From: an uncultured Clostridia bacterium
GTDB lineage: Bacteria > Bacillota > Clostridia > Christensenellales > Borkfalkiaceae
Assembly (NCBI GenBank): GCA_947629515.1
Contig: CANRDY010000013.1
Location: 1-36,728, forward strand
DNA length: 36,728 nucleotides
Reading direction: 5' to 3'
Of this stretch, positions 1 to 36,728 are shown in pieces; position 1 is the first letter of the stretch; each line of letters opens with the position of its first letter. A program made the translations under genes and the position numbers. A model generated the notes under the pieces. It ran no database searches and was not told where the DNA came from. It saw only the letters and a list, made by a program, of their open reading frames with translations.

Positions 1-96
1 GTAAAAGGGCGTAAATTTTAACGGAAAAGGAGCCGAAAAGGTATTTTTATTTGCGGTAAATTCGTCTCGTACCTTTGCGAGGGCGCGGGCAAGAGC

Positions 97-765
97 GTGC
101 TGTTGTTGCACGGGTACGGCTCTTGCAAGGAGAGTTTTTACTATCAGATAAAGTTTTTGAGCGGATATTTCAGAACGATAGCCCCCGACTTTGCGGGGTT
201 CGGCGCAAGCGACGCGCCCGCAACGCCATATTCGGTCGGCGACTACGCGGCATGGCTTAAAGAGTTCATTTTAAGGACGGGGGCGCAGAACTGCCATGTG
301 CTGGCGCACTCGTTCGGGGCGCGCGTGGCGTTAAAGCTCTTTTCCGAAGAACCCGCGCTCGCCGACAGGATAGTTATAACGGGCGGGGCGGGGCTGGTAA
401 AACCCCGTTCGGCGGCATATATTCGGCGGGTAAAGGCGTACAGAGCCGTAAAAAAGTTGTTCCCCGCTCTCGCCGAAAGGGCGTTCGGAAGCAAAGAGTA
501 CCGCGCCCTTCCCCCCGACATGAAAACGAGCTATAAGCTCATCGTAAACGAGGACTTGAAAGACTGCGCAAGGCGCGTAAAAAACCCCGTGCTCCTCGTC
601 TACGGAAGCGCGGATAAAGTTACCCCGCCTTTCGAAGAGGGCGAAACCTTCAATAAACTCATTCGGGGCAGCAGGTTTTTGGTGACTCAAGGCGGGCACT
701 TCTGCTTTTCGGAACACCCCGAACTTTTCAACAAAAATATACTGCAATTCTATACGGAGAAGTAA
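97..765 (+). CDS. Alpha/beta-hydrolase fold protein
   Basis: A probable serine hydrolase of the alpha/beta-hydrolase fold; its substrate cannot be told. Visible family marks are the oxyanion-hole motif LLLHGYG at the start, a nucleophile elbow AHSFG near residue 70, an acid in GSADKVTP near residue 170 and a late His in GGHFCFSEHPE, giving a full Ser-Asp-His triad. The listed start is the first standard codon (GTG). The reading frame stays open back to a stop at 19-21, and the upstream codons read like the usual first strands of the fold, ending in YLCEGAGKSVLLLHG. A ribosome site AAGGAG at 27-32 sits 10 bases before an in-frame ATT at 43, so the real protein may start there. It is followed at 897 by the murF-like gene on the same strand; no functional link is evident. 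Fold is sure, function unknown. Confidence 0.85.
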   Translation: MLLLHGYGSCKESFYYQIKFLSGYFRTIAPDFAGFGASDAPATPYSVGDYAAWLKEFILRTGAQNCHVLAHSFGARVALKLFSEEPALADRIVITGGAGLVKPRSAAYIRRVKAYRAVKKLFPALAERAFGSKEYRALPPDMKTSYKLIVNEDLKDCARRVKNPVLLVYGSADKVTPPFEEGETFNKLIRGSRFLVTQGGHFCFSEHPELFNKNILQFYTEK

Positions 766-865
766 AAACAACGCGTGGCGGTAAAAACCGTATCCGACGA
801 TAAAAACAACGCGCGGCAAAAAACTTTATTTTGAGTAACGTAATTTACACACAGCAATAAAAAAA

Positions 866-881
866 GCCGATATATATCGGC
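866..881. other. Perfect 16-bp palindrome before murF
   Basis: GCCGATATATATCGGC is a perfect palindrome just after an A-run (859-865) and 15 bases before the murF start. Read on the minus strand it is a short hairpin followed by seven T, like a terminator, but no minus-strand gene lies nearby. Read on the plus strand it would form a hairpin in the murF leader. Its role is unknown. Confidence 0.4.
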
Positions 882-896
882 GTTAAAGGTGCGGAA

Positions 897-2495
897 ATGT
901 TTTTCATCTCACCCGCAAAGACCGCCGAGTGCGTTGCGGTCGCGGCAATATTTTCAATATTTTTTTGCGTGACTTTGCTGAGGGTGGCGGGAATTTTGCA
1001 GAACCTCGGTTACAGTCCCAAAAAGCTCTTTTTATGGGCGGGCAAAAAGAACAACCCCGCGTTGCTTCGTCAAAGCCTTTTGACGATGCTGTGCGCGCTG
1101 TCGTCGGCGGTGTTGTCGCTGGCGTTCTGGTTCGCGGGGGAGTGGGCGGCAGTCGCGGGCGCGGCGGCGTTCGTGATATTCTTCGCGCTGTACGCCGTCG
1201 CCGACAAAAAGGCTGAAAAGCGCACGCACGCCTCTTTCACGCCCCGCTTCACAAGGCTGTACGCACTGCTCTTTTTCATAGTAGCCGTGCTCGCGTACCT
1301 TTGCGTCTGCCTTTTGAACTTCGCTTCGGAAGTGTGGAAAAACGATGTGTTCACCCTTTTCAGATATGTTCCGCTTGCGATCTTTCCCCTTTTGTCTTTG
1401 CCGCTGACGGCGTTGGCGTGCGTTATTTCGTTTGTCGTCGAAGCGCCTCTGAATAACTCCTACGTCCGCAAGGCAGAAAAAAAGCTGTCGGCTTCAAAAT
1501 TGAAAGTCATAGCCGTAACGGGCAGTTACGGCAAGACGAGCGTAAAAAACATACTCTCGACCGTGCTTTCGCAGAAGTTCTCGGTTCTGTCCACGCCCCG
1601 CTCATACAACACGCCCGCGGGGATAGCCCTCACACTTAACGGTTCGGATCTCGAAAAATACGATATATTCATAGCCGAAATGGGGGCGAGGAACGTGGGT
1701 GATATTTCGGAGCTCTGCAAAATTTGCCCCCCGAATATATCGGTTTTAACGGGCATTTGCCCCCAGCACCTCGAAACTTTCAAAACGCTTGAAAATATCG
1801 TAGAAGAGAAGGGGAAGGCAATTGCCGCCGCAAGCGATTTGGCCGTGATCGCCCCCGACGCGTTCGAATATTATAAGGACTGCGAGGCGAAAAAAGTCGA
1901 AGCCGACTGCGTGCGCGACATAGTCTGCGGCACGGACGGCACGGCTTTCACCCTCTTTCACGGCGGCGAAGAGAGGAGAGTTAAAATTAAACTGCTCGGC
2001 GGGCACTCGGCAACTAACTGCGCCCTTGCCGCCGAGGTCGCGTTCGCGCTGGGAATGAGCCTCGACGAGGTGTGCTCGGGGCTTGAAAAGTGCGAATTTA
2101 TCGCGCACCGCCTCGAACTTATGCAGAGCGAGGGGGTATATGTGCTCGACGACGGCTACAACTCCAACGTTGTCGGCGCGCGTTCCGCGCTTGCCGCCCT
2201 TCGGCTTTTCGGGGGTTCGAAGATCTGCGTTACCCCCGGGCTTGTCGAGCTGGGCGTTCTGGAAGAGAGCGAAAATTACGCCCTCGGCGGCGAACTCGTC
2301 GGGCTTGACTGCGTGATACTCGTGGGCGAAACGCTGATAACGCCCGTAAAAGAGGGCTATCTCGACGGCGGCGGCGATCCCCAAAAACTGCTTACCGCGC
2401 CCGACCTCAAAGCCGCGGAAGAGCTGTTGCGCGGCGTCCTTCAAAAGGGCGACTGCGTTCTCTTCCTCAACGATTTGCCCGATATATATGTATAG
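897..2495 (+). CDS. murF: MurF-type Mur ligase with N-terminal membrane domain
   Basis: UDP-N-acetylmuramoyl-tripeptide--D-alanyl-D-alanine ligase family, which adds D-Ala-D-Ala to the muropeptide precursor with ATP. The ligase part begins near residue 200: P-loop GSYGKTS at 209-215, SYNTPAGIA at 236-244, EMGARNVGDI at 261-270, CPQHLETF at 288-295 and EKGKAI at 304-309 are typical of the central domain, and the C-terminal domain runs to LNDLPDIYV. Unlike the usual protein of about 450 residues, this one has 532 because about 190 residues with some five hydrophobic segments (roughly 8-35, 60-80, 83-103, 120-142, 155-182) precede the ligase. It should therefore sit in the membrane, catalytic part in the cytosol. 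The next plus-strand gene is ddl, which makes its substrate. ATG start with an AAAGGTG site just upstream. It could act in a side pathway if a standard murF exists elsewhere. Confidence 0.85.
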   Translation: MFFISPAKTAECVAVAAIFSIFFCVTLLRVAGILQNLGYSPKKLFLWAGKKNNPALLRQSLLTMLCALSSAVLSLAFWFAGEWAAVAGAAAFVIFFALYAVADKKAEKRTHASFTPRFTRLYALLFFIVAVLAYLCVCLLNFASEVWKNDVFTLFRYVPLAIFPLLSLPLTALACVISFVVEAPLNNSYVRKAEKKLSASKLKVIAVTGSYGKTSVKNILSTVLSQKFSVLSTPRSYNTPAGIALTLNGSDLEKYDIFIAEMGARNVGDISELCKICPPNISVLTGICPQHLETFKTLENIVEEKGKAIAAASDLAVIAPDAFEYYKDCEAKKVEADCVRDIVCGTDGTAFTLFHGGEERRVKIKLLGGHSATNCALAAEVAFALGMSLDEVCSGLEKCEFIAHRLELMQSEGVYVLDDGYNSNVVGARSALAALRLFGGSKICVTPGLVELGVLEESENYALGGELVGLDCVILVGETLITPVKEGYLDGGGDPQKLLTAPDLKAAEELLRGVLQKGDCVLFLNDLPDIYV

Positions 2496-2638
2496 CAAAC
2501 GTTCCGTTTGATCAAGTGTCTTAACGGCGGGGAAGCAAGACAAGCGGAGGGGCTGTTCAACGCGAGCAAGCGTTCCGCATGAGCAAGTGTCTTAACGGCG
2601 TTGAGGGTATACGTGCGTGCGTGCTGTTCAACGCAAGG
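2496..2638 (+). repeat. Intergenic repeat, family C, two direct units
   Basis: Two direct units follow murF immediately. Each has a CGTTCCG-type element, then CAAGTGTCTTAACGGCG, about 30 variable bases, then GCTGTTCAACGC. Related units occur at 35449-35516 and, in the opposite orientation, as a tandem block at 36029-36243. No coding content is evident. Confidence 0.75.
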
Positions 2639-2650
2639 CACCCCCCTCTT

Positions 2651-2790
2651 TCATTCTCCCCCCTCGCAAGCGAAGGGGGGGGGAAAGGAAAAATATTCGC
2701 GCCCCTTCGTTTACGAGGGGGAGCTGTCCGCAACGCGGACTGAGGGGGTGTTTTCAAAATATTATCGGAGCAACATACGGCACTGTCATT
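2651..2790 (+). repeat. Intergenic repeat, family B, copy 1
   Basis: About 140 bases shared with 5697-5840. The common parts are a C-rich/G-rich hairpin, GGAAAAATATTCGC, GGGGGAGCTGTC, a short stem, GACTGAGGGGGTGTTTT, ATTATCGGAGCAACATA and CACTGTCATT. The short stem at 2726-2740 is GTCCGC/GCGGAC, while the other copy keeps pairing with a different sequence. With family C this fills the 400-base gap between murF and ddl; no gene is seen there. Confidence 0.8.
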
Positions 2791-2897
2791 AGTACACTGC
2801 ATAACAACCCCCGCTCGGCGCGCTTAATTTTTTCAAATACCACCGCCAAAATCCCCGATCCACCAAAGCAAAAAAAATTGCGGAGGTGAATTTTTTT

Positions 2898-4145
2898 ATG
2901 AACGTCATTGTTGCGTTCGGCGGCGCGTCGAACGAAAACGAGATTTCGTGCGTCACGGGTATTATGGCGGCAAACGTCCTCTTAAAGCGGGGCGTAAGGG
3001 TCGTTCCTCTTTACATATCGCAGGACGGCGTCTTTTATACGGGCGAAAAGCTGTTCGAAATTTCGGCTTTCGCCGCCCTCGACAAACCCGCCCTCGATAA
3101 AACTCTTAATAAACCCGCTCCGGATCGACCCCTTATTGACCCCTCGGTCGAACCCGCCCGTTGCGATCCTTCCCCCAACGCCCGCGGTCAAACCCCGAAC
3201 GCCCTTTTGAGCCGCGCTCCCAAGCCCCGCCCCGAGCTGTACAAAAAGGGCTTTAAGCGCGCGATAGTCGCCGACGGCGGGCTGTACGAACTTTCGAAGA
3301 GCGGGAAGATAAAGAGGTTTTACAAAGCCGACTGCCTTTTGAACTGCTGTCACGGCGGAAGCGGCGAGGGCGGCGGGCTTTCGGGGCTGTGCGCCATGGC
3401 GGGCATACCCCTTGCGGGTTCTGATGAGTTCGCCTCGTCGGCGTTCCTCAACAAGTACTACACAAAGCTCGTGCTCGAAGCCCTCGGCGTGCGCACCGCG
3501 CCCTTTAAAAAAATTACGTCCGCAGACGACAAAGAAAGCCTCGCTTCGCTCGGCTTCCCCCTCATAATAAAGCCCCTCACCCTCGGTTCGAGCATAGGGG
3601 TCGAAAAGGTCGAAAACCCCGAAGAGCTTGCGGAGGCGTTGAACACGGCGTTTGCCCTCGACGGCGGCGCGATAGCCGAAAAGTACCTCTTCCCGCGGCG
3701 CGAGATAAACTGCGCGGCATACCGCACTTTGCTGGGCGTACAGGTCACCGAGTGCGAGGAATCGCTCTTCGGCGGCGGAGTGTTCACCTTTGAGGATAAG
3801 TACGGCGGCGGTGGAAGATCGGTCTTTCCCGCCGATATCCCCCAAGAGCTTTCAAGCGAAATCAAGGACATCACAAAAAGGGTGTTCGCCGCCCTCGGCA
3901 TGCGCGGGATAGCCCGCTTCGACTTCATCGTCTGCGGCGGGGAGATTTATTTGAGCGAGGTCAACACCGTGCCCGGTTCGCTCTCGCAGTACCTCGTCTC
4001 GCGCTCCTATCGGGAGTTCGGCGAAGTGCTCTTAAAAATTATCGAAGAGGCGCGCGCCTCTTTTTACGGCGGTAAAAAGGCGATAATAACTACGGGAATA
4101 CTGCGGAATATACCCTCAAACGCTTGTAAAATGCGCCCCAAATAA
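2898..4145 (+). CDS. ddl: D-alanine--D-alanine ligase
   Basis: ATP-dependent joining of two D-Ala to give the dipeptide used by MurF. ATP-grasp features are seen in order: N-terminal FGGASNENEIS with the active-site Glu at residue 15, KPLTLGSSIGVEKV near 226, EKYLFPRREINCA near 262, and near the end FDFIVCGGEIYLSEVNTVPG with the metal-binding Glu and Asn. The ATG at 2898 is preferred over the in-frame GTG at 2886, because GGAGG at 2882-2886 then lies 11 bases upstream and the protein begins with the family strand MNVIVAFGGA. At 415 residues it is longer than the usual 300-370: residues about 58-110 form a Pro/Asp-rich insertion with echoes of the unit DKPALDK, not seen in standard Ddl. The preceding plus-strand gene is murF. 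Confidence 0.93.
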   Translation: MNVIVAFGGASNENEISCVTGIMAANVLLKRGVRVVPLYISQDGVFYTGEKLFEISAFAALDKPALDKTLNKPAPDRPLIDPSVEPARCDPSPNARGQTPNALLSRAPKPRPELYKKGFKRAIVADGGLYELSKSGKIKRFYKADCLLNCCHGGSGEGGGLSGLCAMAGIPLAGSDEFASSAFLNKYYTKLVLEALGVRTAPFKKITSADDKESLASLGFPLIIKPLTLGSSIGVEKVENPEELAEALNTAFALDGGAIAEKYLFPRREINCAAYRTLLGVQVTECEESLFGGGVFTFEDKYGGGGRSVFPADIPQELSSEIKDITKRVFAALGMRGIARFDFIVCGGEIYLSEVNTVPGSLSQYLVSRSYREFGEVLLKIIEEARASFYGGKKAIITTGILRNIPSNACKMRPK

Positions 4146-4153
4146 GTTATAAT
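4124..4153 (+). promoter_or_regulatory. Probable promoter for icd
   Basis: TTGTAA, 18 bases, then TATAAT, overlapping the end of ddl. This predicts a leader of about 120 bases before icd. I saw no recognisable riboswitch in the leader. Confidence 0.5.
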
Positions 4154-4283
4154 TATATAAAAATAACGCAAGCCGCGCGCCGTTAAACAGACTTTCCCCG
4201 CAAGATAGCTTAAAAAGTTTGAACGGCAGGGTCGGGCTTTTTGGTTCACCCAAAATAAGACCTTTTGCGCGCAAGGAGAAAGA

Positions 4284-5492
4284 ATGGGCAAGATAGCCAT
4301 GACTACCCCCATAGTGGAGATGGACGGCGACGAAATGACCCGCGTTTTATGGCGTTGGGTCAAGGACATACTCATAACGCCCTACGTCGACCTTAAAACC
4401 GAGTACTACGACTTGGGGCTTAAAGAGCGCGATAAAACCTGCGACGAAGTTACCGTAAAGAGCGCGGAGGCAACAAAACGGTTGGGCGTTGCCGTAAAGT
4501 GCGCCACCATAACTCCCAACGCGCAGAGGGTGGAGGAGTACAACTTAAAGGAGATGTGGAAAAGCCCCAACGGCACTATACGGCGTATTCTCGACGGCAC
4601 GGTGTTCCGCGCGCCCATTCCCGTAAAGGGCATATCCCCCCTTGTGAGCGGCTGGAAAAAGCCGATAGTCATCGCCCGTCACGCCTACGGCGACATATAC
4701 AACGCCGTCGAGGACAGAGCGGGCGCGGGCGAGAGCGCGTACCTCGTAATAGAGGACGAAAGGGGGAAGGAAGTTCGCCGCAAGCTCATTCACGCCTTTA
4801 AGGGCGACGGTATAGTGCAGGGAGTGCACAACCTCGACGGGTCGGTCTCGTCGTTCGCCCGCAGCTGTTTCACCTACGCGCTCTCCGAAAAGTTGCCCGT
4901 GTGGTTCGGCGCAAAGGATACCATTTCAAAGATCTACGACCACCGATTTAAGGATATCTTTGCCGAAATTTACGAACGCGAATTTAAGGAACGCTTCGAA
5001 GAGGCGGGGATATACTACATGTACACCCTTATAGACGACGCCGTCGCGCGCATCGTTAAGAGCGAGGGGGGCGTTTTGTGGGTGTGTAAGAACTACGACG
5101 GCGACGTCATGAGCGACATGGTCGCCTCGGCATACGGCTCGTTGGGGCTGATGAGCTCGGTGCTCGTCTCGCCCGACGGGAACTTCGAGTACGAGGCGGC
5201 GCACGGTACGGTAACGCGCCACTATATGCGGCACTTAAAGGGCGAAAAGACTTCCACCAACCCCATAGCCACCATATGGGCGTGGACGGGCGCGCTCAGA
5301 AAGCGGGGCGAAAAGGACAACAATTCCGCCCTTTGCGAGTTGGCGGACAGGCTCGAACGGGCGTGTATCGATACCATCGAAAGCGGGTTTATGACGGGCG
5401 ATCTTTTGCCCCTTTTCCATCGCGACGGCGTGGAACCCGTTGTGTTGGGGAGCGAGGAGTTTTTACAAAAAATCGCCACTTTGCTGCCGTAA
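4284..5492 (+). CDS. icd: NADP-dependent isocitrate dehydrogenase
   Basis: Oxidative decarboxylation of isocitrate to 2-oxoglutarate with NADP; a cytosolic homodimer of the eukaryote-like (IDP, type II) subfamily. The 402-residue length is normal for that subfamily. Visible marks are the N-terminal [31 protein letters not shown] followed by [18 protein letters not shown] (isocitrate-binding Ser/Asn/Arg region), [27 protein letters not shown] with metal-binding Asp residues, and [10 protein letters not shown] with the NADP-contacting segment. The start ATG has an AAGGAG site about 8 bases upstream. It seems to be a single-gene unit, with its own promoter-like sequence and a repeat directly after the stop; no other TCA-cycle gene is nearby. 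It probably serves glutamate/2-oxoglutarate supply. Confidence 0.96.
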
Positions 5493-5501
5493 ACTTCGTA
5501 T

Positions 5502-5658
5502 AACTCCCGAAAAGCCCGAATAAGCGGCGTTCTGCTGTGTCGCGCTTGCGCACTCCTCGGTTACGTACTTCTGTGTACGCTCCCTTCGTCGTTTACGCAC
5601 GCTCCTTGCATAACTTGCTTCTTCGAACTTTCTAACTTCGTTCTTGCAAGGGCAACCA
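5502..5658 (+). repeat. Intergenic repeat, family A, copy 1
   Basis: About 155 bases starting 9 bases after the icd stop. Related copies follow the YloV gene (22521-22667) and the giant helicase gene (30742-30896), all in the same orientation relative to the gene before them. Shared blocks are CGTTCTGCTGTGTC, a small hairpin, CTCCTTGCATAACT and CGAACTTTCTAACTTCGT. The hairpin here is CGTAC/GTACG at 5564-5579; the other copies have CTTAC/GTAAG at the same place. Confidence 0.8.
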
Positions 5659-5696
5659 AACCTTTTTCACTTCGTACGGGCAACCCCCACCTTTAA

Positions 5697-5840
5697 TTCC
5701 TCCCCCTTACCAAGGGGGAGGGAATAAGGAAAAAATATTCGCTCCCCTTCGCGGCAAGCCGCGAGGGGGAGCTGTCTGTGTAAACAGACTGAGGGGGTGT
5801 TTTCCAAATATTATCGGAGCAACATAAGGCACTGTCATTT
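5697..5840 (+). repeat. Intergenic repeat, family B, copy 2
   Basis: Second copy of the element at 2651-2790. It has a CTCCCCCTT hairpin, AATATTCGCTCCCC, GGGGGAGCTGTC, a short stem GTCTGT/ACAGAC at 5774-5789, GACTGAGGGGGTG and ATTATCGGAGCAACATA. The short stem differs in sequence from copy 1 but still pairs fully. Confidence 0.8.
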
Positions 5841-6027
5841 CGAACGACATGACACGCGCCATAGGCGCGGGATTGAGCGAGAGAATCCCCCCGTGGTCTG
5901 CTCGGGGCACTTTGAAACGCGAACCCTATTCTAAAATAATACCGCCTTGTTATAAAAACTCCGCTATACTGCGGAATAGATTTCTCCACTTCGCTCGCGT
6001 TCGCTTGCTTCGGTCGAAATGACAGTT
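5835..6027. repeat. Mosaic of TGTCATTTCGA-type repeats
   Basis: It begins CTGTCATTTCGAACGACATG and ends with TCGGTCGAAATGACAG, with CTCCGCTATACTGCGGAATAG in the middle. Pieces recur reversed at 35574-35885 (ATTCCGCAGTATAGCGGAG, CCTCGAAATGACAG, CCCGCGCC and CAGACCACGGGG). This resembles the small TGTCATTTCGA dispersed repeats known from many bacterial genomes. With the two elements before it, it accounts for most of the 630-base gene-free gap after icd. Confidence 0.6.
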
Positions 6028-6070
6028 ATTATTAGAAATTTCCCCCTTCCCTCGGCGGCGGTCTCCATTT

Positions 6071-6109
6071 AAAAAATCAACTCCCCCCGCGCGGAGCGCG
6101 GGGGGAGTT
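6071..6109 (-). terminator. Rho-independent terminator of the twin-peptide unit
   Basis: A 14-bp perfect stem (6079-6092 with 6096-6109, a C6/G6-rich helix with a 3-base loop) is followed on the minus strand by TTGATTTTTTAA. It lies 15 bases after the stop of the second peptide gene. Confidence 0.9.
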
Positions 6110-6124
6110 CTTCAAATGCTCTTA

Positions 6125-6217
6125 TCAGCCTGCGCAGTTGAGTACGACGTAGGCAAGGGGCGAAACCCCGTAAATTTCGTTTATTTCTTCCAATTCGTTA
6201 AGTTTGTCGTAAACCAT
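6125..6217 (-). CDS. 30-residue peptide B, paralogue of peptide A
   Basis: A tiny gene of unknown function, 30 codons, reading MVYDKLNELEEI, then NEIYGVSPLAYV, then VLNCAG. An ideal ribosome site AGGAGG (6230-6225) lies 7 bases before the ATG. It matches peptide A (6468-6560) at 24 of 30 positions with no gap. Among the 24 identical residues, 10 codons differ only silently, which argues for selection on the protein. The first half is acidic and likely helical (LNELEE); the second is hydrophobic with Tyr, one Pro and a single Cys at position 28. There is no signal peptide and no membrane segment of full length. It lies downstream of peptide A in the same predicted transcript, just before a strong terminator. 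It does not look like an AgrD-type autoinducer, and no RiPP enzyme, transporter or toxin partner is nearby. Translation is likely; the role is unknown. Confidence 0.8.
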   Translation of the reverse strand: MVYDKLNELEEINEIYGVSPLAYVVLNCAG

Positions 6218-6251
6218 CTGAAAACCTCCTTGAAAAGATATTTTCATACGT

Positions 6252-6452
6252 TGCGGCAATAAAGCCGCACTTTTTCTCGCGGCGGGTAAATGCCGCTTAA
6301 CTTTCCGCGGCGGGTAAAGCCGCTCCTGTCCTCGCGGCGGGTAAATGCCGCTCTCCTTTCGGTCTCAACGCCGCTTTGCCGCGGCAGTCAAAACCGATTG
6401 CTTTGCGCGGTCGCCAAAGACCGCCCGTTTTCTTGCGGCGAGCCTCGCCGCA
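6252..6452 (-). repeat. Array of seven mini-hairpins between the two peptide genes
   Basis: Seven short inverted repeats in a row, mostly GCGGC with GCCGC around a 3-8 base loop: 6252-6269, 6279-6296, 6307-6323, 6334-6351, 6370-6385, 6407-6424 and 6434-6452. Centres are spaced about 27, 28, 28, 35, 38 and 28 bases. In the transcript (minus strand) the linkers are purine-rich. Hairpins 2 to 4 are near copies of each other, the others differ in stem and loop. The stretch has no ATG in the sense direction and seems non-coding. Confidence 0.8.
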
Positions 6453-6467
6453 CTTGTTCCGCCTTGA

Positions 6468-6560
6468 TTATCTCGCGCACGAAAGCGTAACGTAAGCCAA
6501 GGGCGAAACCCCGTAGATTTCGTTTCTTTCTTCGAGTTCATTCAAGTAATCGTAGAACAT
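6468..6560 (-). CDS. 30-residue peptide A, first gene of the twin-peptide unit
   Basis: A tiny gene of unknown function, 30 codons, reading MFYDYLNELEER, then NEIYGVSPLAYV, then TLSCAR. AGGAGG (6574-6569) lies 8 bases before the ATG, and a consensus-like promoter lies about 60 bases upstream, so it should be well expressed. It shares 24 of 30 residues with peptide B, including the core NEIYGVSPLAYV and the Cys at 28; the changes are at positions 2, 5, 12, 25, 27 and 30. Shape: an acidic helical N-half, then a turn at Gly-Val-Ser-Pro and a hydrophobic C-end. Possible roles, all speculative, are a signalling peptide, a small regulator of a larger protein, a toxin, or a leader peptide acting on the hairpin array after it. 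I know of no family to place it in. Confidence 0.8.
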   Translation of the reverse strand: MFYDYLNELEERNEIYGVSPLAYVTLSCAR

Positions 6561-6623
6561 TGCAAATACCTCCTTAAAAGTATTCAACTTAAAATCAAGT
6601 TCCTTTGCCTTGATTTCGGTTGC

Positions 6624-6652
6624 AGTATAGCATTAATTTTTTTGTTAGTCAA
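6624..6652 (-). promoter_or_regulatory. Strong sigma-A promoter of the twin-peptide unit
   Basis: On the minus strand, TTGACT (6652-6647), a 17-base spacer and TATACT (6629-6624). The expected transcript starts near 6617 and has a leader of about 57 bases before peptide A. The area upstream (6650-6790) is very AT-rich, as expected for an active promoter. Confidence 0.85.
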
Positions 6653-6845
6653 TAACATTTTAACATTTTTTAAAAATTTTATTTTTGTGAATTTCTAACA
6701 ATATTATATGTGAACACCTATAAAATATGTTAATTTTCCGTTAATGAACAAAAAAATTGTAAAAAATTTTCACGCTTAACAAAATCTTTTGTTAATTAAC
6801 ATTTTTCGCGCGGAAAGTGAAAACTGCTTTAACGGCTTTGTTAAA

Positions 6846-6886
6846 ATCAACAAAAAACCCCTCTCCGACGACTTTTCGGAGAGGGG
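6846..6886 (-). terminator. Terminator after the LytM-like gene
   Basis: A 10-bp stem CCCCTCTCCG/CGGAGAGGGG (6858-6867 with 6877-6886) is followed on the minus strand by TTTTTTGTTGATTTT. The 155 bases between it and the gene stop hold T/A-rich runs and one GCGGC/GCCGC hairpin (6944-6961) like those of the mini-hairpin array; no gene is seen. The remaining gene-free stretch 6653-6845 is AT-rich promoter upstream sequence. Confidence 0.85.
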
Positions 6887-7042
6887 AGAGGGCGGGCTTC
6901 GGGGGGAATTTGCGCCCGCCTTTTTGTTGTTTTTTATTTTTTTGCGGCGATTTTTTGCCGCTTTTTATAAAATTTTCAACCTCGTTTTCGACTTCCGACC
7001 GCGTTCCGGACTTTCAACGGCTTTCAACCGCTTTTCGGTCTT

Positions 7043-7696
7043 TTACTTGGAGAGGATATTGAGGTATTCGTCGGGGTCTACGACTTCGCCGTTGCGGAAC
7101 ACCTCGAAGTGCAGGTGGTCGCCGTCGAGGTTTTCGACGCCCTCCGCAACCGCCACGGTTCCGATAACGTCGCCGCGGTTTACCTTGCTTCCCTCTTTAA
7201 GAGTTTCCGAGGCGTCGATGAACCTGTACACCGTGGTAACGCCGTTCGCGTGCTCTATGGTAACTTCGGTCCCGTACAGAACGTCGTCGCTGGTCACCGA
7301 CTTGACCGTTCCGTCCACGGCGGCAAGCACCTCGGTTCCCGCCTTGGCGGTAAAGTCCATGCCCTCGTGCAAGCGATACCAGTCCATGGTCTTGTCGTAG
7401 CCAAACACGTGCGCCTTTGTGAGGTTTACCTCGCGTATGGGCACTATGAACTCATACTTCGACGAGGTGTCGGCAGAACCGCCCGAACCTTCGGGGTCTT
7501 TCTCGCCGCCCGTCTGCTCGTCCGAGGGATCGGTAATGTCGGCGTTGCTCTCGCCGAGCAGGTTTGTCTCTCCTCCGCGTACCGCAAATACCACCGCGAT
7601 CGTTATCGCCGCGATCACCAAAATACATGCGGCAAGCACGAGGTAGTACAAAAGTACTCTCTTCTTCGTGGGTTTGATCTTTTCCTTGTCTTTCAT
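7043..7696 (-). CDS. LytM (M23)-like membrane protein, SpoIIQ-like
   Basis: A 217-residue protein with a cytosolic Lys-rich start, one membrane segment (about 14-39), a Gly/Glu/Asp-rich linker (40-80) and an outside LytM/M23 domain. Zinc-ligand motifs are present: H110 and D114 (HEGMD) and HLHFE at 194-198. However, the usual YxHL segment that carries another active-site His reads VYRFID at 156-161, so the His is missing and cleavage activity is doubtful. That pattern and the single-span layout recall SpoIIQ, the forespore partner of SpoIIIAH, but the usual spoIID and spoIIID neighbours are not here. AAGGAG lies before the ATG. It follows the unknown exported gene at 7727-8143 by 30 bases and is probably co-transcribed with it. 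A division- or cell-wall-linked amidase regulator is an alternative. Confidence 0.85.
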   Translation of the reverse strand: MKDKEKIKPTKKRVLLYYLVLAACILVIAAITIAVVFAVRGGETNLLGESNADITDPSDEQTGGEKDPEGSGGSADTSSKYEFIVPIREVNLTKAHVFGYDKTMDWYRLHEGMDFTAKAGTEVLAAVDGTVKSVTSDDVLYGTEVTIEHANGVTTVYRFIDASETLKEGSKVNRGDVIGTVAVAEGVENLDGDHLHFEVFRNGEVVDPDEYLNILSK

Positions 7697-7726
7697 GATT
7701 TCAACTCCTTGTTGTTTTATATTTTT

Positions 7727-8143
7727 TTAATATCCGCCGAAGATTATGGGCGAGGCGACTTTAACGCCGTCCTCTTTGACGCAGATATGCAGGTTTACCG
7801 TCTGCCCGTACAGCTCCACCGAATAGGGCAGGTCTGCCGAGCAGTAGTAGTTTACGCTGTCCGAAAGCTCCTCTTCAAAGAGCACCTTTGCGTTCACTTT
7901 GCTCAAAAACTCTTCGAGCTCGAGGCTGTCGTACTCGGCGCACTCCCCGCACACGTCCTTTAACGCAAGGCGCAAAAGGGCGGGGGAATTTGTTTTTACC
8001 TCGCGGCAATCGCGCGAGCTTGTTCCGCAGTAAAAGATGTAGCCCTTTCCCATGTCGAAGGCAAGCCTTTGCCTGAAGAGCGCGAACGCGCAGGCGAGCG
8101 CAATCAAAAATATAATTGGAAATATCCGCCTTGCAACTTTCAT
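7727..8143 (-). CDS. Unknown exported protein with six outside cysteines
   Basis: I do not recognise this 138-residue protein. Residues 7-24 form a hydrophobic signal anchor or signal peptide after a basic start (MKVARRIF). The rest would be outside and holds Cys at 39, 46, 65, 68, 101 and 121, enough for three disulfides, including a CGEC pair. It ends in NLHICVKEDGVKVASPIIFGGY, whose pattern faintly recalls the YwmB C-terminus; that is a weak hint only. It is the first gene of a likely two-gene unit with the LytM-like protein and is divergent from yicC. A G-rich ribosome site lies before the ATG. A partner of the LytM protein at the cell envelope is an inference from position. Confidence 0.7.
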   Translation of the reverse strand: MKVARRIFPIIFLIALACAFALFRQRLAFDMGKGYIFYCGTSSRDCREVKTNSPALLRLALKDVCGECAEYDSLELEEFLSKVNAKVLFEEELSDSVNYYCSADLPYSVELYGQTVNLHICVKEDGVKVASPIIFGGY

Positions 8144-8191
8144 CTTTCAGCCCCCCGTGGTTACGTAAAGGTTATTGCCCGCCTTTCGGGA

Positions 8192-8221
8192 AATATACGC
8201 CTCAAAAAATATATTTTTCAA
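8192..8221 (-). promoter_or_regulatory. Possible promoter for the exported protein/LytM pair
   Basis: On the minus strand, TTGAAA (8221-8216), 18 bases, TATATT (8197-8192). It is divergent from the yicC promoter, about 35 bases apart. Confidence 0.45.
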
Positions 8222-8256
8222 AAGGTAACAAGGGCAAGTTTTTGTTGCGCAAACGC

Positions 8257-8285
8257 TTGTAATTTACCAAAATTGTTGATATAAT
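8257..8285 (+). promoter_or_regulatory. Promoter of the yicC-gmk-rpoZ operon
   Basis: TTGTAA, 17 bases, TATAAT; the expected start is near 8292, about 27 bases before the yicC ATG, which has a GGGGGTG ribosome site. Confidence 0.75.
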
Positions 8286-8318
8286 GTTTATACTCTTATA
8301 AATGGGGGTGAACTGTAT

Positions 8319-9194
8319 ATGTTGAGTATGACGGGATATGGCAGAAGCGCGCTTTCATTTGACGGTATCGAGGTCTCGGCGGAGATAAAGACCGTCAACA
8401 ACCGCTACCTCGACGCCAATCTGAAATGCCCCCGCGCTTTCGCCGCCGAAGAGGAGAATATCCGCGGTATAATAAGGGAATATATCACGCGTGGGCACGC
8501 CGACGTATATTTATCGTATACCGACAAGCGCGAACGCGCAAAGACATTTTCGATAGATACCGCCACCGCAAAGGCGTACGCCGAGGCGGCGGCAAAGATA
8601 GCCGCGCTCTTCCCCGAGGCGCAAAACGACGTTACCGTAACGGGAATTTTGCGCTACCCCGAGGTTTTAAGGGCTGAAGAGGATACTTCTTTGGACGACG
8701 ATCTGAAGAACGCAATGATAAAAGCCGTCCGCGCCGCGCTCGAAAAACTCAACGCCATGCGAAAGACCGAGGGCGAAAAGTTAAAAGCCGACATGCTCTC
8801 GCGCATGGACGAGATAGAAAGGCTTACCGAAGCCGTAAAGCAGCGCGCGCCCCTTGTCGCCGAAAACTACCGCGAAAAGTTAAAGGCAAAAATGGACAAG
8901 ATACTCGGCGCGGCGGGAGTGGACGAGGCGCGCATCCTCTCGGAAGCGGCGATCTTCGCCGACAAGAGCAACATAGACGAGGAACTTACAAGGCTCTTTT
9001 CGCACATAAGCCAATTCCGCGCCATCTGCGGCGAGGAGATAGTGGGCAGAAAGCTCGACTTCCTCGTGCAGGAGTTCAACCGCGAGGCGAACACCATCTG
9101 CTCCAAATCAAACGACCTTGAAATAACGCGTCTGGGGCTTGCTTTGAAGAACGAGATAGAAAAGGTGCGCGAGCAGGTTCAGAACGTGGAGTGA
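8319..9194 (+). CDS. yicC: YicC family endoribonuclease
   Basis: A 291-residue protein of the YicC/YloC family, described as an RNA-cleaving stress-related protein in Escherichia coli. It begins with the hallmark MLSMTGYGRS, continues with EIKTVNNRYLDANLKCPR (near residue 22), has a long helical middle rich in Lys/Glu, and ends with the conserved region GRKLDFLVQEFNREANTI followed by CSKSND. Length is normal. It is the first gene of an operon whose next gene, gmk, starts within 3 bases of its stop, the standard Firmicutes order yicC-gmk-rpoZ. The start is fixed by a GGGGGTG site 8 bases before the ATG. Confidence 0.95.
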   Translation: MLSMTGYGRSALSFDGIEVSAEIKTVNNRYLDANLKCPRAFAAEEENIRGIIREYITRGHADVYLSYTDKRERAKTFSIDTATAKAYAEAAAKIAALFPEAQNDVTVTGILRYPEVLRAEEDTSLDDDLKNAMIKAVRAALEKLNAMRKTEGEKLKADMLSRMDEIERLTEAVKQRAPLVAENYREKLKAKMDKILGAAGVDEARILSEAAIFADKSNIDEELTRLFSHISQFRAICGEEIVGRKLDFLVQEFNREANTICSKSNDLEITRLGLALKNEIEKVREQVQNVE

Positions 9195-9196
9195 GT

Positions 9197-9757
9197 ATGC
9201 GGAATCTTTTGATAGTGCTTTCGGGACCTTCGGGCGTGGGCAAGGGCACGATAGTGGGCGAACTTAAAAAGAGGGGCAATTACAGCCTTTCGGTCTCGTG
9301 CACCACGCGCGCCCCGCGCGAGTGCGAAAAGGACGGCGAGGCGTACTTTTTCATCACCCGCGAAAAGTTCGAAGAAATGCTCAAAAACGGCGGTTTTCTG
9401 GAATACTCCGAGCACTTCGGCAACTACTACGGCACGCCCGCGGCGTTCGTTAAAGAAAAACTCAAATACGGCGACGTGCTCCTCGAAATAGACGTGGACG
9501 GCGCGTTGCAGGTGAAGAGATCGTACCCCTCGGCTCTTCTCATAATGATAGCTCCGCCGAGCGAAGAGGAGCTTATAAAAAGGCTCAAAGGCAGGGGTTC
9601 GGAAGAAGAGGATAAGATACGCGAGCGACTCAAACGCGCCTCTTACGAGCTTTCGAAGAAGGAAGAATACGACTATACCGTCATAAACGACGACCTCGGC
9701 GAGGCGGTCGGGCGGGTAGAACGCATAATAAAGGACAGAAAGGAGAAAGGCATATGA
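9197..9757 (+). CDS. gmk: Guanylate kinase
   Basis: Phosphorylates GMP to GDP with ATP, in the cytosol. The P-loop GPSGVGKGT lies at residues 9-17, followed by the GMP-binding SCTTRAPRECEKDGEAYFF region, FLEYSEHFGNYYGTP, and the lid RLKGRGSEEEDKIRERL. At 186 residues it is of normal length. The ATG at 9197 is chosen because the protein then begins MRNLLIVLSGPSG and a GGAG site lies 5 bases upstream; an in-frame GTG at 9191 overlaps the yicC stop. Its stop overlaps the rpoZ start by four bases (ATGA), so the two are translationally coupled. Confidence 0.97.
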   Translation: MRNLLIVLSGPSGVGKGTIVGELKKRGNYSLSVSCTTRAPRECEKDGEAYFFITREKFEEMLKNGGFLEYSEHFGNYYGTPAAFVKEKLKYGDVLLEIDVDGALQVKRSYPSALLIMIAPPSEEELIKRLKGRGSEEEDKIRERLKRASYELSKKEEYDYTVINDDLGEAVGRVERIIKDRKEKGI

Positions 9758-9972
9758 TAAATTCACCCTCGGTAGACGTGCTCATACGCAAACTCGGCAC
9801 CGACGATCAGCCCGTATCGCGCTATGCGCTGTGCGTTGTGGCTTCCAAGCGCGCGCGGCAGATAATCGAGGCTTCGCAGGCAAATCCCCCCGCGGGCCCC
9901 GAGATAATAAAGGAACTCGCCGTTGCGGCAAAGGAGATCGCCGACGGCAAGATCAGGTGCGTAAAGGATTGA
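9754..9972 (+). CDS. rpoZ: RNA polymerase omega subunit
   Basis: A 72-residue omega subunit that helps assemble RNA polymerase around the beta-prime subunit. The family pattern is clear: an N-terminal segment with SRYALCVVASKRARQI, then a helix ending KELAVAAKEIADGKIRCV. AAGGAG lies 9 bases before the ATG and the start overlaps the gmk stop by four bases. It is the last gene of the yicC-gmk-rpoZ set; a 209-base spacer with short repeats separates it from priA. Confidence 0.93.
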   Translation: MINSPSVDVLIRKLGTDDQPVSRYALCVVASKRARQIIEASQANPPAGPEIIKELAVAAKEIADGKIRCVKD

Positions 9973-10036
9973 GTTTCGGCCGCGTACACGTATTTGGGGT
10001 ACGCGGCGCGTCATTTACGCCCGAAAATTTTTTGAA

Positions 10037-10144
10037 CGCCCGTTAAGAACGCGTTAAACACGCAAGGTTCGAACGCGTTAAATACGCCCGTTAAGAACGC
10101 AGTGTTTTTAACGCGAACGCGCACACGACGCCCGTTAAAAACGC
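10037..10144 (+). repeat. Short repeats between rpoZ and priA
   Basis: CGCCCGTTAAGAACGC occurs at 10037-10052 and 10085-10100, and as CGCCCGTTAAAAACGC at 10129-10144, with partial AACGCGTTAAA copies between. The spacing is 48 and 44 bases. No gene or terminator stem with a T-run is evident. Confidence 0.6.
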
Positions 10145-10181
10145 GCGTTTTATTGACCTAAAAAAATACGCACAGGAAAAG

Positions 10182-12353
10182 ATGTACGCACAGGTAATAG
10201 TCGACATAGCGCACAGTCAGGTAGACAGGATATTCGAATACTCCTGCCCGGACGGTCTCAACGCGGGGAGCAGGGTAAAAGTTCCCTTCGGCGGACGGGT
10301 AATAGAGGGGTTTGTCATATCGGTCTCGGACAGGTGTTCGATAGACCCCGCAAAGGTAAAGCCGATAGCGGGGGTTTTCGACGAAGTTCCGGCTCTCGTG
10401 CCCGAATGTTTAAGTCTCGTCGAAAGGATATCCGAGAGGTTCAGAACGCCCAAGGCGGCGGCTCTGCGCCTTTTTGTGCCCTCCGAGATGAGATTGGGCA
10501 AGGTTTCCGAGGCGTACAAGACCTTTGTAATACCCAAAAACACCGACTACGCGTTCCCCAAAAGCGCGAAAAAACAGGCGGAAGCGGCGGCTTACTTAAA
10601 AGAACACGGCGAGTGCGAACTTACCCCCCTTTGCGAAAAGTTCGGACGGAGCGCGGTCAACGCCCTGAGGGATAAGGGGGTGGCGGAGTTCGAACGGCGC
10701 GAGGTCTCGCGCGTGCCCTTTTCGGATGAAGAGGGAAAGGAACAGCCCAAGCAGCTCACCCCCGCGCAGGAAGCGGCAATAACAAATATCGAAAGCTCTT
10801 CAAAGCGCGTACAGCTCATTCACGGCGTTACGGGAAGCGGCAAAACAGAGATATATCTCAACCTCATAGCCGACAGGATAAAGGCGGGAAAGACGGCGAT
10901 CTTTCTTGTTCCCGAGATATCGCTGACCCCGCAGATGCTCTCGCAGCTGCGCGCCCGTTTCAAGGGGGCGGCGGCGATACTGCACAGCGGACTTTCGGCG
11001 GGCGAGCGGTTCGACGAATGGCGCAGACTGCGCTCGGGCGAAGCAAAGATAGCCATAGGCGCGCGGAGCGCGGTGTTCGCCCCCCTGCAAAACATAGGCG
11101 TTATAATAATAGACGAAGAGCACGACGGCTCGTACGTTTCGGAGAGCGCGCCCCGCTACAACACGGCGGATATAGCCCTCTGGCGGGCGGAATACAACGA
11201 CTGCAAGCTCGTGTTGGGGAGCGCGACGCCGTCGGTCGAAAGTTACCTTAAAGCTCTCGACGGGGAGTACAACCTCATAAAACTTCCCGAAAGGATAAAC
11301 AAAAAACCCCTGCCCGAGATAATAATCGCCGACATGCGAAAAGAGGTGAAAAGGGGCAACAACTCCGCCTTTTCGTACGCCTTGCGGGAAGAGCTTTCAA
11401 AGACCCTTTCCGACGGCAATCAGGCGATAATCTTTTTGAACAGGCGAGGCTATTCGCACACGGTCATCTGCCGCGACTGCGGGTATGTGTGCAAGTGCGG
11501 CAACTGCGACGTATCGCTCGCCTACCACAGCGAGGAGAACTGCCTCAAATGCCACTACTGCGGGGCGAGGTACAAAATGCCGACAAGCTGCCCCGAGTGC
11601 GGGGGCAGGCGTCTGCACTACGGCGGCACGGGCACGCAGAAAGTAGTTTCCGACCTAAAAACCCTCTTCCCCGCCGCAAGGATAATAAGAATGGACAACG
11701 ACACCGTCTCGGGCAAGGACGGTCACTATAAAATACTAAACGCGTTCAAGCGCAGAGAGGCGGATATCCTCGTGGGAACGCAGATGATAGCCAAGGGGCA
11801 CGACTTCCCCTCGGTCACTCTCGTGGGCATACTCGACGCCGACATGAGTTTACATTTTTCCGATTACAGAAGCGGCGAGCGGACCTTTCAGCTCATAACG
11901 CAGGTCGCGGGCAGAAGCGGCAGGGCGGGGCAAAAGGGCAAGGTGGTCTTGCAGACGTACAGCCCCGAGAACATAATTTTGCGCTACGCCGTCGCCTACG
12001 ACTACGAGGGCTTTTTCGGCAACGAGGCGCAGATAAGAAAGGCTACCCGCTTTCCCCCGTACTCCCTCGTGTGCAGGGTGATGGTCACATCCGAGGACGA
12101 AAAAAAGGCTCTCGAAGCCCTCAAAAGCGTGTACTTTTCCATTGAAGAACTGAGAACTCTCGAGCCCGATAGCTTTATATTCATGAACCGCATGCACTCG
12201 CCCATAAAGAGGATACAGGGCAAATACCGCTATCAGGTGCTCATGCGCCTCGACGACGGCAGACTGTTGGGGAAAATTTACGACATAGCGGCGAAAAACA
12301 CCTCTTCGAGCGTGTTGTGCTATGTCGAAGAAAACCCCGCAAATCTCTCTTAA
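10182..12353 (+). CDS. priA: Primosomal helicase PriA
   Basis: A superfamily 2 DNA helicase that restarts collapsed replication forks and loads the replicative helicase. In order: the N-terminal fork-binding domain starting MYAQVIVDIAHSQVDRIFEY, Walker A GVTGSGKTEIY near residue 215, the DEEHDG box near 310, then the zinc-binding insert with eight Cys in CRDCGYVCKCGNC and CLKCHYCG...CPECGG (about 430-485), GTQMIAKGHDFP near 535 and QVAGRSGRAG near 575. The 723-residue length is slightly shorter than average for Gram-positives. AGGAAAAG lies just before the ATG. It starts the priA-def-fmt-rsmB-rlmN run. Confidence 0.97.
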   Translation: MYAQVIVDIAHSQVDRIFEYSCPDGLNAGSRVKVPFGGRVIEGFVISVSDRCSIDPAKVKPIAGVFDEVPALVPECLSLVERISERFRTPKAAALRLFVPSEMRLGKVSEAYKTFVIPKNTDYAFPKSAKKQAEAAAYLKEHGECELTPLCEKFGRSAVNALRDKGVAEFERREVSRVPFSDEEGKEQPKQLTPAQEAAITNIESSSKRVQLIHGVTGSGKTEIYLNLIADRIKAGKTAIFLVPEISLTPQMLSQLRARFKGAAAILHSGLSAGERFDEWRRLRSGEAKIAIGARSAVFAPLQNIGVIIIDEEHDGSYVSESAPRYNTADIALWRAEYNDCKLVLGSATPSVESYLKALDGEYNLIKLPERINKKPLPEIIIADMRKEVKRGNNSAFSYALREELSKTLSDGNQAIIFLNRRGYSHTVICRDCGYVCKCGNCDVSLAYHSEENCLKCHYCGARYKMPTSCPECGGRRLHYGGTGTQKVVSDLKTLFPAARIIRMDNDTVSGKDGHYKILNAFKRREADILVGTQMIAKGHDFPSVTLVGILDADMSLHFSDYRSGERTFQLITQVAGRSGRAGQKGKVVLQTYSPENIILRYAVAYDYEGFFGNEAQIRKATRFPPYSLVCRVMVTSEDEKKALEALKSVYFSIEELRTLEPDSFIFMNRMHSPIKRIQGKYRYQVLMRLDDGRLLGKIYDIAAKNTSSSVLCYVEENPANLS

Positions 12354-12405
12354 ATATCGATATATATTGTAATTTTGCCATAAAGACCCTTAAAAAGGAG
12401 CGGAT

Positions 12406-12870
12406 ATGTCAACGAGATATGTTTTGCAGGAGGGCGATCCCGTTTTAAGGCGGGTGTGCGACCCCGTAAAGAACTTCAACGGCGAGCTTAAAAAACTGCT
12501 CGACGACATGCGCGACACCGTGCGCGCCGAAAACGGAGCGGGGCTTGCCGCGCCCCAGATAGGCGTTCCCGTGCGCGCCGTCGTCATCGACGTGGAAGAG
12601 GGCTTTTTCGAGCTTATCAACCCGCGCATAGTCGCCGTCAAGGGCGAACAGACGGGACCCGAGGGCTGTCTTTCGTTAAAGGGCAAGCAGGGCACGGTCA
12701 CGCGCCCCATGCGCGTTAAAGCCGAATACCGCGACAGAGACGGGCGCAAGCACAAGCTGACCTGCGAGGGGTTCTTCGCCCGCGCGGTCTGCCACGAGCT
12801 CGACCACCTCGACGGCGTGTTATACACCGACAAGGCGTCGGAAGTCTACGATTTAGAGGACGGACAATGA
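12406..12870 (+). CDS. def: Peptide deformylase
   Basis: Removes the formyl group from the N-terminal Met of new proteins; a metal enzyme acting at the ribosome. All three family motifs are seen: GAGLAAPQIGV, EGCLSL with the Cys ligand, and HELDHLDG with two His ligands and the catalytic Glu. The 154-residue size is normal for a short type-1/3 form. An AAGGAG site lies before the ATG. Its stop overlaps the fmt ATG by four bases, coupling formylation and deformylation genes as is common. Confidence 0.97.
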   Translation: MSTRYVLQEGDPVLRRVCDPVKNFNGELKKLLDDMRDTVRAENGAGLAAPQIGVPVRAVVIDVEEGFFELINPRIVAVKGEQTGPEGCLSLKGKQGTVTRPMRVKAEYRDRDGRKHKLTCEGFFARAVCHELDHLDGVLYTDKASEVYDLEDGQ

Positions 12871-13784
12871 AGATAGTCTACGCGGGTTCGCCGCAATTTG
12901 CCGTTGCCCCGCTCAAAGAACTTTTGGATTCGGGCGAAGAGGTGATAGCGGTCATAACGCAGCCCGACCGCCCGTTCGGCAGAAAAAAAACGCTCACCCC
13001 CACGCCCGTAAAGGCGTTCGCGCTTTCGGTCGGCTTGCCCGTTTACGACTTCGACGACATACGCAAACACACCGACGACGTGCGCGCTCTCGGCGGGGAT
13101 ATAATGATGACCTGCGCCTACGGGCAGATACTTTCGGAGGAGATATTGAACCTCTTTTCGGGCGGGGTGTGGAATCTGCACGCCTCGCTTCTGCCGCGCT
13201 TTCGCGGGGCTTCGCCCATTCAGTCGGCAATACTTGCGGGCGAACGCGACACGGGCGTCACCGTAATGAAGACCGAAAAGGGGCTTGACTGCGGGGATAT
13301 ACTGCTTGTAAAGAGGTGTTCGGTGGGCGAAAAGACGTGCGGCGAACTCTCGGAAGAGCTTTCGCTGCTCTCCGCAAAGGCGGCTGTAGAGGCGATCGCC
13401 CTTTTAAGGGCGGGGAACGTACAACTGCTGTTGCAGGACGACGGCGCGGCGACTTACTGCAAAAAGATAAAAAAAGAGGACGCCCGCCTCGACTTTACGG
13501 GGGAAGCCGAAGAGCTTGCCAGAAAGGTGCGCGCGTTCAGCCCCGCCCCCGCGGCGTATTGCCTTTTGAGGGGCGGCGCGCTCAATATTTTGAACTGCAA
13601 GGTCGTTGAAGAGCGCGGGGGAAAGGCGGGCGAGGTGACCGCCGCCGACAAGAGCGGAATTACCGTCGCATGCGGCAAGGGGAGCATTAAGATAACCTCT
13701 CTGCAACCCGCGGGCGGCAGGGCAATGACCGCCGCCGACTTTGTCAACGGAAGAAAGATAAAGGCGGGCGACGTACTTGACTAA
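12867..13784 (+). CDS. fmt: Methionyl-tRNA formyltransferase
   Basis: Formylates initiator Met-tRNA using 10-formyl-tetrahydrofolate. The N-terminal domain starts MKIVYAGSPQFAVAPL and carries the folate/active-site segment NLHASLLPRFRGASPIQSAI near residue 108, with D(T)GVTVM further on. The C-terminal OB-like tRNA-binding domain covers roughly 205-305. At 305 residues it is of normal length. It overlaps def by four bases (ATGA) and rsmB by eight bases at the other end, so it is inside a coupled operon. Confidence 0.96.
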   Translation: MKIVYAGSPQFAVAPLKELLDSGEEVIAVITQPDRPFGRKKTLTPTPVKAFALSVGLPVYDFDDIRKHTDDVRALGGDIMMTCAYGQILSEEILNLFSGGVWNLHASLLPRFRGASPIQSAILAGERDTGVTVMKTEKGLDCGDILLVKRCSVGEKTCGELSEELSLLSAKAAVEAIALLRAGNVQLLLQDDGAATYCKKIKKEDARLDFTGEAEELARKVRAFSPAPAAYCLLRGGALNILNCKVVEERGGKAGEVTAADKSGITVACGKGSIKITSLQPAGGRAMTAADFVNGRKIKAGDVLD

Positions 13785-15018
13785 CCCCCTTGCCGATCCC
13801 TATCTCGTGCTCTTGAAGGTGTACAAAGAGGGGACGTACTTAAAACAGGCGATAGCCGAAACGCCGACGGAACCCTTGAACAGGGGGCGAACGGTCAGGA
13901 TCTGCTACGGGGTAGTCGAAAAGGACTGTTATCTTGAAAAGGTAATTGCGTTCAACACCCGCAAAAGCCCAAAACTTTCGGTAAAGCTAATATTAAAAAT
14001 AGCCGTATATATGCTCGAATTTATGGGCAAGCACGACTATATGGTCGCCGACTGCGCCGTCGAGCTTGCCAAAAAGGCGGGCAAGGACGGGGCTTCGGGC
14101 TTTGTCAACGCATTTTTGCGCTCGTATTCCCTACCGCCCGAAAGCGAGGGGGACGAGGGCATTGCCGAACGCACTTCCACCCCTTTATGGCTCGTAAAAA
14201 AGTTAAAGCGAAGCTATAAGCGACAGGCGGAAGAGATACTCTCGGCACCCTCCGCGGGCGTGTGCGTGCGCTTTTTCAAAGACCCGAAAAACTACCTTTC
14301 GTCGCCGCATATCCCCACGCCTTTCGAGGGAGTGTATATCTTCCCAAACTTCGTGCGCGACGGCGGGTTCGAAAGGGGGGAGTACACCTTTCAGTCGGTC
14401 GGTTCGGCGGCTATATGCGACGCCGTGGGCAGAGCCGCCGAAAGGGAACTTAAAGGGGGCGGAACTCTGCTCGACGCGTGCTCCGCGCCGGGCGGAAAGG
14501 CGATCGCGCTCTCGGCAAAATTTTCTGCCGTGGTCGCGTGCGACGTTCACCCGCACAGGGTAAAACTCATCGAAAGTTACGCCCTCAGAACGGGGGTGAA
14601 GAACGTGAGCGCGCAGTTGCGCGACGGCTCGGTATTCTTCCCCGAATGGGAAGAAAAATTCGACGCCGTGCTCGTCGACGCGCCTTGCTCGGGCACGGGA
14701 GTCATAAACGAGAACCCCGACATAAAGCTGTTCAGAAAGCAAGAGGATATCCCCGCCCTCGCGCAAAAACAGCTTGCAATTTTATCGAACTGCGCGCGCT
14801 ATGTCAAAAGGGGAGGGCGGCTATGGTATTCGACCTGCTCGCTTCTGCCCGAGGAAAACGACAGCGTGGTATACGCCTTTTTGCAGAGTACGGACGAGTT
14901 CGGACTTGAAATACCCTCATCGCCCTTGCCCTCGATCGACACGGGAAGGGGGTTGCAGTTTGTGCCGAATATTTCCCTCGGCGCGGGGTTTTTTCTGACG
15001 GGATTTATTAAAAAATGA
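13777..15018 (+). CDS. rsmB: 16S rRNA (cytosine-967-C5)-methyltransferase
   Basis: Methylates C967 of 16S rRNA with S-adenosylmethionine. An N-terminal NusB-like helical RNA-binding part (about 1-130) precedes the Rossmann methyltransferase. Motif I is LDACSAPGGKA, motif IV DAPCSGTGVI, and motif VI YSTCSLLPEEN carries the likely nucleophile Cys354. The 413-residue length is a little short, with a reduced linker domain. The start is TTG at 13777, overlapping the end of fmt by eight bases; this start keeps the family start NPLADPYLVLLKV. Its stop overlaps the rlmN ATG by four bases. Confidence 0.93.
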   Translation: MTNPLADPYLVLLKVYKEGTYLKQAIAETPTEPLNRGRTVRICYGVVEKDCYLEKVIAFNTRKSPKLSVKLILKIAVYMLEFMGKHDYMVADCAVELAKKAGKDGASGFVNAFLRSYSLPPESEGDEGIAERTSTPLWLVKKLKRSYKRQAEEILSAPSAGVCVRFFKDPKNYLSSPHIPTPFEGVYIFPNFVRDGGFERGEYTFQSVGSAAICDAVGRAAERELKGGGTLLDACSAPGGKAIALSAKFSAVVACDVHPHRVKLIESYALRTGVKNVSAQLRDGSVFFPEWEEKFDAVLVDAPCSGTGVINENPDIKLFRKQEDIPALAQKQLAILSNCARYVKRGGRLWYSTCSLLPEENDSVVYAFLQSTDEFGLEIPSSPLPSIDTGRGLQFVPNISLGAGFFLTGFIKK

Positions 15019-16151
15019 AAGATATATTGCAGGATCTCTCCTTTGAGGAGCTTGAACAACTTGTAAAGGAAGCAGGCGCGCCCGCCTTCCGCGCGCGGCA
15101 GATAAGCACGGGGCTTTTACGGGGTAAAAAGATTTCGGAGATAAACATCGACGGCGCGTTGAAAGGCGAACTTATAAAGAGATTCGAGGACGAAGCCGTG
15201 CGCGTCGAACAGACTTTCGTCTCTTCCGACGGCACAAAAAAATACCTTTTCGCGCTCTCCGACGGGAGCATTGTCGAGGGCGTTCTGATGAGGTATTCCT
15301 ACGGAAATACTGCGTGCGTCTCCACGCAGGCGGGTTGCGCCATGGGCTGTAAGTTCTGCGCAAGCACCCTCGGCGGGCTTATCCGCAACCTCACCGCGGG
15401 GGAAATTCTGGCGCAGGTCGTCATAATGAACGCCCAAAACGAGGGCAAGGGCAGAGGGGTCACAAACGTCGTTTTAATGGGAAGCGGCGAACCGCTCGAC
15501 AACTATCAAAACGTTATAAAGTTCTTAAAGAACCTCACCTCGCCGAACGGGCTTAATATATCCGCGCGCAACATATCCCTTTCTACGTGCGGGCTTGCGC
15601 CAAAAATATACGACCTTGCCGAAGAGGGGATACCATTAAATCTCACAATCTCTCTCCACGCCACCGACGACGGCGAGAGGGCGCAGATAATGCCGATCGC
15701 AAAGAGGTACAAAATAGCCGAAATTTTAAGGGCGTGCGAGCATTGGTTCGCAAAGACGGGCAGGCGGTATATCTTCGAATATACCCTCATAGGCGGCAAA
15801 AACGACGATATCCGCCACGCCGAAAGCCTTGCGCGGCTGCTCTCGGGCAAGCCATGCCACGTCAACCTTATAAGGCTGAACGGCGTCGAGGAGCGCGATC
15901 TTTCGCCCTCGCCCGCGGGCAATGTCAACGCCTTCTTAAAAGAGCTTCAAAGGCGGGGCATCTCGGCGACTTTAAGGCGGCAGACGGGCTCGGACATAGG
16001 CGGCGCGTGCGGACAGCTCCGCGCAAAGTATATCAAAGACAGAGGTTTGGGGAACGTTCCCCCGAACGATACGGATAATTGTCCGAACGGCTCGGACAAC
16101 GCCCCCGAAAATTGTCCTAACATCACCTCGGGCGGTTCGCAAAACAACTGA
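15015..16151 (+). CDS. rlmN: 23S rRNA/tRNA adenine-C2 methyltransferase RlmN
   Basis: A radical-SAM enzyme that methylates C2 of A2503 in 23S rRNA and A37 in some tRNAs. The iron-sulfur cluster Cys are 108, 112 and 115 (CAMGCKFC); the methyl-carrying Cys lies in GSDIGGACGQLR near residue 333, with its partner Cys upstream. LMGSGEPLDNY and the SLHATDD segment fit the family. The core ends near residue 343; the last about 35 residues are an extra tail rich in Asn, Pro, Gly and Cys, with repeats such as NCPNGSDN and ENCPN, not part of the fold. ATGA overlap with rsmB. A terminator follows directly. The genes normally next (prpC, prkC, rsgA) are absent. Confidence 0.95.
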   Translation: MKDILQDLSFEELEQLVKEAGAPAFRARQISTGLLRGKKISEINIDGALKGELIKRFEDEAVRVEQTFVSSDGTKKYLFALSDGSIVEGVLMRYSYGNTACVSTQAGCAMGCKFCASTLGGLIRNLTAGEILAQVVIMNAQNEGKGRGVTNVVLMGSGEPLDNYQNVIKFLKNLTSPNGLNISARNISLSTCGLAPKIYDLAEEGIPLNLTISLHATDDGERAQIMPIAKRYKIAEILRACEHWFAKTGRRYIFEYTLIGGKNDDIRHAESLARLLSGKPCHVNLIRLNGVEERDLSPSPAGNVNAFLKELQRRGISATLRRQTGSDIGGACGQLRAKYIKDRGLGNVPPNDTDNCPNGSDNAPENCPNITSGGSQNN

Positions 16152-16183
16152 AACCTCAATATATATTGCGGTTTTTATTATTT
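16152..16183 (+). terminator. Terminator after rlmN
   Basis: A 9-bp stem with one mismatch (16152-16160 with 16165-16173) and loop ATAT is followed by TTTATTATTT. It closes the priA-rlmN run. Confidence 0.7.
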
Positions 16184-16236
16184 GACTGACCTTTTATAAC
16201 GCTTTTTAAAAGCCCCGCGCGGGCAAAGGAGTTACA

Positions 16237-16899
16237 ATGCAGATAAAGATTGCGCCCTCGATACTCTCCGCCGACTTTTCGGCTATGGGCAATGCGGTCG
16301 GACTGTGCGAAAGGAGCGGAGCAGATCTCATTCACTGCGACGTCATGGACGGTTCTTTCGTCGAACCCATAACTTTCGGCGGGCAGATGGTCAAAAATAT
16401 CCGCCCGCTCACGCGCCTTCCGCTCGACTGTCACCTCATGACAGAGCACCCCAAAACGCAGGTGGGCTTTTTTGTAGACGGCGGCGCGGACATAATTTCC
16501 GTGCACTATAAGGCGTGCGCAAAGATTTCGGAGAGCTATCTTGAAGAGACTCTCGACCTTATAAAAAGCCGCGGGATAAAGAGCGGGGCAGCGGTAAATC
16601 CCGACGTGCCCGTGGAAAAGGTACTGCCCCTTGCCGACAAGTTCGACATGCTGCTCATAATGAGCGTGTTCCCCGGCTATGGCGGGCAGAAGTTCATCGA
16701 AAGCGCGCTTCAAAAAATCGAAAAGGCGCGCTCGTTCTTCCTTGCAAGGGGGCTTGAAAGGGACATCGAAGTCGACGGCGGCATAACCGAGGAAAACGCA
16801 AAGCGGGTAATCGAGGCGGGCGCGAACGTGCTTGTGGCAGGCTCGGCGTTCTTCCGCTCGGCAGACCCCGCAAAGACCGTTGAAAAGCTGAGGGGCTGA
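16237..16899 (+). CDS. rpe: Ribulose-phosphate 3-epimerase
   Basis: Interconverts ribulose-5-phosphate and xylulose-5-phosphate in the pentose phosphate pathway. TIM-barrel marks are IAPSILSADF at the start, DLIHCDVMDGSFVEP with metal-ligand His and catalytic Asp, LDCHLMTEHP, MSVFPGYGGQKF, and EVDGGITEENA with the second catalytic Asp, then phosphate-binding VAGSAFF. The 220-residue size is normal. An AAGGAG site lies 6 bases before the ATG. It is followed by thiN after two bases, the usual Firmicutes pairing. Confidence 0.97.
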   Translation: MQIKIAPSILSADFSAMGNAVGLCERSGADLIHCDVMDGSFVEPITFGGQMVKNIRPLTRLPLDCHLMTEHPKTQVGFFVDGGADIISVHYKACAKISESYLEETLDLIKSRGIKSGAAVNPDVPVEKVLPLADKFDMLLIMSVFPGYGGQKFIESALQKIEKARSFFLARGLERDIEVDGGITEENAKRVIEAGANVLVAGSAFFRSADPAKTVEKLRG

Positions 16900-16901
16900 A
16901 A

Positions 16902-17504
16902 ATGCGCGCGGTCATTTTGTTGAACGGCGAACCGCACGGGGGCGATATAGACGCGTCTGACGCAAAGGTGTACTGCTGCGACGGGGCGTATATGTGGGCG
17001 AAAGACAGGGTGAAAATAGACTTCAACATAGGCGATTACGACTCGCTTCCCTTCATTCCGACCCCTCTTCCTTCAAGGATATATCCGTCCGAAAAGGACT
17101 TCACCGACGGCGAAATAGCGTTAAGACAGGCGATAGACGACGGCGCGGACGAGGTGGAGTTCTACGGCGGAGGCGGCGGCAGAGAGGACCACTTTCTGGG
17201 CAATCTGCACCTCTTGCGTTACTGCGCCCAAAGGGGGATAAAAAACGCGCTCTTTACAAACCGCTCAAAAATTTTCTGCTTTACGGGCGTTTTCGGACTC
17301 GGGGAATTTTGCGGAAGAACGGCGTCGCTGTTGCCTTTCGGCGAAAGTCTGCATATAATGGATTTTAGGGGAATGAAGTACGCCTATCCGCCCGTCCTCG
17401 GCTACGGGGAGTGCCGCGGTATATCGAACGTCGTTTTGAGCAAAGAGGCGTTCATAAAAGTCGACGGCTTCGCCCTTATTATAGTCAATGAGGGGGAAGT
17501 ATGA
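16902..17504 (+). CDS. thiN: Thiamine pyrophosphokinase
   Basis: Transfers pyrophosphate from ATP to thiamine, giving the cofactor TPP. The family pattern is visible: YCCDGAYMWAKDRVKIDFNI followed by GDYDSLP near residue 44, the acidic EKDFTDGEIALRQAID, and EFYGGGGGREDHFLGNLHLL near residue 85, then the smaller beta-rich C-terminal domain with FRGMKYAYP. At 200 residues it is normal. ATG start two bases after rpe, in one transcription unit with it. Confidence 0.93.
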   Translation: MRAVILLNGEPHGGDIDASDAKVYCCDGAYMWAKDRVKIDFNIGDYDSLPFIPTPLPSRIYPSEKDFTDGEIALRQAIDDGADEVEFYGGGGGREDHFLGNLHLLRYCAQRGIKNALFTNRSKIFCFTGVFGLGEFCGRTASLLPFGESLHIMDFRGMKYAYPPVLGYGECRGISNVVLSKEAFIKVDGFALIIVNEGEV

Positions 17505-17703
17505 CAATAATTTGCGTTAAACCGCCCAGACCCATCCGTTTTATTTTAAGGGCGTTTTACAAAAAACGCTGAAAGGGCGAAGGTCGAAAATACTCGTTTT
17601 TGACCAAACGCGTTGAGTTTTTTGCGCGAACGCGGGGAGTTTTTCGACAGACTGCGTTGAAGATTTTTCAAAACATTTGAAAGGTTATTTGTAAGCGAAG
17701 ATT

Positions 17704-18603
17704 TTGTTTTCGGGATATGCCGACATGCACTGCGACGCGCTCACCTTAAAAGAGCCCTTTTCGGGCAGGGTGAACAGCGAAGAGCTTAAAAAGAGCGGCT
17801 GTGTTTTCGAGTGCCTCGCGGCGTTTTGCGCGGGGGAGAGCGCGGAGGAGTACGTCCGCGCAAGGGATATGTTTTACAAAAGCGCGCGGGAGCGGAAGTT
17901 TGCTCCCGCGCGCGCCTTTTCGGACGTTGTCCGCGCGCGTGAAAGGGGCGAGCCGTGCTGCGCCCTCACCTCGGAAAACATAGGCTTTACCAAGGGCGAA
18001 GAGGGGGCGGTGCGCGCCCTTGCGGCTGACGGCGTAATTATGGCGTCGCTCGTGTGGAATTTCGAAAACAGCCTTGCATATCCCGCGGTGAACGCAAAAA
18101 ACTCGGGGGAAGGATCGGGGCTTAAAGAGCGGGGCAGGCGCGCGCTGGAAGTTATGATAAAGGAGAGGATAATACCCGATATCTCCCACCTTTCCGACGA
18201 GGGCGCGAGGGAAGTTCTTTCATATAAGGTTCCCGCGGTCGCAAGCCATTCGAACTGCCGCGAAATTTGCGACAACGCGCGCAATCTGCCCGACGGGCTT
18301 ATCCGCGCGATCGCCCAAAGCGGCGGGGCGGTGGGGCTGAATTTCTGCCGTAAATTTTTGGGCGAGGGCGACAGCCTCGAACTCGCGTGCGCGCACGTAA
18401 TGCACATTATTAAGATCGGCGGCGAGGATACCCCCGCGCTCGGGAGCGATTGGGACGGCGTTGCAAGAGCCGACGAAACGTTACTGCCGAAAGATATGCC
18501 CGCGCTCTTTGACCGCCTCAAAAAAAAGGGCTTGCCGCCGAGGGTCGTTCAAAAGTTCGCCTGCGGCAATTTTTTGCGGGTATTCAAAGAAGTGCGGGGA
18601 TAG
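17704..18603 (+). CDS. M19 family (renal-type) dipeptidase
   Basis: A metal-dependent dipeptidase of the membrane dipeptidase fold, here cytosolic since no signal peptide is present. Ligands can be read: H9 and D11 (DMHCDAL), the bridging E91 (TSENIG), H162 (SHLSDEG) and H182 (SHSN), and Asp249 in LGSDWDG. The 299-residue length is at the short end of the family. The start is taken as TTG at 17704: an in-frame stop lies at 17692-17694 and the first ATG falls inside the metal-binding motif. No strong ribosome site is seen, so the start is uncertain. It sits between thiN and the leucine-rich-repeat lipoprotein, a place usually without such a gene. Confidence 0.88.
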   Translation: MFSGYADMHCDALTLKEPFSGRVNSEELKKSGCVFECLAAFCAGESAEEYVRARDMFYKSARERKFAPARAFSDVVRARERGEPCCALTSENIGFTKGEEGAVRALAADGVIMASLVWNFENSLAYPAVNAKNSGEGSGLKERGRRALEVMIKERIIPDISHLSDEGAREVLSYKVPAVASHSNCREICDNARNLPDGLIRAIAQSGGAVGLNFCRKFLGEGDSLELACAHVMHIIKIGGEDTPALGSDWDGVARADETLLPKDMPALFDRLKKKGLPPRVVQKFACGNFLRVFKEVRG

Positions 18604-18616
18604 TGCGGGCAAAAAC

Positions 18617-18645
18617 TTGCATTATCCGCCCGCAAGTGCTATAAT
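18617..18645 (+). promoter_or_regulatory. Promoter of the LRR lipoprotein, nearly leaderless
   Basis: TTGCAT, 17 bases, TATAAT. Transcription should begin near 18652, only 2-3 bases before the ATG at 18655, with no room for a ribosome site. Confidence 0.7.
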
Positions 18646-18654
18646 GACGGCGAT

Positions 18655-19821
18655 ATGAAGTTACTCGAAAGAAATGCGGAAAGCTCCCTTTCCGTTAACG
18701 AACAAAAAAATGTTGAACCGACAGCGCGCAGAAAACGCGTTGAAACGCGCGGGGAAAATTCCGGAATACCTTTTAAAAAACGCGCCGACAGAGCGCGCGG
18801 GGCGGCGGTCGTCGTTGCGCTCGTCTCGCTTTTTGCGGCGGCTCTCGTTCCCTTTGCGGCGGGCTGTTCGGGCGAAGCGGCGTTCGAGCTTAAAGAGGAG
18901 AACGGCGAAAAGTACTACTGCGCGCGGGTGACGGGGAGCGCGTCGGCGTTAAAGGGCGAGCTTGTTATCCCTTCCGAGTACGGCGAGGGCGAAAACAAAT
19001 TCCCCGTAAGGGAGATAGCCGATCAGGGTTTTGCGGGTTCGCGCATAACCAAAGTCACCATTCCCGCCTCGGTGAACAAGCTGGGCGGGGCGTGCTTTAT
19101 GGAGTGTCCCATGCTTAAAGAAGTTGTGTTCGAAGACGGAGGAACGCTCGGCAAAATAGAGTGGAGTTCGTTCGTCGCCTGCCGCCAACTCGAAAAGGTA
19201 ATTTTGCCCTCGTCTGTCACCGAAATAAGCAACAACGCCTTTTACTCGTGCGAAAGCCTTTCCCAAATAAATCTGCCCGAGGGGCTTGAAATAATTAATT
19301 TGGGGGCGTTCGAAAGCTGTACCGCGCTTAAAAATATCGTCTTTCCCCAAAGTTTAAGGGGAATAGGTCCTCGATCCTTCCACCTTACTGGGCTGGAAGA
19401 GGTGATTATCCCCGACGGCGTTACCGAGCGCGAAGAGGAGATAAACGGCGAAAAAGTCGTTCAGCCCGCCATAGGCTATGCGGCGTTCTGCGGCTGTTTA
19501 AGCCTTAAAAAAGCAGTCGTGGGCAAGGGCGTGCACGTCATTTGCGAGGGCGTATTCGGCTACTGCACCGCCCTCGAACAGCTCTATCTTCCCGCGGGAC
19601 TTACCGAGGTAAAGGGCGCGCTCGTGCAAAACAACGAAGTGTACTTCGGACCTGCTTTCCACAACGACGACGCGCTTAAAACGGTGTACTTCGGCGGAAC
19701 CGAAGAGGAGTGGAACGCCGTAAAGATAAATATGACCCAAGTGCGCGTGAGCGGTCAGCTCATCGACAACTCGCCCCTTACAAACGCGCCCAAGCAGTTT
19801 TCCTCTCCCTATAACGGCTGA
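18655..19821 (+). CDS. BspA-type leucine-rich-repeat lipoprotein
   Basis: A 388-residue surface protein with LRR_5 (BspA-like) repeats, a fold often used for binding host or environmental ligands; its ligand is unknown. About eight repeats follow the pattern L-x-x-V-x-I-P-x-S-V-x-x-I-x-x-x-A-F-x-x-C between about residues 120 and 340. A hydrophobic segment (49-69) ends in FAAGC with the lipobox Cys at 71, so it is probably a lipoprotein, but the charged N-region of 48 residues is unusually long and no later start codon exists in frame. The promoter -10 box ends only nine bases before the ATG, so the message may be leaderless. It stands alone between the dipeptidase and rpmB. Confidence 0.88.
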   Translation: MKLLERNAESSLSVNEQKNVEPTARRKRVETRGENSGIPFKKRADRARGAAVVVALVSLFAAALVPFAAGCSGEAAFELKEENGEKYYCARVTGSASALKGELVIPSEYGEGENKFPVREIADQGFAGSRITKVTIPASVNKLGGACFMECPMLKEVVFEDGGTLGKIEWSSFVACRQLEKVILPSSVTEISNNAFYSCESLSQINLPEGLEIINLGAFESCTALKNIVFPQSLRGIGPRSFHLTGLEEVIIPDGVTEREEEINGEKVVQPAIGYAAFCGCLSLKKAVVGKGVHVICEGVFGYCTALEQLYLPAGLTEVKGALVQNNEVYFGPAFHNDDALKTVYFGGTEEEWNAVKINMTQVRVSGQLIDNSPLTNAPKQFSSPYNG

Positions 19822-19846
19822 GGCGCGCTTCAGATTAACAGCGATA

Positions 19847-19877
19847 AAGGCGGCGGTACGCAAAGTACCGCCGCCTT
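19847..19877. terminator. Convergent terminator between LRR gene and rpmB
   Basis: A perfect 13-bp stem (19847-19859 with 19865-19877) lies between the converging genes. T-rich tails are weak on both sides (TTTAT on the minus strand). Confidence 0.55.
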
Positions 19878-19909
19878 AAAGGTTCAAAAAATTTTATGCT
19901 GTTTTAAGG

Positions 19910-20092
19910 TTACGCTCTTTCGACGCTTTTAAGGCATCTTGCGCAAACGTAGCCCGTAACGGGTTTTCCGCCGGAAATATAGGTGACCTTCTGGACGTTT
20001 GCCTTAAAGGTCCTTCTCGTTCTTCTTTTGGAGTGGCTGACGTTGTTGCCAGAGGTCTGACCCTTTCCGCAGACCGTACAAACTCTCGACAT
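19910..20092 (-). CDS. rpmB: 50S ribosomal protein L28
   Basis: A 60-residue L28 of the large ribosomal subunit, in the zinc-ribbon (four-Cys) form: C5, C8 (VCTVCGK) and C50, C53 (VCARC). The middle [18 protein letters not shown] is the typical rRNA-binding part. GGAGGTG (20107-20101) lies 8 bases before the ATG. It is on the minus strand while its neighbours are on the plus strand, the arrangement found in many Firmicutes beside the yloU-yloV pair. A consensus-like promoter lies about 80 bases upstream, and a TTGAC-N9-GTCAA inverted repeat (20117-20135) is in the leader. Confidence 0.97.
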
Positions 20093-20168
20093 ATTATTAA
20101 CACCTCCGAGGTAAAATTGACTTTTATAAGGTCAAAATAACGCCGCACTTAATTTTGCGACCTTTCTA

Positions 20169-20197
20169 AATATAAACGCCTTTTTTAAAAAAGTCAA
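20169..20197 (-). promoter_or_regulatory. Promoter of rpmB
   Basis: On the minus strand, TTGACT (20197-20192), 17 bases, TATATT (20174-20169). The leader of about 70 bases contains the inverted repeat TTGAC-N9-GTCAA. Confidence 0.7.
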
Positions 20198-20289
20198 CCA
20201 AAAACGCCGCTCAAATTAAAATTTTACGGGTTTTGAAAAATAATTTTATTTTCCTTGGGTATAAAAAGCCCAAACTGCGGGATAAATAC

Positions 20290-20318
20290 TTGCAAAATGG
20301 TTCGAAATGGTATAAAAT
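20290..20318 (+). promoter_or_regulatory. Probable promoter of the Asp23/YloV pair
   Basis: TTGCAA, 17 bases, TAAAAT, about 22 bases before the Asp23-family ATG. Confidence 0.5.
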
Positions 20319-20339
20319 AACATTCGGATAGGAGAAAGT

Positions 20340-20690
20340 ATGTCGGTAAATACAAGCAATGCGTACGGTAAAATTTCCATATCCGATTCGGCGATAGCAA
20401 AAGTTGCAAAGAACGCCGCTTTGGAGTGTTACGGTATTGTCGATACCGTCTCGCGCAAGATCTCGGACTCCTTTTCGGAACTGCTCAAAAAGCAGCCCGA
20501 CGGAAGGGGCGTTAAAATCGTGACCAGCGGAGACAGGATCTTTATCGACGTAAACGTGATAATCAAGTACGGCGTGTCGATAAACGCCGTCGCCGAGTCG
20601 CTTAAAGAGAGCATTAAATACAAAGTTGAACGCTTCACGGGCATGATAGTCGATACGGTGAACGTCAACATCATAGGCGTAAAGCTGTAA
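20340..20690 (+). CDS. yloU: Asp23/Gls24 family protein
   Basis: A 116-residue small alkaline-shock-type protein (Asp23/Gls24/YloU). Family signs are the start with YGKISISDSAIAKVAKNAALE, then YGIV, the Gly-rich turn region GRGVKIV, IDVNVIIKYGVSINAVAESL and the final VDTVNVNIIGVKL. Members are linked to cell-envelope homeostasis, but the molecular role is not settled. AGGAGAAAGT lies before the ATG. It is placed just before the YloV/FakA gene, as in Bacillus (yloU-yloV), and the two probably form one unit. Confidence 0.93.
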   Translation: MSVNTSNAYGKISISDSAIAKVAKNAALECYGIVDTVSRKISDSFSELLKKQPDGRGVKIVTSGDRIFIDVNVIIKYGVSINAVAESLKESIKYKVERFTGMIVDTVNVNIIGVKL

Positions 20691-20825
20691 AATTCCCCCC
20701 GCGCAAGCTCAAAAAATAGCTCTGCGCGAGTTTGTTTGCCGCAAAAAGTCGGCGGCACGCCGAAAAGGGCACGCCGAAAAAAGCGGCACGCCGAAAGAGG
20801 ATCGGCGTAAATTTTAAGGAGTACT

Positions 20826-22481
20826 ATGCAAAAAACGGTAAACAGCACCGAATTCAGAAAGATGGTCGCTTCGGGCGCGAGAATGCTCGAAATAAACAGG
20901 GCAAAGGTCGACGCCCTTAACGTGTTCCCCGTTCCCGACGGCGACACGGGCACGAACATGTCGCTCACGTTGCAGTCCGCCGTGCGCGAGATGAACGCCT
21001 GCACTTCCAACAGATTTCAGGAGATCTGCGACGCGGTCTCTAAGGGCGCGCTCAAAGGAGCGAGGGGAAATTCGGGCGTTATTTCGTCTCAGATCTTCCG
21101 CGGCATATGTTCGGTGATAAGAGACACCAAGGACAGTTTCGACACAAAGACCTTTGCAAAGGCAATGGAAGCGGGCACGAAAGTTGCCTACGGCGCGGTG
21201 TCCATTCCCAAAGAGGGAACCATTCTCACCGTGGTGAGGCTCATGAGCGAGCAGGCTGTCAAACTTGCAAGTAAGCACAAGGATTTCGTCGAATTTCTGA
21301 CCGCGCTCATCGAAGTGGGCGACGAAGCCCTCGCCCGCACCCCCGAGCTTTTGCCCGTTCTCAAAAAGGCGGGAGTAGTCGACTCGGGCGGCGTGGGACT
21401 TATGACCATAATGCGCGGTTTCCTTGCCGCGCTTTCGGGCGACAACGCCGAACTCGGCGAGATACCCACCGAGGCGGCGATCGAAAAGAAGAGCGACGAG
21501 GACGTGTTCGGCGACAATTCCGACATTATAAACCTCGACTTGGGCGAAATCGAATTTGCCTATTGCACCGAGTTCTTCGTTATAAACTTAAAGCAGATGA
21601 CTACGCTTGCCGACATCGACAGGCTCAAAGAAAAGCTCATGCAGATAGGCGACAGCGTTATCTGCATAGGCGACCTCGAACTCATAAAAGTGCACGTGCA
21701 CACCAACACCCCGGGCATCGCCTTGACCTACGCGCTCGAACTCGGCGAGCTTGACAGAATAAAGATAGAGAACATGCTCGAAGAGAACAGGGCGCTCAAA
21801 GCCAAGCTCGAAGCCGAGAAAAAGGAGATGGGCATGCTTGCCATCTGCGCGGGCACGGGACTCGAAGAGATATTCAAAGACTTAATGTGCGACAGAGTTA
21901 TAGAGGGCGGACAGACCATGAACCCCTCGGCGCAGGACATAGCCGACGCTGTGCAGAAGATAAACGCCGACAACGTGTTCGTGTTCCCCAACAACTCCAA
22001 CGTAATCCTCGCCGCCGAGCAGGCGAAAGCCCTTGTGCACAACCGCACCATTCACGTAATTCCCACCAAAAACGTACCGCAGGGCTTTGCCGCCGCGCTC
22101 GCGTTCAACCCCGAGGCGTCCGTACCCGAGAACAAGACGAACATGACCCACGCCATCGACAACGTGTCGTCGGGGCAGGTGACGTACGCCGTTAGAAATA
22201 CCACCATGAACGGCTTTAAGCTCAAAGAGGGCGACATCATAGGTCTCGACAACAAGCGCATACTTGCCAAGGGCGAAGCCATCGACGAGACTACCTTAAA
22301 ACTCATAAAAGCTCTCAAAAACGACGAGCACGAGATGATAACCCTCTACTACGGCGAGGGCGTAACCGAAGAGGACGCGCAGAGCCTTGCCGACAAAGTA
22401 GCGGAGGAATTCCCCGACTGCGACGTCGATTTCCACTTCGGCGGACAACCGGTCTATTATTACATGGTATCGCTCGAATAA
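20826..22481 (+). CDS. yloV: FakA/YloV-type fatty acid kinase (DhaL domain)
   Basis: A 551-residue protein of the YloV/FakA family. FakA phosphorylates FakB-bound fatty acids to acyl-phosphates for membrane lipid synthesis. The N-terminal DhaL-type nucleotide-binding domain (about 1-200) shows NVFPVPDGDTGTNM at 32-45 with metal-binding Asp38 and Asp40, and GARGNSGVISSQIFRG near 79. The rest has the middle and C-terminal DegV-like parts with VHVHTNTPG near 283 and QTMNPSAQDI near 364. A TTAAGGAGT ribosome site precedes the ATG. No fakB gene is in the window. A strong terminator follows 6 bases after the stop. Confidence 0.92.
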   Translation: MQKTVNSTEFRKMVASGARMLEINRAKVDALNVFPVPDGDTGTNMSLTLQSAVREMNACTSNRFQEICDAVSKGALKGARGNSGVISSQIFRGICSVIRDTKDSFDTKTFAKAMEAGTKVAYGAVSIPKEGTILTVVRLMSEQAVKLASKHKDFVEFLTALIEVGDEALARTPELLPVLKKAGVVDSGGVGLMTIMRGFLAALSGDNAELGEIPTEAAIEKKSDEDVFGDNSDIINLDLGEIEFAYCTEFFVINLKQMTTLADIDRLKEKLMQIGDSVICIGDLELIKVHVHTNTPGIALTYALELGELDRIKIENMLEENRALKAKLEAEKKEMGMLAICAGTGLEEIFKDLMCDRVIEGGQTMNPSAQDIADAVQKINADNVFVFPNNSNVILAAEQAKALVHNRTIHVIPTKNVPQGFAAALAFNPEASVPENKTNMTHAIDNVSSGQVTYAVRNTTMNGFKLKEGDIIGLDNKRILAKGEAIDETTLKLIKALKNDEHEMITLYYGEGVTEEDAQSLADKVAEEFPDCDVDFHFGGQPVYYYMVSLE

Positions 22482-22487
22482 GTTGTG

Positions 22488-22520
22488 AAAAGGGGGGGGA
22501 GCTGTAGCTCCCCCCTTTTT
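22488..22520 (+). terminator. Terminator after the YloV gene
   Basis: A stem of AAAAGGGGGG-type with CCCCCCTTTTT, closed by a GAGCT/AGCTC inner stem around a two-base turn, ends in five T. It follows the yloV stop by 6 bases. Confidence 0.9.
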
Positions 22521-22667
22521 AACTCCCGCAAAGCCCGAATAAGCTACGTTCTGCTGTGTCAAGCTGCGGCAACCCTCAGTTACTTACGTCATTGTAAGCT
22601 CCTTCGGGTTTTCCTCGCTTTCCTTGCATAACTTGCTTCTTCGAACTTTCTCACTTCGTAATTGCAA
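22521..22667 (+). repeat. Intergenic repeat, family A, copy 2
   Basis: Shares AACTCCCG, AAAGCCCGAATAAG, CGTTCTGCTGTGTC, CTTGCATAACTTGCTTCTTC and GAACTTTCTCACTTCGTA with copy 1 at 5502. The hairpin CTTAC-GTCATT-GTAAG is at 22583-22598. It occupies most of the spacer between the yloV terminator and recG. Confidence 0.8.
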
Positions 22668-22763
22668 TTTACTTCGTTCTTACATTTAATTTCAAACTTC
22701 ATTCTTAACATTCGATATATTTATAAAAATTTTCAAGTAAGGCAATAACGGCAACAACGCCCT

Positions 22764-24770
22764 ATGCAGCTCACATCATTAAGGTTCGTTTCGGAAAAGC
22801 GCGAAAGGGACTTCAACAAAATGGGAATATACACGGCGGAGGAGCTTATAAAGCACTTCCCGCGCGACTTCGTCGATCTGAGGAGAATAACTCCCCTCGC
22901 TTCGGCGCGCCATAACGACATGGTTCTGACCGCGTGCGAAGTGCTGAACGTCGAACTCAACCGCTATTCCAAACGCCCCTTTGTAAAGGCGTTATGCCAG
23001 CAGGGGGGATATATCTTCAACGCCATATGGTTCAACCAGCCTTACGTAGCCCAAAAGCTCAAACAGGGCGAATACCTCTTTTACGGCAGAGTGCAGAACA
23101 AATACGGGCTGGGGTGTACCATGACCAACCCCTCGTTCGAACCCGCCGAAAGCCGCGAAAAGCTCAAAGGTATTCTGCCCGTTTACTCCCTTTCGGGTTC
23201 GCTCACGCAGGGGGTAGTGCGCGCGGCGGTAAAGCAGGTGCTCGAAAAATGCCCGCCCCGCTCGTGTATTCCCGCCCCGCTCATCAAAAAATACGACCTT
23301 TCGCCCCTTGCCGAGGCGTACCGCAAAGTGCACGCCCCGCAGAGCGCGCAGGAGATAAAAGAGGGTTCTGAGCGGATAGCCGTTGAGGAATACTTTTTGC
23401 TCGTGTCGGCGTTCAAGGTCATTCGCGGGGGAAGGGACGACGCCCGTCTCAACAGTTATTCGGTAACGGAAGAGGAGCTTAAAGGCTTTATATCCCGCTT
23501 CCCGTTCGAGTTCACAAGGGGGCAGAAGCTCGCCGCGGCGGAGATATTCAAAAACCTCAAATCGCCCAATTTAATGAACAGGCTCTTGCAGGGCGACGTG
23601 GGAAGCGGCAAGACGGCGGTCGCGCTCGCGGGGATATACTGCGCCCTCAGATCGGGCTATCAGGCGGCGATGATCGCCCCCACCGAAGTGCTCGCCCGCC
23701 AGAACGCCGAACTCATCAAAAAATATCTGCCCGAATACCCCCTCGCCGTGCTCACGGGTTCTTCGTCGGCGGCAGAAAAGCGGGAGATCAAAAAGGGACT
23801 TAAAGAGGGAAAATACCGCGTAGTATGCGGCACTCACGCCGTAATACAGCCCGACGTGGAGTTCGAAAACCTCGCCTTTACGGTGTGCGACGAACAGCAC
23901 CGCTTCGGCGTTGCGCAAAGGGCTTCGCTCTCGCAAAAGGGAACGGGCTGCGACGTGCTCGTAATGTCGGCAACGCCCATTCCGCGCACCCTTTCTCTCA
24001 TCTTTTACGGCGACCTCGACATAACCGAAATTAAGGACAAGCCCGCCGCCCGTCAGAAAATATCCACCGCCATCATCCCCGAGCGGAAGTACGCCGATAT
24101 GTACCGCTACGTCGCCGAAAGAGCGCGCCTCGGGGAGCAGACCTACTTCGTCTGCCCCAAGATAGAGGGCGACGACGAGGGCACGGTGATGTCTGTCACC
24201 GAACTCTACGAGGAACTCACCCAAAAAATTCCCTCGTGCAGGATAGCCCTCTTGCACGGCAAGATGCCCGACAAAAAAAAGAACGCCGTAATGGACGACT
24301 TCAAACAAAAAAAATACGACTGCCTTGTGTCGACGACGGTAATAGAAGTGGGCGTGGACGTGCCCGACGCCGTGAACATGATAATCTACAACGCAGAGCG
24401 GTTCGGGCTTTCACAGCTCCACCAGCTCCGCGGAAGAGTGGGCAGGGGCGACAAAAAGAGCTGGTGTTTTCTGTTGCAGGGAACCGACTCGCCCGAGGCG
24501 ACCGCACGCCTTTCCGTAATAAAGAACTCCGACGACGGCTTTGAAATAGCCGAAGCCGACTTAAAACTTCGGGGCGGCGGCGACTTTATGGGAACGCGGC
24601 AGAGCGGACGGATACTCTCCGAACTCAAAAATCTGCGCTTTTCGGTGAGCGCGGTCTTTACCGCAAAGTCTATCTCCGACGACGCCTTTTCGGGCGGGTT
24701 CGACACCGCCGAACTCTCTCGCATTGCCGCCGAAAAGTACGAAAGCCTTAAAGACGTTATACTCAACTGA
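22764..24770 (+). CDS. recG: ATP-dependent DNA helicase RecG
   Basis: Branch-migration helicase acting on Holliday junctions and stalled forks. Length 668 is normal. The wedge (OB-fold) domain fills about residues 1-230. Helicase motifs follow: LLQGDVGSGKTAVAL near 273, APTEVLARQ near 303, VCDEQHRFGV near 375, VMSATPIPRTL near 401, VVSTT/ATTVIEVGVDVPDA near 520 and QLRGRVGRG near 555. The ATG at 22764 has no good ribosome site, but the protein starts as expected. It follows the yloU-yloV pair as in other Firmicutes, although the serine dehydratase genes sometimes found between them are absent and a repeat lies there instead. Confidence 0.96.
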   Translation: MQLTSLRFVSEKRERDFNKMGIYTAEELIKHFPRDFVDLRRITPLASARHNDMVLTACEVLNVELNRYSKRPFVKALCQQGGYIFNAIWFNQPYVAQKLKQGEYLFYGRVQNKYGLGCTMTNPSFEPAESREKLKGILPVYSLSGSLTQGVVRAAVKQVLEKCPPRSCIPAPLIKKYDLSPLAEAYRKVHAPQSAQEIKEGSERIAVEEYFLLVSAFKVIRGGRDDARLNSYSVTEEELKGFISRFPFEFTRGQKLAAAEIFKNLKSPNLMNRLLQGDVGSGKTAVALAGIYCALRSGYQAAMIAPTEVLARQNAELIKKYLPEYPLAVLTGSSSAAEKREIKKGLKEGKYRVVCGTHAVIQPDVEFENLAFTVCDEQHRFGVAQRASLSQKGTGCDVLVMSATPIPRTLSLIFYGDLDITEIKDKPAARQKISTAIIPERKYADMYRYVAERARLGEQTYFVCPKIEGDDEGTVMSVTELYEELTQKIPSCRIALLHGKMPDKKKNAVMDDFKQKKYDCLVSTTVIEVGVDVPDAVNMIIYNAERFGLSQLHQLRGRVGRGDKKSWCFLLQGTDSPEATARLSVIKNSDDGFEIAEADLKLRGGGDFMGTRQSGRILSELKNLRFSVSAVFTAKSISDDAFSGGFDTAELSRIAAEKYESLKDVILN

Positions 24771-24794
24771 TCCGAAAATTTTTGTGAACCACGG

Positions 24795-24813
24795 GCGCGG
24801 CGGCTTGCCGCGC
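24795..24813 (+). other. GC-rich hairpin after recG
   Basis: GCGCGGC-GGCTT-GCCGCGC, 7-bp stem, 25 bases after the recG stop. It lacks a T-run, so it is a poor terminator but may stabilise the transcript end. Confidence 0.4.
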
Positions 24814-24826
24814 TTGACCTATATAT

Positions 24827-24907
24827 CAATTGCCGTGTAACGCATATTCATTGCCGCTTAACGCATATTCATTGCCGCTTAACGCATATTCATTGCCGTC
24901 TTACGCT
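24827..24907 (+). repeat. 21-bp tandem repeat, about four units
   Basis: The unit is CATTGCCGCTTAACGCATATT: two exact copies at 24849-24869 and 24870-24890, a diverged copy before and a partial copy after. It lies in the 346-base gap between recG and the giant helicase gene; the rest of that gap holds only the promoter at 25011 and unremarkable AT-rich sequence. Confidence 0.85.
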
Positions 24908-25010
24908 CAAAGGGCTTTTGGCGCATACCGCGCTTTGGCGGGGGCGTAAAGCGCGGGGCGTTAAATAACTTAAAAAAAGGCAATAATCGGGTAGAATTTT
25001 GCCGACGCTC

Positions 25011-25039
25011 TTGAACGTGCGGCGGTCAAGTGATATAAT
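25011..25039 (+). promoter_or_regulatory. Promoter of the giant helicase gene
   Basis: TTGAAC, 17 bases, TATAAT. Transcription should start near 25046, giving a leader of about 70 bases. Confidence 0.75.
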
Positions 25040-25116
25040 GGTTGATATAAAAGAGCATATTGCCGGTCGGCGCGGTACGACCGAAAGACAAAACAAATAA
25101 CTTACGGGAAAATTAT

Positions 25117-28100
25117 ATGAGCGCGAAGAATAAAATTGCCGAGAACATCGAGATAGAGGGGGAGCTTTTGAACTTCGTCTCGTACTCGACCTATTACAAC
25201 CGTCAACCGCTGTTCACCTCTTTCAAAATTTCGAACGGGGGCGACGACCTTGCTTCACTCAAAGCCGACATAAGCTGTTCGACTTCGCTTTTACTGCCCT
25301 CTTCATACGAGATAGAGGAGCTTGCGCGGGGGAGCAGCGTCGAGATAGAGCCGAACGACATTCTCAACCCCAAGTACCTCGCCGAGCTTGAAAAGCCCGA
25401 GGAGTGCACCGTTACCGTCTCCATATCGTGCGGGAAGAACGTGCTTTGCACCCTCTCCGCGCAGGTGAGCGCGCTGCCCGTCGACTGCTGGGCGGGGCTT
25501 TCGGGCAACGCCGAGTCGCTCGCGCCCTTCGTCCGCCCCAAGCTCGCCGACTGCCAGAAGATTTTGGCGGAAGCGGGGTTACAGCTGAGAACGTGGGGAT
25601 ATTCCTCGGAGTTCACGGGCTATGCTGGCAACGACAAAAACGCCGTGCGGAGCGCGGCGGCGGCTGTTTTTGCGGCGTTGAGGCGGCAGAACCTCGAAAG
25701 GGAAGAGACGCCCGACCTTACGGCGGTCAACTGCATAGGCGGCATAGCGGGCATTTTGCAGAGGGGAAGCGCGAACGCCGCCGAGGCGGCTTTGTTTGCG
25801 GCAAGCTGCTTCGAAGCGGTCAGACTGCACCCCCTCATTCTCATAGGCAAAAAGTTTGCAGGCGTGGGAGTATGGCTTTACGAAAGCTGTTTTTCGACGT
25901 CCGTGCAAGACGATATGCTGCTCGTTGAAAAGTACACCGCGGAGGGCGTAAACAACATAGCCGTGTTTGACGCGGGCGACCTCTTCGCCCACAAAAACGC
26001 CAGCTATTCGACGAGCGAAGAACACGCCCGCGGGCTGTTGCAGAGCGGGGCGTTCGAGGCGTGCGTCGACATTCGCCGTTGCAGGATAGGCGGCATCTTC
26101 CCCCTGCCCATAAAGGTAAAGACGGGCGCGGGGTACGAGCTGTTGGGCGAGGAACAGTTCTCCATAGAGGCAAAGCCCGGCGAGCTGTCGTTCATTCCCG
26201 AGTACTCTTCCGAAAAGAATATCTCAAAGGAAAAGACGTGGCAGCGCAGGCTTTTGGACCTTTCCTTAAAAAACAACTTGCTCAATTTCAGATACGCGCG
26301 CGATTGCCTGAGGATATACTCCAACGGGCTTGCGGCTTTTGTGGAAAAGCTCGAAAAGAGGGATAGCTTTTGGCTCTTGCCCGCAGACGGCAAAGAGGAC
26401 GCGCCATTCGGCGGCGATTACCAGAAAAAGACGGCGGAGCTGTTCGGAATGGAGCTTGACGGCGGCAAGATGAGATGCCCCAAGAGCGCGGGGGAGATAG
26501 CCGAAATTTCGCAGAACCTCATTCGCAAGGCGCGTTCCGCCGAAGAGGAGACGGGCGCAAAGACGCTCTTTTTGGCGGCGGGCTTTCTGAAGTGGAAGCG
26601 CGAGGGCGAAAAGGACGAAAAGTTCGCCCCCCTCTCGCTTGCGCCCGTAACGTTAAAGCGCGCAAAGACCAAGGGCATAGCCACCTCGTTCGGCGAGGGG
26701 TTCGAGGTAAACACCACACTGCTCGAATTTCTGTATCAGGAGTTCGGCGTGGACATGCGCGGGCTTGAGGGCAAAAATCTCACCCCCGCGGAGATCGCGG
26801 CGGCGTTCAGAAAGCAAGCCGCTTCCATGGACGGGTGGTACGTCTACGACGACTTATATATAGCCCAGTTCACCTTTGCGCGTTACGCCATGTGGGCGGA
26901 CGTGAAGAACCATATAAAGGCGTACCGCTCCAACCCGCTCGTCGAAAGCCTTATAACCAACTCCAACAAGTTGCAGGGCAACAAGCTCTCCGCCCCCAAA
27001 GAGGACGACTGTCCCTTCGAGGACGTGCTTTTGCCCCTGCCCTCCGACAGCGCGCAGTTTTCGGCGATCGCCGAGGCGGCGAACGGCTCTACCTTTGTGT
27101 TGCACGGTCCGCCCGGCACGGGCAAGAGTCAGACCATAGCCAACATAATAGCCAACGCGGCGGCTCAGGGCAAGCGCGTGCTGTTCGTCGCAGAAAAACA
27201 GGCGGCGTTGCAGGTTGTTAAAAAGCGGCTCACGGGCATAGGCATAGGCGATTTCTGTCTCGAACTTCACTCGGGCAAGACGGCGGACAAGGGGCAGATA
27301 GTGCAGAATATCGAAAACACCCTCGCCCTCGCCCGCACGGCGGAGAGCGGCAGATTCGACGAAACGGCGAAAAAGCTCGACGCCCTGCGCGAACGCCTCG
27401 GCGCGCCCCTTGCCGCGCTCCACCAAAAGCGCAAGCTGGGGATATCGGTATACGAGGGCATACTCCAATGCTTTGCCAACGCCTCCGCGCCCGAACTTCT
27501 CGACATCGAAAGCGCGTTTTACGACGGGCTTACCGCAGAAAAACTCGCCGAGTACGAGAGCATGCTCGTCACCGTACAGGCGGCGGCAAAGGAGTGCGGC
27601 GGGGTGTACCGTTCGCCCTTTGCCGAGGTCCGCTTAACGTCCGCCGACGGCGGCGCGCTCGCCGCGGCGGTGTGCGCGGCGGAAGTTGTGCTCGCAGAGC
27701 TTAAACACCTCAAAAATTATCTGGGGCTTTTGCTCGACACATTCAGGCAAAAGGTCAGCAAATTCACCCGCAAAAAGCTCGAAAACTCAATACGTATCGC
27801 AAATATCTTAAAAGACGGCTCTCTCAACGGGTTCTTCACATGCGACAAGGCGCAGTTTTACGCCTTTTACAACGCCTCGGTGAGGTACGACAGGGAGACG
27901 GCAAAATGGCTGAGCTTTTTCAAAACCCTTCCCGACCTCGGCAAGTACGGCGAAACGCTCGGCGACGAGCTTGAAAACTGGGGCGAAAATTACCGCTCCT
28001 CACGCACGGTTCTGCAAGTCATAAAGCGCATAAACAGATGCGGGCGCGAACAGCTCAAAGAGCGCGAAGAGTTGGGCTGGATAAAGTGCGCATACGAAAT

Positions 28101-30723
28101 AGAGCGCGCACGGGCGGAAATACTCAAAAACACCGAGCTTTCGCGCGCGTTTACGGGCTTCGGCGGCATAAACGAGAAGAAGAGGGCGGACTTCATGCGC
28201 CCGCTCTACGAGCTTCATTCGCTCTGCGCCGAGACCTTTATGGACTACAACGCCGACTCGTTCAACAGCGTGTGCGCGGACGCGGCGGGCGGCGCGCTGA
28301 AGCCCCTTATCCATGGATATATTTCGGCGGGGAACGCGTTTATAAAGAGCGCGGAAGCCTACCTTAAAGCCATAAAAGCCGAAAAGGACGTCTTTGCCGA
28401 CGCGGATATATTCGAGGTGTATTCCTCGAAGTGCACCGCACTCATCGAAAACGCCGATATGCTCCCCGCGTGGTGTCTTTACAAGGCTACCGCCAAAAAG
28501 CTCAACGAGTGCGGGCTTACCTTTATAACCGACGCAATGGAGAGGGGAAGGATCTCTTCCACTCAGATTCTCTCCTCATTCAGAAAGAACGTCTACCGCA
28601 ACTTTGTGCAGACCAATATCCCCGCCGACAGCGAGCTTGCGGCTTTTTCGGCAAACGTCGCCGAGGAAAACGCCGCGGAACTTACGCGCCTTGTCGAGGA
28701 ATTTACCGCCCACTCGCGCGAGAGAGTGCGCTCGATTTTAATTTCCCGTCTGCCCGCCGAGGACACCGAAGGCTCGCTCGCCCTCGAACTCATGGCGTTC
28801 AAACGTCAGACCAAGGGGGGAATGAAGAACCTCGGACTTCGCGCTCTCTTCTCCGAAATCCCGGGGCTTTTGAAGGTAGTCGCGCCGTGCATGCTCATGA
28901 GTCCCGCCACCGTATCGCAGTTTTTGCCGCCCGAGGCGGGCTTCTTCGACATTGTGATTTTCGACGAGGCTTCGCAGATACCCACGTGCGAGGCGGTGTG
29001 CTCGCTTGCAAGGGCGAAGAGCGCGGTGATAGTCGGCGATCCAAAGCAGATGCCGCCCACGTCCTTTTTCGCCTTTACGGGCGGCGACGACGAAAACCCC
29101 GAAGCCGAGGACATGGAGTCCGTGCTCGAGGATTGCTTAGCCCTCGGAATACCCGAAAAGCACCTCGTATGGCACTACCGCTCCAAACACGAAAGCCTTA
29201 TCGCCTTTTCGAACGCCGAATACTATTCGAGCAGGCTGTGCACATTCCCCTCGCCCGACGAGGGCGACAGCAAAGTGCGCTTTAAGTACGTCGCCGACGG
29301 CGTGTACGACAGAGGGGCTTCCAAGTGCAACCGCCGCGAAGCCGAAGAGCTTGTGGCGGAGACCGTAAAACGCCTTAAAAGCGGCAGTACTTCGAGCATA
29401 GGCATAGTCACTTTCAGCACGCCCCAGCAGATACTCGTCGAGCGGCTTCTTTCAAAGGAGATAGCAAAGGCGGGGCTTGAAGAGCGGGCGTACTCGGGCG
29501 AAGAGCCGCTGTTTATAAAGAACCTCGAAAACGTGCAGGGCGACGAGCGCGACGTAATACTCTTTTCGGTGTGCTACGGACCCGACTCCGAGGGTCGTAT
29601 ATCCCTCAACTTCGGACCTTTGAACCAGTTTGGGGGATGGCGCAGGCTCAACGTCGCCGTCTCCCGCGCAAGGGAAGAGATGGTGGTGTTCTCCTCTATG
29701 CGCTATCCCGTCATCGATCTCTCGCGCACGACGTCGCGCGGGGTCGCGGGGCTGAGGGACTTTCTGGAGTTTGCCGAAAAGGGCAGACCGGGCGTCGCCG
29801 TAAAAAATTCCGACATAGTGATAAACCGCCGCTCGATAGGCAAATACGTCGCAAAGGAGCTTGCCGCTTACGGCTACGAGTCGAGGAGCGATCTGGGCTA
29901 TTCTGATTTCAGAATAGACTGCGCCGTGTGCGACCCCGCCGACAAAGACAGGTATATCCTCGCAATTCTCTGCGACGGTTCCACGCAGTTCTCGGTAAAG
30001 GATCGAACGGTAATGCAGGCGCAGACCTTAAAGCGGAGCAACTGGAACGTTATCCGCGTGTATTCGATAAACTTCTTCAACAACCCCAAGAGGGAGATAA
30101 AGAAGATAAAGGATATGCTCGACAAACTGACGGGCGCGGCAAAGGAAAAGGAGGGCAAAGACCCTTACGCCAAGCCCTATCGCGCCGTAAAGCGGGAAGT
30201 CACCCCCGCCGGGAGCGACGAAATACTTTCGGGCAGTCTCGATACCGAGCTTATAAAGACGATTAAGGCGGTAGTATCCGCCGAAGAACCCATCTCCGTG
30301 CAGTTTTTGATAAAGCGCACGCTCGCGCTGTTCGGGATAGCAAAATACGGCGTTCGCCTCGAAAGCAAGCTAAAAGAACTCATCGCAAAGTGCGCGTTCC
30401 TCTCCGAGGACATAGGCGGCAACACCTATCTCTTCCGCACGTCAAAGGCGGCGGACTTCACAAAGTACCGCGTCGAAGAGGAGGGAACGCTCAGAACGCA
30501 GGACGGCGACTACACCCCGTACGACGTAATAGCCGCCGCGCGTTCCGTGCTCTTGGGCAAGGTGAGCGCGTACTTCGACGAGCTTATCCCCGCCGTGCTC
30601 AAAAAGCTGCGCGTGCCGCGCGCCACCGAAAAACTGATCGCGTTTGCGGGCGCGTGCGTCGACGAGGGCGTCCGCCGCGGGCTGTTCATTAAGAGCGTTT
30701 CCGACCGCGTTTCGCTCGCGTAA
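25117..30723 (+). CDS. Giant DUF4011/SF1 helicase/nuclease-like protein, possible anti-phage effector
   Basis: An 1868-residue cytosolic protein. Order of parts: a beta-rich N-terminal region (1-365, unknown); the DUF4011 signature WQRRLLDLSLKNNLLNF near 375; UvrD/Upf1-like SF1 helicase with Walker A GPPGTGKSQT near 665, DEASQIPTCE near 1282, GDPKQMPPTS near 1305, VQGDERDVI near 1471 and RRLNVAVSRAREE near 1508; a Vsr/MTES-like nuclease region (1570-1665) with YSDFRIDCAV and AILCDG; and a DUF3320-like end (from about 1720). In related nuclease domains the second motif usually reads IECDG, so the Glu is Leu here and the following His is lacking; cutting activity may be lost. Proteins of this layout have been reported in anti-phage screens (Hhe-type, from memory). 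ATG 25117 is chosen over an upstream TTG at 25060. It is a single gene with its own promoter. Confidence 0.9.
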   Translation: MSAKNKIAENIEIEGELLNFVSYSTYYNRQPLFTSFKISNGGDDLASLKADISCSTSLLLPSSYEIEELARGSSVEIEPNDILNPKYLAELEKPEECTVTVSISCGKNVLCTLSAQVSALPVDCWAGLSGNAESLAPFVRPKLADCQKILAEAGLQLRTWGYSSEFTGYAGNDKNAVRSAAAAVFAALRRQNLEREETPDLTAVNCIGGIAGILQRGSANAAEAALFAASCFEAVRLHPLILIGKKFAGVGVWLYESCFSTSVQDDMLLVEKYTAEGVNNIAVFDAGDLFAHKNASYSTSEEHARGLLQSGAFEACVDIRRCRIGGIFPLPIKVKTGAGYELLGEEQFSIEAKPGELSFIPEYSSEKNISKEKTWQRRLLDLSLKNNLLNFRYARDCLRIYSNGLAAFVEKLEKRDSFWLLPADGKEDAPFGGDYQKKTAELFGMELDGGKMRCPKSAGEIAEISQNLIRKARSAEEETGAKTLFLAAGFLKWKREGEKDEKFAPLSLAPVTLKRAKTKGIATSFGEGFEVNTTLLEFLYQEFGVDMRGLEGKNLTPAEIAAAFRKQAASMDGWYVYDDLYIAQFTFARYAMWADVKNHIKAYRSNPLVESLITNSNKLQGNKLSAPKEDDCPFEDVLLPLPSDSAQFSAIAEAANGSTFVLHGPPGTGKSQTIANIIANAAAQGKRVLFVAEKQAALQVVKKRLTGIGIGDFCLELHSGKTADKGQIVQNIENTLALARTAESGRFDETAKKLDALRERLGAPLAALHQKRKLGISVYEGILQCFANASAPELLDIESAFYDGLTAEKLAEYESMLVTVQAAAKECGGVYRSPFAEVRLTSADGGALAAAVCAAEVVLAELKHLKNYLGLLLDTFRQKVSKFTRKKLENSIRIANILKDGSLNGFFTCDKAQFYAFYNASVRYDRETAKWLSFFKTLPDLGKYGETLGDELENWGENYRSSRTVLQVIKRINRCGREQLKEREELGWIKCAYEIERARAEILKNTELSRAFTGFGGINEKKRADFMRPLYELHSLCAETFMDYNADSFNSVCADAAGGALKPLIHGYISAGNAFIKSAEAYLKAIKAEKDVFADADIFEVYSSKCTALIENADMLPAWCLYKATAKKLNECGLTFITDAMERGRISSTQILSSFRKNVYRNFVQTNIPADSELAAFSANVAEENAAELTRLVEEFTAHSRERVRSILISRLPAEDTEGSLALELMAFKRQTKGGMKNLGLRALFSEIPGLLKVVAPCMLMSPATVSQFLPPEAGFFDIVIFDEASQIPTCEAVCSLARAKSAVIVGDPKQMPPTSFFAFTGGDDENPEAEDMESVLEDCLALGIPEKHLVWHYRSKHESLIAFSNAEYYSSRLCTFPSPDEGDSKVRFKYVADGVYDRGASKCNRREAEELVAETVKRLKSGSTSSIGIVTFSTPQQILVERLLSKEIAKAGLEERAYSGEEPLFIKNLENVQGDERDVILFSVCYGPDSEGRISLNFGPLNQFGGWRRLNVAVSRAREEMVVFSSMRYPVIDLSRTTSRGVAGLRDFLEFAEKGRPGVAVKNSDIVINRRSIGKYVAKELAAYGYESRSDLGYSDFRIDCAVCDPADKDRYILAILCDGSTQFSVKDRTVMQAQTLKRSNWNVIRVYSINFFNNPKREIKKIKDMLDKLTGAAKEKEGKDPYAKPYRAVKREVTPAGSDEILSGSLDTELIKTIKAVVSAEEPISVQFLIKRTLALFGIAKYGVRLESKLKELIAKCAFLSEDIGGNTYLFRTSKAADFTKYRVEEEGTLRTQDGDYTPYDVIAAARSVLLGKVSAYFDELIPAVLKKLRVPRATEKLIAFAGACVDEGVRRGLFIKSVSDRVSLA

Positions 30724-30741
30724 TACGCGCGCGGGCGCGTT

Positions 30742-30896
30742 CTCCCGCAAACTTCGTATATGCGTCGTTCTGCTGTGTCGCGCTTGCGTTTTTGCTCAGT
30801 CACTTACTTCATTGTAAGCTCCTTTCGCAAAATCCGCGCGCTCCTTGCATAACTCGCATCTCCGAAGTTTCTAACTTCGTAATTGCAAGGGTAACC
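30742..30896 (+). repeat. Intergenic repeat, family A, copy 3
   Basis: Starts 18 bases after the helicase stop and shares CGTTCTGCTGTGTCGCGCTTG, CTCCTTGCATAACT and TTTCTAACTTCGT with copies 1 and 2. The hairpin CTTAC-TTCATT-GTAAG is at 30803-30818. Confidence 0.8.
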
Positions 30897-30935
30897 GAGC
30901 ACCCTAAACTCCCAATTCCTCCCCTTCCATTTGGA

Positions 30936-31024
30936 GGGTCGAGTGCGGATTTCTCAAAACAGCGGATACCCGCTGTTTTGCCGCACGAGATGAGTTCGCG
31001 CCAATGTACGCGCGAACGGTGCCC
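30936..31024 (+). repeat. Intergenic repeat, family D, copy 1
   Basis: Shared with 35686-35775. Two hairpins: AAAACAGCGG-ATAC-CCGCTGTTTT at 30956-30979 and GTTCGCGC/GCGCGAAC at 30994-31017, joined by GCCGCACGAGATGA. Together with family A it fills most of the 475-base gap before the GH13 gene; the remainder (31025-31138) shows nothing I can name. Confidence 0.8.
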
Positions 31025-31138
31025 GAGGCGGTTGTTGTCCGTACAACCGCCGAGAAAGGGCAAGGTGGGGGGCTTAGAAAGGCGCACTTAAAAAACGCTC
31101 GCCCACACTCCGACCCTCTTTCCCCAAAAAATGCCGTA

Positions 31139-31167
31139 TTGACTTTATGCGCGGGGTATGTTACAAT
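31139..31167 (+). promoter_or_regulatory. Promoter of the GH13-glgB pair
   Basis: TTGACT, 17 bases, TACAAT; expected start near 31174, 25 bases before the GH13 ATG. Confidence 0.75.
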
Positions 31168-31198
31168 ATATCAAGACCCAAACGGATACTTTTAACAT

Positions 31199-33265
31199 AT
31201 GATCAACAGAAACGCAATTTTCAGCGACGAGACCCAACTTTTCAAAACCCCCTTTGCCCCCTGTCAGGGCGAGAGGGTGGTTTTAAGGATAAGAACGCTC
31301 TCCAACGACGTCATTCACGCATACGCCGTCATAAACGGCGTCAAGCGCGAAATGCACAAGATCGCCGCGGAGCACCGCGAGGTCACCTTCCGCAAAGAGG
31401 TGTTCTTCGATTACTTCGAGGTGGCGTTCAAATGCCCCGAAAAAAAGGTGGCGTATTACTTTGTGCTCGAGGACGAGGACGAGCAGGTCTTTTTCAACCG
31501 CCTCGGCTGCATCGAGAACGCGCAGGACGAATATAACTTTTCGTTCGTCCCCGGCTTCGACGTCCCCGAGTGGGCGTTGGGAATTGTCTTTTATCAGATT
31601 TTTCCCGACAGGTTCTTGAACGGCGATCCTTCCAACGACGTCGAGGACAACGAATATTACTACACGGGCGGACATTCGCGCAGGATACGCGAGTGGGATA
31701 AACTGCCCGACGAGCTTGACGTGCGCAACTTCTACGGCGGAGATCTGCAGGGGGTAATGCAAAAGCTCGACTATCTTCAAAGCCTCGGCGTAGAAGCCAT
31801 TTACTTCAATCCCCTCTTCGTATCGCCGTCCAACCACAAGTACGACACGCAGGACTACGAATATATCGACCCTCACCTCGCCGTCATCGAAGAGGACGAG
31901 GATCACCGCATGCAGTATTGGGAAAAGCACAACGGCTACGCCCGCAGATACATAAAGCGGGTGACGAGCAAAGTCAACCTCGAAAAGAGCAACGCCTATT
32001 TCGCCTCGCTCGTCGAGGAAATTCACCGCCGCGGCATGCGCGTCGTCATAGACGGCGTTTTCAACCACTGCGGCTCTTTCAACAAATGGCTCGACAGAGA
32101 GGGAATATACCTCAACAAAGAGGGTTTCCAAAAGGGCGCGTTCCAATCGATAAGAAGCCCTTACAGAAGTTATTTCAACTTTGAAAAACACGAGGCGCAC
32201 AGCGAATACGAGGGGTGGTGGGGCTTCCCCACGTTGCCTAAACTCAACTACGAGCACAGCAAGGAACTCGAAAATTATATAATCTCCACGGGCGCAAAGT
32301 GGGTGTCCGCGCCCTTCAACGTCGACGGCTGGCGGCTCGACGTGGCGGCGGACTTGGGGCACAGCATGCGCTACAATCACCGCTTCTGGCGCAAGTTCCG
32401 CGAGCGCGTGCGCGAGGCTAACCCTCAGGCGTTCGTCTTTGCCGAGCATTACGGCTCTCCCGAGAGCTGGCTCGACGGCAGGGAATGGGATTCGGTTATG
32501 AACTACGACGCGTTCATGGAACCCGTAACGTGGTTTTTGACGGGCATGGAAAAGCACAGCGAGAGCTTCGACGAGACAAAGCTGTGGGACGGCAAGCAGT
32601 TCTTTGCGAGCATGTTCAAGAACATGGCGCGCTTTTCCCGTCCCGCCCTCGAAAGCGCGCTCAACCAGCTTTCCAACCACGACCATTCCCGCTTTTTGAC
32701 AAGAACCAACCGCACCGTCGGCACGACCCGCACCAAAGGTCCGCACGCGGCGGGATATAACGTAGACAAGCGCACTATGGAGCTTGCCGTGCTCATTCAG
32801 ATGACGTGGGTAGGCTCGCCCGGCATATACTACGCCGACGAGGCGGGTCAGGTGGGCTGGACCGATCCCGACAGCCGCAGAACTTACCCGTGGGGGCACG
32901 AGGACCTGAACTTAATAGAATTCCACCGCAAAGCCGTGGGACTGAGAAAGAGCATAAAGTGCTTAAAGCGCGGCTCTCTGATAAGCCTCGACGCGGGCTA
33001 CGGCTATATAATCTACGGCAGGTTCGACGGCGACGAATGTTGTGCGGTCATTATAAACTGTTCCGACCGCGAGCTCAGCCTCAACGCGCCCGTATGGCGA
33101 ATGGGCGTTCCCCGCAACGGCGCGCAGATGGTCCGCAAGTTCTTCTGCGCCGAAGAAAAATTCGACTTGCGCGAGGAAAAGACCGAGGTGTCGAGCGGAA
33201 GGATAGTGGTAACTCTGCCCGAACAGTCGGCGTGCGTCTATTACTATAAGTTCGAAAAGGATTAA
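31199..33265 (+). CDS. GH13 alpha-glucan hydrolase, cyclomaltodextrinase/neopullulanase type
   Basis: An alpha-amylase family enzyme of 688 residues. An N-terminal starch-binding-like beta domain (about 1-120, CBM34-like) precedes the TIM barrel beginning VFYQIFPDRFLNGDPSND. Catalytic residues can be read: nucleophile D381 in GWRLDVA, acid/base E416 in FAEHYGSPESW, and D495 in LSNHDHSR. IDGVFNHCG and GIYYADEAG also fit. It lacks a signal peptide, so it acts in the cytosol, probably on maltodextrins or glycogen-derived oligosaccharides. The layout best matches the GH13_20 neopullulanase/cyclomaltodextrinase/maltogenic amylase group; exact substrate is unknown. No strong ribosome site is seen. 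glgB follows after 77 bases and is probably in the same unit. Confidence 0.9.
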   Translation: MINRNAIFSDETQLFKTPFAPCQGERVVLRIRTLSNDVIHAYAVINGVKREMHKIAAEHREVTFRKEVFFDYFEVAFKCPEKKVAYYFVLEDEDEQVFFNRLGCIENAQDEYNFSFVPGFDVPEWALGIVFYQIFPDRFLNGDPSNDVEDNEYYYTGGHSRRIREWDKLPDELDVRNFYGGDLQGVMQKLDYLQSLGVEAIYFNPLFVSPSNHKYDTQDYEYIDPHLAVIEEDEDHRMQYWEKHNGYARRYIKRVTSKVNLEKSNAYFASLVEEIHRRGMRVVIDGVFNHCGSFNKWLDREGIYLNKEGFQKGAFQSIRSPYRSYFNFEKHEAHSEYEGWWGFPTLPKLNYEHSKELENYIISTGAKWVSAPFNVDGWRLDVAADLGHSMRYNHRFWRKFRERVREANPQAFVFAEHYGSPESWLDGREWDSVMNYDAFMEPVTWFLTGMEKHSESFDETKLWDGKQFFASMFKNMARFSRPALESALNQLSNHDHSRFLTRTNRTVGTTRTKGPHAAGYNVDKRTMELAVLIQMTWVGSPGIYYADEAGQVGWTDPDSRRTYPWGHEDLNLIEFHRKAVGLRKSIKCLKRGSLISLDAGYGYIIYGRFDGDECCAVIINCSDRELSLNAPVWRMGVPRNGAQMVRKFFCAEEKFDLREEKTEVSSGRIVVTLPEQSACVYYYKFEKD

Positions 33266-33342
33266 ACCGCAAAGCGGCGGTTCGCAGAGCCGTTCATATA
33301 AAATAAAAAAATTTTAAGGTAAAAAACCTTAGGGGGAAATAT

Positions 33343-35433
33343 ATGGAAAAATTTTTCGGAGATCTCGACAGATATCTCTTTCACCACGGCACGCACTACG
33401 AGCTGTACAACAAGATGGGCGCGCACCTCGTCGAAGAAAACGGGGTATGGGGCGTGCACTTCGTGTTGTGGGCGCCCAACGCACGGGCGGTGTGCGTCGT
33501 ATCCGACGGCAACGGCTGGACGCCCTGGCGCGACATAATGCAGAAAGTCGACGACGCGATGTGGGAGCTGTTCGTCCCCGGCATGTGCGAGGGCGTAAAA
33601 TATAAGTATCTCATAGTGCGCGCGGACGGTAGCGAGGTAGAAAAGATAGACCCCTACGCCTTCCGTTCCGAACTTCGCCCCGCCAACGCCTCGATAGTCG
33701 CCGACCTTAACCGCTATCAGTGGGGCGATGAAGAGTGGAGAAAGCAAAAGCACGAAGAGAACTTCCTCGAAAAGCCCATGGCGGTGTACGAAGTGCACCT
33801 CGGAAGCTGGAAAAAAGACCTTTCGAAGTGGGACGAGGATCAGTACTTCGATTACAGACGGCTTGCGCACGAGCTTGCAGAATACATAAACTACATGGGC
33901 TATACGCATATCGAGCTTATGGGAATATGCGAATATCCCTTCGACCCCTCGTGGGGATATCAGGTGACGGGATATTTTTCGCCCACGTCGCGCTACGGCA
34001 CGCCCGACGACTTCATGTATTTCGTCGACTATATGCACAAAAACGGCATAGGCGTCATACTCGACTGGGTTCCCGCCCACTTCCCCAAAGACGACTTCGG
34101 GCTTGCCATGTTCGACGGCACGCCCCTCTACGAATACGCCGACCCCCTGCGCGCGGAGTACCCCGAGTGGGGCACAAAGGCGTTCGATCTCGGTAAAAAA
34201 GAGGTGTCGAACTTCCTCATCGCCTCGGCGTTCTTCTGGGTGGAAAAATATCATGTCGACGCTTTAAGGGTGGACGCGGTCGCGGCTATGTTCTACAACA
34301 GCTTCGGCAGAGAGCAGTGGAGACCCAATATGTACGGCGGCAACGAGAACCTCGAAAGTTTCGAGTTCTTCCGCCACCTCAACAGCGTGCTCCGTCAAAG
34401 GACTGACGCCTTCCTCATCGCCGAGGACAGCTCGATAATAGACGGCGTTACAAAGCCCGCCAAAAAGGGCGGCTTCGGGTTCGGGCTCAAATGGAACATG
34501 GGCTGGATGAACGACACGCTCACCTATATCAAAAAAGACCCCGTTTACCGCCCCTATCACCACTGGCTGATGACTCATACGTTCGAGTATATCTTCAACG
34601 AAAACTATATGCTGGTACTCTCGCACGACGAAGTAGTGTACGGCAAGGGGAGCATGTACAACAAATTCCCCGGCAACCGAATGGACAAGTTCGGAAGCCT
34701 TAAAGCCCTTTACACTATGATGATAGGTCACCCCGGCAAAAAACTGCTGTTCATGGGGCAGGACTTCGCGCAGGAGAACGAGTGGAACTTCCGCACGGGG
34801 CTTGACTGGTGGCTGTGCGACGACGAGGGTCACCGCGACGTAATGAACTGCTATCGCGCACTTTTGCACCTTTACAGGGAACGCCCCGTACTCTACAACG
34901 ACTGCGGCGGTCCAAAGACCTTTGAGTGGATAAACAGCGGCGACTTCAACCGCAACATATTCACCTTTATCCGCCGCAACCCGTGGAACTACAACAACGC
35001 GCTCATATTCGTCATTAACTTCGCGCCCGTCGACAGGTGGGAAATGGGCGTCGGCGCGCCCCTTGCGGGCGTTTACAGAAGGGTGTTCACCACCTACCCC
35101 GACGGTTCGATCCTCAACATCGAGGCAAAGGAAGAGCTGTGCGACGGCAGACCCTATAAGCTCGTGTTCGATTTACGACCTTTCGAGGCGGCTGTGTTCG
35201 AAATGCCCTATATCGAGAGCACGCCCGAGGAGCAGAAAGAGGAAAAGAGCGTGCGCAGCAAAATAAAGCGCGCCCACAAAGAGGCAAAGACCGACACCTC
35301 GCATATCCCGCAGGTCGAAGCCCCCGCGGATAAAGCCCCCGCAAAGTCAGCTTCCGCCCCCAAGGCGAAAAAAGCCCCCGCGGCTAAATCCGCCGCCAAG
35401 GCAAAAACGCCCGCGAAAACTGCGAAGAAGTGA
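33343..35433 (+). CDS. glgB: 1,4-alpha-glucan branching enzyme
   Basis: Forms alpha-1,6 branches in glycogen. The N-terminal CBM48 domain (HFVLWAPNARAVCVV, about 35-110) precedes the GH13 barrel, entered at MAVYEVHLGSW. Catalytic residues: D311 in ALRVDAVAAM, E361 in IAEDSS and D429 in LSHDEV. The barrel and C-terminal beta domain end near residue 624. The last about 70 residues form a Lys/Ala/Pro-rich tail (PADKAPAKSASAPKAKKAP and similar), like a histone-H1-type basic tail, absent from standard GlgB. GGGGGAAAT lies before the ATG. With the upstream GH13 gene it suggests intracellular glycogen or maltodextrin turnover, although no glgA, glgC or glgP is in the window. Confidence 0.94.
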   Translation: MEKFFGDLDRYLFHHGTHYELYNKMGAHLVEENGVWGVHFVLWAPNARAVCVVSDGNGWTPWRDIMQKVDDAMWELFVPGMCEGVKYKYLIVRADGSEVEKIDPYAFRSELRPANASIVADLNRYQWGDEEWRKQKHEENFLEKPMAVYEVHLGSWKKDLSKWDEDQYFDYRRLAHELAEYINYMGYTHIELMGICEYPFDPSWGYQVTGYFSPTSRYGTPDDFMYFVDYMHKNGIGVILDWVPAHFPKDDFGLAMFDGTPLYEYADPLRAEYPEWGTKAFDLGKKEVSNFLIASAFFWVEKYHVDALRVDAVAAMFYNSFGREQWRPNMYGGNENLESFEFFRHLNSVLRQRTDAFLIAEDSSIIDGVTKPAKKGGFGFGLKWNMGWMNDTLTYIKKDPVYRPYHHWLMTHTFEYIFNENYMLVLSHDEVVYGKGSMYNKFPGNRMDKFGSLKALYTMMIGHPGKKLLFMGQDFAQENEWNFRTGLDWWLCDDEGHRDVMNCYRALLHLYRERPVLYNDCGGPKTFEWINSGDFNRNIFTFIRRNPWNYNNALIFVINFAPVDRWEMGVGAPLAGVYRRVFTTYPDGSILNIEAKEELCDGRPYKLVFDLRPFEAAVFEMPYIESTPEEQKEEKSVRSKIKRAHKEAKTDTSHIPQVEAPADKAPAKSASAPKAKKAPAAKSAAKAKTPAKTAKK

Positions 35434-35448
35434 GGCGGAGTGCGCACT

Positions 35449-35516
35449 TCCAAGCGTTCCGCTTGACCAAGTGTCTTAACGGCGACGAGGGAAAACGGCG
35501 TAACGGCTGTTCAACA
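35449..35516 (+). repeat. Intergenic repeat, family C unit after glgB
   Basis: CAAGCGTTCCGCTTGACC, AAGTGTCTTAACGGCG, about 25 variable bases, GCTGTTCAAC. Same orientation as the units at 2496-2638. Confidence 0.7.
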
Positions 35517-35520
35517 TAAA

Positions 35521-35565
35521 GCGGCGGGGCGGGCTGTTTTTACAGCCCGCCCCGCCGCATTTTAA
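35521..35565 (+). terminator. Strong hairpin terminator after glgB
   Basis: A perfect 17-bp GC-rich stem (35521-35537 with 35542-35558), loop of four T, followed by ATTTTAAAT. It probably ends the GH13-glgB transcript. Confidence 0.75.
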
Positions 35566-35573
35566 ATAATAAC

Positions 35574-35640
35574 TGTCACCCTGAGCAAGCGAAGCGCGTC
35601 GAACGGGTCTATTCCGCAGTATAGCGGAGTTATTATTTCG
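35574..35640. repeat. TGTCA...ATTCCGCAGTATAGCGGAG repeat
   Basis: CTGTCACCCTGAGCAAGCGA, then ATTCCGCAGTATAGCGGAGTT. It is related, in inverse orientation, to part of the mosaic at 5835-6027. Reversed pieces of the same mosaic continue to about 35887. Confidence 0.55.
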
Positions 35641-35685
35641 GAAATGTGGTGGGGCGCGTTTCAAAGAGCAAGCACAGACCACGGG

Positions 35686-35775
35686 GGGTCGAGTGCGGAT
35701 TTCTCAAAACAGCGGACACCCGCTGTTTTGCCGCACGAGATGAGTTTGCGCATACGTCCCGCGCAAACGGTGTCG
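35686..35775 (+). repeat. Intergenic repeat, family D, copy 2
   Basis: Second copy of 30936-31024. The first hairpin is AAAACAGCGG-ACAC-CCGCTGTTTT; the second is GTTTGCGC/GCGCAAAC (35744-35751 with 35761-35768), where copy 1 has GTTCGCGC/GCGCGAAC. The gene-free region 35434-36254 is made almost wholly of repeats C, E and D; no gene is seen. Confidence 0.8.
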
Positions 35776-36028
35776 TACCGAAGGCGACAGCCTTACCGAG
35801 CGCGGCGGCGTTCATTACGCCGCGCGAGAACTCTCGGTCAATCCCGCGCCTGTGGCGCGTGTCATATCCCTCGAAATGACAGTGCCATAAGTCGCTCCGA
35901 TAATATGCGCGCGGGCAATTTTGCCCGCGCGCGAATAGTGCCTTAATACATTTATATATTATTTGAAATTTACTCTTTATTGGAACGCACGCTCGGTTGC
36001 TTAAAAGTAATCAAGCCCCCCGCTTCCC

Positions 36029-36243
36029 GTTGAACAGTCTATACGCTTGTTTTACTTCCCCGCCGTTAAGATTCCCGTCCGCGGCGACCGCCGCTTTATG
36101 TTGAACAGCTTATACGCTTGTTTTACTTCCCCGCCGTTAAGAATCCCGTCCGCGGCGCCCCGCCGCTTTATGTTGAACAGCCGCCCCGCTCGTCCACCCG
36201 CAACGCCGTTAAGACACTTGATCAAGCGGAACGCTTGCGGAAC
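36029..36243 (-). repeat. 71-bp tandem repeat, family C, inverse orientation
   Basis: Three units start with GTTGAACAG at 36029, 36100 and 36172. The first two are nearly identical (TATACGCTTGTTTTACTTCC, CCGCCGTTAAGA, CCGTCCGCGGCG). The third keeps GTTGAACAG and CGCCGTTAAGACACTTG but has different bases between. Read on the minus strand this is the family C element seen at 2496-2638 and 35449-35516. Confidence 0.8.
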
Positions 36244-36254
36244 GTTTGCCCCTC

Positions 36255-36473
36255 TCAAATGTCGCTCAAACCCAGCAAAAAATCGGTCGAAGCGTTAAAA
36301 AAGCAGGCAATCTTTACAAGCGAATCGTAGTCGGGTTCGCATCTGCCGCTCTCCCAAAAACTCACCGTCTGATTGCAGAACCCGAGCGCCTCGCCCAATT
36401 TCCTCTGCGAAAGCCCCCTTTCAAGCCTCAGCTCCTTTAACCTTTTCCCGAAGACATTGCTTTTCATTGACAT
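36255..36473 (-). CDS. Xre-family transcription regulator
   Basis: A 72-residue single-domain HTH protein of the Xre/SinR/Cro type: FGKRLKELRLERGLSQRKLGEAL, then FCNQTVSFWESGRCEPDYDSL, then IACFFNASTDFLLGLSDI, covering all five helices. The start is uncertain: candidates in frame are TTG 36485, ATG 36473 and ATG 36467; AGGAAG at 36493-36488 is the only ribosome site seen and is 2 or 14 bases from the first two. It is divergent from the lipoprotein gene at 36556, and the spacer carries TCCTAC/GTAGGA elements that are good candidates for its operator. One of them overlaps its own ribosome site, fitting autoregulation (inference). Confidence 0.88.
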   Translation of the reverse strand: MSMKSNVFGKRLKELRLERGLSQRKLGEALGFCNQTVSFWESGRCEPDYDSLVKIACFFNASTDFLLGLSDI

Positions 36474-36489
36474 TAATTTTAACAAAACT

Positions 36490-36524
36490 TCCTACAAATT
36501 GTTGACTTCCTACTTTTTGTAGGA
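36490..36524. promoter_or_regulatory. Probable operator: TCCTAC/GTAGGA elements
   Basis: An inverted repeat TCCTAC-N5-GTAGGA fills 36508-36524, exactly the 17-base spacer between the -35 and -10 boxes. A further half-site TCCTAC lies 18 bases upstream at 36490-36495. Binding would block polymerase; the Xre protein next door is the likely ligand (inference). Confidence 0.7.
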
Positions 36525-36530
36525 TATAAT
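36502..36530 (+). promoter_or_regulatory. Near-consensus promoter of the lipoprotein gene
   Basis: TTGACT, 17 bases, TATAAT. AAGGAGAAAG lies before the ATG at 36556, so expression should be strong when not repressed. Confidence 0.88.
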
Positions 36531-36555
36531 TATTATGTTTTAAGGAGAAAGACTT

Positions 36556-36728
36556 ATGAAAAAATTTTTTGCTTTGTTGATAGCGACAATAGCCGCGTGC
36601 GCTTTGGTCTCGGTTTTTGCGGGCTGTGCGGACGGCGGACAGAATCCCGCGGGCGGAACTTCGGGCGGCGGTAACCAAACCTCTACGGAAAGCGGCGGAA
36701 CTTCGGGCGGCGGTAACCAAACCTCTAC
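36556..36728 (+). CDS. Lipoprotein with Gly/Ser/Thr repeats, cut by window end
   Basis: Only the first 57 codons are in the window. A basic start MKKFF, a hydrophobic stretch and the lipobox VFAGC with Cys at 24 mark a lipoprotein signal. After it comes a low-complexity linker, GGQNPAGGTSGGGNQTSTES, in which a 14-residue unit encoded by 42 bases repeats (36655 and 36697). The functional domain is beyond the window, so its role (substrate-binding protein, surface protein or other) cannot be told. A strong promoter with an operator-like inverted repeat, shared with the divergent Xre gene, implies tight control. Confidence 0.8.
   Translation, partial: MKKFFALLIATIAACALVSVFAGCADGGQNPAGGTSGGGNQTSTESGGTSGGGNQTS
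36655..36728 (+). repeat. 42-bp in-frame tandem repeat in lipoprotein linker
   Basis: The unit begins GGAACTTCGGGCGGCGGTAA; the second copy begins at 36697 and is exact as far as the window goes (32 bases). It encodes GTSGGGNQTSTESG. Confidence 0.85.

Follow-up and report, generated by a model that had tools for sequence, protein, structure and literature searches.

A candidate constant promoter module with variable micro-peptide cargo in Candidatus Coproplasma and a sister genus

Genome comparison indicates that Candidatus Coproplasma and a sister genus carry a constant cis-regulatory module with variable micro-peptide cargo, because 13 of the 21 Coproplasma genomes lacking peptide family A keep the module before other mini-protein genes, and four sister-genus genomes carry it with other peptides as well. 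Family A is represented by two genes in the window, which is the whole 36,728-nucleotide stretch of DNA analysed here. We propose, with a probability of roughly 0.4, that a repressible promoter module of about 130 bp precedes operons of one to six mini-protein genes whose products bind a conserved cell partner. More broadly, this phased operator, promoter and 5' hairpin module, which is in register across at least two genera, may be a constant switch with variable cargo, that is, a platform where genes of 16 to 48 codons arise, multiply, swap and persist, each species filling the inducible slot; we regard this as close to an even chance. To our knowledge, micro-proteins are usually discovered singly, with their control unknown.

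The window's own unit lies on the minus strand. An initial annotation of this DNA had proposed, at 6071-6652, a dedicated unit for paralogous micro-peptides with a consensus-like promoter, two 30-codon genes, each with AGGAGG 7-8 bases before ATG, and a strong terminator, and all these parts are present. The promoter, TTGACT-17-(TGC)TATACT, in which TG precedes the second hexamer, occupies 6624..6652 (read 6652-6624). Peptide gene 1 (6468..6560, read 6560-6468, stop included) encodes MFYDYLNELEERNEIYGVSPLAYVTLSCAR, and peptide gene 2 (6125..6217, read 6217-6125, stop included) encodes MVYDKLNELEEINEIYGVSPLAYVVLNCAG. Both translated ORFs encode 30 aa and are assigned to family A on the basis of the ORF, its relatives and selection. 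Their Shine-Dalgarno sites, both AGGAGG, are at 6569..6574, 8 bases before the ATG, and at 6225..6230, 7 bases before it. The intrinsic terminator (6072..6109) consists of a 14-bp stem (6109-6079) and a T run. Of their 30 residues the two peptides share 24, and 10 of these 24 are encoded by different codons, as had been counted. The proposed interval does contain the unit, but its extent was too small, as conserved regulatory sequence runs on to ~6738. Similarly, a dedicated unit for paralogous micro-peptides is borne out by the sequence and by relatives, but this description was too narrow; the unit is one instance of a wider operon type. In the spacer between the peptide genes, repeated GC hairpins (GCGGCGGGTAAATGCCGC) were recognized at 6260..6360 (minus strand) by reading of sequence and fold. 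By eye, similar GC hairpins stand ahead of the first A gene's ribosome site at L047, L048, L049 and L052. The unit is flanked by an M23-peptidase gene (7696-7043, minus strand, PF01551) and an isocitrate/isopropylmalate dehydrogenase-type gene (4284-5492, plus strand, PF00180). Elsewhere in the window, an open frame of 1887 codons extends over 25060-30723 on the plus strand.

The peptides had been said to match no known class, and scans of these two peptides agree: neither matches Pfam or NCBIfam at E<=1 (0 families in each database). Rfam gave 0 matches at the gathering threshold in the window, and around the locus only sub-threshold ones (best E 0.31). None of the three databases has a family that matches the window's parts, and judging from the tests made here, no known family appears to include the peptides as members. 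Among titles and beginnings of abstracts in one open library, we found nothing of this kind and none naming Candidatus Coproplasma with small proteins, which is not proof of absence.

Family A follows the pattern xIYxxLNxLDE..YGVSPLSYVxLxCAR. Most members start with M-x-IYD/E-x-LNxLDE and end with GVSPLSYV-x-L-x-CAR. A single-peptide search of 61 genomes gave matches in 30, of which 29 are in the same genus (37 genus genomes searched); the 30th match (E 0.6) sits in a long frame and was rejected. The search in related genomes that the initial annotation had suggested revealed related ORFs, when made with an alignment of 33 relatives, in 72 of the 93 genomes of the window's genus, Candidatus Coproplasma. 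A was present in 48 of the 61 high-quality genus genomes, with 1 to 5 matches per genome. No convincing A member was found outside the genus among 396 order genomes. Weak matches (E<=0.1) in 16 genomes of other genera were not accepted as relatives: the nine that were read out had no start codon, matched the Shine-Dalgarno sequence at 4 of 6 positions at best or lay within a large protein, and the other seven were long frames or had an internal stop, as judged from the search table alone. At L084 (G304), the 26-residue open frame INSIAVSPLIFVLLNCSSRQVFCQHN has an A-like tail and no start codon in reach; it is probably due to chance. Nothing of family A was found in viruses, phages and plasmids, a phage/plasmid search with peptide 1 was also negative, and one 44-residue query against a broad protein database returned the window's own peptide as its sole match.

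The A peptides are conserved as proteins. Their pN/pS was 0.22 (179 same-length pairs with 72-97% DNA identity, 94 distinct ORFs), compared with 1.73 and 1.65 in shifted-frame controls, and changes at codon positions 1, 2 and 3 numbered 708, 549 and 2262. The low ratio, the contrast with shifted frames and the third-position excess, a bias that had been suggested as a check, uphold the earlier claim that the protein and not the DNA alone is conserved. That the genes are chance ORFs or an assembly artefact is hardly credible: the ORFs are very short and every genome used was assembled from a mixed sample or is a draft of similar kind, but the synonymous bias, the homologues in 72 of 93 genomes and the shared module contradict such an origin. 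In the 33-row A alignment, Y3 and Y23 are invariant, and V18, P20, L21, L26 and C28 are kept at >=90%; in a 38-row alignment, which was a selection for folding, Y3, L21, Y23, V24, L26 and C28 are invariant. The C-terminal half contains most of the best-kept positions. AF2 predicted helices at residues 2-12 and 20-28 with low to modest confidence (pLDDT 71, pTM 0.28), and the mean net charge of the family is -3.5. In the L046-L058 clade, the two A copies are distinct types (MDIYEKLNQIDDE... and MIEIYEEIAQLDS...), each maintained across species. Since the two types stay separate between species, these paralogues are not homogenised.

The module was first seen by reading the DNA before the first A gene of each locus, where one promoter was found to recur. 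The window copy lies at 6610..6738 on the minus strand and scores 86.3 bits (E 1.8e-24) with model R1, which was built from a 62-locus alignment with this copy as one of its rows. Counted from the first -35 base, sixty-five modules align gap-free between about -84 and +28, and MAFFT places a small gap in a few rows. The shared columns are TTaACA at -81, TTAT at -71, CATA at -58, TGTTA-N5-TAACA at -48 to -34, an A/T tract at -23 to -11, TGTTA-TTGAC-TAACA at -5 to +9 and TGcTATACT at +20. In the window, also on the minus strand, the upstream half-site TTAACA (columns -81 to -76 of the 65 modules) is at 6728..6733, 42 bp above the next box. The upstream dyad at 6686..6700 reads TGTTA-GAAAT-TCACA, where the genus consensus is TGTTA-N5-TAACA. 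The A/T tract, which we take to resemble a promoter UP element, is at 6663..6675, and the dyad TGTTA-TTGAC-TAACA lies over the -35 at 6643..6657. The three TAACA boxes are spaced by 42 and 43 bp, about four helical turns, and the second and third of them are dyad halves. Mean pairwise identity over 132 nt of 62 non-redundant modules is 69% (48-88%), indicating that the boxes and their spacing are constant and single bases are not. Five of 70 candidate modules (L135, L139, L156, L168, L181) were excluded for absence of the upstream columns. Columns above -5 were used solely for dropping those five, columns -5 to +28 are conserved by construction, and the upstream-dyad columns -48 to -34 played no part in finding loci. 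The dyad overlapping the -35 suggests repression, and the near-consensus hexamers, extended -10 and A/T tract suggest high output on release.

The core TTGACTAACA-N10-TGCTATACT occurs as one exact copy in the window's genome. The exact pattern TTGACTRACA-N10-TGNTATACT was present in 9 of 396 order genomes, eight of them of the window's genus; the ninth (G387, L168; another family) is without upstream boxes and was rejected. At 42 of the 43 named loci the module lies upstream of A, with matrix scores of 99 to 147 against -33.5 for the best non-module site anchored on TTG in these loci, both strands considered; the matrix was partly built from the scored A loci, and its training modules score 34 to 150. 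At the sole A locus without the module, the sequence starts 173 nt before the A gene. When 350 family genomes were searched with the 132-nt model, the matches listed at E<=1e-3 included 70/74 same-genus genomes, and 66 same-genus genomes match below 1e-10. Among the 70, the weak matches in G260 and G021 proved false on reading. The A-less genomes with the module and other peptides are G003, G036, G018, G449, G429, G442, G206, G194, G463, G465, G033, G447 and G011. Eight of the 21 A-less genomes are without a confirmed module: in G431, G260, G025, G438, G439 and G021 the candidate place was read and is no module, and G434 and G022 were outside the reading. The four sister-genus carriers (G251, 5.6e-18; G168, 9.5e-14; G602, 3.2e-8; G721, 5.6e-8) were upheld on reading. 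At E<=1e-6 over 219 order genomes, the module was seen in no genera but the window's own and this sister genus.

Verdicts on weak model matches cover only those that were read, a minority. L233, L234 and L250 (E 3e-8 to 5e-7) are true carriers of J or A peptides. L235, L245, L246, L248 and L249 (E ~1e-4 to 5e-8) are ordinary AT-rich promoters with no dyads, and no known mini-protein family follows them; at L249, a 19-codon ORF begins 276 nt on. At L248 and L249 (G623 and G607; genus g29), AT-tract promoters of the form TTGACAAACA...TGCTATAAT precede a long stretch in which no gene is obvious. A second module was observed elsewhere in some genomes, e.g. G005, G430, G444, G450, G458, G006, G013 and G017. 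The A loci occupy a few chromosomal settings: after an M23-peptidase gene, after an adenine-deaminase-like gene, or between an iron-alcohol-dehydrogenase-like gene and a small HTH gene, several of these neighbours being named by eye and not by profile matches. The unit is therefore autonomous. Because the control element is common to loci whose proteins differ, the module can be used as a search handle; it revealed mini-protein genes where the peptide search found nothing.

Sixty-four of the 65 modules are followed by 1 to 6 small ORFs that have ribosome sites and lie ahead of any terminator, and 41 of these 64 by at least two. The ORF rule included length limits of 18-60 and a Shine-Dalgarno match, and some listed ORFs may not be genes (L005 MRKHT..., L137 MEAHC...). 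The 65th module, L171, has a GTG-started ORF. Cargo proteins span 16 to 48 residues, and both the number of peptides and the families under the module differ between species. Besides A, these are, in this analysis's own lettering, family B (MIFxELL..MATLPLVYLALTNARN), family D (MDMYxNLTQTC...), family E (...TLLWYLLSVNR), family F (...MATWSAQGSS...), family G (MFIAKLLGNMYxNIERRC..LKTTARFYLALSNI), and families C, H and others, which also occur beside A under the module. At L046 (7484-7927), and also at L107, three tandem 30-residue Cys peptides (MDMYxNLTQTC...) precede two A genes in one operon. Seven non-A families gave pN/pS of 0.20-0.50, from 2-10 sequences each, with synonymous sites near saturation and no frame control. 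Twenty-seven representatives of the other types, picked by hand and partly akin to one another, were compared with an A-tail profile: six (B, B2, G2, E, M, O) match at shuffle p<0.01, and 21, the main G sequence included, do not. The cargo is therefore probably a mixture of related and unrelated peptides.

In the sister genus, the module precedes the 16-17-residue cationic J peptides (MRFIQWLRYVRSLMHA and kin), of which one genome has two copies. Three Coproplasma genomes have J relatives of 21-22 residues downstream of the module. The J profile found 8 genes among 341 family genomes at E below 1e-8, each beside a module; all 8 are seeds, so the profile adds no new member. Three weaker J matches were rejected: G383 has no start, in G636 the pattern lies within another frame, and G595 shows nothing.

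In 54 of the 65 modules, the ORFs are followed by a terminator. This bears on the idea that the peptides are nascent-chain leaders, which would control a downstream gene by stalling ribosomes. Concentration of the best-kept A positions in the C-terminal half would suit such leaders, but transcription would end after the ORFs in those modules, and the downstream gene varies by setting and is often on the other strand. We regard leader peptides as highly improbable.

A hairpin is computed at the 5' end of the predicted mRNA, at 6591..6617 on the minus strand of the window (fold z -2.3 for this copy). Over the 65 modules, the first 48 nt have a mean z of -1.7 versus -0.17 for a control stretch inside the unit. 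The first pair is within about 10-11 nt of the start in 61 of 65 modules, a count without its own control. The 5' arm of the usual start stem is GAAATCNGG or GCAATCNGG, and some loci with a very short leader (L029, L040, L128) have no stable 5' hairpin. Pair types exchange between loci, e.g. 24 A-U versus 23 G-C at one position, in counts that lean towards pairing because they come from single-sequence folds. The 5' hairpin and AGGAGG together suggest a stable, well translated message. The hairpin, the tandem copies and the strong control would also fit a type I toxin or dual-function RNA, in which the structured transcript is active or regulated and the peptide is a toxin or by-product. However, a transmembrane-like stretch, taken as a 19-residue mean hydropathy above 1.6, was found in 0 of 132 peptides (maximum 1.27); over 15 residues, 2 of 91 A peptides exceeded 1.6. 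For an antisense RNA, a scan limited to the consensus detected no sigma-70-like site on the plus strand, opposite the unit, within 6071-6652. Rfam gave no match at the gathering score. We consider a toxin or RNA of this type quite improbable.

The explanation we favour, partner binding under a repressible module, would work as follows. The promoter is likely kept off by a repressor and is predicted to be very strong after release. The dyad over the -35 is the putative repressor site, and the dyad 43 bp upstream, at about four helical turns, may help to hold the repressor complex. Release from the repressor would give a burst of short, usually hairpin-capped and well translated mRNA, so that the module is likely a switch that allows a burst of mini-proteins on a putative signal. 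The A peptides may form two short helices, as predicted at 2-12 and 20-28, and the second helix with the Cys-Ala-Arg tail may dock on a putative partner, since most of the best-kept A positions fall there. Other peptide families, some sharing the tail, would replace A in some species and may do a similar job. Intracellular partner binding seems more likely than lysis, in view of the well-kept second helix and CAR tail, the acidic charge, and the scarcity of membrane or export features (0 of 132 peptides transmembrane-like and, by a crude rule, 1 of 132 with a Sec-like start). In our ranking of functions, inducible partner-binding mini-proteins would come first, with secreted membrane-active peptides or pheromones as alternatives. 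Sda-type mini-proteins are helical hairpins that inhibit a cellular target. The A peptides may be likened to them by predicted fold, as two short helices with conserved positions; they differ in that Sda-type proteins come from a single gene and the A peptides from a variable operon.

The J peptides speak against partner binding, as they look more membrane-active. They are cationic and amphipathic, with hydrophobic moments of 0.60-0.97; the means are 0.50 for A and 0.58 for other peptides, with no control set. It is possible, if rather doubtful, that the cargo as a whole consists of leaderless peptides that leave the cell through an exporter encoded elsewhere and act on membranes, much like phenol-soluble modulins or multi-peptide leaderless bacteriocins. 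Tandem short genes each with a ribosome site, one promoter with cargo varying by species, and the nature of the J peptides are all consistent with such peptides, which require no linked partner gene. On the other hand, the net charge of A is acidic on average, and its strong purifying selection and well-kept tail are unlike arms-race peptides. Nor was an exporter or immunity gene noticed beside the loci, where neighbours were mostly named by eye. No linked modification enzyme, of the kind expected for RiPP precursors, was noticed by eye among neighbours within ~8 kb, nor did Pfam/NCBIfam scans of the window's nearby genes show one.

Phenol-soluble modulins of staphylococci are encoded by tandem, very short leaderless genes with their own ribosome sites under one tightly controlled promoter, with an unlinked exporter. 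By analogy, short leaderless peptide operons of this kind may be nearest in function to the units described here, with which they share the tandem leaderless genes, the ribosome sites, the one promoter and the lack of a linked exporter. The likeness concerns gene layout; A is acidic with a C-terminal Cys-Ala-Arg tail, and the bacterial group is different. What is distinct here is that the control module is shared where the products are not. Multi-peptide leaderless bacteriocins are mostly cationic and are linked to transport or immunity genes. They share tandem-encoded leaderless peptides of 30-45 residues with our units but differ in the linked transport or immunity genes, none of which were noticed here. 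As a natural series in which one inducible slot holds different micro-proteins, the units allow direct tests of how very small genes arise and turn over.

No single regulator gene adjoins all loci. The HTH gene c17 is in 9 of 43 named loci, and a MocR-like gene is near 20 of the 43, mostly convergent; the latter is not beside the window's unit. On the tests made, neither of these genes, nor the LacI gene found at several second loci, fits as the module's regulator. If autoregulation is assumed, the MocR-like gene is not the module regulator, because 0 of its 20 own upstream regions have the dyad or TAACA pairs at 42-43 bp. These results bear on whether the peptides are precursors of signalling pheromones whose cytoplasmic receptor would bind the TGTTA-N5-TAACA dyads as a regulator and so cause autoinduction. 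Phased dyads in a peptide-gene promoter and a C-terminal tail common to some families point to such a circuit, but no one regulator gene accompanies the loci, the frequent MocR-like neighbour lacks the boxes upstream of itself, and the N-termini are not export signals by the crude rule above. We find pheromone precursors unlikely. For the favoured reading, in which a repressor would hold the module, the 130-bp module is a concrete bait for finding the regulator.

The module's TGTKA-N5-TAACA shares half-sites and spacing with the lac O1 core, and several second loci follow a LacI-family gene. At L169, L176, L236, L237 and L238 (in G444, G442, G006, G013 and G017, respectively), the second-locus module comes immediately after the end of such a gene, which shares 69-73% identity with the G442 copy. 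The resemblance to lac-type operators stops at the regulator: of 35 genomes searched at E<=1e-30, 11 have a match to the LacI gene, in one case at just 40% identity, and 24, the window's own genome included, have none, which rejects LacI as general regulator. The dyad is also not the mark of a wide regulon, because a count of TGTTA-N5-TAACA in 7 genomes gave 22 occurrences, of which 6 are within the module, against 15 for the reversed control. The same LacI-family gene was observed with no module in the next 340-520 nt in G028, G001, G472, G016 and G008. Finally, a recurrent pair, GGTATTAT ... ATAATACC, was seen by eye upstream of the MocR-like gene in L032, L034, L040, L059, L063, L069 and others, and this pair is possibly the MocR-like gene's own operator.
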